Shown here: positions 1 to 64,000 of the stretch, one piece after another
Position numbering within the stretch: position 1 is the first letter of the stretch
Layout: the number at the start of each line of letters is the position of its first letter
Source of the DNA: Natronobacterium haloterrestre
Lineage (GTDB): Archaea > Halobacteriota > Halobacteria > Halobacteriales > Natrialbaceae
Direction of reading: 5' to 3'
DNA length: 64,000 nt
Assembly (NCBI RefSeq): GCF_900112205.1
Contig: NZ_FOKW01000002.1
Span: 1-64,000, forward strand
The notes under the pieces: model-generated
The model's input: only the letters and a program-made list of their open reading frames with translations
Databases searched by the model: none
Told to the model about the DNA's origin: nothing
Translations under genes and position numbers: made by a program

Positions 1-46
1 TAAATATCCGTATTGTTACCGAACGTGGACTGTGTCGGCGGTGTCG

Positions 47-84
47 GATTCACGCCCGTCCTGAAGGACGGGATTCTCTCCTTG
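47..84 (-). repeat. IS605/IS1341-type end (copy A) inside vapC
   Basis: A minimal version of the end at 8485-8565: a perfect stem CCCGTCC-tgaa-GGACGGG (55-72) flanked by GATTCACG and ATTCTCTCC, the same flanking words as copy B. It sits exactly where vapC loses PIN homology. By the spacing of copy B, an associated tnpB start would lie beyond the left edge of the window on the minus strand. Confidence 0.55.
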
Positions 85-223
85 AAGAAAGATAGTCGCT
101 CACGTACGGTTGGCCGAACTCCCCGTCATAAACTGCCTCGAGTGCATTGCTCGCTGCGCCGTGTCTCGATGCATCCAGATCGTGATCCGCATACAGAACG
201 CCAGTATCGATACAGATCGTCAT
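50..223 (-). pseudogene. Truncated VapC-like PIN-domain toxin
   Basis: Begins MTICIDTGVLYADHD, the usual PIN-domain start with the first catalytic Asp (D6), and keeps PIN-like sequence to about residue 45 (YVSDYL). It then runs into the hairpin end of an IS605-type element and stops after 57 residues. Complete VapC proteins are about 125-140 residues, so the other catalytic acids are missing. The ATG overlaps the vapB stop (ATGA), as in intact vapBC operons. By family, VapC is a Mg-dependent RNase, but this copy should be inactive. The 3' remnant may lie beyond the left edge of the window. Confidence 0.7.
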
Positions 224-495
224 CCGTAGAGCACGTCGTCGATATCGCTCTCGTCCGTCTCGACACCGGAGTGGTACCGATCGCGGCGCATGGCCGCTTT
301 TTCCTCTTCCGAGAGCGGTACTGCCGACTTCCGGAATGAATCGATCACCTCGTCGCGCGATTCGTACGCGTCGTCGATGAGTCGTGTTAACAACTCCTGC
401 TGTGTCACGCTGCGCCCCGTCTGCAGTCGAATCTCCGCCTGGAGTTCCTCGAGACGGGACTTCGCGTCTTCGTGTACTTTGACCGCCGTCGTCAT
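220..495 (-). CDS. VapB-like antitoxin
   Basis: A 91-residue acidic protein starting MTTAVKVHEDAKSRLEELQ, matching haloarchaeal VapB antitoxins: an N-terminal DNA-binding and dimerisation segment, then an acidic C-terminus that would wrap the toxin (DESDIDDVLYG at the end). It overlaps the truncated vapC start by four bases, so the two were one operon. With the toxin gene broken the antitoxin is orphaned, although it could still neutralise a related VapC elsewhere. An inverted repeat just upstream is a plausible autoregulatory operator. Confidence 0.75.
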   Translation of the reverse strand: MTTAVKVHEDAKSRLEELQAEIRLQTGRSVTQQELLTRLIDDAYESRDEVIDSFRKSAVPLSEEEKAAMRRDRYHSGVETDESDIDDVLYG

Positions 496-501
496 GTCTT
501 T

Positions 502-519
502 CAGTTACATCCGTAACTG
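502..519. promoter_or_regulatory. Inverted repeat upstream of vapB, candidate operator
   Basis: A perfect 7-bp inverted repeat with a 4-base spacer (CAGTTAC-atcc-GTAACTG) lies 7 bp before the vapB ATG. A further CAGTTAC half-site occurs at 567-573. VapB proteins usually repress their own promoters through such palindromes. The role is inferred. Confidence 0.45.
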
Positions 520-937
520 GGTAAACGTTTCCACGAGTAGATGCGGACTGTCTCAGGGCTGGAGATCAGTTACCCTTCGTTACACAAACCCGAAAAGTGT
601 TGATGCGACGAAACGACGGATGAGGGTCTGTCTCGACATGGATCCGAACACTGACGCGTTTCACAGTCCTGGCAACGAGATCCGTCGGTTACTGTTGTAT
701 CCGTATGAGGGCAGATTGTGATGTCTGAAGTGGTCGTTGCAACGATACGACTCCCGTCATTCGTCGCAGGGGTACGAGCGACTTTGCAGTAGTCACCCCG
801 TGTTCGTTCCTCGGTTCCGCCCCTGTCGGAACGTTCGTCCTTCGCAGGAAGGGCGGGATTTTCTTACCGATAGAGGAGAGACTAACTGTCTCTCGTCTTC
901 GTTCACGAACCCGCGGTTCAGATAGAACGACAGACAA
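520..937. other. Gene-free region with IS-end remnant
   Basis: No convincing coding sequence on either strand; open frames here lack haloarchaeal codon bias and family resemblance. The stretch holds the second CAGTTAC half-site near 567 and a degenerate IS605-type end at 791-866. It is probably a decayed accessory pocket between the toxin-antitoxin pair and the taxis genes. Confidence 0.5.
791..866 (-). repeat. Degenerate IS605/IS1341-type end (copy C)
   Basis: About three quarters identical to the element end at 8485-8565. It keeps an inner GTTCCG/CGGAAC stem, the string CTTCCTGCGAAGGACGA on the minus strand and the outer AAGGGCGGGATT arm, but its distal arm has lost the complementary CCCGCCC. 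No tnpB is attached, so this is a solo or decayed end. Confidence 0.55.
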
Positions 938-1801
938 TCACTTGCTATTCATCGCTTCGCTCGCGATATTCCGCCCGCGTGGCTTCAAGGCGACTTCGCG
1001 CCGAACCCGAACCTCCTCTAACACGTCCAGTTCGATCAGCCGCTCGTAGATCTCCTCGACCTCGTCGACGTCCATGTCCAGGAACTCGGGCACTTCGAAC
1101 GGCGACACGCCGGAGTAGATCGCCATCAGTACTTCCTCTTCTTTCCCGGAGAGTTCGATCTGGGAGGCGTTCTTCTCGGCCCCCCTATCGAGCACCGACT
1201 TGAGGATCGCACAGTTCTGTGCGCCCCCCGAGAGGTACGTCTGGACGCTCGAGCCGTCCTCGGTGTGTTCGGCCTCGATCACGGGCCGCTCTTTTGAACG
1301 GATCGTCCGTTCGTCGCTCTCGACGGTCCCGACGTCGTCGACCTCGATCTGGACCAGCGAGCCGGACTCGACCGCGAAGTTCGCGACGCCGTCGTTGATC
1401 TTCACGCGGGCCTTCTCCCAGGAACTGTCCTGAACGACGCCGCCTTTCACGGCGGGGTGTTTGATCAGGACGATCTCGCCGTCCAGGATCGCCTTCTGGA
1501 TCTGGAGTTCGAACTCCTCGACGTCGCCCATCGAGACGAGGAAGACGTCGGCCCCGTAGTTGATGCTGATGTAGTCCGAGACCTTCGCGACGGTCTGGTT
1601 GACGTCGTACCGCCCGCGGATCGACTGGATCTCCGACAGCGGGATCGTGTGTTTCCCGTCGTTGCTCGCGATCACGATCCGCTTGTTCGAGAGGATGATC
1701 CGGCCGTTGGACCAGTCGGTATCCGACAGCTTCCGGCCGTCCCGCATCACCTGGGTGAACTGCCCGGTGACGTCCGCGAGTTTCTGTTCGGACTTGCTCA
1801 T
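938..1801 (-). CDS. cheF: Taxis protein CheF (DUF439 family)
   Basis: This 287-residue protein begins MSKSEQKLADVTGQF and matches archaeal CheF. In Halobacterium, CheF proteins bind Che proteins (CheY, CheD, CheC2) and connect phosphorelay output to the archaellum motor. An N-terminal beta-rich half (RIILSNKRIVIASNDGK) is followed by a C-terminal winged-helix-like segment from about residue 220. Its start overlaps the stop of the HEAT-repeat gene by four bases, so the pair is co-transcribed, as with neighbouring OE2401F and OE2402F in Halobacterium. No other che or archaellum genes are in the window. Confidence 0.88.
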   Translation of the reverse strand: MSKSEQKLADVTGQFTQVMRDGRKLSDTDWSNGRIILSNKRIVIASNDGKHTIPLSEIQSIRGRYDVNQTVAKVSDYISINYGADVFLVSMGDVEEFELQIQKAILDGEIVLIKHPAVKGGVVQDSSWEKARVKINDGVANFAVESGSLVQIEVDDVGTVESDERTIRSKERPVIEAEHTEDGSSVQTYLSGGAQNCAILKSVLDRGAEKNASQIELSGKEEEVLMAIYSGVSPFEVPEFLDMDVDEVEEIYERLIELDVLEEVRVRREVALKPRGRNIASEAMNSK

Positions 1802-3060
1802 GCGAAGTCACCACTCGGCATCCCCGCGCCGCCGAGTTTCGATAGTGCGGAGAACCCGCGTTTACGCAGTCGGTCGCTCTCCGTCCGGTCGACGAACCCC
1901 GCGAGCCTGTTGCGGGACGTCTCCGTCCCGATCTTCCCCAGGACGAACAGCGCCTTCACGCGGGCCTCCTCGTCCCGGGTGTCGTCTTCCACCAGATCGA
2001 GCAGCCGTTTCTCGAGGTCGCTACCGTCAAGAAGGGAGAGGCTGGTCGCGGCGAACTTCGAGGTCATCTCGTCGTCGTCGGCCAGCGTCTCGATCAACGC
2101 CTCCTGGGCCTCGCGTTCGTAGTCGTCGTTGGCGACCCGGCCCAGTAGCCACGCCGCGTTGCGCCGCTGGGCGGTCTCCGTACTCTGATCGAGGATGTCG
2201 ATCAGCGGCTGGACGACCTCCGTTTCGGTGACGGCCTCGAGCTCGCCGACGATCTTCTCCCGGATCTGGTGGCTGGCGTCGGCCGGTGCCTCCGAGAGCA
2301 GTTGCACGAGCGAGAACATCGCCGTCCGGCGGACGGTATCGGACTCGTCCCGCAGCGCCTCCGCGAGGACTTCGACGGCCTCGATGCTCCCCAGCCGGCC
2401 GAGCGCGTCGACGGCGATCCGGCGGAGCCGCTCGTCGTCGGCGTCGGCGACGTCTACCAGTTCCCGAAGGGCGTTGTTCGTCCCGATATCGGCCAGCGCG
2501 TAGGCGACCTCGATGCGGACGCCGTAGCGGTCCTCGTGTAATCGGTTCGTCAGCGCCGGCACGCACTCGGGCGCGCCGATCCGCCCCAGCGCACGCGCGA
2601 CTCGTTTTCGAACACGGGGGTCCGAATCCTCGAGTCGCTCCACGAGGGGTTTCATCACGTTGTCCTCGCCGATCCGGCCGAGACCCGTGGCGGCGGCCAT
2701 CCGGAGTTCGGGCCGGTCGGCGGTCAGTCCCTGGGCCAGCACTTTCGCCTTCTTCCACTCGGCGACGCCGTCGATCTGCTGGCCCGACTCCTCGCCGATG
2801 AACGTCTCGAGGGCCTCCTGTCCGTACTGGTCTAGGGCGTCGATGGCCGCCGCGCGGACTTCCTCGTCGTCGTCGTCCTGGGAGGCGGCCACGAGCGCGT
2901 CGACGACGTCCGCTCGCGGGTATCGCGTATCGTCGGTCTCGCTTTCCAGACTCCCCAGGATCTCCGCGGCCCGCCGCCGGACGTTCGAATTCGAACTCTC
3001 CTCGAGAACCTCGACGAGTCGTTCGAATTCCGCGTTGCGCTCGAGTTCGAAGAGGGACAT
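1798..3060 (-). CDS. HEAT-repeat taxis accessory protein
   Basis: A 420-residue protein built almost wholly of PBS-type HEAT repeats of about 30 residues (recurring VRRRAAEILG, MAAATGLGRIG, VRKRVARALGRIG, LRRIAVDALGRLG), which form a right-handed alpha solenoid for protein binding. HEAT proteins are found in many pathways. Its place directly upstream of cheF and overlapping it points to the Halobacterium taxis partner OE2401F, which interacts with CheF and Che proteins. No signal peptide or membrane segment. The gap at 3061-3308 upstream probably holds its promoter. Confidence 0.8.
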   Translation of the reverse strand: MSLFELERNAEFERLVEVLEESSNSNVRRRAAEILGSLESETDDTRYPRADVVDALVAASQDDDDEEVRAAAIDALDQYGQEALETFIGEESGQQIDGVAEWKKAKVLAQGLTADRPELRMAAATGLGRIGEDNVMKPLVERLEDSDPRVRKRVARALGRIGAPECVPALTNRLHEDRYGVRIEVAYALADIGTNNALRELVDVADADDERLRRIAVDALGRLGSIEAVEVLAEALRDESDTVRRTAMFSLVQLLSEAPADASHQIREKIVGELEAVTETEVVQPLIDILDQSTETAQRRNAAWLLGRVANDDYEREAQEALIETLADDDEMTSKFAATSLSLLDGSDLEKRLLDLVEDDTRDEEARVKALFVLGKIGTETSRNRLAGFVDRTESDRLRKRGFSALSKLGGAGMPSGDFA

Positions 3061-3308
3061 TGTTCTAGATCACCGTTCCCGTCACCGCATCCATCCCGGT
3101 CTTCACCGCAGTTCGGGACGGAACGAAACTCTCGGGGGAGTTACGGGCTCCCGTCCGTACCGGATCGGTAGCGACCGCTGAATATTCACTCTTCCTGTCC
3201 GGTTTCGTTCCGGCCCGACACGTGGGAACCGTCTGCGGTTCACCGGTCACAGATCGGCAGGCCTTCCCCGAGCGAATGCTGGGGGCTTCGTCGGGGCCGG
3301 AGCGACGC

Positions 3309-4010
3309 CTACTCGTTCTCGTCGCCGTCGTCACGTTCCTCACCGTCCTCCGTATCCGTCGTCGGGGCGCTTTCGTTGCCGTCGCCGAGAACGGCCTCGG
3401 AGTCGTTGTCACCTCCGTTTTCGGAAGCGCCCCGTTCGCCGTCCTCGTACACCATCGTCGTGACGATCTGGTTCCAGAGCTGGAGATCGCCGACCTCGTC
3501 GTTGAGGTGGCGTTCCGCCCACTGCGAGTTGACACCCCACCCTTCGACCTGTCCGTCGAACCGATCCAGTACCTCCGTGTACAGGTGGTTGACGTCCGAG
3601 CCACGATCCACGAGCCCTTCGCTGAACACGCGGTAGATCAGTGCGACCTCTTCGTCGGATTCCGCCCGGTTCTCGGCGGTCGACTCGTAGAACAGGATCA
3701 GATCGTTGTCTTCGGTATCGTGGTACAGTTCGTCGACGACGATGCCGTTCTTCTCGAGGAGGAAGTAGAACTCGCCGGGGGTCGCTTCGGGATCGTCGCC
3801 GGGGTCTTCCGGCGATACTTCGACTCGCGTGTCGTCCAGATTCAGCGCCGAGTCCAGACACCCCGCCGTCGCTCCGACCGAAACGGCTGCGGCAGTGGCA
3901 AGGACACGCCGGCGTGTCGGTCGGCCGTCCGGTTCGGTATCCGTCGGCGAGCGGTTTCCGGGTTCGCCGCCGTCGCTTTCTTCTATCGAGCACCCGCGAC
4001 CCGTAGTCAT
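3309..4010 (-). CDS. Tat-exported lipoprotein of unknown function
   Basis: I chose the ATG at 4010 (233 residues); the longer frame would need a TTG. Residues 30-55 are a twin-arginine signal (TRRRVLATAAA) ending in a lipobox (TAGC), so the mature protein should be a lipid-anchored surface protein cleaved before Cys. The mature domain (about residues 70-185) has FYFLLEKNGIVVDELYHD and VNSQWAERHLN, typical of a haloarchaeal lipoprotein family without assigned function. The last 45 residues are low-complexity acidic (Asp, Glu, Gly, Asn). It is divergent from the large surface protein gene across an AT-rich shared promoter region at 4011-4148. Confidence 0.75.
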   Translation of the reverse strand: MTTGRGCSIEESDGGEPGNRSPTDTEPDGRPTRRRVLATAAAVSVGATAGCLDSALNLDDTRVEVSPEDPGDDPEATPGEFYFLLEKNGIVVDELYHDTEDNDLILFYESTAENRAESDEEVALIYRVFSEGLVDRGSDVNHLYTEVLDRFDGQVEGWGVNSQWAERHLNDEVGDLQLWNQIVTTMVYEDGERGASENGGDNDSEAVLGDGNESAPTTDTEDGEERDDGDENE

Positions 4011-4148
4011 CGTTACGGATGGTCTCACCAATGGGTGAAAAGCGCGTCGGCCATCGTCAAAAGTATCAAATATAGGGAATTAAATCGCCCAGAGAGTATA
4101 TTACGGGCCCCTGCAAACAGTTGCGAACACACGACCGGTGCCGTCTCG

Positions 4149-6959
4149 ATGAACGGAAACCTCTGTACTGACTCGACTGTCTCTCTCCGAACGGCGGTCG
4201 CTCGGACCGTGTTCTCGAGCGTCGTCGCCCGCTCTCTTCTCGCCGGACTCGGAATAGCAACGGGGCGGACGAACTCCGAGGACGAGGATCGGTGTCGGAA
4301 TCGGGGCCTGTCGCCTCACGGGGACCGTCGGCGCGGACAACTCCGTGGCGCGATAGCCGTTCTCTCCCTTTTCGTCGTCGTAGCTGCCGTGCTCGCCGGA
4401 GGCAGCGTCGTTCTCCCGGCCGTCGACGACCGGGTCGATACGGACCGCGAGGAACCGTCGGTGACGGGAGCGTCCCCGGCGGACGGTTCGCCCCTGACGT
4501 TCGAAACGACGGCTAGCACTTCCGACGTCTACGGCGTCACGAGCGATCCGATCAACGTTCCGTCGGGACCACCCGACGACAAACGGGTCGTCGTTCGGTT
4601 CGAAGAGGACCACGTCGTCAGCGGGTCCCTCGAGGAGGACCTCCCGCCGGAGCCGGCAATCGCCGTCAATCGAAGCGACGGGGGATACGAGGACCTCATC
4701 GTCGACGAACACGACGACTACGACCTCGAAGTCGTCCAGACGCCGGACGGCGAGGTTGCGAAAGTAAACGGCACCCGACCGGTGTACCGGGTCGACGACG
4801 ACCCCGATCTGGTCGTCCTCGACGACGAGCAGGAAGTCGTCGTCGACGAACTACAGGTAAGCCGGGAAGACGGACTGGTTCGAACCGTCGAGGGTGACGA
4901 GGTAGTCACCGTCAACGGGACGCCGATCGAGTATCCGGAGTACGACTACGTCGATCTGGGCCTCGAGATTACCGACGTCGAAAACGCCAGTGAGGGGGAG
5001 TCCATCTCCGTGGACGTCGCCGTCCACAATTCGCGGTGGGCAGATGCCACGGGAGATGATGCGAAGATGACTTTCAGCTTACACGATTCGGACGGTAATC
5101 CGAAGGATCCGGAGGAAATTGAAGACTATACTACCACTATTGATGTCGACGGAGATGGTAACTCTTCCTACACGTTCACGTACGATACAGAGCGAGACGA
5201 CAATGACTACATTTTCGAGGAGGTTCGAGTCGAGATCGAAGACCGCAACACAGACGACGTAACCGTTGACGGCGATTCCGATACTGCCTCCGTCGAAATC
5301 GGTGCTGCGGGCGCGGCGGTCTTCATTACTAACAGCACCTCGACGGTCGAAGGTGGTGAACTAAGCGTAACCGCCGATATCGACCGGTACGGAAATGAGC
5401 CAGAGGGGTCACAAACCTATCCGATCAGTCTATTTATCGACGGTGCAGAGGTCGAGACGCAAGTACACACGTTGGCTCCCGGTGGTGAAACGACGACGAC
5501 CTTCTCGTACGAAACCGATCACAATGACGTCCCCGAGACCAATGTCGAAGTCTCGAGCCGTACCGATTCGGATTCGGTCGACATCCCTGTCGTCTCCCGA
5601 GAGGAACACAATCGAAGCATCGAAGCGGCGATCACGGGGACGAACGTCGACCAACTCAACCTAACCGGCGAACTCGAGGTCGACACCGCGTTCGACTACG
5701 ATGGGGACATTCCCGGAGGCGAGACGGAGTTCCAGGCGCATTTCGTGGTCAACGGGGACGTCGAAGACCGGCGAAACGTGACGCTTGCCGGTTCCGATCC
5801 GACGAACGAGACGTTCGTGTTCGCTCGCAACGAAACGCATCCGCCGATCGAGAACGTCACGATCGAAACGCCGGGCGAAGACGCGTCCGTCGAATTCGAC
5901 CGTCGGACCGACGTGACGTTTACCGACGTCACCGATCCGGCGGCACGCAACGAGACCCTCGAGGCGACGGTCTCCGTCGAAGACGTCGGTGAAACGCCCG
6001 GCCGGGACGTGCTCACGATCGAGACGACGAATCCCGTCGCCGTCGACAATGCGACACGCGAGCGGACGATCGTTCTCGAGGGTGGCGAATCGACCACCGA
6101 AACCGTGACGTTCGAACTTACCGAGGACGCGCCACCGAACCTCGAGTTACGAGCCAGCACCGGCGATGCAGTCGAGACCACGTCGGTCGAGGTCCGAGAC
6201 GACGTGTCGCGGTTCGTGGTCGAGGAGGTGACCCTCGAGGGGGCGGACGATCCCGACTCCGGACTCGACGTGACGGGAACGATCCGCAACGCGGGCGGGG
6301 TGTCGGGTGCCCAGACGGTTCAACTCACGCTCGACGGCGAACCGATCCGGACGGAGGAGATCGTCCTCGAACCGGACGAGGAGGTGACGCTGTCGGCAGG
6401 CGTGCCGACGTCCGACGAGGGGACCTATGCCTTCGGTGCGTCGACGGACGACGACGAGTACAGCGATACGTCGGTCGCGACCGCGACGCAGACGGAATCC
6501 GCACCCGACGACGAGGGGTCGTCGCTGTCGCTGCCGGTCAGCCCCGCGACGCTCCTCGTGGTGCTCGCATCGATCGCAGGGGCGATCGCGGTCGGAGCGG
6601 GCGTCATCAAGTACCGCGACGACCCGGCGACCGTCCGCGCGCGAGCGCGCCAGTTACGAAATACGGTCCTCGGTGCGGTTCCGTTCGGCGACTCGGGGAC
6701 GGTCATCGTCCAGAACGACCTGCCACGGACGTCGCTGGTCAGAGTACGAGTTCGATCCGAGAACGACGTCGTCTTCGTGGAGGATTTCGAACTCGCCGAG
6801 AACGAGCGGCGCACGTTCGACTGCCTCCCCGACGCCGAGCGGTTCGACGTCGGTGCCGGCGTCGACGACATCACCTCTCACGAGGAGACGTTCGGCGAGG
6901 GAACGGAGACGGTCGCGATCGTGCTCCGCCCGGAAGGGATCACCATCCGAGAACTATGA
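4149..6959 (+). CDS. Large CARDB-like cell-surface protein with C-terminal membrane anchor
   Basis: I start at the ATG at 4149 (936 residues), because the upstream part of the frame is antisense to the lipoprotein gene. A hydrophobic segment at about 68-90 acts as signal or anchor. Five or more Ig-like/CARDB-type beta modules follow (LTGELEVDTAFDYDG, LDVTGTIRNAGGVSGAQTV), then a TM helix at about 798-820 (LLVVLASIAGAIAVGAG), a basic stop-transfer and a roughly 100-residue cytoplasmic domain. Residues near 297-444 (nt 5040-5480) are plainly less GC-rich than the rest. The TGA stop lies in the end of the adjacent tnpB element, so the native C-terminus may be altered. Confidence 0.7.
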   Translation: MNGNLCTDSTVSLRTAVARTVFSSVVARSLLAGLGIATGRTNSEDEDRCRNRGLSPHGDRRRGQLRGAIAVLSLFVVVAAVLAGGSVVLPAVDDRVDTDREEPSVTGASPADGSPLTFETTASTSDVYGVTSDPINVPSGPPDDKRVVVRFEEDHVVSGSLEEDLPPEPAIAVNRSDGGYEDLIVDEHDDYDLEVVQTPDGEVAKVNGTRPVYRVDDDPDLVVLDDEQEVVVDELQVSREDGLVRTVEGDEVVTVNGTPIEYPEYDYVDLGLEITDVENASEGESISVDVAVHNSRWADATGDDAKMTFSLHDSDGNPKDPEEIEDYTTTIDVDGDGNSSYTFTYDTERDDNDYIFEEVRVEIEDRNTDDVTVDGDSDTASVEIGAAGAAVFITNSTSTVEGGELSVTADIDRYGNEPEGSQTYPISLFIDGAEVETQVHTLAPGGETTTTFSYETDHNDVPETNVEVSSRTDSDSVDIPVVSREEHNRSIEAAITGTNVDQLNLTGELEVDTAFDYDGDIPGGETEFQAHFVVNGDVEDRRNVTLAGSDPTNETFVFARNETHPPIENVTIETPGEDASVEFDRRTDVTFTDVTDPAARNETLEATVSVEDVGETPGRDVLTIETTNPVAVDNATRERTIVLEGGESTTETVTFELTEDAPPNLELRASTGDAVETTSVEVRDDVSRFVVEEVTLEGADDPDSGLDVTGTIRNAGGVSGAQTVQLTLDGEPIRTEEIVLEPDEEVTLSAGVPTSDEGTYAFGASTDDDEYSDTSVATATQTESAPDDEGSSLSLPVSPATLLVVLASIAGAIAVGAGVIKYRDDPATVRARARQLRNTVLGAVPFGDSGTVIVQNDLPRTSLVRVRVRSENDVVFVEDFELAENERRTFDCLPDAERFDVGAGVDDITSHEETFGEGTETVAIVLRPEGITIREL

Positions 6960-7011
6960 CATCCTCCGCGCCGTAAACGGCGCGGTTTCCTCCATGGGAG
7001 TCTCAGTCGGT
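6957..7011 (-). ncRNA. Right end of the tnpB element, candidate omega RNA 3' part
   Basis: Directly after the tnpB stop, the minus strand reads through GAGACTCCCATGGAGGAAA into a perfect 8-bp stem with loop TTTA (6966-6985) and ends AGGATGTCA. This layout (tnpB 3' end, terminal hairpin, short end string, flank as guide) is that of the omega RNA scaffold of TnpB systems. The guide would be the flank reading TAGTTCTCGGATGG, the antisense 3' end of the surface protein gene. Transcription is inferred. Confidence 0.45.
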
Positions 7012-8355
7012 CTAAGATTCCCCGGAGGCAATATTCCCGTCACGGTGGACGGTACTCGGGTCTGTGCGCTGTTCGTTGGGACTTTCGTGAGGGTGTGGTG
7101 TCCCCGACCAGTTGTGGTCGTCCCACTGGAACCGCACGGGCCGTGCCATCGGCCTGACTGCTGTCTCCGTCTGCCGCTCGAGGAACGTTGCTGACGCCGT
7201 GAGGTCGGCGTGGCCGTCGAAGCCACACTCACAGGTGAGTGTGTCCTGATGCCGTGTCGTCCGCTCTGTACTGCCACATTGCGGGCACCCTTGGCTCGTC
7301 CACGCTTCCGACCGAACTTCGACCGAGATACCGTACTCCTCAGCAGTACATGCCAGCCGGTCGGTGAACTTCTTGAACGCCCAGAAGTTGTGTGTCTTGG
7401 CGTTGGTTTCGACCGACCAATGTGTCTCGAGGACGTCGGTTAACCCGCCGATATAGACTGTGTCCACGCCCTCTGCGTACAACCGTTCAATCAGGTCGCG
7501 ACAAAGGGCTTCTTGGGCGTGGTCGCGACGGCGCGTCCGGCGTCGGTACAGTCGCCGAATCCGGTCGCTACTGTATCGACCTTCCTCAAGTTTCGACTGT
7601 AGTCGGGCAATCTCTCGCGCCGTCTCACGGAAGCGGTCGAACAACTCGCGGCCCTCGTACAGATATTGCTCGCCGGTCGTCGTGGTACAGGCGACGAGAT
7701 TGTTCGCACCGATATCCAGAGCGGCCGTTTCGTCGGCCAGTGGAGTTGCCTGTTCGTCTGAAGAAACAGTCACAGGCTGTGAAGCTTGGAAGGTGCTGTC
7801 AGTCTCGTCGTACCAGAGGTCCAACCGGCCCTGTTTCTCGTACTCGGACCAGTTCGGGTCGCCAACGATTTCTAATCGAAGGCGACTTCCCGGACTATTA
7901 TGGTTGTCTCGTAGGTCATCCCCCACGACAATCTCAAGTCGGGAACGCTCACCCCATTTGATGGAGTATGCATCGTTGCGAATGACGCCTTTGAGAATAC
8001 GTCCGTCGTCCTTGTTGCCCCGGAAGCCCGGCGGTTTGGGGTGTTCCGTAACCGAGCTGTTTGACTCGTCGTGGTGCTGCTCTTTCAGCTGGAAGAACGC
8101 TCGCCACGCTTCGCTGTTTTTCGCGATGACTTGTTGGGCGGTAGAGGCCGCGAGAACGCTTTTGTATTTGCCCTCGAGCCGGCCTGTATCGACGTTCCAT
8201 ACACTGCCCTCAAAGCCATCTTCGTCGTTATACCGCATGAGACGTTGATAGTTGACTTCGTTCCAGAGAGCGGCAGTAGCGTCCAACAGGTCCCGTAGCA
8301 CCTGCTCTCCATCGTTAGAGAGTGGTCGCACGGCGAATGTGTTGGTACGCTTCAT
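7012..8355 (-). CDS. tnpB: TnpB-like RNA-guided nuclease family protein, RuvC-II Glu not conserved
   Basis: A 447-residue IS1341-type TnpB. It has the N-terminal helical region ([16 protein letters not shown], residues 74-89), RuvC-I with D214 (ALDIGANN), the Arg-rich bridge region, the RuvC-II position at 301-305 (YIGGL), a zinc ribbon with C357, C360, C375 and C377, and RuvC-III with D384 (HADLTAS). TnpB proteins usually have Glu in a V-V-E-D-L-like motif at RuvC-II; here that place is Gly303. The protein may be nuclease-dead, or may use a Glu elsewhere (E310 in LETHW is one option). Length is normal and the frame intact. It has no tnpA partner. Confidence 0.88.
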
Positions 8356-8484
8356 CTACCAACTACCAGTTCGTTCCGTAGAAAGGTAAAGACCGCCCAG
8401 CAAGAGTGAAAGTGAAAGTGGAGTCGATGTGGTGGAGACTCGCGATCGGCAGGAAGACGACGGTATCTCAGTAGAGCAGACGCG

Positions 8485-8565
8485 ATTCACGCCCGCCCTG
8501 TTCAGTCCTCGGTTCCGACTGTGGTCGGAACACTCGTCCCTCACGAGAAGGGCGGGACTCTCTCG
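8485..8565 (-). repeat. Left end of the tnpB element (copy B)
   Basis: The outer arms GCCCGCCCT (8491-8499) and AGGGCGGG enclose an inner perfect 8-bp stem GTTCCGAC/GTCGGAAC (8512-8531). It lies about 130 bp upstream of the tnpB start, where an IS605-type left-end hairpin is expected. Related copies occur at 47-84 and 791-866. Confidence 0.6.
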
Positions 8566-8654
8566 CTGTCAAAGGTCGGACGTCCTCGAGGGAGACGCCA
8601 GTTCCCTCGCCCGTCGGAAACTCGATTTCGTCGGTTCCGGAGAACTACCGGAGT

Positions 8655-8900
8655 CTAGTGCGTCAGCAACAGCAGTTTTTCGTCGGTCCGGGCGAGACAG
8701 AACCGTCGATCCGGCGGCGTCTCGAACGACGTCGTCGGCCGTTCGGTGACGAACAACCGATCGAACCCCTGCCCGCACGCCGGACACCCCACGTCGTCGC
8801 GGTTCTCGAGGATCCGTTGATCGCCGCCGTCTTTCAGGAGTTTCAGTTTCGACCGATAGTCGTGGATACTGAACCCGTTCTCGACGGAGATTCGTTCCAT
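8655..8900 (-). CDS. Small zinc-binding haloarchaeal protein (DUF7385-like, 'flagella cluster protein')
   Basis: The ATG at 8900 gives 81 residues starting MERISVENGFSIHDYRSKL, which looks like the conserved start; the upstream extension is Arg-rich and poorly biased. One CPACGQGF pair suggests a zinc knuckle, perhaps completed in a dimer, then LFVTERPTTSFETPPDRRF. I recall this type being annotated as flagella cluster protein in haloarchaea, but there are no archaellum genes here and the role is unknown. It ends about 90 bp from the left end of the tnpB element. Confidence 0.7.
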   Translation of the reverse strand: MERISVENGFSIHDYRSKLKLLKDGGDQRILENRDDVGCPACGQGFDRLFVTERPTTSFETPPDRRFCLARTDEKLLLLTH

Positions 8901-9334
8901 GGGGGTCCGTCGCCGGGTCGGACGCATAACTGCAACGGCCGTTCGGTTCGTCCCGACCAGTCGTCCCGGTTCTCCCTGGATGGCCCTCCCGAATAATACG
9001 AACCCTGACATGCGGCCAGTAGATTAATGTATGCGGTCCGATTCGCGCGAATTATGGTCGCACGTCCGAATAATGGACAGAGAATGTGAAATACTACTGC
9101 CTAACACACGAAAAACCGAATCACTCACTCGAGTGGCGCTCCGTCGATTATTATATTCAGTCCGACGGGTTAAAATTTCGCGCTGTGATACGTTCAGTTC
9201 CCTGTCGTTTAAGATGTATCAGTTCCAGTGATTGAGTAGTCGTGGGTGGCACCCGAACGGGACCCCGTCGGACGGTGTGGGCCGTCGGCAGCCGATCGGG
9301 ACCGGCCACTACCACCCCCAATCGGTGATCGGTA
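8901..9334. other. Gene-free AT-rich stretch
   Basis: No supported gene. The middle part (about 9040-9230) is clearly AT-richer than its neighbours (ATTATATTCAG, GGGTTAAAATTTCGC) and could hold divergent promoters for the small zinc protein and the PadR regulator, or be a decayed insertion. The part nearest 9335 is GC-rich and without clear motifs. Confidence 0.4.
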
Positions 9335-9892
9335 ATGCAGGAAAACGTAACGAGTACGGAATCCGTCCTCGAGGAGTTGATTCGGATGACGACCTCGGGG
9401 GACCGGAATCGGGAGGAGAGGGATCGAAAGCGGGAGGGAACGAAATCGGATGAACTCGGTAGCGATGGTACCCCTCTCGAGGTCGAAAACGGGACGAACG
9501 GGGCGATAGACGACGTTCAGCAGGAACTCGACGAACTGGTGGCCGAGGTGGAAGGGACGCTGCCGATCGAGGACGTGTCGCTCGACGAGGCGCTGATCAA
9601 GGAGAACTTAGAGGAGGTCCTGCTGTTGCTCGTCGCGTTGCGCGGCGAGACCCACGGGAAGGAGTTACTCTCGGATCTCTCCCGACTGTTCGACGCGAAC
9701 CTCAGTCCGGGGACCGTCTACCCCTCTCTTCACGACCTTGAGGAGGAGGACGTGCTCTCGATGCACGCGAAGGTCCAGACGAAGGAGTACTCGATCGCCG
9801 ACGACGAGTACGTACGGGAGACGGTCGAAGAGACGATGGTCCAGCACCTCTCGTTCGGGCTGTTGCTGTACGCGTTTCTGACGCGATTCTAG
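9335..9892 (+). CDS. PadR-like winged-helix transcriptional regulator
   Basis: 185 residues. The first 80 are a low-complexity acidic extension (ELDELVAEVEGTLPIED); the rest is a PadR-type winged helix: EEVLLLLVALRGETHGKELL (helix 1), then LSPGTVYPSLHDLEEEDVL, the classic PadR recognition helix and wing (family form TLYPaLhrLE), and a C-terminal dimerisation helix (VEETMVQHLSFGLLLYAFL). PadR proteins are dimeric repressors that bind upstream of their targets. A shorter start, such as Met18, cannot be ruled out. The target is unknown. Confidence 0.75.
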   Translation: MQENVTSTESVLEELIRMTTSGDRNREERDRKREGTKSDELGSDGTPLEVENGTNGAIDDVQQELDELVAEVEGTLPIEDVSLDEALIKENLEEVLLLLVALRGETHGKELLSDLSRLFDANLSPGTVYPSLHDLEEEDVLSMHAKVQTKEYSIADDEYVRETVEETMVQHLSFGLLLYAFLTRF

Positions 9893-9982
9893 CGGCGGTG
9901 GCTTTTCGCGGTCGAGACTCCGGCCGTCACTCGAGACGTGGCTCCGCACACCCTCGAGTCCGGCCCTCGAATCGCCCTCGAA

Positions 9983-10462
9983 CTATCGATCGGCGGGATC
10001 GTTCTCGGGTTCGGTTCGGTCCCCGTCTCCGGTAGCCAGCGTTTCGGCGATCTCGCTCAGGCTGTCGCTCGGGGGTTCGTGGGCGTCGTAATAGGTCGTC
10101 TCGCCCGGTTCCCGCAGTCCGTAGAGGAACTCCGGTTCGACGACGTCGACGAGCGCGGAGCCGCCCGGTGGGACGCCGTGATCGTCGACCCACTCGGCCA
10201 GTCGGTCGGTCCCACCGCCGGGATCGCGGGCCAGGTCGGGCGTCTCGTAGACGCCGGGGATCGACAGCTCGTCGCCGGTCAGTGCTCGCTCGACGCGAGC
10301 GAACAGTTCGTCGCCGTCCAGGACGATCCGGACGACCTCGTCGGTCGGGAACGCGTCGCGGTCGTCGGCCGGAATCTCCAGTCGAACGCCGGTTGCCGTT
10401 TCGGTACACGTCGAGCGAACCGTCCGAACCGACGGATGGTCGCTCGCTACTCTATCTACCAT
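9983..10462 (-). CDS. Haloarchaeal protein of unknown function (DUF7112-like)
   Basis: 159 residues starting MVDRVASDHPSVRTVRSTC. The core RLEIPADDRDAFPTDEVVRIVLDG followed by FARVERALTGDELSIPGVYE looks like a small beta-barrel domain; WVDDHGVPPGGSALVDVV follows, and the tail is acidic. It matches a haloarchaea-only family usually next to the ribosomal protein S6e gene, as here. No signal peptide, TM or catalytic motif is visible, and the function is unknown. It starts 27 bp after the rps6e stop on the same strand, so the two may be co-transcribed. Confidence 0.7.
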   Translation of the reverse strand: MVDRVASDHPSVRTVRSTCTETATGVRLEIPADDRDAFPTDEVVRIVLDGDELFARVERALTGDELSIPGVYETPDLARDPGGGTDRLAEWVDDHGVPPGGSALVDVVEPEFLYGLREPGETTYYDAHEPPSDSLSEIAETLATGDGDRTEPENDPADR

Positions 10463-10489
10463 TGGCTCGAATCGAATGCAAAACGAGGC

Positions 10490-10885
10490 TTACTCGTCTT
10501 CGCCGTCGCCGAGGAGCTCGTCGACGTCGGTACTCCCGCGGTCGACGATCGAGGCGTTGATCTGTGCGACTGCGTCGGAGACCTCGCGGCCACGGACCGT
10601 GATGCGGCGTCGCTCGCCCTCGCGGTTCGGTCGGTAGCCGGTCTGTCGCTCGCTCATCAGGACTTCCTTCAGGTTCGCGCCGGCGACGTCCTCGTTGAGG
10701 GGACGTCCGGCCTCGTCGGAGCCGCCGGTGATCTCGAGGGTGTAGCCGTCGAGTCCGACCGCGCCGCCGTCGACCTCGTCGCCGATCGACTTGCCGATAA
10801 AGCGGTTCGCGTCCTGTTCTTCGGCCTCGAGCTGGTAGGTCATCCCGGAGTCGGGATCACCGACGACGACAGTGAAACTTGCCAT
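10490..10885 (-). CDS. rps6e: Small ribosomal subunit protein S6e
   Basis: The ATG at 10885 ([14 protein letters not shown]) gives 131 residues, the normal archaeal eS6 size; the nine-residue upstream extension is rejected. Typical S6e motifs are visible: [36 protein letters not shown] and [20 protein letters not shown]. eS6 is a structural protein of the 30S subunit. A TATA-like TTCTTTTGAG (minus strand, 10907-10916) about 25 bp before the ATG suggests a leaderless transcript. Confidence 0.95.
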
Positions 10886-11255
10886 GCCCGACGGAAGACG
10901 GTCGTGGCTCAAAAGAACATCGTTTCACACCGACCTTTTGCGTTACGCTCGTTTCGTGCCGGGAGCAGCGTCACTGCTCCAGGGCACGTCGTCGCTCGCC
11001 AAAAGATCGATCAAAAGCACTCCTCCCCCCGTTCGCTCGTCCTCCCGTCCTCGCTCACGTCGGTCGTCGGCCCGCTCGCTCGTTTCACTCGCTCGCGGTC
11101 AGGTGTTCGGGATTGTCTGCTCTGCCCGGGTCGCGACATCCCCGTGTTTCGACGATGTCGCTCCCGGCCACGACGTTCGGAGAGGTCTCGAACGCGGTCT
11201 TGTCCGCTGCGGGCCGACTCGAACAGTCAAGTGCGTTCCCTGCGTACCCTCGAGC
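10886..11255. other. Gene-free intergenic region
   Basis: Contains the rps6e promoter at 10907-10916 and a run of CGCTCG-type simple sequence around 11030-11100. Open frames here have no family resemblance. No RNA gene was recognised. Confidence 0.45.
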
Positions 11256-11537
11256 GTGTTCATCGATCCCGAACGGCTCGAGGCGCGCTTGGGCGAGGAG
11301 TTCGGCGGCAGCGCCGAGGAGCGGCGGGTGGTCGTCCGGCAGGCCGTCGACCTCGCGGATGCGGGCCGGTATCGGGACGACACGGGGTATACGCTGACGA
11401 CGGACATCGTCGTCTCGGAGCTGGCCGACGCGCCGGACGGGACGCCCGCCGACCGGTGGAACTGGTGGATCGGCTCCCTGGAGATCGCGTACGGGGGGTA
11501 CGGTCGGTTCCGGATCGACCGCTATTCGGCGACGTAA
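11256..11537 (+). CDS. Small conserved haloarchaeal protein
   Basis: 93 residues from a GTG start: VFIDPERLEARLGEEFGG, then SAEERRVVVRQAVDLADAG and ADRWNWWIGSLEIAYGGYG. The Trp-rich RWNWWIGSLE string and the regular pattern look like a conserved soluble domain. The start was chosen because similarity-like sequence begins here and the upstream frame is poor. Function unknown. It lies 51 bp upstream of the TetR gene on the same strand, but the operator between them suggests separate promoters. Confidence 0.6.
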   Translation: MFIDPERLEARLGEEFGGSAEERRVVVRQAVDLADAGRYRDDTGYTLTTDIVVSELADAPDGTPADRWNWWIGSLEIAYGGYGRFRIDRYSAT

Positions 11538-11569
11538 CCCCGGGGAGAACGAAACGACTTTTATGCACC

Positions 11570-11585
11570 CTGACCAATTAGTCAG
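11570..11585. promoter_or_regulatory. TetR-type operator overlapping the regulator's transcription start
   Basis: CTGAC-caatta-GTCAG is an inverted repeat with a near-palindromic centre, ending 3 bp before the GTG of the TetR gene. A TATA-like CTTTTATGC lies at 11558-11566, so transcription should begin at about 11586, within or beside the operator. The geometry fits autorepression. Binding is inferred. Confidence 0.6.
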
Positions 11586-11588
11586 GTA

Positions 11589-12314
11589 GTGACCGATCCG
11601 GACGTTCGCGACGCGATTATGACGGCCACCTACGAGGCCCTCTGCGAGCACGGCTACACCGATCTGACGGCACAGGACATCGCCGACCGCACGGACAAGA
11701 GCAAGTCCCTCCTGTTCTACCACTACGACTCCAAGGAGGACCTCGTCGCCGACTTCGTCGACTACCTCGTCGAGCGGTTCGACGAGTGGATCGCGGAGAC
11801 GCGGGATCTCACCCCCTCGGAGCGGCTGGCGACCTTCGTCGACTGGTTCCTCTACGGTTCCGGCGACGACGACGAGCGTCAGTCGTTCCACACCGCGATG
11901 CTCGAGATCCGGACGCAGGCACCGTACAACGAGCAGTACCGTAAAGAGTTGCGCAAGAGCGACGACAGGCTCCGCGAGATCGCCGAAGAGATCCTCCGGA
12001 ACGGGATAGAGACGGGCGAGTTCACCGACCACGACCCCGAGGAAACCGCCGCCCTCCTGATCGCGACCCTCGACGGTGCGCGTATCCGCCAGCTCACGCT
12101 CGCCGAGGACGACTACATCGGGCAGGTCCGGTCGGCGATGGTGGCCCGCATCTTCGACGACATACTCGCCGAGGACGTCTCGTTCCCGGAAGGCCTGCTC
12201 CCCGACGAGATCGATATCGAGGGCGGCGTCGACGGAACATCGGACCTGGGCCCCTCGAGCGAGACCCGCCAGCCGGAAGACGAACACGGATCGTCCGAGG
12301 ACGGGGCGGAGTAA
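11589..12314 (+). CDS. TetR/AcrR-family transcriptional regulator
   Basis: 241 residues from a leaderless GTG. Residues 1-50 are the TetR HTH (IMTATYEALCEHGYTDLTAQDIADRT, then KSKSLLFYHYDSKEDL). A helical ligand-binding domain follows, with RQLTLAEDDYIGQVRSAMVA near residue 165, then a 40-residue disordered acidic tail. In haloarchaea this TetR type is often next to an RND/MMPL-type exporter; none is present here, so the target could be only itself or a distant exporter. The downstream DUF7114 gene starts about 80 bp later. Confidence 0.9.
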   Translation: MTDPDVRDAIMTATYEALCEHGYTDLTAQDIADRTDKSKSLLFYHYDSKEDLVADFVDYLVERFDEWIAETRDLTPSERLATFVDWFLYGSGDDDERQSFHTAMLEIRTQAPYNEQYRKELRKSDDRLREIAEEILRNGIETGEFTDHDPEETAALLIATLDGARIRQLTLAEDDYIGQVRSAMVARIFDDILAEDVSFPEGLLPDEIDIEGGVDGTSDLGPSSETRQPEDEHGSSEDGAE

Positions 12315-12396
12315 CGCCCGGGAACCAGATGTCAGACATCAGACACCTGGATCCTGGAACCTGACACCTGACGCCTGCGTCGACCACACACCCGTC

Positions 12397-13479
12397 ATGC
12401 GCGAACGAACGTACACCGACGACGCGAACGCCACCGCCGAAGCGGCGGCCGGACTGGCCTCGCCGATCGGCAGGCTCGTCTCCGCGGCGCTCCCCGCTCG
12501 AGAGCGGTCGGTCCCCGCGGCGCTCTGTACCGTCGCCGTCGAGGTCGCCGCGATGGCGGATCGGGGGGCCGATCCCGACGTCTCGCCGGTACAAGTTACG
12601 GAACCGCTGATCGAGGCCGTCGTCTCCCTCGAGGGGTATCTTCGGATCAGACGGCAGCTAGTCGACGGCGACTCGAGCGCGGGCATGGGCTGTCCTCGTG
12701 ACGTCGGTGCCGGGAGGAATCCCGGGAGCGGCCGACCGATCGGCGACCGCAACCGCGACCGCGACGCCGCCGTCCTGGCCAGCGACTACCTCCACGCAGC
12801 GGCCTACGCCGCAGCCGGCGAAACGCCCGTTCCGGCCGGGCGCGGGCTCGAGTTGTATCGCGTCCTCGCGTCCGGGTCGACGGCGCTTTCTCACGAGTTT
12901 CTCGAGCGGAGTCTCGAGACGCGTGACCCGAACGGCGGACACGCCGAGTCGCTGCCGCCGGCGACCGTCGCCGGCGTCGCCGCCGAACTCGGCGCGACGG
13001 CACTCGGCGCGAGCGGGGAGATACGTGCCGCACTCGAGACGTACAGTCGCTCGCTGGCGGCGGCGCTAGTCGCTTCCTCCGGGGATAGTAGCGACGCCGA
13101 CCCATCCGATGGGGTCGGTTCGTTCGCGGGACCGATCGGCCTGGACCTGCGGCGGACGGTCGTTCGGGTCCTCTCGACTACCGACGGGGTTCGCGTTCCG
13201 GAGGAGCAGGGCACCAGTACCGTTGTGCCCGGGGCCGAGCCGGCGGACAGCGACGGTGAGTGCCACCTCGAGCGTGCTCGCGAAGCAGTCGCTACCCTCG
13301 AGCGGGCGGTCGACCCCGAGGTCACGGCCGCGTCCACGGCTTCGGCTTCGGCCTCGACCTCGGCTTCGACCTCGGAAGACGGCGACGATCCCCGGGCCAG
13401 GGCAAACCTCGAGTCCCCACTCGTCCGCCTCGAGCGGGCAACACGGGTCCCCTTCGGGACCGGCAACGCCAACCCATGA
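12397..13479 (+). CDS. Haloarchaeal DUF7114-like protein
   Basis: The ATG at 12397 (MRERTYTDDANATAEAAAGL) gives 360 residues. Long Ala-rich helices (AALCTVAVEVAAMADRG, ASDYLHAAAYAAAGETPV, LGATALGASGEIRAALETYS) recall an all-helical isoprenoid-synthase-like fold, and I recall the family as polyprenyl-synthetase-like. However, no DDxxD aspartate motif is visible, so catalysis is doubtful. Ser/Ala/Asp-rich linkers occur near residues 110 and 300. The stop overlaps the next gene (ATGA), indicating one operon with the small membrane protein. Confidence 0.65.
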   Translation: MRERTYTDDANATAEAAAGLASPIGRLVSAALPARERSVPAALCTVAVEVAAMADRGADPDVSPVQVTEPLIEAVVSLEGYLRIRRQLVDGDSSAGMGCPRDVGAGRNPGSGRPIGDRNRDRDAAVLASDYLHAAAYAAAGETPVPAGRGLELYRVLASGSTALSHEFLERSLETRDPNGGHAESLPPATVAGVAAELGATALGASGEIRAALETYSRSLAAALVASSGDSSDADPSDGVGSFAGPIGLDLRRTVVRVLSTTDGVRVPEEQGTSTVVPGAEPADSDGECHLERAREAVATLERAVDPEVTAASTASASASTSASTSEDGDDPRARANLESPLVRLERATRVPFGTGNANP

Positions 13480-13820
13480 ACACGAGTTCGTTCGTACGAC
13501 CGATCTGGCCTGCCTACTTGCTCTCGGTGCTCGTCTCCGGGCTTGGTCACTGCTACCTGGGTCGGTTGAAACGCGGCGCGAGCTGGTTCCTGCTGTACGT
13601 ACTCGCGCTCGCGTTCCTGAGCGCGCGAACGATCCCCGGCGCGCTCGAGCCGGGCGAGCCGTTCGTCCTCACGGCGTTGCAGTTCGAACGCGTCGCCTTT
13701 ACGGACGTCGCGGTCCCGCTTGCCGTCCTGATCGTCTGCCTGCTGGACGTGTACCTGATCGGGCTGGCCGAACGCACTGGTGCGTCGCCGGCGACGGAAC
13801 CACGGTCGAACGGGTCCTGA
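13476..13820 (+). CDS. Small multi-pass membrane protein, TM2-like
   Basis: 114 residues. Hydrophobic segments at about 10-27 (AYLLSVLVSGLGHCYLG), 32-48 (WFLLYVLALAFLSA) and 70-97 (VAVPLAVLIVCLLDVYLIGL). The pattern of a helix ending in GLGHCYLGRLKRGASW resembles TM2/DUF5683-type membrane proteins, where Gly-Gly-H/xF-Y-x-G joins two helices. Function unknown. It is translationally coupled to the DUF7114 gene by an ATGA overlap. Confidence 0.65.
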   Translation: MNTSSFVRPIWPAYLLSVLVSGLGHCYLGRLKRGASWFLLYVLALAFLSARTIPGALEPGEPFVLTALQFERVAFTDVAVPLAVLIVCLLDVYLIGLAERTGASPATEPRSNGS

Positions 13821-13906
13821 GGTTTCGGTCGCCGCTCTTTCCCGTCGCACTAGTTGGAAAGTTGATCAATCGCGCCGCTTTTGTATGTTCCCGTCGAACG
13901 CCCCGT

Positions 13907-14326
13907 ATGGACCGTCTCGGCACGCTTCTGGTGAAGGGGCTCGGCGTGTTCGTCCTCGCGCTCGTCGTCCTGGGCGTCGTCGCGACGATCGTCGGCATCG
14001 TGTTCTCGATCGTCGCGACCGTCTTCTCGATCGTGGTCACCCTCGCCGTGCTGGGAATTCTCGTGCTGGCGCTCGTCGGGCTGACGTCGCTGCTTCGCGG
14101 AGGTTCGTCCGATAGTCGAACGAAGATCGAGGCCGAGCGGAGCCTCGAGACGGACGACACCTCTCGCGGTCGCGATCCGGAAGACCGACTCCGCGAGCGG
14201 TACGTCTCGGGCGAACTGAGCGAAGCGGAGTTCGAGCGGGAACTGGATCGGGTACTCGACGAGGACCCGACCCGACGCGACGTCGACACCGATCGCTCGC
14301 GCGAGTTCGATCGAACGAGGCGGTGA
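13907..14326 (+). CDS. Membrane protein with C-terminal SHOCT domain
   Basis: 139 residues. The N-terminal 65 form two adjacent, very hydrophobic helices (GVFVLALVVLGVVATIVGIV; TLAVLGILVLALVGL). A charged linker leads to a SHOCT domain (DRLRERYVSGELSEAEFERE, about residues 96-118). SHOCT is a short two-helix module often found at the ends of membrane proteins and thought to mediate oligomerisation. Function unknown. It starts 72 bp before the beta-CASP nuclease gene's frame opens, on the same strand. Confidence 0.7.
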   Translation: MDRLGTLLVKGLGVFVLALVVLGVVATIVGIVFSIVATVFSIVVTLAVLGILVLALVGLTSLLRGGSSDSRTKIEAERSLETDDTSRGRDPEDRLRERYVSGELSEAEFERELDRVLDEDPTRRDVDTDRSREFDRTRR

Positions 14327-14397
14327 GCGGCCACGGCCCGGGCGACGGGGCGGCCGGAACCGACGCAGGCAAACGCCTCGAGCCACAATCGGGCCGT

Positions 14398-15654
14398 ATG
14401 GAGGTCGAGTTTCTCGGCGGGGCCCGCGAGATCGGTCGGAGCGCGATCCTCGTCGACGACGATCTGTTGCTCGATTTCGGTATGGATTCCGGCAACCCGC
14501 CGGCGTTCCCGATCGGAGCCGGGGACGTCGATCCGGAGGCCGTCGTCGTCAGCCACGGTCACCTCGACCACGTCGGGTCGATCCCGTCGCTGCTATCGGG
14601 CGACGCCCGACCGACGATCCACTGGACGCCGCCGACGTACGAACTCACGCGGGTACTCGCCCGGGACACGCTTCGACTCCACGGCGGTACCTACGACTGC
14701 CCGTTCACCGAGGCCGAAGTCGCTCGCCTCACCCAGGTCTCGGAGACCCACGGCTACCGCGAGCCGTTCGAGGCGGCCGGCTACGAGATCACGTTCTTCG
14801 ACGCGGGCCACGTCCCCGGCAGCGCACACGTCCTGATCGACGACGGTGAGACCAGACTGCTCTATACGGGAGACTTCCACGCGGACGACCAGCAACTGCT
14901 CGCCGGGACGACGGCCCGTCCCGACGCCGACGCCGTGATCTGTGAGAGCACCTACTCCGACGTGACGCGCCGGCCACGCGAGGAGATCGAGGCGGCCTTC
15001 GCCGAGAGCGTCGCGGAGACGATCTGGAGCGGCGGCACCGTCGTCGTCCCCGCGTTCGCGATCGGCCGAACCCAGGAAGTGCTCTGTATCTGCGAGGAAC
15101 ACGACCTCGAGTGCTACGTCGACGGGATGGGCAAGCGCGTCACGGAGATTTTCCTCCGGGAAGGCAACCGCGAGTTCCTCCGCGATCCCGACCTCCTGCG
15201 GCGGGCGAAAGGCAACGCCCGCTTCGTCGACGGCCGCGACGGCCAGCGCGAGCGGATCGCCGAGCAAAATACCGTGATCGTCACGACAAGCGGGATGCTC
15301 CACGGCGGCCCCGCGATGACCTACGTCCCCGCGATCCGGTCGCACCCGACCAACAAGATCGCCATGACGGGCCACCAGGTCGAGGGGACGCCCGGGCGCG
15401 ACCTGCTCGAGACCGGCAGCGCCGAGATAGACGGCCGGATGATGCGGATCAGCGCGCAGGTCGAGCAGTACGACTTCTCCGCCCACGCCGACCGCGAGGG
15501 CCTGCTCGAGTTCCTCGCCGCCTACCGCGAAGAAGGGGCGGCGGTGCTGGTCAACCACGGCGATCGGTGCGAGGCGTTCGCCGAGGAGTTGCGGGCCGAG
15601 GGGTTCGCGGCGAGCGCGCCGGAACTCGGGGAGCGACTCGAGGTCGCTCCCTAG
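14398..15654 (+). CDS. Metallo-beta-lactamase/beta-CASP RNA-processing nuclease (aCPSF2-like)
   Basis: The ATG at 14398 gives 418 residues (MEVEFLGGAREIGRSAI). Motif 2 HGHLDH is at residues 53-58, DAGHVPGSAHV supplies the next His, and LLYTGDFH the metal Asp. The beta-CASP cap has PAFAIGRTQE (motif A/B region) and SGMLHGGPA, and the C-terminal DFSAHADREGL carries the last His. These are hallmarks of archaeal CPSF/RNase J-type nucleases acting on RNA 5' or 3' ends with two zinc ions. It lacks the N-terminal KH domains of aCPSF1, so it fits the shorter aCPSF2 class. Confidence 0.88.
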   Translation: MEVEFLGGAREIGRSAILVDDDLLLDFGMDSGNPPAFPIGAGDVDPEAVVVSHGHLDHVGSIPSLLSGDARPTIHWTPPTYELTRVLARDTLRLHGGTYDCPFTEAEVARLTQVSETHGYREPFEAAGYEITFFDAGHVPGSAHVLIDDGETRLLYTGDFHADDQQLLAGTTARPDADAVICESTYSDVTRRPREEIEAAFAESVAETIWSGGTVVVPAFAIGRTQEVLCICEEHDLECYVDGMGKRVTEIFLREGNREFLRDPDLLRRAKGNARFVDGRDGQRERIAEQNTVIVTTSGMLHGGPAMTYVPAIRSHPTNKIAMTGHQVEGTPGRDLLETGSAEIDGRMMRISAQVEQYDFSAHADREGLLEFLAAYREEGAAVLVNHGDRCEAFAEELRAEGFAASAPELGERLEVAP

Positions 15655-15775
15655 GCTGGCCCGGATGCCTTGATACTGCTCGAGCGCGTACGTTCCGTAT
15701 GTCAGTCGATTCACAGGCCGTCCGTTCGGGACTTCTCCGTCGCACCGCCGTCGGCGACTGTCGGGGTGAGCACCG

Positions 15776-16315
15776 ATGACGCGGGTTCTCGTCGCCTACG
15801 GCTCGAGCGAGGGCCAGACCGCGGCGGTCGCCGAGCGAATCGCCGACGTACTCGAGTCCGACGGCCACGAACCGACGCTGGTCGACCTGGGTCACTCCTC
15901 GGCCGACCTCGAGTCGGCGGAGTACGACGGTGCCATCGTCGGTGCGTCGATCCACGCCGGGGCTCACCAGCGGTACGTCGCGGAGTTCGTCCGTGATCAC
16001 CGAGAGACGCTGAACCGGCTGCCGTCGGCCTTTTACTCCGTCAGCCTCTCGGCCGCCTCCGAGGACGAAGAGAGCCAAGCGGCGGCCGAGGAGTTGCTCG
16101 AGGGGTTCCTCGAGGAGACGGGGTGGGACCCGGACGGGACGCTATCGGTCGCCGGGGCGCTCAGGTACAGCGAGTACGGGCTGCTCAAGCGGTTCATGAT
16201 GCGTCGGATCGCCAGCGAGGAGAGCGGCGACACCGACACCTCGCGGGACTACGAGTACACCGACTGGGAGGACGTCGAGTCGTTCGCCCGGGAGTTCTCG
16301 ACGCTGGTTTCCTGA
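15776..16315 (+). CDS. Flavodoxin-domain protein, HemG-like protoporphyrinogen oxidase
   Basis: 179 residues. The FMN phosphate loop is VLVAYGSSEGQTAAVAERIA near the N-terminus, then YDGAIVGASIHAGAHQRYV and FYSVSLSAASEDEE, which fit HemG-type flavodoxins; the C-terminus has WEDVESFAREF. HemG converts protoporphyrinogen IX to protoporphyrin IX using quinone. Many haloarchaeal members are called flavodoxin or protoporphyrinogen oxidase without direct proof. No heme genes are adjacent. Confidence 0.8.
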   Translation: MTRVLVAYGSSEGQTAAVAERIADVLESDGHEPTLVDLGHSSADLESAEYDGAIVGASIHAGAHQRYVAEFVRDHRETLNRLPSAFYSVSLSAASEDEESQAAAEELLEGFLEETGWDPDGTLSVAGALRYSEYGLLKRFMMRRIASEESGDTDTSRDYEYTDWEDVESFAREFSTLVS

Positions 16316-16433
16316 CGACGGCTCGGGCACCGGCCGCCGTGCCCGGCTCCGGGGTCGATGCGGGCACGACCCCGGTACCGGCAGCGGTTGCCGGCCCGGC
16401 AACGGTTTTTGAGCCGTTCGTGGTCCGAGGGGT

Positions 16434-16946
16434 ATGACGAGCGATCCCGACTCCGACGCTGACCCGGATGTGGCCGACGGCGACGATCTCGAGTTGACCG
16501 AGGCCGAGGAGCAGGCGCTCCACGCGATGCAACTCGGGATCGAGTATATTTACCGTGCGTACGGCTCGTTGCTCGAGTTCCATCATCACGTCGGACGCGC
16601 GATGAACCGGATGGCCGACGCGGAAGACGAACTCCGCGAGGCCGGCCACGAGGAGTGGGCGGACCAACTCCGGGACGAGCACTTGCCCGCGGGGGCGATC
16701 GACGACCGGTGGACGTTCGAACTCGTCGACGAGTTCTCCGCGGAGTTCCTCGAGGAGATGGACGATCTCGAGGCCTCGGTCAGGGAGGACCTGGCCGACG
16801 GGACTCCGCACGTCTCCGAACGGCGACACAAGCAACACCTGCGCGAGCGGGCCGATTCGGACGAGTATGGCGGAGGCGAGGCCGAGAGAGGCCGTGGAGG
16901 TGAAAACGACAACGACGGCGGGGACGGAACCGAGGACGATGGGTGA
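16434..16946 (+). CDS. Conserved haloarchaeal protein of unknown function
   Basis: 170 residues. An acidic N-terminus (about 20 residues) and a Gly/Asp/Asn-rich tail (from about 140) flank a helical core: EAEEQALHAMQLGIEYIYR, then SLLEFHHHVGRAMNRMADAE and LVDEFSAEFLEEMDDLEASV. The core has regular amphipathic helices and conserved-looking His residues (EFHHHVG) but no recognised fold or metal motif. It is the kind of small protein found widely in haloarchaea. No signal peptide or TM. Confidence 0.6.
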   Translation: MTSDPDSDADPDVADGDDLELTEAEEQALHAMQLGIEYIYRAYGSLLEFHHHVGRAMNRMADAEDELREAGHEEWADQLRDEHLPAGAIDDRWTFELVDEFSAEFLEEMDDLEASVREDLADGTPHVSERRHKQHLRERADSDEYGGGEAERGRGGENDNDGGDGTEDDG

Positions 16947-17054
16947 TCCGTAGGGTCCGATTCCTCGAGGACGCGCAACTCGGCGAGGGCCGCGAGCGGC
17001 GGACGGGACCGCGGAGTGAGAAGTATTTTCGCGCCTCTCGCCGTACGTCCACGC

Positions 17055-18182
17055 ATGACCGACCGGTACGACGTCATCGTCCTGGGGGTCGGCGGGATGG
17101 GCAGCGCCACCGTCGCTCACCTTGCCGACCGCGGCGTCGACGTCCTCGGCCTCGAGCGGTACGACGTCCCTCACGGCTACGGCTCCTCGCACGGCCGGAC
17201 GCGGATCTTCCGGCTCGCCTACGGCGAGGATCCCGCGTACGTTCCGTTGCTCCGGCGGGCCGACGAGCTGTGGGCGGACCTCGAGGCCGACCACGACGGC
17301 CGACTGCTGTACCGGACCGGATCGATCGACGCCGGCCCGGCCGATTCCGACTTCGTCGCGACCTCGGAGCGATCCTGCGAGGAATACGACCTCGAGTACG
17401 AACGGCTCTCGAGCGAGGAACTGTCGGATCGCCACCCGGGGTACGACCTCCCGGCGGACTACGAGGCGATTTACCAGCCCGACGGCGGGTTCCTGGTCCC
17501 CGAAGAGTGTATCGTGGCCCACGTCGAGCGCGCCCATCGCGAGGGGGCCACCGTCCGGGCCCGCGAACGGGTCGTCGACTGGTCGCCGATCGTCGACGGC
17601 GTCCGGGTCGAGACCGACTACGACGCCTACGAGGCCGACTCGCTCGTGATCGCCGCGGGCGCGTGGGCCTCCCGTTTCGTGGACGCCCTCGAGGGTGTCG
17701 TCGTCCCCGAGCGGCAGGTCGTGACCTGGCTCCAGCCCGACCGGCCCGAACAGTTCGGGCCCGATCGGTTCCCCGTCTGGAACCTCGAGACACCCGACGG
17801 CCGGTTCTACGGGTTCCCCGTCCACGACCTGCCGGGGTTCAAGTTCGGGCGATACCACCACCGCGAGGAGACCGTCGATCCCGACGCCTTCGAGCGGGAG
17901 CCGACCCAGGCCGACGAACGACTCCTGCGGGAGTTCGCCGAGGAGTACTTCCCGGCCGGTGCGGGGCCGACGATGCGCATGGAGACCTGCCTGTTCTCGA
18001 ATACGCCGGACGAAGACTTCGTGCTCGATACGCTGCCCGACCACCCGCAGGTCACCGTCGGCGCTGGCTTCTCCGGACACGGGTTCAAGTTCGCCAGCGT
18101 CGTCGGCGAGATCCTCGCCGATCTCGCGCTCGAGGGTGAGACCGACCACGACATCGGGATGTTCGCGCTGGACCGGTTCTAG
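17055..18182 (+). CDS. solA: FAD-dependent oxidase, SolA/monomeric sarcosine oxidase family
   Basis: 375 residues from the ATG at 17055. The N-terminal Rossmann motif VGGMGSATVAHLADRGVDVL binds FAD ADP. SSHGRTRIFRLAYGE is the conserved second signature. The covalent-flavin Cys is at about residue 312 (RMETCLFSNTPDEDFV), then GAGFSGHGFKFASVVGEI. MSOX/MTOX enzymes oxidise N-methyl amino acids with O2 to give the amine, formaldehyde and H2O2; here the substrate cannot be told apart (sarcosine, N-methyltryptophan or other). Its TAG stop overlaps the convergent DUF5305 stop by two bases. Confidence 0.85.
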   Translation: MTDRYDVIVLGVGGMGSATVAHLADRGVDVLGLERYDVPHGYGSSHGRTRIFRLAYGEDPAYVPLLRRADELWADLEADHDGRLLYRTGSIDAGPADSDFVATSERSCEEYDLEYERLSSEELSDRHPGYDLPADYEAIYQPDGGFLVPEECIVAHVERAHREGATVRARERVVDWSPIVDGVRVETDYDAYEADSLVIAAGAWASRFVDALEGVVVPERQVVTWLQPDRPEQFGPDRFPVWNLETPDGRFYGFPVHDLPGFKFGRYHHREETVDPDAFEREPTQADERLLREFAEEYFPAGAGPTMRMETCLFSNTPDEDFVLDTLPDHPQVTVGAGFSGHGFKFASVVGEILADLALEGETDHDIGMFALDRF

Positions 18183-19792
18183 CCGTCGACTTTAGCTTCG
18201 CTCTCGTCGCGGTTTTCACCGCCTGGGTCGTCGGCATCAGCCTCGAGGGCACCGCCGGACGCTTCCGCCTCGCCGGCTGTGAGTTTCGAATCGAGCAGCG
18301 CCCGGAGACGGTCGGCGTACTCCCGAACCGTGCCCCGCTGGCCCGTCGATTCACCGTCAGTGTCCGTTCTCGCGTCGTCGTCCCCATCCCCGTCTCGGCC
18401 GCCGGTCGCTCGAGCGAAGACGAGTTCGGGATCCTCGGTGACGTCCTCGGCAGCCTCCGAATCGGCGTCGTCGTCGACCGCCTCGGTGTCCATCGGCGGG
18501 TTCTCTGCTCGTTCCTGGTCCCGTTCCCCCTCTTTCTCCCCTTCGCTCCCCACGTCGCTTCCCGCCGCCTCGAGCGACGGCGGCTCGAAGACGTAAGTCG
18601 TCCCCCCGTGGCGGACGAGGTACCGTTCGCTCCGTCGGTCGAAAACGACGGCGGCCCCGACGTCGATCCCGAGTTGTGCGAGTTCCGCGAGGCTCTCGAC
18701 CGTCGCGTACCCGGGTGCTGGTTCGTCGCCCGCGGAGCGGTGGTCGTCGGACCCCCCTTCGACGAACTCGAACCCGGAGTCGGGGTTCGGTTCCGGTTCG
18801 TCCGCGGCTCCGTCCCCGGCCTCGCCCGTCCGGGCGGAGTCGAACTCGAGTTCCGAGGGCGGAAGCCGGACCCTGGTGACGACCTCCGCGAACCGCTCGC
18901 GATCCTCGTGGTAGGCCAGCCACTCCCGCTCGGTCGGCGTCGGCTCCGGGTATCGCCACGAGGCGAGCGCCAGGCCGGCGAGCCCCGCCGATCCGAGGAC
19001 CAGCAACAGTGGCCCGCCGATCGTCCGCGTCGGCCCGACGGTCTCCGGGACGACCACCGTCTCGTACTCCTCGCCGTGGTCCTCCCGGTACCCCACTTCG
19101 TCGTCGACCGAGTACGTACTGCCGTCGTACTCGATGTCGACCGCGTAGCCGTCGCTCGCGGCCCGGTACTCGCCCTCGATTTCGCCTTCGATCTCCCGGT
19201 CGACCGCGAGGTAAATCTCCGTCGTGCCGGGGCTGGCCCCGAGGTCGCTCTCGATCTCGTCGATCTCGGCCGCGACCTCGGGGACGTCGACGGTGAACGC
19301 CGCGGCGACGTCCTCACCCGGCGCGACGTCGGGTTCGCTCGCCGACGCGAGTTCCTCCCGCTGGCTCCAGTAGACCGTCTCGGTCTCGGGATCGACGGCC
19401 CGGTAGACGAGTTCGACCGTCACGTCAACCTCCACGTTCCGGGCGCTGTCGGCCTCGTATCCCCCGACGAACTCCCCCTCGAGTTCCGGGGTGATCGCCG
19501 TATAGTACAGCGGTTCGTTCTCGAGGACGGTCCCGTTCGCATGGACGGGCGTCGACTCGGTTACGGTCGCCCCGTGGGAGAGCTCCCCCGTGGCGGTCCA
19601 GGCGGGCTCGAGTCGCTGTTCCGTCTTCTCGTCCGGAGCGGCGTACGCGCCGTAGCTCACCCACGCGCCGATCAGAACGAGTGCGACCGCGACGACGACG
19701 AGCGCCGTCCGGTACTCCGCGAGCAGCGCGCGGAACTTCAGTCGCCTGGCGGTCCCCTCCGTCGGTGTCGCGTCGTCGGTGTCCGTCTGCAT
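18179..19792 (-). CDS. DUF5305-family membrane-anchored surface protein
   Basis: Starting at the ATG at 19792 (MQTDTDDATPTEG), 537 residues. A TM at about 28-48 (TALVVVAVALVLIGAWVS) precedes an extracellular beta-rich DUF5305 domain (WTATGELSHGATVTESTPV; VEVDVTVELVYRAVDPETE; VPETVGPTRTIGG). A second TM near 280 (LLLVLGSAGLAGLALASW) leads into a cytoplasmic region with a small domain (QLGIDVGAAVVFDRRSERYL) and a very acidic tail. It lies two bases downstream of the signal peptidase gene, clearly one operon. DUF5305 proteins commonly accompany this signal peptidase type in haloarchaea. Function unknown; a role in assembling or anchoring exported subunits is an inference. Confidence 0.8.
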   Translation of the reverse strand: MQTDTDDATPTEGTARRLKFRALLAEYRTALVVVAVALVLIGAWVSYGAYAAPDEKTEQRLEPAWTATGELSHGATVTESTPVHANGTVLENEPLYYTAITPELEGEFVGGYEADSARNVEVDVTVELVYRAVDPETETVYWSQREELASASEPDVAPGEDVAAAFTVDVPEVAAEIDEIESDLGASPGTTEIYLAVDREIEGEIEGEYRAASDGYAVDIEYDGSTYSVDDEVGYREDHGEEYETVVVPETVGPTRTIGGPLLLVLGSAGLAGLALASWRYPEPTPTEREWLAYHEDRERFAEVVTRVRLPPSELEFDSARTGEAGDGAADEPEPNPDSGFEFVEGGSDDHRSAGDEPAPGYATVESLAELAQLGIDVGAAVVFDRRSERYLVRHGGTTYVFEPPSLEAAGSDVGSEGEKEGERDQERAENPPMDTEAVDDDADSEAAEDVTEDPELVFARATGGRDGDGDDDARTDTDGESTGQRGTVREYADRLRALLDSKLTAGEAEASGGALEADADDPGGENRDESEAKVDG

Positions 19793-19794
19793 GG

Positions 19795-21003
19795 TCAGGT
19801 GTTCTCCCGCGGTGTCCGCGAGTACGTCGTATCGGTTCCTCGCCGATTCTGCCGCCGATCCGTCGCCCGTCGCCGTCGCGTCCGTTCCCGGCGTGCCCGC
19901 GGGTTGCCGGGCCCCAGCAGGACGCGCCCGAGGAGGTAGACGCCGCCCCCGAGCAGGGAGACGACGGCGACGAACGGGAGCCAGGGGTGGAGGTCGTACA
20001 GCGCGTCGAGCACCGGTAGCGGGAGGACGTACAGGTAGCGGTGTTCGGTGACGTAGGTCGGGTAGTAGCCGGTCTCGTCGGGTGCCGTGATCGAAACGGT
20101 CGTTTCGGCGGTCTCCCTGGGTCCGACGACCGTCGGCCCCTGCTCGGTGTCGACCCCCTGCCCGCCGGGCTCGAGGTAGGTGACGACCGGGACGAATCCG
20201 CCGTTTCCGATCGCGTACGGGATCTCGGCGGTCGTCCCGCGTTCGATCACCAGCGGCCGATCGGAGTCGAACTCCGCGCTGACGACGTCGTAGGAGTGGG
20301 TGCCGGCGGGCGCGACCATCGCCGCCGTGGCGGCGACGACGACCAGCAGGGCGAACGCCCCCGCGAGCAGTCGCGGATCGACGCCCACCTCCTCGCCGCG
20401 TCCGCGGGATCGGTCCGGCGAGGAGCCGGCGTCGGGGCGGCGTCGCTCCCGGATCGTCTCGACGGCGTAGAGGACGAGCGACACGGCCAGCAGCATGTAC
20501 GCGAGCCCCGTCGTCCCGAGAAAGGCCCGGAGACCGAACGTGACCGCGAGCCACCGCTGGGCGCGCTCGAGGCCCTCGCCGATCCCCATCACGGCGGTCC
20601 CGAGGCTCGGGATCGTGACCACGTCGCCGTTCACCTGGAGGGCGGTGGCGACGATCTGGCCGTCCTGGACGACCGGCTCGCCGCTGTCCTGGTCGGTAAA
20701 CGGGTTCGCGTCCCCGCGGGTGACGTACCCCCGGTCGGTCACCTCGACGATCCGGTGGGTCGTCAGTCCGCCGCCCTCGATCTCCTCGGCCTCGAAGACG
20801 ACGACGTCGCCGACCTCCGGTTCGCCCGCCAGTTCGCTTGGCACCGCGACGAACCCGTCGCCGGTCTCGATCGTCGGCTCCATGCTCCCGGTCTCGACGA
20901 ACCCGAGCAGGATCGGCTGGCCGAGCAACTGGCCGGCCAGCAACGCGACGAGCACGATGGCTAGGAGTCCCTGGCCCCCACGACTCACCCCCCGTCGAAT
21001 CAT
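19795..21003 (-). CDS. Signal peptidase I of the archaeal/SipW (Ser-His) type
   Basis: 402 residues. An N-terminal TM is followed by box B with the nucleophile Ser40 (ETGSMEPTIETGD) and by His83 (TTHRIVEV), the ER/archaeal/SipW-type catalytic His replacing the bacterial Lys. YVTRGDANPFTD (residues 94-104) contributes the acidic residues. Three more TMs and a beta-rich extracellular insertion at about 225-320 (THSYDVVSAEFDSDRPLVIE) make it about twice the usual core size, so it may be more than a housekeeping peptidase. It cleaves exported preproteins at the membrane. Gene order (DUF5305 downstream, DUF1102 genes upstream) suggests it serves those proteins, like SipW for TasA. Confidence 0.88.
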   Translation of the reverse strand: MIRRGVSRGGQGLLAIVLVALLAGQLLGQPILLGFVETGSMEPTIETGDGFVAVPSELAGEPEVGDVVVFEAEEIEGGGLTTHRIVEVTDRGYVTRGDANPFTDQDSGEPVVQDGQIVATALQVNGDVVTIPSLGTAVMGIGEGLERAQRWLAVTFGLRAFLGTTGLAYMLLAVSLVLYAVETIRERRRPDAGSSPDRSRGRGEEVGVDPRLLAGAFALLVVVAATAAMVAPAGTHSYDVVSAEFDSDRPLVIERGTTAEIPYAIGNGGFVPVVTYLEPGGQGVDTEQGPTVVGPRETAETTVSITAPDETGYYPTYVTEHRYLYVLPLPVLDALYDLHPWLPFVAVVSLLGGGVYLLGRVLLGPGNPRARRERTRRRRATDRRQNRRGTDTTYSRTPRENT

Positions 21004-21073
21004 TCCCAGATCGGATCAATCACGTTGTGTCATTTGAATTTTAGGGTATCTGATCTGTATTGCCTCCGATAGC

Positions 21074-22342
21074 TCACGTCCGCGTTCGAACGAAGCGGAC
21101 GCCGAGCAGGGCGGCGATGAACCCGAGACCGACGATACCCAGCGCCAGGAAGGGCATCCCGTCGGCCGGCCCGGACTCCTCGCGGTCCGCTTTCGATTCG
21201 TCGGTCCCGTCTTCGTCAGCGTCCCGATCCTCGGGGTCGTCCCCGGGAGCCGTCTCGTCGGAGTCCGGTTTCTCCCCCTCGAGGGCGACGACGTACTCCG
21301 CAGTCGGGTCGGCGGGAATCACGTACTCGAGCGTCGACTCGGTCCCGGCGACCTGCTCGATCTCGCCGTCGGTCCAGGTCTTCCCGTCGTAGCGCCAGAC
21401 GGTGACCCCGGTTCCGCCGGTTCCCGTGCGATCGAGCCGCGAGCGGTCGACGACGAGGCGGTAGGAGACGTTCTCGAGGGCGTCCCCGTCCCCGGACGCG
21501 TTCTCGAGGGCGACGGCACCGATCGGTTCGACGCCGTATTTCGTTCGGAGGCGTTCGAACCGTGCGCCGTCAAATCGTTTCTCGGCCGCGACCGCGAACG
21601 AGGCCTCGTCGCCCGCGAGCGTGACGTCGAGGCGGGCGAGGGAAACGCCGTCGCCGAGGGTCAACCCGTGCAGGTCGATCGATTCGAGCCCGCAGCCGTC
21701 GGCGTCCGCGATCGAAATCGCTCGCGTCGTCTTGTCCGAGGCTTCGACGGTTACGCTCGGTCCCGTCGGACAGGCGACCGTCGTGTCGGACTCGGCGTCG
21801 GAGTCGCTCTCGTCGTCCTCGTCCTCGTCGGGTACTTTCCCGTGGATCGTGATTTCGCGTATCAAAACGTCCGTCGCCTCTTTGCCGTGCGAATCCACGG
21901 TGAACCCGACGTCGATCGACTCGTAGGGCTCGAGCGTCGCGTTGTTTTCCATCCCTTCGATCGAACTCGGGTTCGAGCCCGTACCGTCGCCGTCCGAGCG
22001 ATAGAAGGTGACGTCGTCCGACTCGTGCTCGAGCCACACGTGCGCGTAGTCGTCTCCCGTGTAGTTGAGCGTGAACACGTCGTCTACCCCGGTGATCGCC
22101 TCGGCGGGGACGCCGTCGCCCTCGACGGCGTCGTTGCCCGCGGTCAGGTCGACCGCGAGTTTCCCCTCGTCGTCCAGGTGAGCGTACGCGCCGTTCGGGC
22201 CGTCGTGTGGTTCGGCGGTGATCCGTTCGCCGATGTCGTCGTAGCCGCCGGTCCCGGGGCCGGGGCCGCTCCCGCCGGTGGTGGCGACGACGAGCGCGAG
22301 AAGACAGAGGACGGCGATTCCGGCGGCGGCCCGTCGGCTCAT
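21074..22342 (-). CDS. Exported DUF1102-like surface protein with C-terminal anchor
   Basis: ATG at 22342 (422 residues); the frame could extend four codons to a GTG. A signal peptide (RRAAAGIAVLCLLALVVATTG) precedes a camelysin/DUF1102-like beta domain (ERITAEPHDGPNGAYAHL; DDVFTLNYTGDDYAHVWLEH; LEPYESIDVGFTVDSHG). An acidic linker leads to a second beta domain (DGVSLARLDVTLAGDEASFA), an Asp/Glu/Pro stalk and a TM with RFVRTRT at the end. It is likely a wall-anchored surface subunit. Its promoter seems to be 500 bp upstream, at 22884-22925, leaving a long leader. Confidence 0.75.
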   Translation of the reverse strand: MSRRAAAGIAVLCLLALVVATTGGSGPGPGTGGYDDIGERITAEPHDGPNGAYAHLDDEGKLAVDLTAGNDAVEGDGVPAEAITGVDDVFTLNYTGDDYAHVWLEHESDDVTFYRSDGDGTGSNPSSIEGMENNATLEPYESIDVGFTVDSHGKEATDVLIREITIHGKVPDEDEDDESDSDAESDTTVACPTGPSVTVEASDKTTRAISIADADGCGLESIDLHGLTLGDGVSLARLDVTLAGDEASFAVAAEKRFDGARFERLRTKYGVEPIGAVALENASGDGDALENVSYRLVVDRSRLDRTGTGGTGVTVWRYDGKTWTDGEIEQVAGTESTLEYVIPADPTAEYVVALEGEKPDSDETAPGDDPEDRDADEDGTDESKADREESGPADGMPFLALGIVGLGFIAALLGVRFVRTRT

Positions 22343-23102
22343 GGGTACGGCCACCTCCCGCGGGAGTCAGCATCGGCGTCGATGTCGGCGTCGGTGTCTC
22401 GAGTCGGCATTGGCGATCGTGATCGTGTTCTCGTATCGGAACCGGTACGGCGAGTCTCCGGTCGGGACCGGCGCGAAACGTCCCGGAGCGTCGTCGACGT
22501 GGTGGGATGCGTGGTGTATCGATCGTGACTGCGTTCACTGGACCGCGTGTCGCTCGACACGTTCGGGTGCGCTGACCGAGCCGGCTCGCGCCGTCTCCCG
22601 GCACGAGCCGTCCCGGCGCTGTGCAGGTCCCCACTCCCCCAATCCCTGGCGGATGCAGTGGGGGTCGGCGACGATCGGTCGTCGCCGGGGAACGCGACGC
22701 GGTGACCGTGATGGGTGGCGGACACATCGGAGCGAGCGCCGCGACGCGGCCGCGAACGTGGCGGGTGAGTGAACGGGTGATCGATCGCGCCCGCGTCGGG
22801 ACCGCCTCGTGGAGCCCCCTCCTCTCGAGGCGGGCGACGTTCGTGGCGTCGCGTTCCCGCTCGAGGGAAGATCGGCTATCGCTATTGTAATACGGGTGTT
22901 GACTGGGTTTCAACGGGAGTCAACCAGAATATTCGAATCCGATTGGATGTTTAGATCGGATTGATCGGTATAGAACCCACATGATATAAACTTGACCTGC
23001 TTATAAGCGCTCTACTCCTTGTCGGATGAATTCGATCAATCCTCACTGATTGATGATTGCTATCAAAAACCCGCTATAGGAAACGGAACTCGGTCTCGCT
23101 TT
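22343..23102. other. Long leader and AT-rich intergenic stretch
   Basis: Between the minus-strand genes at 21074 and 23103. From 22343 to about 22880 it is GC-rich with no convincing coding frame on either strand, and would be transcribed as a leader of about 500 nt if the promoter at 22884 is used. From about 22890 to 23102 it is AT-rich, with an inverted repeat ATCAATC/GATTGAT at 23035-23054 just past the end of the 23103 gene, possibly a terminator. Some simple-sequence GTCGG/GATCG runs occur near 22375-22430. Confidence 0.45.
22884..22925 (-). promoter_or_regulatory. Promoter module shared with the DUF1102 pair (copy P1)
   Basis: Contains TATTGTAATACG (22884-22895; minus CGTATTACAATA, TATA-like) and, 13 nt further, TTTCAA (22909-22914). 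An inverted repeat GTTGACT (22899-22905)/AGTCAAC (22919-22925) surrounds the TTTCAA. The same 12-mer and the same 13-nt spacing to TTTCAA recur at 24414-24444. Confidence 0.55.
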
Positions 23103-23657
23103 CTAATCACCGTCGATCGCACGTCCAACTATCGTCACCGTTTCATCAACAGTCGTCCCTGATTCGGTTCCCGAGGTATCAATAACAACCCCAGCGTCGA
23201 AATCCTCACCAGGAGCGAGTTCGATCCCTGTCGATTTATCTGTCAGGAGCCGACGATCGTCATCGGTGTCGTAGAATGCGACAAAATCGAGCATTCCCTC
23301 GTATTCGGTGTAGACCACGATGTTGTTTGTGCCTTGGTTTCTAACTTCGACGAGTCGGTCGAAATAATACCGTGAGTTGGACCCTAGGCCCTCTCCCCGG
23401 GTGAGGTCGTCGAGTTCCTCGTATGTCCCGGGGAATTGAAACCGGGTCTTTCGGCCCGGATTCGTCGATCGACCGAGTACGTCGCCCGATTCGTTTTCTG
23501 TGGGTAATGCGTTCAATGCGAGGTATGCACGCTCATCAGTGACGACGTCGACAGAGATGTTTCGATCGACGCGAGCCGTGTTGAACGCCCCGCTACCGAC
23601 CAGTAGCGATCCGCTCAATGTACCAGTTGCGAGACCGAGGATGTGGCGTCGTTTCAT
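23103..23657 (-). CDS. DUF1102/camelysin-like exported protein B
   Basis: ATG at 23657, 184 residues. A twin-arginine-like signal (MKRRHILGLATG) ends in SGAFNTARVDR, followed by ISVDVVTDERAYLAL, the DUF1102 N-terminal signature. The rest is a single beta domain (YYFDRLVEVRNQGTNNIVV; GIELAPGEDFDAGVVI) ending with a beta strand (ETVTIVGRAIDGD) and no TM anchor. Bacterial TasA/camelysin subunits share this plan and are processed by SipW. It lies 47 bp after its paralogue and is visibly less GC-rich than the flanks. Function is inferred: a secreted fibre or surface subunit. Confidence 0.8.
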   Translation of the reverse strand: MKRRHILGLATGTLSGSLLVGSGAFNTARVDRNISVDVVTDERAYLALNALPTENESGDVLGRSTNPGRKTRFQFPGTYEELDDLTRGEGLGSNSRYYFDRLVEVRNQGTNNIVVYTEYEGMLDFVAFYDTDDDRRLLTDKSTGIELAPGEDFDAGVVIDTSGTESGTTVDETVTIVGRAIDGD

Positions 23658-23704
23658 AATGTCCTCTCGCGGTAACACGGAGAACTCCGTGCCCCGCAGT
23701 CGGG

Positions 23705-24286
23705 TCAGTTGCTGTCCTCTTTGGCCTCAGCGTAGACACCGATGGAGCCCGGCCAATCATCTCGGCCATTCTCGAGTTCCGCTTCGCGGCCGACAAATTC
23801 GAAGTGAACGTATAGTTCCTCACCGGGCGCCAGGAATGCCCCATCATCTGCGGTCCCGCCGGTGAAATCGCCATCACCGTTCACATCGTTCGTCGTGCCA
23901 ATTTTATCGAACGAATAGTACGCTCGCGGGAACTCGGTTTCCCAGCCGATCGAATCGAGTGAATCCGAGAGGGTCACGGCGATTTCGTCCGTCCCGTTGT
24001 TGTGAATCGAGAAGACATCGGTGAAAACATAGTTAGCGTTATCGCTCAGGCCGTCACCATTTTGACCGTCAATCGATCCATCGAAAGCAATTTCGAGTTG
24101 GCCATCGTCTTTTTCCTCAGCATACTTGCTGCTCGATTCGAGACCGAGATACGCATCACCGTCGTCGACAATGTCGACTTCCATATTTCGGTCCACACGC
24201 GCAATATTGAACGCGCCCGTACCGACGGCCGCAGCTGCTCCCGATGCCAGTGCTCCCATTCCGATGACGAATTTGCGTCGTTGCAT
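23705..24286 (-). CDS. DUF1102/camelysin-like exported protein A
   Basis: ATG at 24286, 193 residues. The signal MQRRKFVIGMGALASG is twin-arginine-like and ends in GTGAFNIARVDR, nearly the same cleavage-region words as its downstream paralogue. EVDIVDDGDAYLGLES follows. The domain has YVFTDVFSIHNNGTDEIAV and GAFLAPGEELYVHFEFVG, matching the camelysin/TasA-type beta sandwich with conserved N-G and P-G-E turns. There is no TM anchor. First gene of a two-gene operon driven from the promoter near 24414. Low GC compared with neighbours. Confidence 0.82.
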   Translation of the reverse strand: MQRRKFVIGMGALASGAAAAVGTGAFNIARVDRNMEVDIVDDGDAYLGLESSSKYAEEKDDGQLEIAFDGSIDGQNGDGLSDNANYVFTDVFSIHNNGTDEIAVTLSDSLDSIGWETEFPRAYYSFDKIGTTNDVNGDGDFTGGTADDGAFLAPGEELYVHFEFVGREAELENGRDDWPGSIGVYAEAKEDSN

Positions 24287-24804
24287 TGTTGGATTCTCCG
24301 TTGTCGTCGTCTCGTGTTCGCGGGCGACCACACCTCCACGCCGACCGACTCGAGCTCGTCGTCCGCCCGATCCCCACCGCGGGGATCACATCTCGTCCGT
24401 CCTCGGCAAGGGATATTGTAATACGCTCGTGGAATTAATTTCAAGAACGAGTGTCGACAGTCAACCCACTGCTGACCGAATCGAACCGCGAATCCGCGAC
24501 CGGTTGGCCGCTCGGGGCCCGAACTCAACGACCGGTGTCCGACCTTCCGACTCCGGTTGACTCCGGTTCAACCGCCTCGAGAACGACGGCCAAAAGACGT
24601 ATCAAGGAGGTTGAACCGCTCTCAAGTCGGCCTTGAACGACCGTTATACCCGACTCACGTCGGTGGATTCTCTCTTTCTCGAGTATGCGTCCGGGCGCTA
24701 CGGAACGCGAGCCGGGAATAGTATCACTCTTCGGACCAGTTAGTTTCAACGAACTGTTGACTGCATAACTATTTTATCGGGGAACGTGATACGACTTATC
24801 TGAC
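24287..24804. other. Divergent promoter region rich in GTTGAC/TTCAAC words
   Basis: No gene seen. It holds promoter P2 (24414-24465) for the DUF1102 pair, a GTTGACT at 24556-24562 next to GGTTCAACC (24565-24573), the complementary GGTTGAACC at 24609-24617, and GTTTCAAC (24743-24750) plus GTTGACT (24756-24762) beside a TATA-like ATTTTATCG (24771-24779) leading to the DUF7344 gene. The clustering suggests binding sites of one regulator. Confidence 0.5.
24414..24465 (-). promoter_or_regulatory. Promoter module of the DUF1102 pair (copy P2)
   Basis: TATTGTAATACG (24414-24425) is identical to 22884-22895, and TTTCAA follows at the same distance (24439-24444). AGTCAAC lies at 24459-24465. The matching words and spacing are seen directly; coregulation is inferred. 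Confidence 0.55.
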
Positions 24805-25506
24805 ATGGGGGTAACGCAAGCAGGCTCGACCGGGGAGACGGACGCATCGGAGCGGGACGCGGCCGATGGGGTGGCCGACGGCGGACTCTCGTCTTCGTCT
24901 TCGACCGACTCGTCGTCCGTTGCGGACCCGTCCGAGGAAACGCTCACCGAGGACGAACTCTTCGAGATCCTCTCGAATCGGCGACGACGACACGTCCTCC
25001 ACGAACTCATGCAGGAACAGGAGGACGGCGGCATCGACATCGGGACGCTCTCCGAGGAGATCGCGGCCTACGAGGACGGCCTCGAGCTCCACGAGGTCTC
25101 GAGCAGCGACCGCAAGCGCGTGTACACGGCCTTGCACCAGTCCCATCTCCCGAAGATGGACGAGGCCGGCGTCCTCGAGTTCAACAAGGATCGGGGGACC
25201 GTCGAACCGACGCCGGCCCTCGAGGACGTCGAGATCTACATGGACGTCGTGCGCGGGCGCGAGATTCCCTGGAGCGACTACTACATCGGACTGACGGCAC
25301 TCTCCGGGGTTCTTCTCGCGGGGACCGCGCTGGGACTCGGGCCGTTCGACGCGCTGACGCCGTACGCCTGGGGGGTGTTCGTCCTCGTCTCGTTCGGCGT
25401 CTCGGCGGTGGCCCACCGCTACTACGCCCGTCGGAACCGGCTCGGGATCGCGGACGATCCGCCGGACGTCGCGCTCGAGTACCAGGACTCCGATACGGAG
25501 GGGTGA
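24805..25506 (+). CDS. DUF7344-type winged-helix regulator with two C-terminal TM helices
   Basis: 233 residues. An acidic Ser-rich N-terminus (about 45 residues) leads into the HTH domain: LTEDELFEILSNRRRRHVLH, then SSDRKRVYTALHQSHLPKMD and EAGVLEFNKDRGTVE. Two TM segments at about 165-182 (YYIGLTALSGVLLAGTA) and 192-210 (AWGVFVLVSFGVSAVAH) anchor it, so it is a membrane-bound one-component regulator. Such proteins commonly sit beside DUF1102/signal peptidase genes in haloarchaea. Its own promoter carries the same GTTTCAAC and GTTGACT words as those of the surface genes, so it is the likely local regulator. Confidence 0.8.
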   Translation: MGVTQAGSTGETDASERDAADGVADGGLSSSSSTDSSSVADPSEETLTEDELFEILSNRRRRHVLHELMQEQEDGGIDIGTLSEEIAAYEDGLELHEVSSSDRKRVYTALHQSHLPKMDEAGVLEFNKDRGTVEPTPALEDVEIYMDVVRGREIPWSDYYIGLTALSGVLLAGTALGLGPFDALTPYAWGVFVLVSFGVSAVAHRYYARRNRLGIADDPPDVALEYQDSDTEG

Positions 25507-25613
25507 CTCGTGGCCGTTGGCGACCGACGCATCTCTCGAGTAGCTCGACCGATCGCCCGTTCGACGGTCGCCGGGATCGCGGTGGAACGATCGGACGGTA
25601 AACGATCGATCCC

Positions 25614-26426
25614 ATGAGACGGAACCGAAAGAAAGCGAAAACGAGACGCGCCACGCTGGCGATGCTCGCCGGCTCGAGCGGATTGTTAGCCGTCGATACG
25701 CTCGGCTTCTCGAGCGCCGAGGCGGAACGGTCGGTATCGGTCGACGTCGTCGACGACCCCAACGCGTTCCTCAGCCTGACGGAAGACGGGGATGGCGTCG
25801 AAACGGGTGGCCTCCTCTTCGAGGACGAGAATCTGCGGGAAGCACCGGAGACCTTCCACCTGCTGAACCAACTCACGGAGCCGATGACAGTCTCGTTCGA
25901 GTCGGACGCCTTCGAGTTCGACCCCGACGAGACTGACCTGCCGATCGGTGAGGACACTGAGGTGACGGTCGACCTGCCGTCCCTGCCGGACGATCCGGCG
26001 GGGGCGACCGACGCAATCGGGATCACCGCCGAGGGCGATTCGACCCGGATCGAGGCCGAGCGGTTGCTTCGGCTCGTGCCCGAGGCGGAGACGTTCGCGT
26101 TCACGGTGTGTCGTGGGGAGAGCGACAACTGCGTCGACGTCACCGTCACGGTTGGCTGGGACGAAACCGCCTTCGACGTCACAGTTACCGTTGATTCGGA
26201 TGGCGAAGACATGGAGACGTATGGGGACCGTCTCGAGTCTGGCAAACAGGAGACGTTCGACCTGAATTTAAAGTCAGGCAACTGGAACGTCACGGATACC
26301 AGTCCGAATCCGGAGAAAGCGGACGAGAGCGGTCCAGGCGATCCCGTAGGGCTCGAGAAAGGGCCGATCAGCGTCAAACTCCATCCTGTCGCGGGGGTAA
26401 GCGTGACGGTCTCCGTATCGCCCTGA
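25614..26426 (+). CDS. DUF1102-like exported protein C
   Basis: 270 residues. A basic start (MRRNRKKAKTRRATLAML) and signal run into AEAERSVSVDVVDDPNAFLSL, the same signature as the two DUF1102 proteins (RNISVDVVTDERAYLAL). After a 90-residue beta domain (FHLLNQLTEPMTVSFESD) it carries an extra C-terminal domain (VDVTVTVGWDETAFDVTVTV) and no TM. A single Cys pair (FTVCRGESDNCVDV) could form a disulfide outside the cell. It is on the opposite strand from the other DUF1102 genes, 107 bp after the regulator. Confidence 0.7.
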   Translation: MRRNRKKAKTRRATLAMLAGSSGLLAVDTLGFSSAEAERSVSVDVVDDPNAFLSLTEDGDGVETGGLLFEDENLREAPETFHLLNQLTEPMTVSFESDAFEFDPDETDLPIGEDTEVTVDLPSLPDDPAGATDAIGITAEGDSTRIEAERLLRLVPEAETFAFTVCRGESDNCVDVTVTVGWDETAFDVTVTVDSDGEDMETYGDRLESGKQETFDLNLKSGNWNVTDTSPNPEKADESGPGDPVGLEKGPISVKLHPVAGVSVTVSVSP

Positions 26427-26431
26427 TCCGT

Positions 26432-27373
26432 TCACTCCCGGTTGTCGACGATCTCCTCGGCGAACCGCCGCAACGCCGTCTCCGAGTTTTCGTTCTCGAG
26501 CGAGACGATCACGTGATCCAAGCCGGACGCCTCGAGCCGGTCGAAGTAGTCGCGGAACCACTCGATCCCGGCCCGATACCCCAGATGAAGCGGCTCCGGC
26601 TCCGCCTCGGGGTCGTCGGCCAACTCGACGCGGACCGCCATCGCGTACGGCTTCTCGCCGGCATCGGCGCGCCACTGCTCTACGTAGTCCTCGAGCGTCC
26701 GTTCGGGCAGGTGGTAGAACAGCCAGCCGTCCCCGTGTTCGGCGATCCACTCCCGGGACTGGCGGGCGTTTCCCGTGGGTAGCATCGGAATCGTGTCGGT
26801 CGTCGGCTTCGGTACGACGTCGAGGTCGCCCTCGAGGCGGCCCCACTCGCCCTCGAGTTCGGGGTACTCCTCGCGCCACAGCGTCCGCACGGCCTCGAAC
26901 CGGTCCCGGAACAGGTCGCCCCGGTCCTCGCGGTCGACGTCGAAAGCCGGGAACTCGGGGTCCCGGTCGCCCGAGGCGACGCCGAGTACGAGCCGCCCGT
27001 CCGAGAGCCGGTCGACGGTGGCCGCCGATTTCGCGACGTGGATCGGCTGGCGCAGCGTGAGGACGATGCTCGCGGTCCCGAGCGCGATCTCGTCCGTCTC
27101 CGCGGCGACGTGGGAGAGCCAGGGCCAGGGATCGAACGTCTGGCCCGCGTCCCCGAACTTCGGCCAGTAGGTGGGGACGTCCCGGGCCCAGAGTCCCGCG
27201 AAGCCGAGCGACTCCGCGAGACGCGCCAGTTCCAGTTCCCGCTCGATGTCGGGCGTCGAGCGGTTCGTTCCCGTCAGAGGGAACCCGGTCCCGAAGGTCA
27301 GCCCATCACGTTCGAAGAGGCGTCGATACCCCGCGTTCCGGCAGTCGGTCGCGGTCCCGTTCGCGGTCGACAT
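26432..27373 (-). CDS. LLM-class (luciferase-like) flavin/F420-dependent oxidoreductase
   Basis: 313 residues with the bacterial luciferase-like TIM barrel: LARLAESLGFAGLWARDVP, WPWLSHVAAETDEIALGT, and VAKSAATVDRLSDGRLVLGV with the phosphate-binding GVASGDRDPEF. The C-terminal part (GEKPYAMAVRVEL; FDRLEASGLDHVIVSL) completes the barrel. LLM enzymes use FMN or F420; haloarchaea make F420. Substrate unknown. It ends 6 bp from the convergent DUF1102-like gene. Confidence 0.85.
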   Translation of the reverse strand: MSTANGTATDCRNAGYRRLFERDGLTFGTGFPLTGTNRSTPDIERELELARLAESLGFAGLWARDVPTYWPKFGDAGQTFDPWPWLSHVAAETDEIALGTASIVLTLRQPIHVAKSAATVDRLSDGRLVLGVASGDRDPEFPAFDVDREDRGDLFRDRFEAVRTLWREEYPELEGEWGRLEGDLDVVPKPTTDTIPMLPTGNARQSREWIAEHGDGWLFYHLPERTLEDYVEQWRADAGEKPYAMAVRVELADDPEAEPEPLHLGYRAGIEWFRDYFDRLEASGLDHVIVSLENENSETALRRFAEEIVDNRE

Positions 27374-27562
27374 TCGCTCGAGCTATCGGCTCCGGTGGCA
27401 TGACGGTGACGGAACCGGAACCCGGACCCGGACCGGGACCGGCGGCTATCCGGTCTCGGGGCTCGATATCGAACTCGAGACGAAAGAAAGCGAACCGCGA
27501 ACCGCGGAAACGGCCGCGTCGTCGGTACCGACGGCTCGTCAGTTGTCGTTAGTCGTTAGTCG

Positions 27563-29539
27563 TTAGTCGTCGGCGGGCGCAGCGCCGCTGCCGCTCTCCT
27601 CGGCCTGTTCTTTCGTCCAGGCGAGCTTGCCGCCGGCCGCGAGGATGTCGCGTTCGCGCTCGGAGGCGTCGAGCGTGGCGGTGTACTCGTCCTCGCCGTT
27701 GACGCGGACGGTGAACTCTTCCTGGCCGGAGGTGACGGCGTCGTAGACGTCGTCGACGATCTCGATCTCGTCGCCCTGGTCGATCTCCTCGTAGGTCTCC
27801 TCGTCGATCGTCAGCGGGACGATCCCGAAGTTGAAGAGGTTCGCGCGGTGGATCCGGGCGAAGCTCTGTGCGAGGACGGACTCGATGCCGAGGTACATCG
27901 GACACATCGCGGCGTGTTCGCGCGAGGAGCCCTGACCGTAGTTCTCGCCGGCCACGAGGAACCCGCCGTCGGCCTCCTGGGCGCGCTCGGCGAACGTGTC
28001 GTCGACCCGGGAGAGGGTGAATTCCGAGAGCTTCTCGATGTTTGACCGGTACATCAGGATGTCCTGGGTCGCAGGAATGATGTGGTCGGTCGTGATGTTG
28101 TCCTCCATCTTGAGGAGGGCTTCGCCCTCGATGTCCGAGTCGAGTTCGTCACGCAGCGGGACGTCGCCGATGTTCGGGCCCTTGACGAGTTCGTCGTCGG
28201 GGGCCTCGTCGGGCGTGATGAGGTCCGTCTTCGAGCCGTCGTACTCGTCGGGGAGCTCGATGCCGGGTGCCTCGAGGTCGCCGAGTTCGTCGGCGAGGTC
28301 TCGGGGGTCGACGATTTCGCCCTTGATCGCCGCGGCGGCGGCGACCTCCGGCGAGCAGAGGAAGACGTTGTCGTCCTCGATGCCGGAGCGACCCTCGAAG
28401 TTGCGGTTGAAGGTTCGCAGCGAGACGGAGTCGGAGGCGGGGACGTGACCGATGCCGATACACGCCCCGCAGGTCGCCTCGGAGAAGTTGACGCCGGCGG
28501 CCATCATCTCGGCGACCCAGCCCTCGCGGGCGAGCATCTCGGAGGCCTGCTTGGAGCCGGGCGCGACGATCATCTCCGTGGTCGGGTTGACCTCGCGACC
28601 CTCGAGCATCTTCGCGGCGGGGAGGATGTCCTCGTAGCCGCCGTTGGTACAGGAACCGACGATGACCTGGTCGACGTCCTGGCCAGCGACCTCGCTGACG
28701 GGGACGACGTTGTCGGGCATCGACGGCTGGGCGATCAGCGGTTCCAGATCGGAGAGGTCGACGACGATCTCGTCGTCGTACTCGGCGTCCTCGTCGGGCT
28801 GGAGTTCGGTGTACTCGTCGCCGCGGTCGAGGCGCTCGAGGTAGTCTTTGGTCTGCTCGTCGGTCGGGAAGATCGAGGAGGTCGCGCCGAGCTCGGTGCC
28901 CATGTTGGTGATGGTCATGCGCTCGGGCGCGGTGAGACTCTCGACGCCGGGGCCGGTGTACTCGAGGATCTTGCCGACGCCGCCTTTCACGGACAGACGG
29001 CGGAGCAGCTCGAGGATGACGTCCTTCGCGGTGGCCCACTCGGGGAGTTCGCCCTCGAGTCGAACGTTGACGATCTCGGGCATCTCGATGTAGTAGGGTG
29101 CGCCACCCATGGCGACGGTGACGTCGATCCCCCCGGCGCCGATCGCGAGCTGGCCGAGGCCGCCGGGCGTGGGTGTGTGAGAGTCCGAACCGAGCAGCGT
29201 CTTGCCGGGCGCCGCGAAGTTCTCGCGGTGGACGTTGTGACAGATGCCGTTGCCCGGACGGGAGAAGTATGCGCCGTATTTACCGGCCGCAGAACGCAGG
29301 AAGCGGTGGTCGTCCGTGTTCTTGAAGTCGAACTGGTAGGTCTGGTGGTCACAGTACTGGGCGGCGATTTCGGTCTGGACTTCGTCCAGTCCCATCGCCT
29401 CGAACTGCAGCCACACCATCGTACCCGTCGTGTCCTGGGTGAGGACCTGATCGATCTCGATACCGATTTCCTCGCCGGTCTCGAGTTCGCCGTCGACGAG
29501 GTGGTCGTCGAGAACCTTTTCGGTGAGAGTTTGTCCCAT
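27563..29539 (-). CDS. acn: Aconitate hydratase
   Basis: 658 residues, the short (mitochondrial-like) aconitase form seen in haloarchaea. The three [4Fe-4S] cysteines are in VGSCTNGGYEDI (about residue 296) and CGACIGIG (about 356 and 359). Other signatures are LLGSDSHTPTPGGLGQLAIG and the C-terminal swivel domain NYGQGSSREHAAM. It interconverts citrate and isocitrate in the TCA cycle. Monocistronic, divergent from the dUTPase gene across 242 bp. Confidence 0.97.
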   Translation of the reverse strand: MGQTLTEKVLDDHLVDGELETGEEIGIEIDQVLTQDTTGTMVWLQFEAMGLDEVQTEIAAQYCDHQTYQFDFKNTDDHRFLRSAAGKYGAYFSRPGNGICHNVHRENFAAPGKTLLGSDSHTPTPGGLGQLAIGAGGIDVTVAMGGAPYYIEMPEIVNVRLEGELPEWATAKDVILELLRRLSVKGGVGKILEYTGPGVESLTAPERMTITNMGTELGATSSIFPTDEQTKDYLERLDRGDEYTELQPDEDAEYDDEIVVDLSDLEPLIAQPSMPDNVVPVSEVAGQDVDQVIVGSCTNGGYEDILPAAKMLEGREVNPTTEMIVAPGSKQASEMLAREGWVAEMMAAGVNFSEATCGACIGIGHVPASDSVSLRTFNRNFEGRSGIEDDNVFLCSPEVAAAAAIKGEIVDPRDLADELGDLEAPGIELPDEYDGSKTDLITPDEAPDDELVKGPNIGDVPLRDELDSDIEGEALLKMEDNITTDHIIPATQDILMYRSNIEKLSEFTLSRVDDTFAERAQEADGGFLVAGENYGQGSSREHAAMCPMYLGIESVLAQSFARIHRANLFNFGIVPLTIDEETYEEIDQGDEIEIVDDVYDAVTSGQEEFTVRVNGEDEYTATLDASERERDILAAGGKLAWTKEQAEESGSGAAPADD

Positions 29540-29781
29540 AGCACCCGAATCTCGGCCGTCCGTCCTGATAAAACCAGCGTGTTTCCATGAGGAACGACCG
29601 TGTTAATTCCGACCATTGGCCAAGCCTTCCCGTAATTTTTGCCGAGTCGGTCGACGTTCGTGAACCGACACGCGCCACGGCGGGTCGGCGCTCGAGCGGC
29701 CGTTGGCCTCGCCGTGGTTCGCGGTGTCGCTCCGGCGCAGAACGGATACGCTTTTTTCGTTCCCCCGGAGAGAACACCCAC

Positions 29782-30273
29782 ATGTTCAGGTCCGGTACGT
29801 TCGTCGCCGAGCACGTCTCGCCGACGACCGACGAGCAGGTCCAGCCCAACGGCGTCGATCTTACCCTGGACGTCGTCTTCGAACAGCTCGAGCCGGGGCG
29901 GATCGGTCGCGACGGCAAGCAGATCGGCGACCGGGTCGCCCGCTCGATGGAGGAACTCGAGGAGAAGGATCCGGACACCTACTACCTCCCGGAGGGTGCC
30001 TACGTCGCCCGCTACGGCGAGCGGATCGAGATTCCGGACGGCCACATCGGTTTCGTCTACCCGCGCTCGTCGCTGATGCGCAACTCCTGTATGCTCAATA
30101 CGGCCGTCTGGGACGCCGGCTACGAGGGTCGCGGCGAGGGGCTGCTCCAGGTCCACCACGACGTCGAGATCGAACGGGGTGCCCGGATCGCGCAACTGGT
30201 CTTTGCCGAGGCCGACCACGACGACGTTTACGACGGCAGTTACCAGGGCGAGAACCTCTCGGGTGGCCAGTGA
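29782..30273 (+). CDS. dut: dUTPase/dCTP deaminase-family nucleotide hydrolase
   Basis: 163 residues from the ATG at 29782. Family motifs: QPNGVDLTLDVVFEQ near the N-terminus, YPRSSLMRNSCMLNTAVWDA (the P-R-S-S phosphate motif), then GYEGRGEGLLQVHHDVEIE and RIAQLVFAEA. The trimeric fold is shared by dUTPase and dCTP deaminase, and haloarchaeal members are annotated as dUTP nucleotidohydrolases; I cannot separate the two activities. A poly-T TATA-like stretch lies at about 29750-29757, near 25 bp before the start. Confidence 0.85.
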   Translation: MFRSGTFVAEHVSPTTDEQVQPNGVDLTLDVVFEQLEPGRIGRDGKQIGDRVARSMEELEEKDPDTYYLPEGAYVARYGERIEIPDGHIGFVYPRSSLMRNSCMLNTAVWDAGYEGRGEGLLQVHHDVEIERGARIAQLVFAEADHDDVYDGSYQGENLSGGQ

Positions 30274-30370
30274 GACCCGACCGACCGTGGTCGTTCCCTC
30301 GAGGACCTCGAGGATACCGTTTTTGCGTTCGCGGACCTAGGCTGGGTATGATCGGTGACCGGAACCGATG

Positions 30371-30907
30371 ATGGCCACCACGCACGTCTTCGTCGCGCTG
30401 GTCGCCGTCGCCCCGTTCGCGGTGGTCGCGCCCGAGTTCGCCCTCCCCCTGTCGATCGGGGCGGTGCTGGGCGGTCTCGCTCCCGACCTCGACGTCCTGT
30501 TCGACCATCGGCGGACGCTTCACTTCCCCGTTGCAGGGTTCCCGAGCGCGCTCGTTGCGGGTGCGATCGCGCTCGAGACTCGCTCGCCGACGGCCGTCGG
30601 CCTCGCCGCGTTCGCCCTCGGGGCCTGGCTCCACGCCGGCAGCGACGCGATCGGTGCCGGTCCCGAACTGGATCCGTGGAACAACTCGAGCGACCGTGCC
30701 GTGTACGATCACGTGCGCGGGCGGTGGATCCGGCCCCGGCGGTGGATCCGCTACGACGGCGCGCCGGAAGACGCCGGCCTCGCGGTCTCGCTCGGGGTCG
30801 CGTCCCTGTTCGTCTTCGACGGCTGGATGACGCCGGTCGTCGTCGCCGGCGTGGCGATCTCGCTGTGTTACGCGCTGTTCCGTCGGCGAATCGCCGAGTG
30901 GGCGTAG
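30371..30907 (+). CDS. YdjM/DUF457-like membrane-bound metal-dependent hydrolase
   Basis: 178 residues from the second Met. MATTHVFVALVAVAPFAVV carries the N-terminal His, and GGLAPDLDVLFDHRRTLHF is the metal motif (D-x-D plus H) typical of YdjM/DUF457 proteins. About four TM helices follow, with AWLHAGSDAIGAG supplying another His. The family is predicted to be zinc- or metal-dependent membrane hydrolases; the substrate is unknown. It starts 97 bp after dut, perhaps from its own promoter. Confidence 0.8.
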   Translation: MATTHVFVALVAVAPFAVVAPEFALPLSIGAVLGGLAPDLDVLFDHRRTLHFPVAGFPSALVAGAIALETRSPTAVGLAAFALGAWLHAGSDAIGAGPELDPWNNSSDRAVYDHVRGRWIRPRRWIRYDGAPEDAGLAVSLGVASLFVFDGWMTPVVVAGVAISLCYALFRRRIAEWA

Positions 30908-31013
30908 GATACCCGGAAATCGATCCCGATGGTCCGCGTCCTCCGCTCGTTTGCCCCTGCTATAGCCGACCGCAAGTCGGAACGCTGATACCATCCGTGT
31001 CCAACGCAACGGT

Positions 31014-31478
31014 ATGGTCGACGAATTTATCGCACAGGCGATTCACCTCACGTTCGCCTCTATCTGGGCGGGTAGCGTCTTCTACGTCGCGTTCGTCGTG
31101 TTACCGCTGGCTCGAGACGGCGAATTCAACACCACGTCGCCGCTCGAGACGATCTCGGGCAAACTGACGACGATTTCGCGAACGAGCGCACTGGTGTTGT
31201 TGCTGACCGGCGGCCATCTGGCGGGGAATCGGTACACGTCGGAGTCGCTGTTTAGTTCGACGAACGGACAACTCGTGTTGCTGATGGTCGTGCTCTGGCT
31301 GGCACTTACCGGACTCGTCGAGGTCGGTTCGAAGCGGTTCGAGTCGGGCCTCAACGGGAAGAAACTGCGCGAGCCGGCCGGCGACGCGCTGGGTCTGTAT
31401 CGTGCCGCTGCGGTCGTCGCGATCGCGTTGCTCCTCGTCGCAGGGGCGATCACGACGAACGTCGCGGCCCTCCTCTAA
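31014..31478 (+). CDS. CopD-like four-TM membrane protein
   Basis: 154 residues with four TM helices (AIHLTFASIWAGSVFYVAFV; ALVLLLTGGHLAG; LVLLMVVLWLALTGLVEV; VVAIALLLVAGAITTNVA). The first helix has His in HLTFASIWAG, as in the CopD/YebZ copper-transport domain, where a conserved His lies in the same place. CopD proteins import copper or sit beside CopC; no copC is next to it here. Could equally be a related DUF2269-type membrane protein. Confidence 0.65.
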   Translation: MVDEFIAQAIHLTFASIWAGSVFYVAFVVLPLARDGEFNTTSPLETISGKLTTISRTSALVLLLTGGHLAGNRYTSESLFSSTNGQLVLLMVVLWLALTGLVEVGSKRFESGLNGKKLREPAGDALGLYRAAAVVAIALLLVAGAITTNVAALL

Positions 31479-31574
31479 TCGGACGACCCGCGGTTCCCCA
31501 CTGGTTCTATCGGTTCGATATGTGACGAAAATTCTTACAAAAGATACTTAGTCGATTGCTGTAAGGTACACCTC

Positions 31575-32018
31575 ATGATGGCTAGGGGGAAAGACATGGT
31601 ACTCTCGCTGCTCGCCGTCGGGGCGGCCGCGGCCGCCGGCTATGTACTCAGCTCACGCGGGGACGGTGGCGCCGACACCGGCTCGCGGTCGAAGGCCAAC
31701 CTCGGCGCGCGCATCGTCGATCGCTCCGAGATTCCCGACGGGGCGACGATCGTCGACGTCTCGTCCGATCGCTTCTCCGAGATTCCGGGTGCGCGACGCG
31801 CGATCCGTCGCGCCGTTCGCAACGACGCCCGCGAGGAGTGGGCACACGTCACGCTCGATCGGGACGGTGCCTGGTCTATCGTCGACGCGGTCAGGAGTTC
31901 GCTCCCCTACTACGACGGGAGCGACGCCGAGTACAACGGGGTCTACGTCCGCCACGGCGACCGGATCGTCCTGCTGGACGCGATCGGCTGGGCGCGCCTC
32001 GAGCGGCCCCGACACTGA
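31575..32018 (+). CDS. Membrane-anchored haloarchaeal protein of unknown function
   Basis: 147 residues beginning MMARGKDMVLSLLAVGAAAAAGYVL, a signal anchor, then a roughly 100-residue soluble domain: NLGARIVDRSEIPDGATIVD, FSEIPGARRAIRRAVRN and ADYNG-like YYDGSDAEYNGVYVRHGDR. No known catalytic motif. TATA-like sequence near 31540 (ACAAAAGATACTTAG). Function unknown. Confidence 0.6.
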   Translation: MMARGKDMVLSLLAVGAAAAAGYVLSSRGDGGADTGSRSKANLGARIVDRSEIPDGATIVDVSSDRFSEIPGARRAIRRAVRNDAREEWAHVTLDRDGAWSIVDAVRSSLPYYDGSDAEYNGVYVRHGDRIVLLDAIGWARLERPRH

Positions 32019-32217
32019 GGGTCGTTTCCGTTCTCGTTTTCGTTCCGACTCCGACTCCGACGACGCCGTCTTCGCTCGCTCGCATCGCTTTGCTCTCGAC
32101 CCGGTTTCCGGTCGTCGGTTCGTCGCTACCTTTCGTTTCCTTTCCTCTCCTCTCTTGTCCTCGCCGCCGCGGCGCGGAATCACAACCACTACCTCGGTCC
32201 CCCGCGGAGCTACCGGC

Positions 32218-33123
32218 ATGCAACTTGGCGTCATCGGACTCGGACGCATGGGCCGGATCGTCGTCGATCGACTCCTCGCGGCGGACCACGACGTCGTCGC
32301 CTTCGACATCGACGACGACGCCGTCGACGAAGCCGCGGCCGTCGGCGCGGAGCCGGCCGACTCGATCGCGGACCTCGCGACGCGACTGGAGGAGGGCGAC
32401 GACCACAAGCGCATCTGGCTCATGGTCCCCGCCGGCGACGCCGTCGACGCCGCCCTCGAGGAACTCGAGCCCCACCTGGAGCCCGAGGACGTGGTCGTCG
32501 ACGGCGGCAACTCCTACTTCGAGGACTCCGTTCGGCGTGCGGAGTCCTGTCCGGCGGCGTACCTCGACTGCGGAACGTCGGGCGGCCCCGCGGGCGCGGA
32601 ACTGGGCTTCTCGCTGATGATCGGCGGTCCCGAGGACGCCTACCGGGACCTCGAGGCGGCGTTCGACGCCGTCGCCACCGGTCCCGACGGCCACGAGCGG
32701 ATGGGGCCCGCCGGTTCGGGCCACTACGTGAAGATGATCCACAACGGCGTCGAGTACGCCCTGATGCAGGCCTACGGCGAGGGGTTCGAGCTACTCCACG
32801 AGGGCCGGTACGACCTGGACCTCGAGTCGGTCGCCTCCGTCTGGAACAACGGCGCGGTGATCCGGTCGTGGCTGCTGGAACTCTGCGAGGAGGCGTTCCG
32901 CGACGAAGGAAACGACCTCGGCGACGTCGCCGACAGGATCGAGGGCGGGTCGACGGGCACCTGGACGGTTCAGGAGGGCCTGGAGCAAGAGGTGCCGCTG
33001 CCGCTGATCTACACGGCCCTGGGCGAACGGTTCGGCTCCCGTGCCGAGGACGGACGGTTCTCCCGGCGACTCGCCAGCCGGCTCCGGTACGGGTTCGGTC
33101 GCCACGACGTCCCGCGACGGTAA
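32218..33123 (+). CDS. gnd: 6-phosphogluconate dehydrogenase (decarboxylating), short form
   Basis: 301 residues from the ATG at 32218. The Rossmann motif is MQLGVIGLGRMGRIVVDRLL, followed by LMVPAGDAVDAAL. CGTSGGPAGAELGFSLMIGG and YVKMIHNGVEYALMQAYGEG are the 6PGDH signatures (catalytic Lys and His region). The size is that of the short NAD-preferring GntZ/YqeC class. It oxidatively decarboxylates 6-phosphogluconate to ribulose 5-phosphate; haloarchaea use it in the oxidative pentose phosphate pathway. The gap before it (32019-32217) has simple CCGACTCCGACT-like sequence. Confidence 0.93.
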   Translation: MQLGVIGLGRMGRIVVDRLLAADHDVVAFDIDDDAVDEAAAVGAEPADSIADLATRLEEGDDHKRIWLMVPAGDAVDAALEELEPHLEPEDVVVDGGNSYFEDSVRRAESCPAAYLDCGTSGGPAGAELGFSLMIGGPEDAYRDLEAAFDAVATGPDGHERMGPAGSGHYVKMIHNGVEYALMQAYGEGFELLHEGRYDLDLESVASVWNNGAVIRSWLLELCEEAFRDEGNDLGDVADRIEGGSTGTWTVQEGLEQEVPLPLIYTALGERFGSRAEDGRFSRRLASRLRYGFGRHDVPRR

Positions 33124-33338
33124 TTCGTCTCTCACGAAAGATTTCCGCTCGAGGGAGACCCGACGAATTCCGAAACGTCTAAACTGACTCTCGTGTTATC
33201 CGCCCTAAGGACGCTCTGGGACGCTATATCACGGTGGTCTTCCGGACTGTCACGAAACCCTGACGGTCATACGATCGACACGGTTCGGCTCGGAATTTTG
33301 AGGAACATACTTTACTGGTGCTGGCGTGAGCAGTAGTT

Positions 33339-33653
33339 ATGAACTCACCCTCTCCTCAGTCCGCGGCGACGGTAGCAGTCGACGGCGACCGACGACCGAG
33401 TATGGCCATCGTCGAACTCGTCGCGCGGGAAACCGGTACCGACGTCGTCGAACTCGGGCCGCTCTACGACGCCATCGATCCCGACGTACTCGACTCGCTT
33501 CTTCGATCGGACGGCTTCTCCTCCCTCGAGTTCCGCTACGAGGGGCGAACGGTGATCCTGGAAGACGCCGGTGACGAGGTTCGAGTTTCGCTGCAAAACG
33601 ACGTCGCCGCGGACGCCAGCGGAGACGTCGTCGACACCGAGCCCTCGATTTAA
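33339..33653 (+). CDS. HalOD1 (halobacterial output domain) protein
   Basis: 104 residues. MAIVELVARETGTDVVELGP, LYDAIDPDVLDSLLRSDGF and SLEFRYEGRTVILE match HalOD1, a small domain found alone or after signalling domains in haloarchaea. Its role is unknown beyond a presumed output or regulatory function. A TATA-like CATACTTTAC at 33306-33315 fits a near-leaderless start. Confidence 0.8.
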   Translation: MNSPSPQSAATVAVDGDRRPSMAIVELVARETGTDVVELGPLYDAIDPDVLDSLLRSDGFSSLEFRYEGRTVILEDAGDEVRVSLQNDVAADASGDVVDTEPSI

Positions 33654-33697
33654 GAACGCGCGACTTTTCCGGACCCTTCGACCGGGAGCGACGGTGC

Positions 33698-34936
33698 TCA
33701 CACCGGCTCACGGAGAGCCCAGACGTCCTCGGTCGGCTCGAGGTCGCAGGGCTCGCTGCCGCGCTCGGTCAGTATCCCCGCGTGGTACAGCATCGCCTTC
33801 AACTGGAAGACGGTCGGCGAGTGATAGACCTCGCCGCGCTCGAGAGGTCCTCGCCGCAGGTCGCCGTCCTCGGTGAGCACTCGGCGGCGGACGTCGTCGT
33901 CGCCCCGGACGAACAGTTCGACGGCGAAGGCGGGGAATTGCTCGTGGAGCCACTCGACGACGTCGACGAGCGACGGTTCCGGGATGTCGTGGTCGTGCAT
34001 GGCCTGGAGTTCGCCGACGAGGAGTTCCGTCGCCTCGTAGTCGAACACCACGCGACGGGCCAGCCGACCCCACGCCGGGGCCAGGTCGACGAACCGCTTC
34101 GGCGAGCCGTGCCACGCCGCGAACTCCTCGAGGGCGGACTCGACGCTCCCGTGCCGGGACTTCGCGAACCGAATCACTTCCTCGCCCAGCGACGTGGGTT
34201 CGATCCGTGGGCCGTCCTCGATCAGCCCGAGGAACGCGGCCCCGCGCCGGGCGTCCGCGACGGCGTCGACCACGTCGTGGGTCGACAGTACGGTTGCGGT
34301 GTCGCTGTCGGCGTACTCCGCGAGGACGTAGCCGAGGTAGTTCTTCGGGTGGTTCAGCCCGAACGACTGGTCCGCGACGCCCCGGGCGCCGGCCTGGAAC
34401 CGCAGCGCCCGCGCCTCGGTCGTCGTCCGGTTGCCGACGACGCGGGGTACCTCGAGGGCGTCTACGTTCCCCGCGGCGTCGACGCCGAGCACGCCGACGT
34501 TCAGCTCCCGGGCGAGCGTCCGATCCGTCTCCGAGACCGACCCGGCGGGGACGGCGACGTACGCGACGTTCGCCTCGCCGAGCCGGTCGTGGGCCTGGAC
34601 GATCCCCCGCTGGGTGTCGACGCCGCCGCTTGCGTACCCCTTGGCTTCGACGGCGATCAGCGGCGGCTCGTCGCCGAGCCGTTCGACCGCCAGCAGGTCC
34701 GACTCGAGGGTCCGGACGCCGACGAGGTCCGGGTAGCCGCCGCCGACCCGAACGTGGTTGAACGGCGCCAGCAGGTCCCGGACCGTCGGATCGATCTGTC
34801 GTCCGGGTCGCCACTCGTCCTGCGAGAACTGCGTGTCGGCGACGGCGTAGGAGCCGGCTTCCTCGCCCGGGAAGAGGCGCTGCTTGGTGTGGGCGAGCAC
34901 CCGCGGTTCCGACAGCGACTCTGCCGCGCTGCTCAT
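33698..34936 (-). CDS. Orphan protein with a PD-(D/E)XK nuclease-like motif
   Basis: 412 residues. The N-terminal 170 have GGGYPDLVGVRTLESDLLAV, then PPLIAVEAKGYASGG: Asp70, Glu97 and Lys99 in the PD-x(n)-E-x-K arrangement of restriction-like nucleases. The middle (VSTHDVVDAVADARRGAAFL) and C-terminal parts (PTVFQLKAMLYHAGILTERG) look helical and winged-helix-like, possibly for DNA binding. No methyltransferase or helicase is adjacent, so it is not a standard restriction system. The role could be DNA repair, defence or something else; no function is assigned. Confidence 0.65.
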   Translation of the reverse strand: MSSAAESLSEPRVLAHTKQRLFPGEEAGSYAVADTQFSQDEWRPGRQIDPTVRDLLAPFNHVRVGGGYPDLVGVRTLESDLLAVERLGDEPPLIAVEAKGYASGGVDTQRGIVQAHDRLGEANVAYVAVPAGSVSETDRTLARELNVGVLGVDAAGNVDALEVPRVVGNRTTTEARALRFQAGARGVADQSFGLNHPKNYLGYVLAEYADSDTATVLSTHDVVDAVADARRGAAFLGLIEDGPRIEPTSLGEEVIRFAKSRHGSVESALEEFAAWHGSPKRFVDLAPAWGRLARRVVFDYEATELLVGELQAMHDHDIPEPSLVDVVEWLHEQFPAFAVELFVRGDDDVRRRVLTEDGDLRRGPLERGEVYHSPTVFQLKAMLYHAGILTERGSEPCDLEPTEDVWALREPV

Positions 34937-35006
34937 ACGAGCTGGCTTGAGACCGCGCCCCCATAACAGTACCTGGCTCCGCCGGTACCGAACGCGGTGG
35001 GCGTGC

Positions 35007-35183
35007 CTACCGGCGGGCGGACAGGTACAGGGCTATCGATCCGCTCAGGATCGCTCCGGCAGCCGCGGACGATACCAGTCCGAGCACGAGGTTCCCCTCG
35101 GTTATCGCCGCGATCGCGCCACCGGCCACGGCACCGGCGCCACCCGCGGCCCCGATCATCGCCCCATCCGGAACGTCGCTCAT
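35007..35183 (-). CDS. Small two-TM glycine-rich membrane protein
   Basis: 58 residues from the ATG at 35183 (MSDVPDGAMIGAAGG); the longer frame would need a TTG. Two hydrophobic segments: GAMIGAAGGAGAVAGGAIAA (Gly/Ala-zipper-like) and LVLGLVSSAAAGAILSGSIA. It is one of two neighbouring small MSD-starting membrane proteins. Function unknown. Confidence 0.5.
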   Translation of the reverse strand: MSDVPDGAMIGAAGGAGAVAGGAIAAITEGNLVLGLVSSAAAGAILSGSIALYLSARR

Positions 35184-35297
35184 ACCCGCACCGTCCGACT
35201 GGAGCACAGTCAACGTAGCGATCGAACGACACGTCCTCGGTGGATCGCCACACGGGTTCTCTCTAGCTGCGCCGGGTGCTCCGGTACCTACGGTCGC

Positions 35298-35483
35298 TTA
35301 CGGTTCGGACGTAACGAACAGAACAACGAGTGCCAGACCCATAGTTACCGCGGACAGCGGTTCCCAGTTTCCCGTCTTTCCCACATAGTAGGTGGCCGTA
35401 CTGGCCGCTATAATTCCGAGCAAAGAGACAGCTATCTCCACTTTCTCGTCGACGACGATCTTCGGTACGGTGTGGTCGCTCAC
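35298..35483 (-). CDS. Small two-TM membrane protein, leaderless GTG start
   Basis: 61 residues from a GTG (MSDHTVPKIVVDEKVEIAV). TM segments: VSLLGIIAASTATYYVG and VTMGLALVVLFV. A strong TATA-like AATAAAATAC (minus strand, 35499-35508) is 20-25 bp before the GTG, supporting a real leaderless gene. Function unknown. It lies 115 bp upstream of the other small membrane protein. Confidence 0.55.
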   Translation of the reverse strand: MSDHTVPKIVVDEKVEIAVSLLGIIAASTATYYVGKTGNWEPLSAVTMGLALVVLFVTSEP

Positions 35484-35498
35484 GGGCGGGTTTTATTC

Positions 35499-35508
35499 AT
35501 GTATTTTA
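35499..35508 (-). promoter_or_regulatory. TATA box of the small membrane protein gene at 35298-35483
   Basis: AATAAAATAC on the minus strand, 16-25 bp before the GTG, supports this short gene being real and leaderless. Confidence 0.55.
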
Positions 35509-35796
35509 TTTAACCACTATGGTTGCTCGGAGGTGTGGCCCGATTTCCCGTCCGGACTGAACGCGAGTTTTCCCCTCTCTGAATACAACTGGTCACCGTT
35601 CGCGCTCCCCCGAGGAGGACTCCCCGCCGACGGTCACCGCAGCGACGACGATCCCTCGAGTTCGCTCCGGCTCCGGCTCCGGCCAGCGAGCCGACCGTCC
35701 CGAGCGCGGCGAGCGCGAGGCCCGCCGCCCGGATGACCGACCCGGGATCGAACAGGGACACCAGCCGGAGTCCGACGACCGCCGCTCGAGGGGAGC

Positions 35797-35862
35797 GGGA
35801 GCGCCCGTCGGAACGCCTCTCGGTGGGCCGGGAGCGACCGTCGGAACGCCTCTCGGCGACTC
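35797..35862. repeat. Two tandem 33-bp repeat units
   Basis: Units start at 35797 and 35830 and share GGGAGCG-C/A-CCGTCGG then AACGCCTCTCGG. They lie about 55 bp before the DCC-family gene. A slip-strand duplication is the simplest explanation. Confidence 0.6.
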
Positions 35863-35915
35863 CACTCACCGAGACCGGGACGCCTATTTTGTACCTCGAG
35901 CCCGTCTATCCCCAC

Positions 35916-36326
35916 GTGACCGACACCCAGGACACGTTCGTCTTCGACGACGACTGCGGTTTCTGTACCTGGTGGGCCGACTCCTTCGACGAGCACACCG
36001 ACCTCCGGATCGTCGGCTTCAGCGACCTGACCCCCGAGTTGCGCGACCGCCTGCCGGAAAACTACGAGGCCTGCTCGCACCTGGTGACCGACGACCGGGT
36101 CTACTCCTGTGGCGCGTCGATCGAGGAGGCGTTCGTCCGCTCGGACGTCGCCGGACCGCTCCGGGACGTCGTCCCGTTCCTCAGGAACTTCGAGGACTAC
36201 GAACGGCTCCGCGAGCGATGGTATCGGTCGATCGCCGACGAGCGGGACCGCTGGGGCCAGTTCGTCTCGAAGACGCCGCCGGCGAGCGGCGACGGCGACG
36301 AGGCGGACGACTCGACCTCGAGCTAG
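35916..36326 (+). CDS. DCC-family (DUF393) thiol-disulfide oxidoreductase-like protein
   Basis: 136 residues from the GTG at 35916. VFDDDCGFCTWWADSF is the DxDCxxC motif (Cys in CGFC) that gives the DCC family its name. LVTDDRVYSCGASIEEAFV and LRNFEDYERLRERWYR follow. Family proteins are thioredoxin-like and thought to be redox-active; a specific partner is not known. The acidic C-terminus is disordered. Confidence 0.82.
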   Translation: MTDTQDTFVFDDDCGFCTWWADSFDEHTDLRIVGFSDLTPELRDRLPENYEACSHLVTDDRVYSCGASIEEAFVRSDVAGPLRDVVPFLRNFEDYERLRERWYRSIADERDRWGQFVSKTPPASGDGDEADDSTSS

Positions 36327-36454
36327 TCCCTCTATGCCGTCCCCTCGGAAGCCGCATCCGGGGTCTCGAGGACCGCCGGCTGGACCTGGCTCCCGACCCG
36401 TTCCTGCCACCACCAGTCACCCTTCCCGTTTTTCGGATGTCGGCCCGATACCGG

Positions 36455-37261
36455 TCACTCTTCGTCCCTTTCGCGTTCTCCCTCGTACTCGGTCAGCCAC
36501 GACCGCACGACCCCCTGTACCGCGCCGGTCGTGCTCCCGAGGTTCAGCAACTGGTAACCCGAGTCGGCCTTCTCGTTGACGTCGTCCATTCCGAACCCGA
36601 GGCCGCCCAGCGGGACGTCCGCTTCGAGTGCCGCCGTCCGGATCTCCTCGACCAGTTCTTCGACCTCCTCGTGGGCCGGTTCGCCCGGGTGACCCGTCGC
36701 GACGGCGAGGTCAAGCGGCCCGGCGAAGACGAAGCCGAGTTCCGGCACCGACAGGATCTCCTCGAGGTTGTCGACCGCGGTCGGGTGTTCGATCGTCGCG
36801 CCGACGACGATCTCCTCGTCCTCGGTCGCCGCGTAGTCCGCGGTCGTTCCCCAGCGGCTCGCCCGCGGGTTCGCAAAGCCCCGACGGCCCGGCTCGCCGT
36901 CGTACTCGAACCGGGCCGCACGCACCGCCTGCCGGACGTCGTCGGCACTCTCGACCCGCGAGACGAACAGGTTTCGCACGCCTGCGTCGAGGACCTTCCT
37001 GACCGTCCCGGGATCGGGATCGGGCAACCGGACGAGCAGTTCCGTCCCCGACGTATCCGCGGCCCGCAGGAGTTCCTCGAGGCGGTCGCCGTCCCGCGGG
37101 CTCGGGCCGCCGTGTTCCAGATCGATCCAGACGAAATCCAGCCCGAGTTCGCCGTACAGTTCGACCAGCGTCGGCGAGTAGGTACTCTCGAGAACGCCCA
37201 GCGCGACGGTATCGGACTCGAGGGTTCGGCGGAGCGAGTTGATCCGCGGTGAACTCGTCAT
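36455..37261 (-). CDS. HpcH/HpaI-family aldolase
   Basis: 268 residues. TIM-barrel metal-dependent aldolase signatures: LGLDFVWIDLEHGGPSPRDG (metal and substrate loop), LVRLPDPDPGTVRKVLDAG (Arg) and ATIEHPTAVDNLEEIL (catalytic Glu), then FAGPLDLAVATGHPG with the metal-binding Asp. Family enzymes cleave 2-oxo-4-hydroxy acids (HpaI, 2-keto-3-deoxy sugar acid aldolases) to pyruvate and an aldehyde. Substrate unknown; no aromatic degradation genes are near. Confidence 0.88.
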   Translation of the reverse strand: MTSSPRINSLRRTLESDTVALGVLESTYSPTLVELYGELGLDFVWIDLEHGGPSPRDGDRLEELLRAADTSGTELLVRLPDPDPGTVRKVLDAGVRNLFVSRVESADDVRQAVRAARFEYDGEPGRRGFANPRASRWGTTADYAATEDEEIVVGATIEHPTAVDNLEEILSVPELGFVFAGPLDLAVATGHPGEPAHEEVEELVEEIRTAALEADVPLGGLGFGMDDVNEKADSGYQLLNLGSTTGAVQGVVRSWLTEYEGERERDEE

Positions 37262-37350
37262 GGGCGACGGACACCGGTGGCGAAAATAAACGTTGGCGGC
37301 GAGGCTGCGGGGGTGGGTGGCTATTTGTGTCGAGCGGACGGAACGAGTCC

Positions 37351-37857
37351 ATGGAGCGACTCTCGATCGACGACCTCGAGCCCGACCCGTACGACGACGA
37401 CCTCCACACCGACCGCCGGGACCTCACGGGGCCGCTGTCGCTCGCGAACGTCTCGGTCGTCCGCTACGCCCTCGAGCCGGGCGAGCGGTTCAGCGGCGCG
37501 GCCCACGCCCACCCCGATCAGGAGGAGGTCTTCGTCGTCCTCGAGGGGGAGGCGACGTTCGAGGTCGGGCAGGCGACGGACGACGGCGGCCCGCGGACGG
37601 TCACGGTCGGCGAGAACGAGGCGATCAGGTTCGCGCCCGGGGAGTTCCAGACCGGAGGGAACGATGCCGACGACGAGCGACTGGTCGCGCTGGGGCTGGG
37701 CGCACCTCGGGAGAGCGGGGACGTCCTGGTCGATCGGATCCCTGTCCTCGACGAGGGGTCGGTGACGTGTCCGGACTGCGGGCACGAACACCTGCGGATC
37801 GGCGAGGACGGACTCGTCTGTCCCGAGTGTGGGGCGACGACGACCGTCGAGGAGTGA
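37351..37857 (+). CDS. Cupin protein with C-terminal zinc ribbon
   Basis: 168 residues from the ATG at 37351. The cupin fold has AAHAHPDQEEVFVVLEGEAT (motif 1: two His and Glu) and IRFAPGEFQTGGNDADDERL (motif 2, without an obvious His). The C-terminal 35 residues form a C4 ribbon: TCPDCGHEHLRI and LVCPECGATTTVEE. The cupin probably binds a metal, and the ribbon may bind nucleic acid or protein. Substrate unknown. The start was chosen from the conserved MERLSIDDLEPDPY beginning. Confidence 0.82.
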   Translation: MERLSIDDLEPDPYDDDLHTDRRDLTGPLSLANVSVVRYALEPGERFSGAAHAHPDQEEVFVVLEGEATFEVGQATDDGGPRTVTVGENEAIRFAPGEFQTGGNDADDERLVALGLGAPRESGDVLVDRIPVLDEGSVTCPDCGHEHLRIGEDGLVCPECGATTTVEE

Positions 37858-37906
37858 CTCCGTCGACGCCGATATCGACGCCGACGCCGACGCCGACGCC
37901 GACGAG

Positions 37907-39436
37907 TCAGAGGTAGCCCAGATCCGCGAGCCGTTCTTTCGTTCCGGCCTCCATCTCGACGTCCCCGCCGGCAGCCGCCCCGGACAGCGGCCCGAGTTCC
38001 TCCTCGAGTCGGTTCCGCAACCGCCGGACCCGCTCCCGGTTCTCGTCGCTGCGATCCGTGCGCTCGCTGGGATCGGTCGGCACGTGATGTAACCGCTCGT
38101 AGCCGTCGCTGCCCTGGACGTACTTGTACTCGAGCGTGCGGACCGCCCGGAGGCGACGGTCGAACGCCCGGACGCGCTCGGGGATCGCGTTCTCGCCGAA
38201 CCTGGCCTCGAGGCGCTCGATCGACGGCTGCGGGGCGACGTATTCGGCGAAGGCCGCCTCGCGGACTTTTGCGGTGCCGCTCGTTCCCGCCCCCTGGCCT
38301 CCCGCTGCCGTCACCGCCGCCAACATCGAACGCCCCGGTCCCTGGTCGCGAAACATCGGATCGTCGACGCCGGCGGCCTCGAGCAGCGTGAGCGGGAGGT
38401 CGAGCAACTGGACGAGGTCGGACCGCCGGCCGACGCCCGTGAAGGGGCCGCCGTGTGCGACCAGCGGGACGTTCAACAGCGTGTCGTAGAGGTTGTACTG
38501 GTGGCCGAAGAAGTCCCGCTCGCCGATGTGCTCGCCGTGATCGCCACAGACGACCAGCAGGGTGTCCTCCCACTCGCCCGCGTCCTCGAGGGCCGTGCGG
38601 AGCTCGGCGAGCTGGTCGTCGACGTAGGCCAGTTCGGCGCGGTACAGGCCACGGAGGGCGGCGAACTCGCGGTCGGAGAGTTCGTACTCCCCGCAGTCGT
38701 AGGCGCGGGGATCCTGCCGGACGTCGACGGCCTCCTCGTAGCTCGTGTGGTCGGGAAGAAACCGCTCGGCGTACTCGCGCGGCGGATCGTACTCGACGTG
38801 GGGTTCGATGAAGTTACAGAACAGGAAGAAGGGCCGGTCGTCGTCCCGGCCGACGAACCAGTCGCGGAGCCAGTCGGTCGTCCGGTCCGCGCCGTCGTCG
38901 CCGGCCGGCTGGAGGAACTCGCTGTAGAGGACGTTCGCGGCGTTTACCAGCGGATTCCCCTCGAAGAGCCGATCGCGGGCCGCCCGGAGCTTCTCCCGTC
39001 GGTCCTCCCCCCGAACGACCGCTCCCATGTCGGTGTCGGACTGGATGTACTGCCACCCTTTCCGTAACTCGTCGAAGCCCCGGTGGAAGCCGAACTCCTC
39101 TGTCAGCCAGGTGTTGTTCGAGACGCCTATCGTCCGAAACCCGGCTTCGGAAAACGCCTCGGGGAGCGTCCGGAGGTCGCCGTCGAGGTAGGTGTGTCCG
39201 CCGTGAGCGCCGTGTTCCGACGGGTAGGTTCCGGTGAACATCGAGGCGTGAGACGGCAGCGTCCACGGGGCCGTCGCGAAGGCGTTGTCGAAGGCCGTCC
39301 CCTCCTCGGCGAGTTGTATCAGGGTCGGCGTGGTCCGTTCCCCCACGCTCGCGGCGCGAGCCGTGTCGAGGACGACAAGCGCCACGTTGTCGATAGTCTC
39401 ATGTGACTCGGAGACACGTCCGTTGGATTCCGACAT
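37907..39436 (-). CDS. Sulfatase-family (alkaline phosphatase superfamily) hydrolase
   Basis: 509 residues. VALVVLDTARAASVG (D24) is the first metal motif; APWTLPSHASMFTGTYPSEH holds the nucleophile position T59. Canonical sulfatases have C/S-x-P-x-R; here it reads T-L-P-S-H, so no formylglycine is possible. Thr is the nucleophile in phosphodiesterase and phosphotransferase relatives. DTLLVVCGDHGEHIGERDFF provides the second metal site. A sulfate, phosphate or phosphoethanolamine ester could be the substrate. No signal peptide. It is divergent from the CMD-family gene. Confidence 0.82.
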   Translation of the reverse strand: MSESNGRVSESHETIDNVALVVLDTARAASVGERTTPTLIQLAEEGTAFDNAFATAPWTLPSHASMFTGTYPSEHGAHGGHTYLDGDLRTLPEAFSEAGFRTIGVSNNTWLTEEFGFHRGFDELRKGWQYIQSDTDMGAVVRGEDRREKLRAARDRLFEGNPLVNAANVLYSEFLQPAGDDGADRTTDWLRDWFVGRDDDRPFFLFCNFIEPHVEYDPPREYAERFLPDHTSYEEAVDVRQDPRAYDCGEYELSDREFAALRGLYRAELAYVDDQLAELRTALEDAGEWEDTLLVVCGDHGEHIGERDFFGHQYNLYDTLLNVPLVAHGGPFTGVGRRSDLVQLLDLPLTLLEAAGVDDPMFRDQGPGRSMLAAVTAAGGQGAGTSGTAKVREAAFAEYVAPQPSIERLEARFGENAIPERVRAFDRRLRAVRTLEYKYVQGSDGYERLHHVPTDPSERTDRSDENRERVRRLRNRLEEELGPLSGAAAGGDVEMEAGTKERLADLGYL

Positions 39437-39496
39437 GGTTGGTACACCCCCACTCCACCCCTCATGGAAAAGGCCGTCCGCCCGGACTATGCAGGT

Positions 39497-39527
39497 GCTT
39501 CACGATATCACGATATCGTGACGAAGC
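39497..39527. promoter_or_regulatory. Palindromic operator candidate between sulfatase and CMD genes
   Basis: A perfect 12-bp palindrome CACGATATCGTG (39509-39520) is preceded by a direct half CACGATAT (39501-39508). The whole forms an imperfect hairpin from GCTTCACGATATC to GATATCGTGACGAAGC. It lies 57 bp before the CMD start and about 60 bp before the sulfatase start. A regulator site is inferred. Confidence 0.4.
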
Positions 39528-39583
39528 GCTCGCGCGGCTTCTCGACCCCGAGCGTTATCGCCCTCCGCGTTGACGCTGCGGCC

Positions 39584-39955
39584 ATGTCAGAGGAGACCGA
39601 GAACCCGATAGACCCCGAGGAACTGCCGTCGACCGCCGGCGAGTTCGCCGCGGAGTACCCCGACGTCTGGGACCGGTACGCCGATCTCGGCGAGGCCTGT
39701 GCCGCCAGCGGCCCGATCGACGGCGAAGCGAAGCGACTGGTCAAACTCGCGCTCGCGGTCGCCGCCCAATCGGAGGGCGCGGTCCACTCCCACGTCCGGC
39801 GTGCCCGCGACGAAGGCGTCCAGCCGGAAACGCTGCGCCACGTCGCCGTGCTCTCGATCCCGACGATCGGGTTCCCGCAGGCGATGGCGGCGCTGAGCTG
39901 GATCGACGATCCGGTCGACGAGGGCGCCGATACGGGGTCCGGACCCCGCGAGTAG
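39584..39955 (+). CDS. Carboxymuconolactone decarboxylase-family (AhpD-like) protein
   Basis: 123 residues from the ATG at 39584. The CMD helical fold is seen in DGEAKRLVKLALAVAAQSEGAV, then HSHVRRARDEGVQPETLRH and ETLRHVAVLSIPTIGFPQAM. AhpD-type peroxidase-reducing members carry a CxxC before the His; here SEGAVHSH has no Cys, so thiol redox chemistry is unlikely. A decarboxylase or binding role is possible. Divergent from the sulfatase-like gene. Confidence 0.82.
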   Translation: MSEETENPIDPEELPSTAGEFAAEYPDVWDRYADLGEACAASGPIDGEAKRLVKLALAVAAQSEGAVHSHVRRARDEGVQPETLRHVAVLSIPTIGFPQAMAALSWIDDPVDEGADTGSGPRE

Positions 39956-40172
39956 CCTCGCCCGCGCCCCCGGCTTCGACGCTCCTAACTCCGTGGCCCC
40001 AGTCCCTCGAGTCGAGAACATGCCCGCGCCACGGTTTCCGACGTCGATCTCGGAGTCGAACGACGGGGGAGACGCTGACGGCACCGCCGGTTCCGATGCC
40101 GATGCTGATGCCGATGAAGATGCCAACACCGATGTCGCTTCCGGTACCGACGGCGACTCGAGTTCGGGGTCC

Positions 40173-41123
40173 ATGCGCGCCTACCGGATCGCCTACGACG
40201 GCACCGACTACCACGGCTTCCAGCGCCAGCCCTCGGTCCCGACCGTCGAGGGAGCGATCTTCGCCGCGTTGCGCTCGCTCGAGGTGTTCGATCCGGATGC
40301 CGACGACGGGACCGGGTCCGCAGTCAGACCCGCCGGCTATGCCGCCGCCGGCCGGACCGACAAAGGTGTCTCAGCGATCGCGCAGACGATCGCTTTCGAG
40401 GCCCCCGACTGGCTCACTCCGCGGGCGCTGAACGGGGAGCTGCCCGCGGACGTTCGCGCGTGGGCCGTCGCCGACGCGCCGGAGGGGTTCCACGCGACCC
40501 ATCACGCCCGGAACCGGGAGTACACCTACCACCTGTACGCGCCGCTCGAGGGTGGCACCGACGGCTCGACTCCGGGTGGCGACCCCAAACGGCGGCCCCC
40601 GTCCAGCCCGCCCGTCCCGCCCGCCGACGCCGCTCGCGTCGACGACGAGCGGATCCAGACCGCCTGTCGCGCGCTCTCCGGTGAACACGACTACCACAAT
40701 CTCGCCGCCGACGACGACCCCGACCGTACCGAACGCTCGCTGACGATCGAGGCGACTCGCGACGGCGACTACCTCGTCTGTACGGTCGAGGCGGACGGCT
40801 TCGCCCGGCAACTGGTCCGGCGACTCGTCTCGCTCGTCCGCGAGATCGGAGCCGGCGACTCGCCCCTCGAGAAGGTCGATCGCGTCCTCGCGGACGAACC
40901 GTTGCCCGGCCCCGAGGGGGTCGGTCCCGCACCGCCGGAGCCGCTCGTGCTCACCGGCGTCGAGTACCCCGATCCACTCGAGTTCCGGGTCGACCCGGTC
41001 GCGGCCGAGAGCGCTCGCGACGTCTTCGGCGCGCGGTCGGTCGAACGGGAGACGGGCGCGCGGGTCGCGGGGCAACTGGCGGCCGGCGTCGACACCCAGG
41101 ACGTGGATTCCTCCCTCGAGTGA
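40173..41123 (+). CDS. truA: tRNA pseudouridine(38-40) synthase TruA
   Basis: 316 residues from the ATG at 40173 (MRAYRIAYDGTDYHGFQRQP). The catalytic Asp is in AAGRTDKGVSA, and HATHHARNREYTYHLYAP and VDGFARQLVRRLVSLVREIG are typical TruA segments. It isomerises uridines 38-40 of the tRNA anticodon arm. An upstream in-frame start at 39993 would add 60 residues of Asp/Ala repeat encoded by GATGCC-type simple DNA, which looks like 5' sequence and not protein. A Gly/Pro/Arg-rich insertion at about residues 129-152 is unusual in length. Confidence 0.9.
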   Translation: MRAYRIAYDGTDYHGFQRQPSVPTVEGAIFAALRSLEVFDPDADDGTGSAVRPAGYAAAGRTDKGVSAIAQTIAFEAPDWLTPRALNGELPADVRAWAVADAPEGFHATHHARNREYTYHLYAPLEGGTDGSTPGGDPKRRPPSSPPVPPADAARVDDERIQTACRALSGEHDYHNLAADDDPDRTERSLTIEATRDGDYLVCTVEADGFARQLVRRLVSLVREIGAGDSPLEKVDRVLADEPLPGPEGVGPAPPEPLVLTGVEYPDPLEFRVDPVAAESARDVFGARSVERETGARVAGQLAAGVDTQDVDSSLE

Positions 41124-41160
41124 TCGGTCCTCGAGTGCTGCCGATGAGAGAGAGAGGGCT

Positions 41161-41168
41161 TTTTATAT
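41161..41168 (+). promoter_or_regulatory. TATA box of the small membrane protein gene at 41189
   Basis: TTTTATAT lies 21-28 bp before the ATG, the spacing of a leaderless haloarchaeal transcript. Confidence 0.6.
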
Positions 41169-41188
41169 CGCGGCACACAGGTCGGCCC

Positions 41189-41431
41189 ATGGAACTGTCG
41201 CCGGAGGAGTACGGTGCGTACTGGCGCGCGTCGATCCGGGTCGCCGGGGGCGCGTTGATCCTCTTTCTCGCGGTGCGTCTCACCGCGCCGCTGCTCTCTC
41301 ACCCCAACCCCGGCGCGGTCGGCCTGGGGATCTTCCTGCTCGTCGCCCTGTTTTTCGTCGGCTCGTTCGCCGCGATGCTCGGGGTCGCCCGGGTCGTCCG
41401 GACGGCCGTCGACGCCGAGATGCGGGGGTAG
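41189..41431 (+). CDS. Small two-TM membrane protein
   Basis: 80 residues from the ATG at 41189 (MELSPEEYGAYWRAS), with TM helices ASIRVAGGALILFLAVRL and GLGIFLLVALFFVGSFAA. The TATA box TTTTATAT at 41161-41168 lies about 24 bp before the ATG, the clearest leaderless promoter in this area. Function unknown. Downstream, 41432-41470 is an AAGACC-type simple repeat. Confidence 0.65.
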   Translation: MELSPEEYGAYWRASIRVAGGALILFLAVRLTAPLLSHPNPGAVGLGIFLLVALFFVGSFAAMLGVARVVRTAVDAEMRG

Positions 41432-41503
41432 GTAGAAGATCAAGACCAAGACCAAGACCAAGACGAAGACAGGTATATCCACCTCGAGTCCCTCCCCGTT
41501 CGC

Positions 41504-41812
41504 ATGAGCGATTCCGACCGGGAGGACGAGGTGCGAACCGCCGTCGCGAGCTTTCTCGAGCGGAACTTCCCCCAGATCCGGGGCCACGGCGGCGACTTCG
41601 CGGTCACCGAGGTCGACCTCGAGGACGCTCGCGTCTCGATCACCCTCTCGGGAGCCTGCAGCGGCTGTGGCGTGAGTTCGATGACGACCCAGGCGATCCA
41701 GCAGCGACTGCCCTCCGAGGTCGAGGCCGTCGACGTCGTCTCGGTGTCGACCGGGTTCGACGGCCTCGCGGAGGGGACCTCCCGCGACGTGCCGCCGGAC
41801 GTCCCGTTCTAG
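41504..41812 (+). CDS. NifU C-terminal-domain iron-sulfur scaffold protein
   Basis: 102 residues. The NifU C-terminal/Nfu motif is ITLSGACSGCGVSSMTTQ with the CSGC cysteine pair, preceded by FPQIRGHGGDFAVTEVD. Nfu-type proteins bind a labile [4Fe-4S] cluster between two subunits and pass it on. The last bases overlap the stop of the convergent M28 peptidase gene. Confidence 0.87.
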   Translation: MSDSDREDEVRTAVASFLERNFPQIRGHGGDFAVTEVDLEDARVSITLSGACSGCGVSSMTTQAIQQRLPSEVEAVDVVSVSTGFDGLAEGTSRDVPPDVPF

Positions 41813-43218
41813 CGGTCGTCCCACTCCGCCGGCCAGATATCCGCCGCCCGCATCCCCGGCTCGTACTCCTGTTCTCGAAGCCGCTCGCGGAGGTCCTCGA
41901 CCGGGATCCGCGACACCGGCGTCCCCGCGATCTCGAGAGTCACCAGCGCGGTCAGCATGGCGTGTTCCCGCAGGTTCCGGGGGTCGACCTTGTCCCGGGT
42001 GTCGGCCGCGGTGTGGCCCCAGCCCCGGCCACGGTCGCCGCCCTCGGGCGGATCGCTGTGTAGCTGTAGCGCGGGCACGCCCGCCCGGAGGAACGGCCAG
42101 TGGTCGCTGAACGGGTGCGGATCGTCGTCGCGGACGACCGGCTGTCCCGCCCCGTCGGTCACGCGCTCGGCCAGGTCGCCGAGGTCGTCCGAGCCGTGGG
42201 CTATCGCCACCAGGTTCCGGAACCGGCCCGCCCCGTCGACGTTGACCACGGCGTGAACGGACTCGAGGTCGAGTTCCTCGGCCAGCGCCTCGGCGCCTAA
42301 CAGGCCGATCTCCTCGCAACCGACGCCGACGATGCGAACCCGACGCGCGAGATGGTCCTCGAGGGCCGCGAGGATCGGGGCCGCCCCGGCGACCGTCGCG
42401 ATCCCGCAGCCGTTGTCGAGGGCACCCTCCGCGACGTCGTGGCTGTCGTAGTGGGCGAGGACGACGACCTCCTCGTCCGTGTCCGGGCCGACGACGCCGG
42501 AGACGTTCCGGCTCGTGGCGTCCTCTGTCGTCGCCTCGACAGAGATCCGGGCGCGGGCGCCCCGCTCGGCGTACTCCGCGAGCCAGTCGCCAGTCTCGGC
42601 GCTGACTCCGATTCCGGGGACCTCGGCCTCGCCGGCGAACTCGAGCGCGCCCGTCGGCGGGAGTTGTCCCTCGACGTGATTGACGAAGACGAACGCGTCC
42701 GCGCCGGCGTCGACGGCGTGGCCGAACTTTTCCATCCGGTGGACGAACCGCTCGCCCGACGGGGTGGTCGTGCTCGCGACGGCGATCGCCCCCTCGAGGC
42801 CCCCGTCGTCGCCGGCCTCCGCGATCTCCTCTGGCGTGCCGTAGCCCACGTCGACCAGCGGCCCCTCCACGTCGCCGGCGGGCGAGTACGGGAGCGCGAT
42901 CGCCGCGAACGGACGGTTCGGCCCGTCCGATCGCAGGACGGTGAACTCGGTGCGTCCCCGCTGCCAGCGCCGCATCGGGAACTCCCGCCGTTCGACGCTC
43001 TCGAGGCCCGCGTTTTCGAACGTCTCGGCGACGACTTCGGCCGCCTGGAGTTCGTGTTCGGAGCCCCCCATCCGGTGGGGGAGCTCGGTCAATCGGGTCA
43101 GCAGTTCCCAGGGCCGGTCGTCGCGCCAGGCCCGCCCGAGCGCCCGCTCGAGCGCGGGGCTCGAGGCTCCGTCCACGTCCGGGTCGTCGACGTCGTCGGT
43201 CGCGTCGCGTTCGCTCAT
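41809..43218 (-). CDS. M28-family metallopeptidase with PA domain
   Basis: 469 residues. An N-terminal segment (PWELLTRLTELPHRMGGSEH) is followed by a PA-domain-like part (about 110-230, GDVEGPLVDVGYGTPEEIAE). The M28 zinc site is VVLAHYDSHDVAEGALDNGC, then VGCEEIGLLGAEAL (catalytic Glu), VHAVVNVDGAG and PFSDHWPFLRAGVPALQLHS. M28 enzymes are dizinc aminopeptidases or carboxypeptidases. There is no signal peptide, so it acts inside the cell. Confidence 0.9.
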   Translation of the reverse strand: MSERDATDDVDDPDVDGASSPALERALGRAWRDDRPWELLTRLTELPHRMGGSEHELQAAEVVAETFENAGLESVERREFPMRRWQRGRTEFTVLRSDGPNRPFAAIALPYSPAGDVEGPLVDVGYGTPEEIAEAGDDGGLEGAIAVASTTTPSGERFVHRMEKFGHAVDAGADAFVFVNHVEGQLPPTGALEFAGEAEVPGIGVSAETGDWLAEYAERGARARISVEATTEDATSRNVSGVVGPDTDEEVVVLAHYDSHDVAEGALDNGCGIATVAGAAPILAALEDHLARRVRIVGVGCEEIGLLGAEALAEELDLESVHAVVNVDGAGRFRNLVAIAHGSDDLGDLAERVTDGAGQPVVRDDDPHPFSDHWPFLRAGVPALQLHSDPPEGGDRGRGWGHTAADTRDKVDPRNLREHAMLTALVTLEIAGTPVSRIPVEDLRERLREQEYEPGMRAADIWPAEWDDR

Positions 43219-43316
43219 GCGTTGGCTCCCCGTTGTCGACCGATCGACAAAAGCCGTCGGCCGACGCGGGACGGGAGTCCGATACGTTTTACCACATTCG
43301 TTTCGAAACCCGTGGT

Positions 43317-45110
43317 ATGAGTTCAGTCCCCGAACGCTCGGAGATCGACGAGCAGTACACCTGGGATCTCGAGAGCATCTACGCGACCGACGACGACTGG
43401 GAGGCGGCCTACGAGACCGTCTCGGAACGGATAGAGGACCTCCAGTCCTACGAGGGGCAGGTCACGGAGGACGCCGGGACGCTCCTCGAGGTCTTCGAAC
43501 GCTACGAGGAGATCATGCGCGAGGTCGAGATGGTGTCGGCCTACGCCCGGATGCGCCGCGACGAGGACACGACCGACCAGCACTACCAGGCGCTGACCGC
43601 ACGCGCCCAGTCGCTGTCGGCCGACGCCCAGTCCGCGGCCTCGTTCATCGAACCCGAACTCCAGGAACTGACCCGCGAGGAGTTCGACGAGATGGTCGAC
43701 GAAGAACCGGACCTCGAGACCTACGACCACTACGTCGACGACGTGCTCCGGATGAAACCCCACACCCGCTCGGCGGAGGTCGAGGAACTGCTCGCGGACC
43801 TGGGCGAGGTCACGGGCGCGGCCGGGGACGTCTACAACATGCTCTCGAACGCGGACATGGAGTTCCCGACCGTCGAGGACCCCGACGGCGAGGCCGTCGA
43901 GATCACCCAGAGCAACTTCACGAACCTGCTCAAGCGGTCCGACCGGGAGTTCCGTCGGCAGGTCTACGAGGAGTACTTCGACGAGTGGGAGTCGATGCGA
44001 AACACCGTCGCGACGGCCTACAAGAACAGCGTCAAGGCCGACGTGAAACTCGCACAGGCCCGCAACTACGACACCGCACGCGAAGCCGCCCTCGACGGCC
44101 CCAACGTCCCCGTCGACGTCTACGACACGCTCGTCGACACCGTCCACGACAACCTCGATAAACTCCATCGCCACGCCGAACTCAAACGCGAGGCCCTCGA
44201 GGTCGACGAACTCCGGATGTGGGATCTCTACATGCCCCTGACCGGCGACGAGGGTCCCGACCTCGAGTACGACCAGGCCGCCGAGTACGTCGTCGAGGCG
44301 CTCGAACCGCTCGGCGAGGAGTACCAGTCCCGCGTCGCCGAGGGACTGGAGTCCCGGTGGGTCGACGTCTACGAGAACGAGGGCAAACAGTCCGGTGCCT
44401 ACTCCGGCGGCACCTACGACACCCAGCCCTTCATCCTGATGAACTACCAGGACGACGTCGCCTCGATGTACACGCTGGCCCACGAACTCGGCCACTCGAT
44501 GCACTCCGAACTCACCACCGAGGAACAGCCCTACGTCTACTCGAGCTACGAAATCTTCGTGGCCGAGGTGGCCAGCACGGTCAACGAGGCCTTGCTCACG
44601 AACCACCTCCTCGAGACGGTCGACGACCCCGAGTTCAAGCAACACGTCCTCAACGAGTTCCTCGAGCGGGTGCGCTCGACGCTCTATCGGCAGACGCTGT
44701 TCGCCGAGTTCGAGCACGAGGCCCACCGGCTCGAGGAGGAGGGCGAACCGCTGACCGCGGACCGGCTGGACGACCTCTACCAGGGGCTCAAGGCCGATTA
44801 CTACGAACCCGCCGCGATCGACGACCGCATCGCCCGCGAGTGGATGCGCATTCCGCACTTCTACCGGGCGTTCTACGTCTACCAGTACGCGACGGGAATC
44901 TCCGCCGCGCTGGCGATCACCGACCGTATCTTCGAGGAGGGCGAGACCGCGGCCGAGGACTACCTCGAGTTCCTCCGCCAGGGCTCCCGGGAGTACCCCC
45001 TCGAGTTGCTGCGGACCGCCGGCGTCGACATGAGTTCCTCGGAGCCGATCGACCGCGCGCTCGAGACCTACGGCGACCGGCTCGACGAGATGGAGTCGCT
45101 GCTGGACTGA
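43317..45110 (+). CDS. pepF: Oligoendopeptidase F (M3 family)
   Basis: 597 residues from the ATG at 43317 (MSSVPERSEIDEQYTWDLES). The zinc motif HELGH is at 389-393 (TLAHELGHSMHSELTTEEQP), then SYEIFVAEVASTVNEALLTN with the third ligand Glu. The long helical N-terminal half matches PepF, which degrades short peptides (7-17 residues) in the cytoplasm. Its place upstream of pan puts two peptide-degradation genes together. Separated from pan by 183 bp. Confidence 0.93.
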   Translation: MSSVPERSEIDEQYTWDLESIYATDDDWEAAYETVSERIEDLQSYEGQVTEDAGTLLEVFERYEEIMREVEMVSAYARMRRDEDTTDQHYQALTARAQSLSADAQSAASFIEPELQELTREEFDEMVDEEPDLETYDHYVDDVLRMKPHTRSAEVEELLADLGEVTGAAGDVYNMLSNADMEFPTVEDPDGEAVEITQSNFTNLLKRSDREFRRQVYEEYFDEWESMRNTVATAYKNSVKADVKLAQARNYDTAREAALDGPNVPVDVYDTLVDTVHDNLDKLHRHAELKREALEVDELRMWDLYMPLTGDEGPDLEYDQAAEYVVEALEPLGEEYQSRVAEGLESRWVDVYENEGKQSGAYSGGTYDTQPFILMNYQDDVASMYTLAHELGHSMHSELTTEEQPYVYSSYEIFVAEVASTVNEALLTNHLLETVDDPEFKQHVLNEFLERVRSTLYRQTLFAEFEHEAHRLEEEGEPLTADRLDDLYQGLKADYYEPAAIDDRIAREWMRIPHFYRAFYVYQYATGISAALAITDRIFEEGETAAEDYLEFLRQGSREYPLELLRTAGVDMSSSEPIDRALETYGDRLDEMESLLD

Positions 45111-45293
45111 TCGCGGCTCGCGGCCCCGCGAGCAACGACGCTCGTCTCATCCTGACTACACCTTTCCGCCGTTTCGGCGGGAACGAAGCCGACTGCCGGC
45201 GCGGAACCGGATTTCGTCGATGATCGATCGACGGAAAACCGACCGCGACCCAAAGGCACATTTATCGTCGGGGACGTATCGGCGAACGTCAGG

Positions 45294-46526
45294 ATGTCTC
45301 GAAGCCCGTCTATCCCCGACCGACCTCATCGCGATATCGATCCGGATCTCCCCGACGACGAGCGACTCGAGGCGCTCCGGGGCCATTTCGAGGATCTCGT
45401 CGACGTGAACGACCAGCTCTCGGAGCAACTCGAGGAGGCCGAGGACCGCCGAAAGCGGCTGCGGGAGAAGGTCGATCGCGTCGAACGGGAGAACGAGACG
45501 CTCAAGAGTTCCTCGCTGTACATCGCGACCGTGGAGGACGTGATGGACGACGACGAGGTCGTCGTCAAACAGCACGGGAACAACCAGGAAGTGCTCACCG
45601 AGGTCTCCCCGCGGGTCGCGGACCGCGTCGAACCCGGCGACCGCGTCGCCGTCAACGACTCCTTCGCGATCCAAACGGTCCTCGATGCTGAGACCGACGC
45701 CCGCGCACAGTCGATGGAGATCACCGAACGCCCCGAGGTCGGCTACGAGGACATCGGCGGTATCGACGAGCAGGTCCGCGAGGTCCGCGAAGCCGTCGAA
45801 CAGCCCCTGGCCGAGCCCGAACGCTTCGAGGAGGTCGGTATCGATCCCCCGAGCGGCGTCCTGCTGTACGGCCCGCCGGGCACCGGGAAGACGATGCTCG
45901 CGAAGGCCGTCGCGAACAAGACCGACGCCACCTTCATCAAGATGGCCGGCTCCGAACTCGTCCGCAAGTTCATCGGCGAGGGGTCCCGGCTCGTCCGCGA
46001 CCTCTTCGAGATGGCCCGCGAGCGCGAACCCGCCATCATCTTCATCGACGAGATCGACGCCATCGCCACCACCCGCTCCGAGTCGAAAACCTCCGGCGAC
46101 GCCGAGGTCCAGCGGACGATGATGCAACTGCTCTCGGAGATGGACGGCTTCGAGCCCCGCGGCGAGATCCGGATCATCGCCGCCACGAATCGATTCGACA
46201 TGCTCGATCGCGCCATCCTCCGTCCCGGCCGGTTCGATCGCCTCATCGAGGTGCCCGAACCCGACCGCGACGGCCGCGAGCAGATCCTCGAGATCCACAC
46301 CCGCGACATGAACGTCAGCGACGACGTCGACTTCGCGGAACTGGCCGACGAGACCGAAGAGTACTCCGGCGCCGACATCGAGAGCCTCGCCACCGAGGCC
46401 GGTATGTTCGCGATCCGGAACGAACGCGACGAGGTCCGCCACGAGGACTTCCTCGAGGCCTTAGAGAAACTCGAAGACGAGGACTCGAGCGACGTCGTCT
46501 CCTCGGCGGGGTACTTCTACCAGTAA
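45294..46526 (+). CDS. pan: Proteasome-activating nucleotidase (PAN)
   Basis: 410 residues. N-terminal coiled coil (residues 28-75, DLVDVNDQLSEQLEEAEDRR), OB domain (YIATVEDVMDDDEVVVKQHG), AAA+ domain with Walker A GPPGTGKT at about 194-201, Walker B IIFIDEID near 247, and the second region of homology (RPGRFDRLIEVPEPDRDGR). The C-terminus FYQ is the HbYX motif that docks in the 20S core and opens its gate. PAN unfolds substrates with ATP. Haloarchaea have two forms (PanA and PanB); which one this is cannot be told from sequence alone. Confidence 0.95.
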   Translation: MSRSPSIPDRPHRDIDPDLPDDERLEALRGHFEDLVDVNDQLSEQLEEAEDRRKRLREKVDRVERENETLKSSSLYIATVEDVMDDDEVVVKQHGNNQEVLTEVSPRVADRVEPGDRVAVNDSFAIQTVLDAETDARAQSMEITERPEVGYEDIGGIDEQVREVREAVEQPLAEPERFEEVGIDPPSGVLLYGPPGTGKTMLAKAVANKTDATFIKMAGSELVRKFIGEGSRLVRDLFEMAREREPAIIFIDEIDAIATTRSESKTSGDAEVQRTMMQLLSEMDGFEPRGEIRIIAATNRFDMLDRAILRPGRFDRLIEVPEPDRDGREQILEIHTRDMNVSDDVDFAELADETEEYSGADIESLATEAGMFAIRNERDEVRHEDFLEALEKLEDEDSSDVVSSAGYFYQ

Positions 46527-46587
46527 GCCCCGGATCGAACTCGAGTCCGGGTTCGATCGCGACCGTTCGGGTTCGGTCGGCGGTTCC

Positions 46588-46636
46588 GTTTCCCGTTTCC
46601 CGTTTCCCGTTTCCCGTTTCCCGTTTCCCGTTTCCC
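46588..46636. repeat. Heptanucleotide tandem repeat (GTTTCCC)7
   Basis: Seven perfect units of GTTTCCC in register, then a degenerate GTTTCCT. It begins 62 bp after the pan stop and ends about 104 bp before pdaD. On the minus strand it reads GGGAAAC. Confidence 0.9.
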
Positions 46637-46739
46637 GTTTCCTCTTTCGCCTTCCCTTGTTCCACTGTCTGGGAACGTCTCACGTTCCGAGCAGAACTCG
46701 AATCGCAACCCCTTACGTCGGCTGTCCGCAAGGAGGCCT

Positions 46740-47237
46740 ATGAGCACGATCAGAGTCGTCTGGGGGTCGGCGACCGCGCCGACCGAGATGGCGTCGTACG
46801 ACGCGGCCCTCGCGGATGCCGGCGTCGAGAACTACAACCTCGTCGCGGTCTCGTCGGTCATTCCGGCCGTCGCCGACGTCGAAGCCGTCGGTACCGCGCC
46901 CGACCTCGGGCCCGCGGGGCAGCGATTGACCGTCGTAGAGGGACGAGCGACCACGGCAGGCCCGGGAAGCGTCAGCGCCGCGCTCGCCTGGTCACAGTCA
47001 ACGGGTGACGACGGGGACCCCGGCTCCGGCCCCGGACTGTTCTACGAGGCCGCCGGCGAGACCGACCCCGACGACGTCGAGCGTCGCGTCCGCGAGGGGC
47101 TGGCAGCCGGACAGGATCTCCGCGAGTGGCCGTTCGGGGAGACGAACGTCGCTGTCGAGAACAGTCGCGCCGAACCGGGGGAGTACGCCACCGCGCTCGT
47201 CCTCGCGGTCTACGGCGACAGCGACCCGATCGTATAG
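46740..47237 (+). CDS. pdaD: Pyruvoyl-dependent arginine decarboxylase
   Basis: 165 residues. The autocleavage site is NYNLVAVSSVIPAVADVE; by analogy with the Methanocaldococcus enzyme, cleavage precedes the second Ser (about S39), which becomes the pyruvoyl group. TTAGPGSVSAALAW and PGEYATALVLAVYGD are the family's other conserved parts. It makes agmatine from arginine; in archaea this feeds polyamines and agmatidine in tRNA-Ile. Monocistronic by spacing. Confidence 0.93.
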   Translation: MSTIRVVWGSATAPTEMASYDAALADAGVENYNLVAVSSVIPAVADVEAVGTAPDLGPAGQRLTVVEGRATTAGPGSVSAALAWSQSTGDDGDPGSGPGLFYEAAGETDPDDVERRVREGLAAGQDLREWPFGETNVAVENSRAEPGEYATALVLAVYGDSDPIV

Positions 47238-47325
47238 CGCGTTCGGGCCTTGCAACGGCACAACGACGTTGAGCGAAGGCGAACCCTTTTGACCCACCGG
47301 CCCTTTGGTAGGGCATACGTTTCTC

Positions 47326-47718
47326 ATGAACGGAAATACGCCGTACGCAGGGCTGCCGGGTGAAACGGCCGCTGGTCAGCGCGCAGCGGCGGACGTTCCC
47401 GATCTCTCGCGAACCCAGAAGCGTACGCTCCACCGGGACGTCTCCCGGATCGCTGCGCGCACGCGGGAGTACCTCCCCAACGAGTACGTCGTCGACGCCA
47501 ACGTGTCGACCAGCGCGACCGGTCCACAGGTGACCGTCGCCGTCCGACCGCCGGTCGGCCACGCCGTCAGCGCCGGTTTCACCCCGGACCTCGAGGACGC
47601 GTCGGAGGAACTCATCACGGCCGACGAACGCGACGAGGTCGCGCGCGGACTGGCCGCGAGCGCGGCGCTGCAGGTCAAGCAAGCGATCGGCAGCAACGTG
47701 ACGCCGACGGCGAAGTAA
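47326..47718 (+). CDS. DUF5811-family haloarchaeal protein
   Basis: 130 residues from the ATG at 47326 (MNGNTPYAGLPGET). SRTQKRTLHRDVSRIAARTR is a basic helical part, then EYVVDANVSTSATGPQVTV and ASAALQVKQAIG. It matches the haloarchaeal DUF5811 family of unknown function, commonly near pdaD. No TM or catalytic motif. A TTTGG-type TATA-like string is at about 47303. Confidence 0.75.
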   Translation: MNGNTPYAGLPGETAAGQRAAADVPDLSRTQKRTLHRDVSRIAARTREYLPNEYVVDANVSTSATGPQVTVAVRPPVGHAVSAGFTPDLEDASEELITADERDEVARGLAASAALQVKQAIGSNVTPTAK

Positions 47719-47795
47719 CCGTCCCCCGCGTCTCGATTTCGGTTCCTTCTACTCGTTTCCAAGCGCCCTTCGCTCGGAGCATCGCTTCTCGACGA

Positions 47796-48236
47796 TCAGT
47801 ACAGTAGCTGCTCGAGTTGATGCCGTCGCCGCTCGAGGTCGATCGCCGGGTCGACGCCGGGATCGTCGACGAGTCGATCGATCGCGAGCAGCGGGTCGGC
47901 GCCGGCCCGTTCGACTGCCCGCAGGAGCGTCTCGATCGCTTCGCGGTTCGTCGCGAGCGAGGAACACCGGTCGACCGCGAGCGCGAGGGGGATCGCCCGC
48001 CTCGGGTCCGTGGGGAAGCCGTCGCCGATGCGTGAGAAGTCTGGGTCGGGGTCGGGATCGGAGTCGAGGTCGGGGTCGAAATCGGAGTCCGTCCCCGAGT
48101 CGCTCCTTTCGGCCGACTCGAGGCGAAGACAGCGCGTACAAACCGACACCACGGTAGCGGTCTCGGGCGCGTACTCGCGGTACTCCTCGGGGACGACGAA
48201 TTCGATCGTCGGGGAGTCACACGCGGAACAGGACAT
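47796..48236 (-). CDS. DUF6276-family zinc-binding protein
   Basis: 146 residues. MSCSACDSPTIEFVVPEEYR and VVSVCTRCLRLESAE give two Cys pairs (CSAC and CTRC) forming a zinc ribbon near the N-terminus. A central Asp/Pro/Ser repeat (DSDFDPDLDSDPDPDP) is encoded by simple repeated DNA. The C-terminal half is helical (AIETLLRAVERAGADPLLAI). Matches haloarchaeal DUF6276. Function unknown. Confidence 0.72.
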   Translation of the reverse strand: MSCSACDSPTIEFVVPEEYREYAPETATVVSVCTRCLRLESAERSDSGTDSDFDPDLDSDPDPDPDFSRIGDGFPTDPRRAIPLALAVDRCSSLATNREAIETLLRAVERAGADPLLAIDRLVDDPGVDPAIDLERRRHQLEQLLY

Positions 48237-48317
48237 GAAGATCGGTAGTGAACGGATCGGTTCCGAGTCGGGGGAGACGCCGTGTGCGAAACTGACGGAA
48301 CGGGACCGGCCGTCGGA

Positions 48318-49061
48318 TCAGTTACCCGTCGGCGACTGTGCGGCCGTATCCGGCTGGACCTCATCGAGGTCCTCGTCTTCCTCGTCCGTCGCTTCCGCTT
48401 CCTCGGCTGCCTCGCGTGCCGCTTCTTCGGCCTCTTCGGCCTCCTTCTTCTCCTTGATCTTCTTCAGGCGGAACGTCTCCTCGCGTTCCTGTTCCTCGAG
48501 TTTCTGCTCGATGTACTCCTGGCTGTCCTTGAGTTCGGGCAGGAGCTTGAACTCGAGGGCGTTGACGCGGCGCTTGGTGGTCTCGATCTCGCGGAGCATC
48601 TTCTTCATCGCCGTCTCGACCTCCGCGGCGAGGATGATGCTCTCGAGCAGGTCCTCGTAGGCTTCGGCGGCCTCGTCGATGCGCGCCGAGGTCCCCATGA
48701 TCCCGTACCCGCGCTCGTCTAAGCTCTTGGAGACGCGCGAGGACTCGATCTGCGGGACGACGACGCCCATGATGTTCTTGGACTCGGTGGTGATCTCGGG
48801 GTGTTCCTGCAACGCGGCGGCCGCGCCCCGGACCGCGACGTCGCCCTCCATCGCTCGAGCCATGTTGATCTTCTTCTGGGCCTCGTCGTAGTCGTCGGCG
48901 AGGTCGCCACGGACGTCCTGGGCCTTGTCCAGGATGTCCATGAACTCCATGATCAGCCCGTCCCGTTTCTTCTCGAGGGTCCCGTGCCCGCGTTCGGAGA
49001 GTTCGATCCGGTCTTCGATCTCCATCAGGTTCTTGCGGGTGGGCTTTACGTCCTTGGCCAT
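48318..49061 (-). CDS. atpD: A-type ATP synthase subunit D
   Basis: 247 residues. [20 protein letters not shown] and [20 protein letters not shown] are the N-terminal V/A-ATPase D signature, then a long antiparallel coiled coil ([20 protein letters not shown]). Subunit D is the central rotor shaft inside the A3B3 head. The C-terminal 45 residues are acidic and Ala/Glu-rich. It is separated from atpB by two non-ATPase genes and has its own promoter region at 49062-49266. Confidence 0.95.
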
Positions 49062-49091
49062 CTTGTCGGGGGATTGCGTTCCCAGTCGGAT

Positions 49092-49105
49092 AACTGTTTA
49101 CAGTT
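49092..49105. promoter_or_regulatory. Inverted repeat in the atpD promoter region
   Basis: AACTGT-tt-ACAGTT lies 31 bp upstream of the atpD ATG, at the place expected for TATA/BRE. Binding by a regulator is inferred. Confidence 0.3.
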
Positions 49106-49266
49106 TGCCCGCAAGACGGCTTCGCACTCCGCACGATGACGAACGATGGGGTTTGTCCGTCCACAGCGCAACGATCGACCCGTTTCCGTGGGTGGACCGA
49201 TTCCGAACGCGCAGTTGTCGCGGCGGATGCTCCGATCCGGTTCCGATCACTCCGTACGACGGTCGG

Positions 49267-49761
49267 TCAGGATCTGGCGTGCTCGAGACGCTCGCGAACG
49301 TCGTCGGCGAGATCCTCGTCGATGTATCCGAGTTGGGCGGCGATCTCGGTCGCGACCTCCTCGGCCAGTCGGTCCTCGAGTTCGGACTCGACCTCCTCTG
49401 CCAGCCGCTCGTCTAGCTCCGCGGCGACCTCGTCCGCTAACTGCTCGTCGAGTTCCGCGGCGACCTCGTCGGGGATCTGTTCGTCGACCTCCGCTTCGAC
49501 TTCGTCGGGGACCTGTTCGCCGAGTTCCGCCTCGACTTGCTCCTCGGCCTCGGCAGCGACCTCCTCCTCGAGTATCTGCTCGTACACCGACATGTTCTCC
49601 CAGACCCGAAGGAAGTACCCCAGGATGAGCCCGCCCTGAAACGTTGCGACGCGGGCGTCCATCCCGTATACCAGCAGGTAGACGAAGCCGAGCGCGAAGA
49701 CGCCCCCGTAGACGACGTCGATGTAGAAGTGCGTCTGTCGCCCGCGCAGGCGCCCGATCAT
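49267..49761 (-). CDS. Membrane protein with five 12-residue coiled-coil repeats
   Basis: 164 residues. Two TM segments at about 14-33 (IDVVYGGVFALGFVYLLVYG) and 40-51, then a cytoplasmic tail. Residues 82-141 hold five consecutive 12-residue units (EQVPDEVEAEVD, EQIPDEVAAELD, EQLADEVAAELD, ERLAEEVESELE, DRLAEEVATEIA), encoded by 36-bp repeats at 49339-49518. The units are amphipathic helix with a period that is not a heptad. A final DLADDVRERLEHARS follows. Function unknown; its place between the phosphate transporter and atpD suggests a link to the membrane or ATPase, which is inference. Confidence 0.7.
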   Translation of the reverse strand: MIGRLRGRQTHFYIDVVYGGVFALGFVYLLVYGMDARVATFQGGLILGYFLRVWENMSVYEQILEEEVAAEAEEQVEAELGEQVPDEVEAEVDEQIPDEVAAELDEQLADEVAAELDERLAEEVESELEDRLAEEVATEIAAQLGYIDEDLADDVRERLEHARS

Positions 49762-49806
49762 CAGTAATTGCTAGGAGTGTGGGCCCCAAGAATCCGACGC
49801 TTCGGG

Positions 49807-51015
49807 TCAGACGACTGTTAGCTGGAAGGTGAGAAAGGAGCCGCCGGTCGCGATAATTGGCACCACGTTCTGCATGAGAATTATTCGAGCGGTCGTCGAC
49901 GGATCGAACAGGTCGGCAGAGGGAGGTACCTCCTCGGCGGATTCTTCACCGATCGGTTGGGTCGGCCCGTCTGCACTCCCGGCAGTTCTCCGCTCGGGAT
50001 CGCCAACGGTCGGACTGCGTTCGTCCGCTGTCAGGGCACCGATCGAGAGTTGCAGCGCGCTCCCGCGAACCGCATCGGCGATGGTCACGGTCCTGGTCGC
50101 CCGCCCCCACCCGAGACCGACGATGGACATCGTCGCAATGACGACGAAACTCGCTGGGATACCGATCACCGAAAGCAACACGGTGATCGTGGAAGCGACG
50201 ACTGCGACGAGGATAGCCGCGGTCAGGGGGAGGTCCGTAATGTCGTTGCCGAGCGTCTCCATCGTCCGCCGCCCGAGGGTGAACGCCCCGACCGCGACCG
50301 CCACCGAACCCAGTCCGATCGCAGGGTTCATCGCGACGTCGCCGCTGCCGACCAGCGGCGCGACGGCGTTGGCGATGTTGCTCGTCCCCGAACTGAACGC
50401 CATCAGGCAGCCGATCGTGACGATGACGCCGACGCCGACGACTTCTCTGCGAGTCGTGTGCTCCTCGAGCGCGGGCCGGGGAACCGGTCCCGACCGATCG
50501 ACGATCAGGAGCGGTCCCTCGGTTCGATCGATCGCGATCACTCGATCGACCCGCGGGTAGAGGTATCGGCCGATCATCATCGAAAGCCAGAAGCCGAGCA
50601 CCGGCGAGAGCACCCACCACGCGAGGATTTCGCCAACGACCGCGAGGTCGAGTTGACCGAGGGCGAGACCGAAGCCGGCGATCGAACCCACCGCGGTCAT
50701 CGACGTCGACGCCGGCGCACCCGTCAGGTTACCCACCAGGAGCGCGCCACCGATGAAAAACAGGATGACGATGCTCGCTTCGAGCGTGAACACCGACGGG
50801 TCCCCGACCAGGTCCTCGCCGAGCGTGTTTACGACGCGACGGCCGATCGTCCACGCTCCGCCGAAGAAGAACACGGACATCAGGGCGGCCGCTGTCACCC
50901 GAGTGATCGCGCCGGAGCCGACGGCAGGGCCGAACGCCGGCCCGGTCGTCGTCGCGCCGATGTTGAACGCGACGAAACACGCAACCACTAGTCCCGCGAC
51001 CAGTAGAGGGTCCAT
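49807..51015 (-). CDS. PiT-family inorganic phosphate transporter
   Basis: 402 residues from the ATG at 51015 (a GTG three bases earlier is possible). PiT signatures: FVAFNIGATTTGPAFGPAVG and GNLTGAPASTSMTAVGSIAG near the N-terminus, then SSGTSNIANAVAPLVGSGD in the second half, the repeated inverted motif of the family. Ten or so TM helices with a central loop at about 165-200. PiT carriers import phosphate with H+ or Na+. Pi is a substrate of the ATP synthase encoded around it. Confidence 0.9.
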   Translation of the reverse strand: MDPLLVAGLVVACFVAFNIGATTTGPAFGPAVGSGAITRVTAAALMSVFFFGGAWTIGRRVVNTLGEDLVGDPSVFTLEASIVILFFIGGALLVGNLTGAPASTSMTAVGSIAGFGLALGQLDLAVVGEILAWWVLSPVLGFWLSMMIGRYLYPRVDRVIAIDRTEGPLLIVDRSGPVPRPALEEHTTRREVVGVGVIVTIGCLMAFSSGTSNIANAVAPLVGSGDVAMNPAIGLGSVAVAVGAFTLGRRTMETLGNDITDLPLTAAILVAVVASTITVLLSVIGIPASFVVIATMSIVGLGWGRATRTVTIADAVRGSALQLSIGALTADERSPTVGDPERRTAGSADGPTQPIGEESAEEVPPSADLFDPSTTARIILMQNVVPIIATGGSFLTFQLTVV

Positions 51016-51165
51016 CACGGTGCAGAGAGTTTCAACGGTGCGTTAGATATAAGCGTCACGACTGGAGGGGACCAGGCGTGACACTCGGGGATCGCAACCG
51101 ATCGAAAAAGGACGAAGCGCCGTTATTTCCGGATCGATGTCGATCGATGTCGAACGCCGTCCCGA

Positions 51166-52599
51166 TCAGTCGGCCTGAACCGCTTCTTCGCCCTCGTCGG
51201 CGTCCGCCTCGAGGGCGTCCTCGCGGTAGTGCTCCTCGATGAGGTCCTCGTCGATACGGTTGAGTTCCTCCTTCGGGAGCGTCGACAGCAGATCCCAGCC
51301 GAGCTCGAGCGTCTCGTCGATGTCCCGGTTGGTGTCGTACCCCTGCTGGACGAACTCCGCTTCGAAGCGGTCCGCGAAGTCGAGGAACTTGTTGTCCCGC
51401 TCCGACAGGGCCTCTCGACCGACGATGTTCACGAGGTCGCGCAGGTCCTCACCCTCCGCGTAGGCGGCGTACATCTGGTCGGAGACGTCGCCGTGGTCCT
51501 CGCGGGTCAGACCCTCGCCGATACCGTCGTCCATCAGCCGCGACAGGCTGGGCAGGACGTTGATCGGCGGTTCGATGCCCTGGCTGTTCAAGTCCCGATC
51601 CATCATGATCTGACCCTCGGTGATGTATCCCGTGAGGTCCGGGATCGGGTGGGTGTCGTCGTCGCCGGGCATCGTCAGGATCGGGATCTGGGTGACCGAT
51701 CCGTCCTTGCCTTCGATTCGACCGGCCCGCTCGTAGAGTTGGGCCAGGTCGGTGTACATGTACCCGGGGTAGCCACGGCGGCCCGGGACCTCCTCGCGTG
51801 CGGCACCGATCTCGCGCAGCGCCTCACAGTAGTTGGTCATGTCCGTGAGGATGACCAGCACGTGATAGTCCTTCTCGAAGGCCAGGTACTCGGCCGTGGT
51901 CAAGGCGAGTCGCGGGGTGACCTGCCGTTCGACTGCAGGGTCGTCCGCGAGGTTCATGAAGACGACCGAGCGCTCCAAGGCGCCGGTACGCTCGAAGTCG
52001 TCCATGAACTCGTTTGCCTCTTCCTGGGTGATCCCCATCGCGCCGAAGATGACTGCGAACTCGGAGCCGTCGCCTTCGCCTTCCTCTTCTTCCGGCACCG
52101 TCGCCTGGCGGGCGATCTGCAGCGCGAGTTCGTTGTGGGGCAGCCCGGAGCCGGAGAAGATCGGCAGCTTCTGGCCACGAACCAGCGTGTTCATGCCGTC
52201 GATGGCCGAGACGCCGGTCTGGATGAATTCTTCGGGGTACTCACGCGAGTAGGGGTTGATCGCCTCGCCGACGATGTCCTGTCGCTTGTCGGGGACGATC
52301 TCCGGGCCGTCGTCGATCGGGTTCCCGGAACCGTCCAGCACCCGTCCGAGCAGATCCTCGGTGACGGGCATCTTCATCGTCTCGCCCAGGAAGCGAACGG
52401 AGGCGTTGCGGTCGATACCGCCCGTCCCTTCGAACACCTGGATCGAGACGATCCCCTCGCTCGATTCCAGTACCTGTCCGCGCAGGGTCTCGCCCTGTGG
52501 CGTCTCGATCTCGACGATCTCGTCGTACCCGACGGGCTCGTCGACCTCGGCGAACACCAGCGGACCGCTGATTTCCGTGATAGTCTGGTACTCTTTCAT
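51166..52599 (-). CDS. atpB: A-type ATP synthase subunit B
   Basis: 477 residues. [20 protein letters not shown] begins the N-terminal beta barrel, [20 protein letters not shown] the nucleotide-binding region without a P-loop, and LARLY-like [20 protein letters not shown] the conserved later part. B is the non-catalytic stator-like head subunit alternating with A. The gene begins 2 bp after atpA stops. Confidence 0.97.
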
Positions 52600-52601
52600 C
52601 G

Positions 52602-54365
<1,764 letters not shown>

Positions 54366-54368
54366 AGT

Positions 54369-54701
54369 TTAGCTGTCTTCGTCCTCTTCCATCAGGTCGA
54401 TACCGATCGCTCGCTTGATCTGGTCGCGCAGCCCGCCGCCACCGGTGCCGCTCCCGATGGTCACGACGACCGGCTCGACGCTCGTCTCGACGTTCTGTCG
54501 AACGCCCCGCGAGAGGTAGTCGAGGTCGTCGTCGTGCATGACGACGATCCCGACGCCCTCGTCCTCGAGTACGTCGGTCACCGCATCGTCTAGCTCGGCG
54601 TCTTTCTCCTCGTCCGGGACGTTCTCGAACCGGCGAACGCCGGCGAGACGGAAGCCGGTCGTGAACTCCGGACTGCCGACGACCGCGATTTCCTGGCTCA
54701 T
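54369..54701 (-). CDS. atpF: A-type ATP synthase subunit F
   Basis: 110 residues. MSQEIAVVGSPEFTTGFRLA and VTDVLEDEGVGIVVMHDDDL match subunit F, a small Rossmann-like central-stalk protein that binds subunit D. It overlaps atpC by four bases and lies 3 bp before atpA. Confidence 0.93.
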   Translation of the reverse strand: MSQEIAVVGSPEFTTGFRLAGVRRFENVPDEEKDAELDDAVTDVLEDEGVGIVVMHDDDLDYLSRGVRQNVETSVEPVVVTIGSGTGGGGLRDQIKRAIGIDLMEEDEDS

Positions 54702-55798
54702 AGGATCACCAGCTCCTCTTCGATCTCGCTCTCGTCGAGTCCGACCTCTCGGCCGCGCGCGATCGCGCGGATGTTCTCGACCTCGCGCTCTTTCGCGAGG
54801 ATGTACGACAGCACGGCCGAGACCGAGACCGGGTAGATGCTCGAGAGCGTATCGGAGTACTGGAGCAACGCAGCATCCACTGCGTGCTCGAACTGGATAA
54901 GGCTGTCAGCATCGCGCAGCCGATCCAGTGCTCCCGAGAGTCGATCCCCGTATCGCTTGTTCTCGGCGATGTGATCGATCAGTTCGTCGTAATCCGCGAC
55001 GAGGCGGTTCAGCTCCGACTCCTCGAACAGGACGCCGCCCTCGATGTAGTAGCTGGCTGGATCGAGGTCGGCCCCGCTTCGTGCGAGCCGCAGTGCGTTG
55101 CGGGCGTTGCGGAAGTCGATCTCGGCCTGGAGGAACTCGATGTAGCGCGCTTCCGGGCCCTCCTGGGGCTGTTCCTGGCCCGGCGGACGGCTGACGTCCT
55201 CGAGCAGGCGTTCGTAGAACGCCCGGTCGAGGGCGTTCTCGAGCGGCACGAGCGCGCCGGTCTCCTCGAACTCCTCGTAGGCCGCCATGAGCGGCTCGTA
55301 GTAGGTGGTTCGGGAGAGCATCTCGATCGCGTCCTCGATTTCGTCGGCCTCCATGAGCCGATCGAGGGTGCGATCGTCGAGTTCGCCGGCGCGGATGAGG
55401 TCCGTCTGGTACTCCTCGGGATCGGTATCGGTGTAGATCCCGCGAATGATCGTCTTGAGGTTCCAGACGTCGAACTTCCGGAGATATCGGGCGATGAGGT
55501 CGTACAGCCGACCCTCGGACCAGTCGAGCAGATCCTGGAAGTGCTTCGCGAGGTTCCGGTTGAGGGCGTGCTCGATCAGGTCGACGCCCGAAAAGCGCGT
55601 TCCGAGTTCGTTGATCTCGCGTTCGTACTCCGATTCCTCCATGAACCGCGCGATCCCGCTCGGCCCCATCCGGATCAGCTTCCGATAGTCCTCGTCCGCA
55701 AACAGCGACGCTCGGCGCGAACGGACGCGACCGACGACGTACTCCGGATTCGACGCACCGAGAGTCCCGGATTCCGGATTCGAGCCACTCGCGTTCAT
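54698..55798 (-). CDS. atpC: A-type ATP synthase subunit C
   Basis: 366 residues, all-helical, with the V-ATPase d/C pattern: VGRVRSRRASLFADEDYRKL, FDVWNLKTIIRGIYTDTDPE, and SVSAVLSYILAKEREVENIR at the C-terminus. Subunit C couples the rotor ring to the central stalk. Overlaps atpE and atpF by four bases each. Confidence 0.95.
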   Translation of the reverse strand: MNASGSNPESGTLGASNPEYVVGRVRSRRASLFADEDYRKLIRMGPSGIARFMEESEYEREINELGTRFSGVDLIEHALNRNLAKHFQDLLDWSEGRLYDLIARYLRKFDVWNLKTIIRGIYTDTDPEEYQTDLIRAGELDDRTLDRLMEADEIEDAIEMLSRTTYYEPLMAAYEEFEETGALVPLENALDRAFYERLLEDVSRPPGQEQPQEGPEARYIEFLQAEIDFRNARNALRLARSGADLDPASYYIEGGVLFEESELNRLVADYDELIDHIAENKRYGDRLSGALDRLRDADSLIQFEHAVDAALLQYSDTLSSIYPVSVSAVLSYILAKEREVENIRAIARGREVGLDESEIEEELVIL

Positions 55799-56382
55799 TG
55801 CTCGAAGAGTCGGTTACTGATCTCCCGGAGGTTGTCTTCCCACACGTCCTCGAGCACGGAGTCGAAGGTGTTGTTGACTCGAACGCGGGAGCCCTCGCTC
55901 TCGACGACGACGCCGCCGAGACAATCGTACTCGCCGGCGTACTCGTAGTCGTCGTACTCGGCGTCCTCGAGGATCGACTCGATCAGCTCGCGGTCGCCCT
56001 CGCGACCGTAAACGCTGACGTCGTCGCCGTCGTCGAACTCGACGCTTGCGGCCTCGAGGAGGGCGCGAGTCAGTTCCTCGCGGCTGTCCCCTTCGAGGGT
56101 GGCGAGCTCGTCTTCGACCTGCTCGTGGACGTCCTCGAGGACGTCGCGACGAGCCTCCAGGCGCTTCTGTTTCGCCTCCAGTTTGGCGCTGGAGAGACGC
56201 TGTTCGCGCAGTTGCTCGATCTCGCGCTCGACGTCTCGCTCGGCGCTCTCGACGATCTCCTCGGCGTCCGCTTGCGCGGCCGATTCGATCTCCTCGGCGC
56301 GAGCCTCGCCCTCGTTACGGATTTCCTCCGCACGCGCGTGGGCCTCTTCTCGAATGTCTTCTACGACTGTGTCCAAACTCAT
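55795..56382 (-). CDS. atpE: A-type ATP synthase subunit E
   Basis: 195 residues. A long N-terminal coiled coil (AHARAEEIRNEGEARAEEIE) and a C-terminal globular part (LGGVVVESEGSRVRVNNTFD) are the typical peripheral stalk subunit E; it pairs with subunit H. Lies 21 bp downstream of atpK. Confidence 0.94.
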   Translation of the reverse strand: MSLDTVVEDIREEAHARAEEIRNEGEARAEEIESAAQADAEEIVESAERDVEREIEQLREQRLSSAKLEAKQKRLEARRDVLEDVHEQVEDELATLEGDSREELTRALLEAASVEFDDGDDVSVYGREGDRELIESILEDAEYDDYEYAGEYDCLGGVVVESEGSRVRVNNTFDSVLEDVWEDNLREISNRLFEQ

Positions 56383-56403
56383 TGGTGGGAGAAAGGGGGG
56401 TGG

Positions 56404-56667
56404 TTATTGGACCAGGAAGATGGCGACGATCGCGAAAATGACGAGCGTCTCCGGGAGAACCGTCATGACAATCCCGGGGACGAACATGTCGTCGTCTTCG
56501 GCGATCGCGCCGACGGCGGCAGCCCCGATACCACGCTCGGCGTAACCTGCGGCGAGCGCCGAGAGACCGACGGCGAGTGCCGCGGCACCGATGTCGGTGA
56601 GGAAGGGGGATTCTTCGACGGTTTCCTGCAGTACAAGGCCGGTCGTATCCGCTAGGGCTTCGATCAT
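56404..56667 (-). CDS. atpK: A-type ATP synthase subunit K (c-ring proteolipid)
   Basis: 87 residues with two hairpin TM helices: IGAAALAVGLSALAAGYAER and VMTVLPETLVIFAIVAIFL. The ion-binding carboxylate Glu is in VLPETLVIF on the second helix. The small ring subunit carries protons or Na+; the QQ-type Na+ motif is not obvious here, so protons are likely. First gene of the K-E-C-F-A-B set. Confidence 0.93.
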   Translation of the reverse strand: MIEALADTTGLVLQETVEESPFLTDIGAAALAVGLSALAAGYAERGIGAAAVGAIAEDDDMFVPGIVMTVLPETLVIFAIVAIFLVQ

Positions 56668-57005
56668 GGTTAGACGTGTTGTGAGTTCGATTGCTCCGAA
56701 CAGCCGTATCTGGCCCTGCCCTCCCCATAAAACTCTCGAAAAAATCCGATATGGATAAACGATAGCAGCCAGCGCCGCGGATCTCCGACGGGCTAGTCAA
56801 TATAATGTCCTTATATGTCGACCGTCGTCGAACGGTCGGCTGTCGCCCCCTGGAGCGGACGGTTCCCGAAAGCGTGAAATCGGAACCGACGGCGATGGGT
56901 GTGGTCAGTGTTGCGCCGTCGCTACCGTGTCGGCGATCGATAGAAGAGACGAGACCGCCGCGAGTTGCGAGCGGCAGGCCGAGGGTCAGTCGACGGGCCT
57001 CGTCG
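56668..57005. other. Gap between atpI and atpK with promoter
   Basis: 338 bp with no gene. Near atpK it contains the TATA-like GAGTTTTATG (minus, 56726-56735), and further out an AT-rich TATAATGTCCTTATATG at 56801-56817. Frames here have no family resemblance. In haloarchaea such as Haloferax the atp genes are closely packed, so this gap suggests a separate transcript for K-E-C-F-A-B. Confidence 0.5.
56726..56735 (-). promoter_or_regulatory. TATA-like box upstream of atpK
   Basis: GAGTTTTATG on the minus strand, about 60 bp before the atpK ATG, would give a leader of about 35 nt. Read from sequence only. Confidence 0.5.
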
Positions 57006-59291
57006 TCAGTCGGCAGGTTGGGTGTCGGTCTCCTCGTGACCGAACGGATCGTACTCCTCGCCGCCGCCTTCGTAGAACTTCTGGAAGAACTCCACGTACT
57101 CGAGGCGGAGCATCTGGATCCCTGCCGCGGTAATCCCCAGCAGGAGGACCAGAACGTGCCCGAACACGAACACGAGGATGGCAAGCGGGATGCCGATCCA
57201 CATCGGGTCCATCCAGATCAGACCGACGAAGTCCTGTTCGTAGCCGGTCACGTCGTACGTCGGGAGGTTGAACACGGTGTACCCGTGGTCAGTGTAGCCG
57301 CCGAACACGAGCAGGTTCACCGCGAACGCCATCCCGGCTTTCGCGAGTAGGACGGCGACCAGCCGCAGGTACGAGAGGACGTGGCCGAACGCCCACGCCG
57401 GAATCTCGAAGACGCCCGAGATCCCCTCGCCGATGCCGACCATCACGGCGCCGACGAAGAAGGCCACGATCGCCGCGAGACCGACGGCCTCCGGCACGAC
57501 GGCGTAGTTTGCGACGAAATCCGGCTTCTGAGAGACCGCGTGGCCACTGAAGATCCAGACGAACAGCCCGTTCATCGTGAGGATCCACGAAAGCCGTTCG
57601 TAGACTGCGGCCTTGAGGCCGTGGCTGAGTTCGTTGATGAAGCCCAGGATCAATCCGATGTTGAGGTGGATCAGGCCGAAGACCAGGCTGAAGACGATCC
57701 ACAGCATCGCCCACTCGGTCGACTGCAGGCCCTTGTCGAGCGTATCCATGAACAGGTACGTCGACAGGACGCTGTGGATCCCTTCGGGCATCCAGTACTC
57801 GATGTGGACGCCGAACATCTCGTCGTACAGCCAGCCGAACAGCACCGTGAATCCGCCGGCCCAGAGACCGATCGTCCCGACCGCCTTGCCGGCGTCGGAG
57901 TCGAAGGCCTTCCAGGCGCCATAGCCCATCAGCATGTACAGCAGGCCGTAGCCGATGTCACCGATCATGTACCCGAACGCGAACGGGTACGTGAGGAAGA
58001 CCAGCACCGTCGGGTCGAGTTCGCTGTACTTGGGCTGGGCGACCATCTTGACCAGCAACTCGAACGGCTTGGCCGGCGTGATGTTGTCCAGAATCACCGG
58101 CGGCTCGTCGTCCATGGTAACGGCCCCGCTACCGTGGCCGTCAGCCCGGACGCCGCCGTCGGTCGCGGCTTTGCGCTCGACCGGCTCTTCGTCCTCGTCG
58201 GGTTCGGCGGTCGGACCCGTCTCGGCTTCGGTCTCCTCGCCGCCCTCACCGTCACCGCTTCCGGTGTGGGCTTCAGCACCGTGCTCGTACTCGTCGTAGT
58301 CGGCCTGTTCGAGTTCCTCGATCTCGACGCTGTCCCCGACGGTCTCCCGCAGGGCGCTGACGAGTCGGTCGTACTCCGAGCGGGGCAGCCACCCTTCGGC
58401 GATAAAGGCCCGTTCGCTCGTCGCGAACTGGAGCGGCGCCTCCGCCCGCTGGACCTCGATCGAGAGCCGTCCCTCGAGCGTCTGGAGGAACTCGCCGTGT
58501 GCCGCCGCGATCTCGTCGAGTTCTGCGTCGATGCTCTCGATCTCGGATTCGAGTTCGCGCTTGCGCGACTCGAGGTCGGAGACGTACGCGTCGGGGCTCT
58601 GGTCCGTGTCGGGCACCTCGTGGCGAGTGAAGTCGACGCCGACGATAGCATCGCCCACGAAATCGGGGTCGGCGTCGTCGGTCGGGGCGGCCACGATGGC
58701 CACGACGTCGCCGCCGGTAAACGTCTCGAACGCCCGCACGTCGTCGGACGCCTCGAGCGCGTCGTCGATCTCGTCGACCGACCCTTCGCCGACGACGACG
58801 TCGACCGAGTCGTATCCCGACAGCAGGTCGAGGTCGATTCCGAGTTCGGCGAACGGAGCGATGCGATCGATCCGGTCCGTGACGTCCCGGAGTTCCGCCT
58901 CGACGTCGCTGCGCTGGTCGTCGAGTTCGTTGACCCGCGTGCGGACCTCCTCGAGGTGGGCCTCCCAGTCGTCGTCGACCTGTCCCAGCGGCGTCGCCGA
59001 CGTGTCCTCGTCCAGGTCCGGAACGGGGGCGACGACCTCGGCGGCCTGCTGACCCGCGGTCTTGGTGTCTTCGTCCAGATCGAGCGTGCTCTCGAGGGCC
59101 CGGACGGTCACCAGTTTCTCGGAGGCGTCGTCGGCCCCCTCGATCGGGCTCCCGTTGTCGAACCCCTCCCACGAGCCGTCGTAGTCCGAGAGGTGGACCA
59201 GGTTCAGGTCGTGGACCGTCTCGATGACCGTGGGCATGACGCCCTTGGAGCCGGTCACCGAGACCTTGCTCATCTTCTCAGGTCTGAGCAT
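57006..59291 (-). CDS. atpI: A-type ATP synthase subunit I (a-subunit)
   Basis: 761 residues. The N-terminal half is cytoplasmic (coiled coil and two lobes); an acidic insert at about 345-390 (EGGEETEAETGPTAEPDEDE) is typical of haloarchaea. The C-terminal half has about eight TM helices (FLTYPFAFGYMIGDIGYGLL; GFIDELSHG-like INELSHGLKAAVYERL) and the essential Arg region in VLSYLRLVAVLLAKAGMAFA, the proton-path segment. It overlaps atpH by 14 bp. Confidence 0.95.
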   Translation of the reverse strand: MLRPEKMSKVSVTGSKGVMPTVIETVHDLNLVHLSDYDGSWEGFDNGSPIEGADDASEKLVTVRALESTLDLDEDTKTAGQQAAEVVAPVPDLDEDTSATPLGQVDDDWEAHLEEVRTRVNELDDQRSDVEAELRDVTDRIDRIAPFAELGIDLDLLSGYDSVDVVVGEGSVDEIDDALEASDDVRAFETFTGGDVVAIVAAPTDDADPDFVGDAIVGVDFTRHEVPDTDQSPDAYVSDLESRKRELESEIESIDAELDEIAAAHGEFLQTLEGRLSIEVQRAEAPLQFATSERAFIAEGWLPRSEYDRLVSALRETVGDSVEIEELEQADYDEYEHGAEAHTGSGDGEGGEETEAETGPTAEPDEDEEPVERKAATDGGVRADGHGSGAVTMDDEPPVILDNITPAKPFELLVKMVAQPKYSELDPTVLVFLTYPFAFGYMIGDIGYGLLYMLMGYGAWKAFDSDAGKAVGTIGLWAGGFTVLFGWLYDEMFGVHIEYWMPEGIHSVLSTYLFMDTLDKGLQSTEWAMLWIVFSLVFGLIHLNIGLILGFINELSHGLKAAVYERLSWILTMNGLFVWIFSGHAVSQKPDFVANYAVVPEAVGLAAIVAFFVGAVMVGIGEGISGVFEIPAWAFGHVLSYLRLVAVLLAKAGMAFAVNLLVFGGYTDHGYTVFNLPTYDVTGYEQDFVGLIWMDPMWIGIPLAILVFVFGHVLVLLLGITAAGIQMLRLEYVEFFQKFYEGGGEEYDPFGHEETDTQPAD

Positions 59292-59610
59292 GGACGTCCT
59301 CCTGGAACAGGGAGACGACGTAGTCGGTTACCTCGTCGATCCGATCTTCGGCCTGTCCGGCGAGTTCTTCCCGTTCCTGCTCGCCTTCCTCGAGGATCCG
59401 TTCGCACTCCTCGTCGATTTCGTCGCGCGCCTCCTCGAGTTGGCGCTCTTTGAGTTCCTGTGCCTCTCGTTGCGCGTCCGTGCGAATTTCCTCGGCTCGT
59501 TCCCGGGCCTCGGCTATTCGCTCGTCGCGCTCTTGCTCCGCCTCTGCGACGATCTCGTCGGCCTCTTGCTCCGCCGACTTAATTCGTTCGAGAACCTGTG
59601 GCCTCGGCAT
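59278..59610 (-). CDS. atpH: A-type ATP synthase subunit H
   Basis: 110 residues, almost entirely charged coiled coil: LERIKSAEQEADEIVAEAEQ and RAEEIRTDAQREAQELKERQ, ending with VTDYVVSLFQEDVHA. Subunit H forms the peripheral stalk with E. First gene of the atp set; its promoter should lie in the 233-bp gap at 59611-59843, shared with the divergent methyltransferase gene. Confidence 0.93.
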   Translation of the reverse strand: MPRPQVLERIKSAEQEADEIVAEAEQERDERIAEARERAEEIRTDAQREAQELKERQLEEARDEIDEECERILEEGEQEREELAGQAEDRIDEVTDYVVSLFQEDVHAQT

Positions 59611-59843
59611 ACTCTAAGCAAGCGAACGTTTGAAAGAGCGCGTATATGGTAGTTGCGAAACCACCTCGCCGACCGCGATGTCCCGACGCCGGTATGGGTC
59701 GATTACTCCGATCCCGGTCGAAGGTGTTCGACTCCCGGGACCCGGGAGTCGGAACGACGACCGGTCGCCGCGTCGACCACAGAGCCACAGTCCCGCCGAC
59801 TGGAACAGTAGACATATCCCGATCGGATCGCAATCCCTGAGTA

Positions 59844-60467
59844 ATGGGAATCCTCGAGAACAAGGCCAGGGCCCGGCTGTTCTACAAGTACCTCTCGAAG
59901 GTGTACGATCAGGTCAACCCGTTCATCTGGAACGAGGAGATGCGCGCCGACGCCCTCGAGTTGCTCGAGTTCGAGGACGACATGACCGTCCTCGACGTCG
60001 GCTGTGGCACCGGCTTCGCGACCGAAGGGCTGCTCGAACACGTCGACGAGGTGTACGGGCTCGACCAGAGCCGCCACCAGCTCGAGCAGGCCTACGAGAA
60101 GTTCGGCAAACGCGCGCCGCCGGTCCACTTCCACCGCGGCGACGCCGAACGCCTGCCGTTCGCGACCGATACGTTCGACGTCGTCTGGTCGTCGGGCTCG
60201 ATCGAGTACTGGCCGAACCCGATCCTCGCGCTCCGGGAGTTCCGCCGCGTGCTGAAACCCGGCGGACAGGTACTGGTCGTCGGCCCCAACTACCCCGACA
60301 GTTTCCTCGCTCAGCGGCTCGCGGACTCGATAATGCTGTTTTACGACGAGTACGAGGCTGACGCGATGTTCAAACGGGCCGGCTTCGAGGACGTGAAACA
60401 CGCCTTCATGGGACCGTCCTACGATCCCGACGTTGCGATCACGACGGTCGGTCGCGCGCCGGAGTAA
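59844..60467 (+). CDS. SAM-dependent methyltransferase (UbiE/MenG-like)
   Basis: 207 residues. Motif I is MTVLDVGCGTGFATEGLLEH, motif II acidic turn VYGLDQSRHQLEQA, then RGDAERLPFATDTFDVVWSS and LKPGGQVLVVGPNYPDS. The region YKYLSKVYDQVNPFIW is like UbiE/MenG quinone methyltransferases. In haloarchaea this gene often sits next to the atp genes, so a menaquinone-related role is plausible but unproven. Substrate not assigned. Confidence 0.82.
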   Translation: MGILENKARARLFYKYLSKVYDQVNPFIWNEEMRADALELLEFEDDMTVLDVGCGTGFATEGLLEHVDEVYGLDQSRHQLEQAYEKFGKRAPPVHFHRGDAERLPFATDTFDVVWSSGSIEYWPNPILALREFRRVLKPGGQVLVVGPNYPDSFLAQRLADSIMLFYDEYEADAMFKRAGFEDVKHAFMGPSYDPDVAITTVGRAPE

Positions 60468-60556
60468 CGACTCTCGTACGGTTTACCGTCGGTCAGTTCC
60501 GGCCCACCCGTGACCCGGGCGACGGTTGCGCCGGTCCATCGGGACAGGGATCCGTC

Positions 60557-61099
60557 TCAGGCCGTCGCCTCGAGTTCCGCGAGGAGTCGCCCGTCGACGA
60601 CCAGCCCGACGTTCACCGTGTCGCCGGCTTCGATCGTCGGATCGTTCGTCTCGGCCACCCGAAAGCCCGCGCGCTCGCCGGCCCGCCACTGCGGACTCGC
60701 CTCCGCGTTGAACGGTCCCGTCGGCGCGCCGTCGAACCCCACAGCGCCGACGAACGGCACCGGCGGCTGTTCGGACAGTTCCTCGCCGTCGACGGCCACC
60801 GTCAGGGAGAGTTCCCGGACGTCGATAGCGTCGCCGGTCACGTGCTCGATGGTGATTTCGGATCCTCCGCCGTCGGTCGTGAGTTCGAACGCGGCCATCG
60901 TCGGGGCCTCGACTGGCCCCGTGACGAAACCGACGGCGATCACCGCGACGAGACAGATCGTGATTCCGACCAGGAGGACTGTCCCGAGGAGCGGACTGAT
61001 ACCTCGATCTCCCCATTCGCCGCGTTCGCACACGTTCCGTGGTTGGCGACCGGGATGCTGGTCGAGATCAGCCCTCCGGGGACGCGATGACTGTGCCAC
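60557..61099 (-). CDS. Archaeal type IV pilin-like protein
   Basis: 180 residues from a GTG. The pilin N-terminal domain is DRGISPLLGTVLLVGITICL, with class III signal-like RG before the hydrophobic helix (prepilin peptidase site). A beta-rich head follows (AAFELTTDGGGSEITIEHVT; LSLTVAVDGEELSEQPP). A TATA box TATATAAA (61123-61130) lies about 25 bp before the GTG, so the gene is leaderless. No pilus assembly genes are near; the long 30-residue lead before the site is unusual. Confidence 0.82.
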   Translation of the reverse strand: MAQSSRPRRADLDQHPGRQPRNVCERGEWGDRGISPLLGTVLLVGITICLVAVIAVGFVTGPVEAPTMAAFELTTDGGGSEITIEHVTGDAIDVRELSLTVAVDGEELSEQPPVPFVGAVGFDGAPTGPFNAEASPQWRAGERAGFRVAETNDPTIEAGDTVNVGLVVDGRLLAELEATA

Positions 61100-61122
61100 G
61101 GAGCGTTCTGCTCCCCTGTTAC

Positions 61123-61130
61123 TATATAAA
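61123..61130 (-). promoter_or_regulatory. TATA box of the pilin-like gene
   Basis: TATATAAA (plus orientation), about 24-31 bp before the GTG at 61099 on the minus strand. This is why I accept the GTG start. Confidence 0.55.
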
Positions 61131-61226
61131 CCGAAGTAATGACGGGTGGATTATGGGTTCCGGTCGCCTCCGCCCGAGAATCCCCGCGAACGGCCGTTCA
61201 ACAGGCCACGGTGGGGCTGGAGTCAC

Positions 61227-62495
61227 TCATCCCTCTTCGCCCTCGACCCCGTCGTTTTCGACCGTCGGACTGATTGCTCGAGTCGACGTCTCTACTCCGA
61301 GTTCGTAGTCGTCGGTCGGCGGGACGTACCAGAGCGTACCGTCCTCAGCATCGGTTTCGCCGATTTCGACGCCGTCAATGGAGATCGTCGCCCGTTGTGG
61401 ATCGCCGCTCGAGGATTCGCGGACCGTGATCTCCGCCGGACCGTCGGCCGGTGTCTCGTTCAACGTGAGCTCGAGTCCGGCTTCACTCCACTGGTCTTCG
61501 GCGGTGATCGGGAGTTCGTCGACCGACAGCTCCTGAATTTCGCGGTAGACGTTCCCGGTCCCGGCGTCGAGGTAGACCTCGAGGTTGCCCTGGTCGTGAA
61601 CGTACTCGAGCCAGTAGAAGTGTCGCTCAGAGCTGTGGTCGTGGAAGGTTGGACTGTCACCGGTCGCTTCCGATGCCCACGGATACAGTTCGTTACTGTG
61701 GTAGAACGACTCGAACTCCCGGAACTGATCGGGTTGAGTGGTATCTCGATTGTCGAACCGAATCGTTTCGACGAGGTACGTCTGGTCTTCGATCGTCGCG
61801 ATGCTGTAGCCGTTCTCGGTGGTCCGAAGCGCAAACTCGTATTCCGTCCCTGGTTGGGTATTCTGCGTCGCAATGGCCAGGTTCGTGCGGGGTTGGGTCT
61901 GATACGCCTCGAGCACCGCGCGATCCGCCCGAAGCTCGTTCCGTGAAAGCGAGTAACCGGATATTCGTCTCGCACGATTCTCTAACTCATCGAGCGCGGC
62001 CTCGAGTTCGTTCGCTTCGTTGTAGCTGCGCAGCAGGGTCTGTGTCAATTCGACGGTCGATCGTTCGCCGTTCGCGTGCGATCGAACTGCCTCGTGTTCG
62101 CGCTCCTCGAGTTCGTCGATCCGATCCTGGATTCGCTCGTGTGCTCGCTCGGCCATCTCTCTGCGTTCGGTCGTATTGGCCTCGGCGAACGCCCCATCCG
62201 ACAGAACGTAGAGTTCGTGATCGATCCGCAGGGCATCGTCGGTACTCGCGAGGCCCAGGCCGAGATCCGATCCGTGCTCGACACGCTCCGTTTCGCCGGC
62301 GTTCGGGAGCGTGAGACGGTTCGTGGTGTTTTCGACCGAGACCGGATCCGAGGGTGCTTGCTGGACGGCGCTCATCTGGTCGGTCGTCCCGACTTCTCCG
62401 TGGGCCCCGCCGCTGGGACCGGCCGCGACGAGGGGCATCGCGAACAGAGAGGACAGGAGAACCGCGGCGAGGACAGCGGGGATCGCGCCCTTCAT
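61227..62495 (-). CDS. Exported DUF7096-like protein
   Basis: The ATG at 62495 gives 422 residues. A signal peptide (AIPAVLAAVLLSSLFAMPLV) is followed by a long helical coiled-coil region (RREMAERAHERIQDRIDELE; ELEAALDELENRARRISGYS) and two beta-rich parts (YEFALRTTENGYSIATIEDQ; GDPQRATISIDGVEIGETD). It resembles the haloarchaeal DUF7096/DUF7094 surface proteins. A TATA box CTTTTATATC (minus, 62517-62526) is about 25 bp before the ATG. Divergent from the membrane HTH gene over 151 bp. Function unknown. Confidence 0.72.
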   Translation of the reverse strand: MKGAIPAVLAAVLLSSLFAMPLVAAGPSGGAHGEVGTTDQMSAVQQAPSDPVSVENTTNRLTLPNAGETERVEHGSDLGLGLASTDDALRIDHELYVLSDGAFAEANTTERREMAERAHERIQDRIDELEEREHEAVRSHANGERSTVELTQTLLRSYNEANELEAALDELENRARRISGYSLSRNELRADRAVLEAYQTQPRTNLAIATQNTQPGTEYEFALRTTENGYSIATIEDQTYLVETIRFDNRDTTQPDQFREFESFYHSNELYPWASEATGDSPTFHDHSSERHFYWLEYVHDQGNLEVYLDAGTGNVYREIQELSVDELPITAEDQWSEAGLELTLNETPADGPAEITVRESSSGDPQRATISIDGVEIGETDAEDGTLWYVPPTDDYELGVETSTRAISPTVENDGVEGEEG

Positions 62496-62516
62496 CGGCC
62501 CACCGTACGGGCTCCT

Positions 62517-62526
62517 GATATAAAAG
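62517..62526 (-). promoter_or_regulatory. TATA box of the DUF7096-like gene
   Basis: CTTTTATATC on the minus strand, 22-31 bp before the ATG at 62495, supporting the chosen start over a 166-codon longer frame. Confidence 0.6.
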
Positions 62527-62646
62527 ACGGTCGCACCCGTCGTAATGAACGTATTCGCCACTCGATCGGCCGTCTGCCGATAGTAAATGGCGTCTTGTCT
62601 TCTATGGAAAGGGTTTTTTCCCCCGGGAAACCACCCGTTGGTAGGT

Positions 62647-64000
62647 ATGCGGTTATCCACCGCCGTTACGCTCGCCCTCATAGCCCTCCTCGTTACGCCC
62701 GCCGTGGGGGCGGTGGCCGCCGTACCGTCGGATTCGGGGTTCGTTTCCGAACCGAACCCCGACGTCGGATCCGAACTGGACCCGGACCCGGTTCCGGCCC
62801 AAGCCCCGGATTCGGCGCTATCGCCGACGGTGACCGAACGGTCTCCGTCCACGCTGTCCGGGACAGGGACAGCGGATGCGACGTCTTCTCCACGCATCCA
62901 AGCTAATACCGTCGCCTCCGACCGCGAACCGCTCGAGCCCGCAGATCCCGGACAGATAATTCGGCTATCCGTTCGTGACGACGGCGACGTCAACTGGTCG
63001 ATCGAGAGCCGGTTCCTGCTGGTCGGTGAGGAAGACGAAGAGACGTTCCAGGAACACGCCCAGGCCGTCGTCTCCGGTCAGCGGGGCGTCGGCTACGACA
63101 TCCAGTCGTTCGAGACCGCGCTCGAGGCGGCCGAGGCGGAGACCGACCGCGACATGGATATCGTCGACGCAGGCTGGGACGAACCGCGAACGGAGCCGTA
63201 CGAACCGTTCGAAGACGGCGGTGACGACGCCCTCTTAGGCGACAGGAATTCGGAAAACGAGACCGTCAAAGTCGGTATCATCTCTTACTCGCTGACCTGG
63301 GAGAACTTCGCTACGGTCGACGACGAGCGCGTCTACTTCGGAGACGCATTCCAGTCCCCGCAGGGGACCTGGTTCCCGAGCCTGACCGACGACCAACGGC
63401 TCGTCGTCGAGTCGCCCCCGGGATACGCCCTCGAGACGCCGACCAACCTCACCTGGGACGGCCCACACCAGTTCGAGGACGGCGAACTCGAGATCGTCTT
63501 CGTCCGCGGACCGTCTACGTCTACGGGGGCGTGGTTCGACTGGTCGGTCGCCGGTGGGCTCCTGGTCGCCATCGTCGGCGCTGTGGGCGGGTACGCCCTC
63601 TACCGCTATCTGGGGGCCGACGGGGACGGCTCGCCGCTCGAGCGACTCCCGGTCGTCGGGAGCGAATCGGACGGCGGAGCAGTAGCGGACGGGCGTCGTT
63701 CCGATACCGCCGACGGCACACCGAAGGCGGCGTCGGTCGACGACGCCACTCGAGAGCCGGACACACAGTTCCAGTACGAGGAAGATATCGACGACGACAT
63801 CGATCCCGAACTGCTGGCGGACGAGGAGCGCGTTCATCGGCTGCTCAAGCAAAACGGCGGCCGGATGAAACAGGCCAACATCGTCAAGGAAACCGGCTGG
63901 TCGAACGCGAAAGTTTCGCAACTGCTCTCGCAGATGGACGAGGACGGCGAGATCGAGAAACTCCGGATCGGCCGCGAGAACCTGATCACGCTGCCGGACG
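62647..64000 (+). CDS. Membrane-anchored HTH regulator (DUF7345/DUF7343-like), cut by window edge
   Basis: Runs off the right edge with no stop; 451 codons are visible. A signal peptide (MRLSTAVTLALIALLVTPAV) is followed by an extracellular DUF7345-like domain (GQIIRLSVRDDGDVNWSIES; VKVGIISYSLTWENFATVDD), a TM near residue 302 (VAGGLLVAIVGAVGGYALYR), an acidic linker and a C-terminal winged helix (VHRLLKQNGGRMKQANIVKE; GWSNAKVSQLLSQMDEDGE), as in DUF7343. The plan is an outside sensor with a cytoplasmic DNA-binding domain. Targets unknown; the divergent DUF7096-like gene is a natural candidate. Confidence 0.8.
   Translation, partial: MRLSTAVTLALIALLVTPAVGAVAAVPSDSGFVSEPNPDVGSELDPDPVPAQAPDSALSPTVTERSPSTLSGTGTADATSSPRIQANTVASDREPLEPADPGQIIRLSVRDDGDVNWSIESRFLLVGEEDEETFQEHAQAVVSGQRGVGYDIQSFETALEAAEAETDRDMDIVDAGWDEPRTEPYEPFEDGGDDALLGDRNSENETVKVGIISYSLTWENFATVDDERVYFGDAFQSPQGTWFPSLTDDQRLVVESPPGYALETPTNLTWDGPHQFEDGELEIVFVRGPSTSTGAWFDWSVAGGLLVAIVGAVGGYALYRYLGADGDGSPLERLPVVGSESDGGAVADGRRSDTADGTPKAASVDDATREPDTQFQYEEDIDDDIDPELLADEERVHRLLKQNGGRMKQANIVKETGWSNAKVSQLLSQMDEDGEIEKLRIGRENLITLPD

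Follow-up and report, generated by a model that had tools for sequence, protein, structure and literature searches.

The locus at positions 18179-26426 of the window, by which we mean the whole 64,000-nucleotide stretch of Natronobacterium haloterrestre DNA that was analysed, raises the question of which surface structure a signal peptidase gene beside several genes for exported proteins might serve. The initial annotation saw a SipW-TasA-like system, in which a dedicated peptidase and its subunits make a surface matrix or fibre. All seven genes that it described are present where it placed them (Table 1), and its idea of a peptidase-plus-subunits fibre locus is borne out by synteny with Tat-fimbria (tafi) loci, Tat-type signals, a match to the Tafi pilus structure 9p0a, and a predicted beta-sandwich fold close to that of AbpA. 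We read the locus as a divergent tafi locus, with a probability of roughly 0.87. The Tat-fimbria is a known haloarchaeal surface fibre for which a solved structure exists; the kind of fibre is not new. Haloarchaeal Tat-fimbriae are the subject of Galeva et al. (2025, iScience 28:111793), as cited in PMC12687288.

Table 1. Genes and other features of the locus, in window positions.
Feature	Position	Strand	Details
DUF5305 membrane protein	18179..19792	-	537 aa, ATG at 19792; Pfam PF17231 1.3e-48
Extended ER-type (Ser-His) signal peptidase	19795..21003	-	402 aa; extra extracellular domain, more membrane segments
TafF-position protein	21074..22354	-	Probable ATG 22342; DUF1102 26.0 bits
GTATTACAATA site	22883..22893	-	541 nt upstream of probable ATG (22342) of the TafF-position gene
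Replaced patch	22925..24208		No DNA homology to congener G085; flanks 92-94% identical
Second exported subunit (TafE/TafA-like)	23103..23678	-	Tat signal KRRHIL; cut region GSGA/FNTARVDRN
Putative major pilin (TafE/TafA-like)	23705..24331	-	Tat signal QRRKFV; cut region GTGA/FNIARVDRN
Leader and signal-peptide segment of major pilin	24209..24480	-	DNA nearly invariant across ten loci
DUF7344 protein	24805..25506	+	Pfam PF24035 1.6e-27, 96.1 bits; divergent from pilin genes
TafC-like exported protein	25614..26426	+	Tat signal TRRATL; NCBIfam TafC 37.5 bits, cut-off 410
Second replaced patch	25724..26450		G085 homology stops 16 nt past F32 codon of TafC-like gene

The putative major pilin matches the Tafi pilus of Natrinema sp. 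J7-2 (9p0a) in sequence (phmmer, 3.2e-10; profile, 5.5e-31). A Foldseek search with its AF2 model also ranked 9p0a first, at probability 1.00, followed among filaments by AbpA (7ueg, 0.96) and then the Sulfolobus thread (7pnb, 0.87). The model is of moderate quality (pLDDT 64, pTM 0.57), its global TM-scores against 9p0a and 7ueg are low (0.36-0.46), and its fold matches also include generic beta-sandwich proteins (MSP and VAP domains). The fold search with the model of the TafF-position protein was weak, with nothing below E 0.001 and 9p0a seventh at probability 0.97, and it carries no weight here. Generic matches of this sort would suit exported proteins that are monomeric, surface or S-layer-associated beta-sandwich proteins and do not polymerise, as would the failure of any window protein to exceed an equivalog cut-off; yet the best match in both sequence and fold is a filament subunit of solved structure, and reference tafi loci carry the same gene set, so that we regard this alternative as very unlikely. 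Fold prediction had been put forward in the initial annotation as a check on the fibre idea, with unrelated folds as a refuting outcome; this outcome did not occur, and archaeal filaments came back from the search.

The tafi reading also draws on gene content. Homologues of the window's gene kinds occur at five reference loci whose TafC exceeds the NCBIfam cut-off, and at the one reference locus scanned in full TafA, TafC, TafE and TafF are each above theirs; the gene neighbourhood of the window agrees with that of these loci. Homologues of the TafA/TafE, TafC and TafF pilins are found in the window, with HMM scores of 45 bits for TafE and 37.5 bits for TafC and an alignment of the TafF-position protein with reference TafF at about 20-24% identity. 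None of the window scores reaches the NCBIfam equivalog cut-off of TafA, TafC, TafE or TafF, and we therefore claim the system and not one-to-one names for its individual proteins. A PADLOC search returned nothing.

Profile comparison ties the four exported proteins together, matching the TafF-position protein to the pilin family at 98.2% and the TafC-like protein at 97.7%. All four had been described as DUF1102/camelysin-like; three do pass the Pfam gathering score of 22.2 for DUF1102 (PF06510), namely the TafF-position protein, the second subunit (23.5) and the major pilin (27.0), while the TafC-like protein had no match in that search and the camelysin family was found in none of the four. 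The major pilin probably starts at an ATG at 24286, has its F41 codon at 24211-24209, and scores 45.4 bits against NCBIfam TafE, under the cut-off. The second subunit, with a probable ATG at 23657, reaches 27.1 bits against the same model, again under the cut-off, and 152.6 bits against the pilin-family profile. In its AF2 topology, the TafF-position protein runs from an N-terminal hydrophobic helix through a DUF1102-type beta domain and a second beta domain to a C-terminal membrane helix (404-423), and we propose that it is a cell-surface base or anchor. The NCBIfam TafF model found no match in it, and because a profile from reference TafF proteins missed it too, it is named by position only. 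The TafC-like protein is proposed to be a tip or adhesive subunit.

Tat-type signals had been flagged as a possible and unusual trait of these proteins. The RRKF and RRHI motifs are indeed present, and a twin arginine also occurs in the TafC-like protein, but there is nothing unusual in this: Tat signals are a defining trait of tafi and so are the rule here, not the exception. A twin arginine lies within the first 80 residues of 135 of 137 TafA/E-type proteins and is found in 32 of 49 TafC-type proteins, some of whose ORFs are mis-started. The aromatic cut-site motif accompanies 123 of the 157 RR signals in the family, as against 1 of 53 other RR ORFs.

The signal peptidase passes TIGR02228 (57.9 bits, cut-off 51.85) and carries about 270 extra residues, including the additional membrane segments. 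Its catalytic S40, in GSMEPT, and H83, in LTTHR, are both invariant among 15 relatives, in keeping with the first description of a Ser-His peptidase with an extra domain. The DUF5305 membrane protein (165.7 bits) and the DUF7344 protein, which has hydrophobic, membrane-like segments C-terminal to its domain, were likewise correctly recognised. The DUF5305 start lies just 3 nt past the peptidase stop, and the two genes are probably translationally coupled. We propose that the DUF7344 protein is a membrane-bound regulator.

The family assignment to SipW-TasA fared differently. A true SipW-TasA/camelysin matrix locus, either acquired from the Bacillus system or sharing direct homology with it, and using Sec signals, would account for a peptidase that adjoins fibre subunits, for a Phe that closely follows the cut site, a trait of TasA as well (PMC10269814), and for a weak SipW match of 38 bits. 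The cut-off of the SipW equivalog NF046067, however, is 190 bits, and PF12389 (TasA/camelysin, Peptidase_M73) matches neither the window proteins nor the genome, with a positive B. subtilis control. The signals, which had been likened to the SipW type, are Tat-type RR signals and give no match to the NCBIfam SipW-type-signal model at E up to 1. The genome has three signal peptidases, all of them Ser-His; because the other two (carrying GSMEPN and VIHRA) share this chemistry, it is not diagnostic of SipW. We consider this origin of the locus very unlikely.

Together with the Ser-His signal peptidase linked to it, the wider module is common across haloarchaea. A single-protein query of 145 haloarchaeal genomes matched the extended peptidase in 114, mostly near full length. 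Of 60 extended-peptidase loci, 55 had DUF5305 nearby (within 9 kb), 51 had subunits and 47 had DUF7344. The neighbourhood of these gene families is not chance: in 20 control regions drawn from those genomes, the six family profiles produced a single match. Among the genomes common to both searches, each of the 29 DUF1102 matches has an extended signal peptidase as a neighbour, at a distance of up to 8 kb in 28 cases and of about 12 kb in one. Co-occurrence had been suggested at the outset as a check, and DUF1102 genes usually lacking a signal peptidase neighbour as a refutation; the families do co-occur, and no DUF1102 match in these shared genomes was without such a neighbour.

These observations suggest how the fibre may be made. 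Given their RR signals and what is seen of tafi elsewhere in haloarchaea, the major pilin, the second subunit and probably the TafC-like protein would fold in the cytoplasm before export by the Tat route. Gene linkage and the shared motif suggest that the adjacent Ser-His peptidase would cut off the signal at the conserved Phe of G[ST]GAF, either in front of it or next to it, so that the mature pilin would begin with F (GTGA/F) or with A (GTG/AF); the Phe of TasA stands at P2'. The freed N-terminal strand may then complement the next subunit to yield a thin filament, a step suggested by the similarity in fold to the Tafi pilus, to AbpA and to Sulfolobus threads. Judging by position and topology, the TafC-like protein could be a tip or adhesin, the TafF-position protein could anchor the filament via its C-terminal membrane helix, the DUF5305 protein may have a helper role at the membrane, and control of the divergent operons may fall to the DUF7344 protein. 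That the extended peptidase is a tafi-specific enzyme recognising an aromatic cut-site residue, like SipW with TasA, is a testable proposal.

Comparison with the congener G085 shows the mature subunit parts to be replaced. The first replaced patch takes in the whole second subunit gene and the mature part of the major pilin, and in the second, homology resumes just past the end of the TafC-like gene. For two subunits homology breaks off at the putative cleavage codon; the second subunit gene is replaced signal and all. The mature subunit parts are, on the sequence comparison, hypervariable. The leader and signal segment of the major pilin has A-ending codons and contains a GTATTACAATA site (24414-24424) together with an inverted repeat, GATCCCCGC..GGGGATC. 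The window holds two GTATTACAATA sites, with 0 expected from shuffles, and the motif is a candidate operator for the DUF7344 protein.

Comparable breaks in other haloarchaeal pairs suggest cassette exchange. Tafi pilins would then diversify around a fixed 5' anchor of promoter, leader and signal, with the mature domain swapped as a unit between related haloarchaea, a reading to which we give about even odds. The peptidase, DUF5305 and DUF7344 genes would stay put, and viruses or partner recognition are perhaps the driver. Alternatively, the hypervariability may reflect accelerated point divergence under selection, with the boundary at the cut site arising from a constrained leader and signal. 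The leader and signal DNA is near-invariant across genera, a real constraint that alone could set an apparent boundary; but mature subunit identity is only about 27% against 89-99% in the flanks and neighbour genes, the second subunit gene is replaced together with its signal (50% identity), and the two pilin-like patch genes have a GC of 0.54-0.55, below the 0.71 of the peptidase gene. Point divergence therefore seems unlikely to us. If cassette exchange is true, it would be a surface-diversification system around a Tat pilus, and if confirmed as recombination, it would make tafi a tractable case of archaeal surface-structure diversification.

We also looked for switching within the genome. 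A search for silent donor copies with the pilin profile matched only the four window genes, which argues against intragenomic cassette switching. There were no long inverted repeats for an invertible switch, the longest arms being 38 nt at 71%, and a scan of genome contigs with the pilin, which turned up no more than two relatives (40-50% identity over the best segment), identified no donor.

Among known systems, Bacillus SipW-TasA-TapA/camelysin resembles the locus in its dedicated ER-type peptidase beside fibre subunits and its Phe after the cut site, but uses Sec signals where the window has Tat-type ones; the window fails the TasA/camelysin family and the SipW equivalog, and TasA structures lie outside the top 50 fold matches of its moderate-confidence pilin model. 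The threads of Sulfolobus acidocaldarius (Saci_0406), third filament in the fold search, have a beta-sandwich subunit, are joined by strand complementation (PMC9715654), and differ from the window in their Sec signal; their locus is without clearly assignable assembly genes (PMC9715654). AbpA of the Pyrobaculum calidifontis bundling pili, the second filament, shows no detectable sequence match. Relative to tafi as known from NCBIfam TafA/C/E/F and 9p0a, the window's Taf-type proteins are all under the equivalog cut-offs, the TafF model does not recognise the TafF-position protein, and a long C-terminal part of reference TafC has no alignment to the TafC-like protein. The window shares with tafi its gene kinds, Tat-type signals and G[ST]GAF cut region, as well as a homologous pilin and its fold, and the neighbourhood can now be recognised as, very probably, a Tat-fimbria system.

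ORF listing and family scans recovered the seven genes initially annotated at 18179-26426, and we read them as a divergent Tat-fimbria locus. Haloarchaeal Tat-fimbriae ("tafi"), from which the names TafA, TafC, TafE and TafF derive, are thin filaments whose components are exported by the Tat system, with TafA as the core, according to what PMC12687288 relates of Galeva et al. (iScience 2025, 28:111793). A TafC model search of 145 class members gave 11 above the cut-off, and the surroundings of five of these loci were compared. All five have homologues of the extended signal peptidase, scoring 220-270 bits with the window's own protein, and of the DUF7344 protein (140-150 bits), along with pilins, TafC and a membrane-anchored TafF; four also have a DUF5305 homologue. 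The haloarchaeal locus L033 passes all four Taf cut-offs (TafA 242, TafC 569, TafE 223 and TafF 572 bits). Because the reference loci hold homologues of the window's gene kinds, the window locus is a divergent member of this known system; every Taf match in the window scores under the curated NCBIfam cut-off.

Features of the tafi-type locus
Feature	Coordinates	Strand	Remark
DUF5305 gene	from 18179	-	first of seven; family scan
Signal peptidase gene	19795-21003	-	next to DUF5305 gene; family scan
Exported protein	21074-22354	-	ORF and family scan
GTATTACAATA element, rare	22883-22893	-	upstream of 21074-22354 gene
Replaced patch	22925-24208		intergenic start, includes all of 23103-23678, ends at pilin F41 codon
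Short exported protein	23103-23678	-	TafE/TafA match; ORF and family scan
Short exported protein (putative major pilin)	23705-24331	-	TafE/TafA match; ORF and family scan
Near-invariant leader and signal-peptide DNA of major pilin	24209-24480	-	
GTATTACAATA element, rare	24414-24424	-	upstream of pilin gene, within invariant segment
DUF7344 gene		+	divergent from the three (-) exported-protein genes; family scan
Fourth exported protein	25614-26426	+	divergent; NCBIfam TafC match; family scan
Replaced patch	25724-26450		starts 16 nt past F32 codon (putative cut site) of TafC-like gene

Four exported DUF1102/camelysin-like proteins had been proposed; three pass the Pfam model, and the fourth fails it and matches TafC instead. 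In profile comparisons the pilins are linked to the TafC type (97.7%) and to the 21074-22354 type (98.2%). The latter protein, like its counterparts, has a C-terminal membrane helix (residues 404-423), making it a natural putative anchor. Its TafF label comes from position only, since it is missed by a profile built from reference TafF proteins as well as by NCBIfam's own TafF model.

The expected co-occurrence of these families was borne out. Of 145 class members, 114 gave a match to the extended peptidase, mostly near full length, and within 9 kb of it, at 60 loci from distinct genomes, we found DUF5305 (55/60), pilin-type (51/60), DUF7344 (47/60), TafC-type (36/60) and TafF-type genes (28/60), against one match in total in 20 control regions of the same genomes. 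All 29 DUF1102 matches in genomes common to the peptidase and DUF1102 searches lie near an extended peptidase by coordinates, 28 of them no more than 8 kb away and the other about 12 kb. Relatives of the peptidase, 40-48% identical, also occur on large plasmids of Natrialba magadii (NC_013924.1, NC_013923.1), on Haloferax mediterranei NZ_CP039140.1 and on other haloarchaeal plasmids. The module may therefore be mobile.

Locus DNA is 94% identical to that of the nearest congener (G085), with protein identities of 97% for the peptidase, 89% for the 21074-22354 protein, 95% for DUF7344 and 99% for aconitase. Two sharply bounded patches lack DNA homology to G085 and replace the mature parts of exported subunits: the pilin signal is 100% identical and the mature part 27%. 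GC content is 0.54-0.55 in the two replaced pilin genes versus 0.71 in the peptidase gene. Sixteen locus pairs have peptidases at least 90% identical and comparable subunits; in 12 of them (five clades) the mature subunits are only about 22-43% identical, and in four (two clades) they are conserved. A handful of the low TafC values, L040/L042 among them, come from wrongly called ORF starts and are artefacts, the DNA blocks spanning the whole gene. Of 18 subunit genes compared at the DNA level, 9 have a homology block that stops 20 nt or less from the Phe codon; some of the pairs share loci and are thus not independent. The genome holds no pilin copies beyond the locus, so exchange would be between strains. 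We found no published description of such a clean swap of mature pilin domains, the original tafi authors' report lying outside this check.

Over a stretch that begins about 200 nt upstream and runs to the Phe codon, pilin DNA is almost invariant across ten loci of several genera (the window, L038, L039, L040, L043, L047 and L166-L169), including wobble positions and A-ending codons. Such codons are unusual given the genome's high GC. This codon conservation could stem from selection for strong translation initiation, so constraint and exchange together probably shape the homology boundary. The window has two copies of GTATTACAATA where chance predicts none; 16 of 84 taf-type loci have the element, and it is absent from all control regions. 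The longer form GTATTACAATAYCC has a single occurrence genome-wide. The invariant segment, which bears GTATTACAATA, is probably a promoter or operator, and GTATTACAATA is possibly a binding site of the DUF7344 protein. At another haloarchaeal locus, L084, leader plus signal stands in two near-identical copies, each with its own GTATTACAATA, before two different pilin genes; this is a duplicated 5' anchor.

The proposal of a fibre locus proved right, both from the homologous reference loci and from structure. A profile of 30 pilin-type proteins strongly matched one PDB entry, 9p0a ("Structure of Natrinema sp. J7-2 Tafi pilus", released 2025-07-23; 5.5e-31), which the window pilin alone matched at 3.2e-10. 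This entry also ranked top in a fold search with the pilin model (probability 1.00); the next filaments were AbpA (7ueg, 0.96), a resemblance anticipated earlier, the Sulfolobus thread (7pnb, 0.87) and then FimA. As the model is only moderate (pLDDT 64), the fold assignment leans mainly on the 9p0a sequence match. Judging by lengths, the 27 residues separating the 215-residue sequence of 9p0a from its 188-residue model would be exactly the signal through GTGA, and the mature protein would thus start at Phe.

The SipW-TasA label did not hold; the system is the known Tat-fimbria. The Ser-His arrangement is shared by each of the genome's three signal peptidases and is thus no pointer to SipW. The cut-site motif is more telling: small-small-aromatic-[NSTD] ends 123 of 157 family RR signals, against 1 of 53 RR-type ORFs outside the family in these regions. 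Together with gene linkage, this sequence pattern supports a putative dedicated peptidase. TasA, too, has Phe just after its cut site, a site that E. coli LepB processes poorly and SipW cleaves (PMC10269814).
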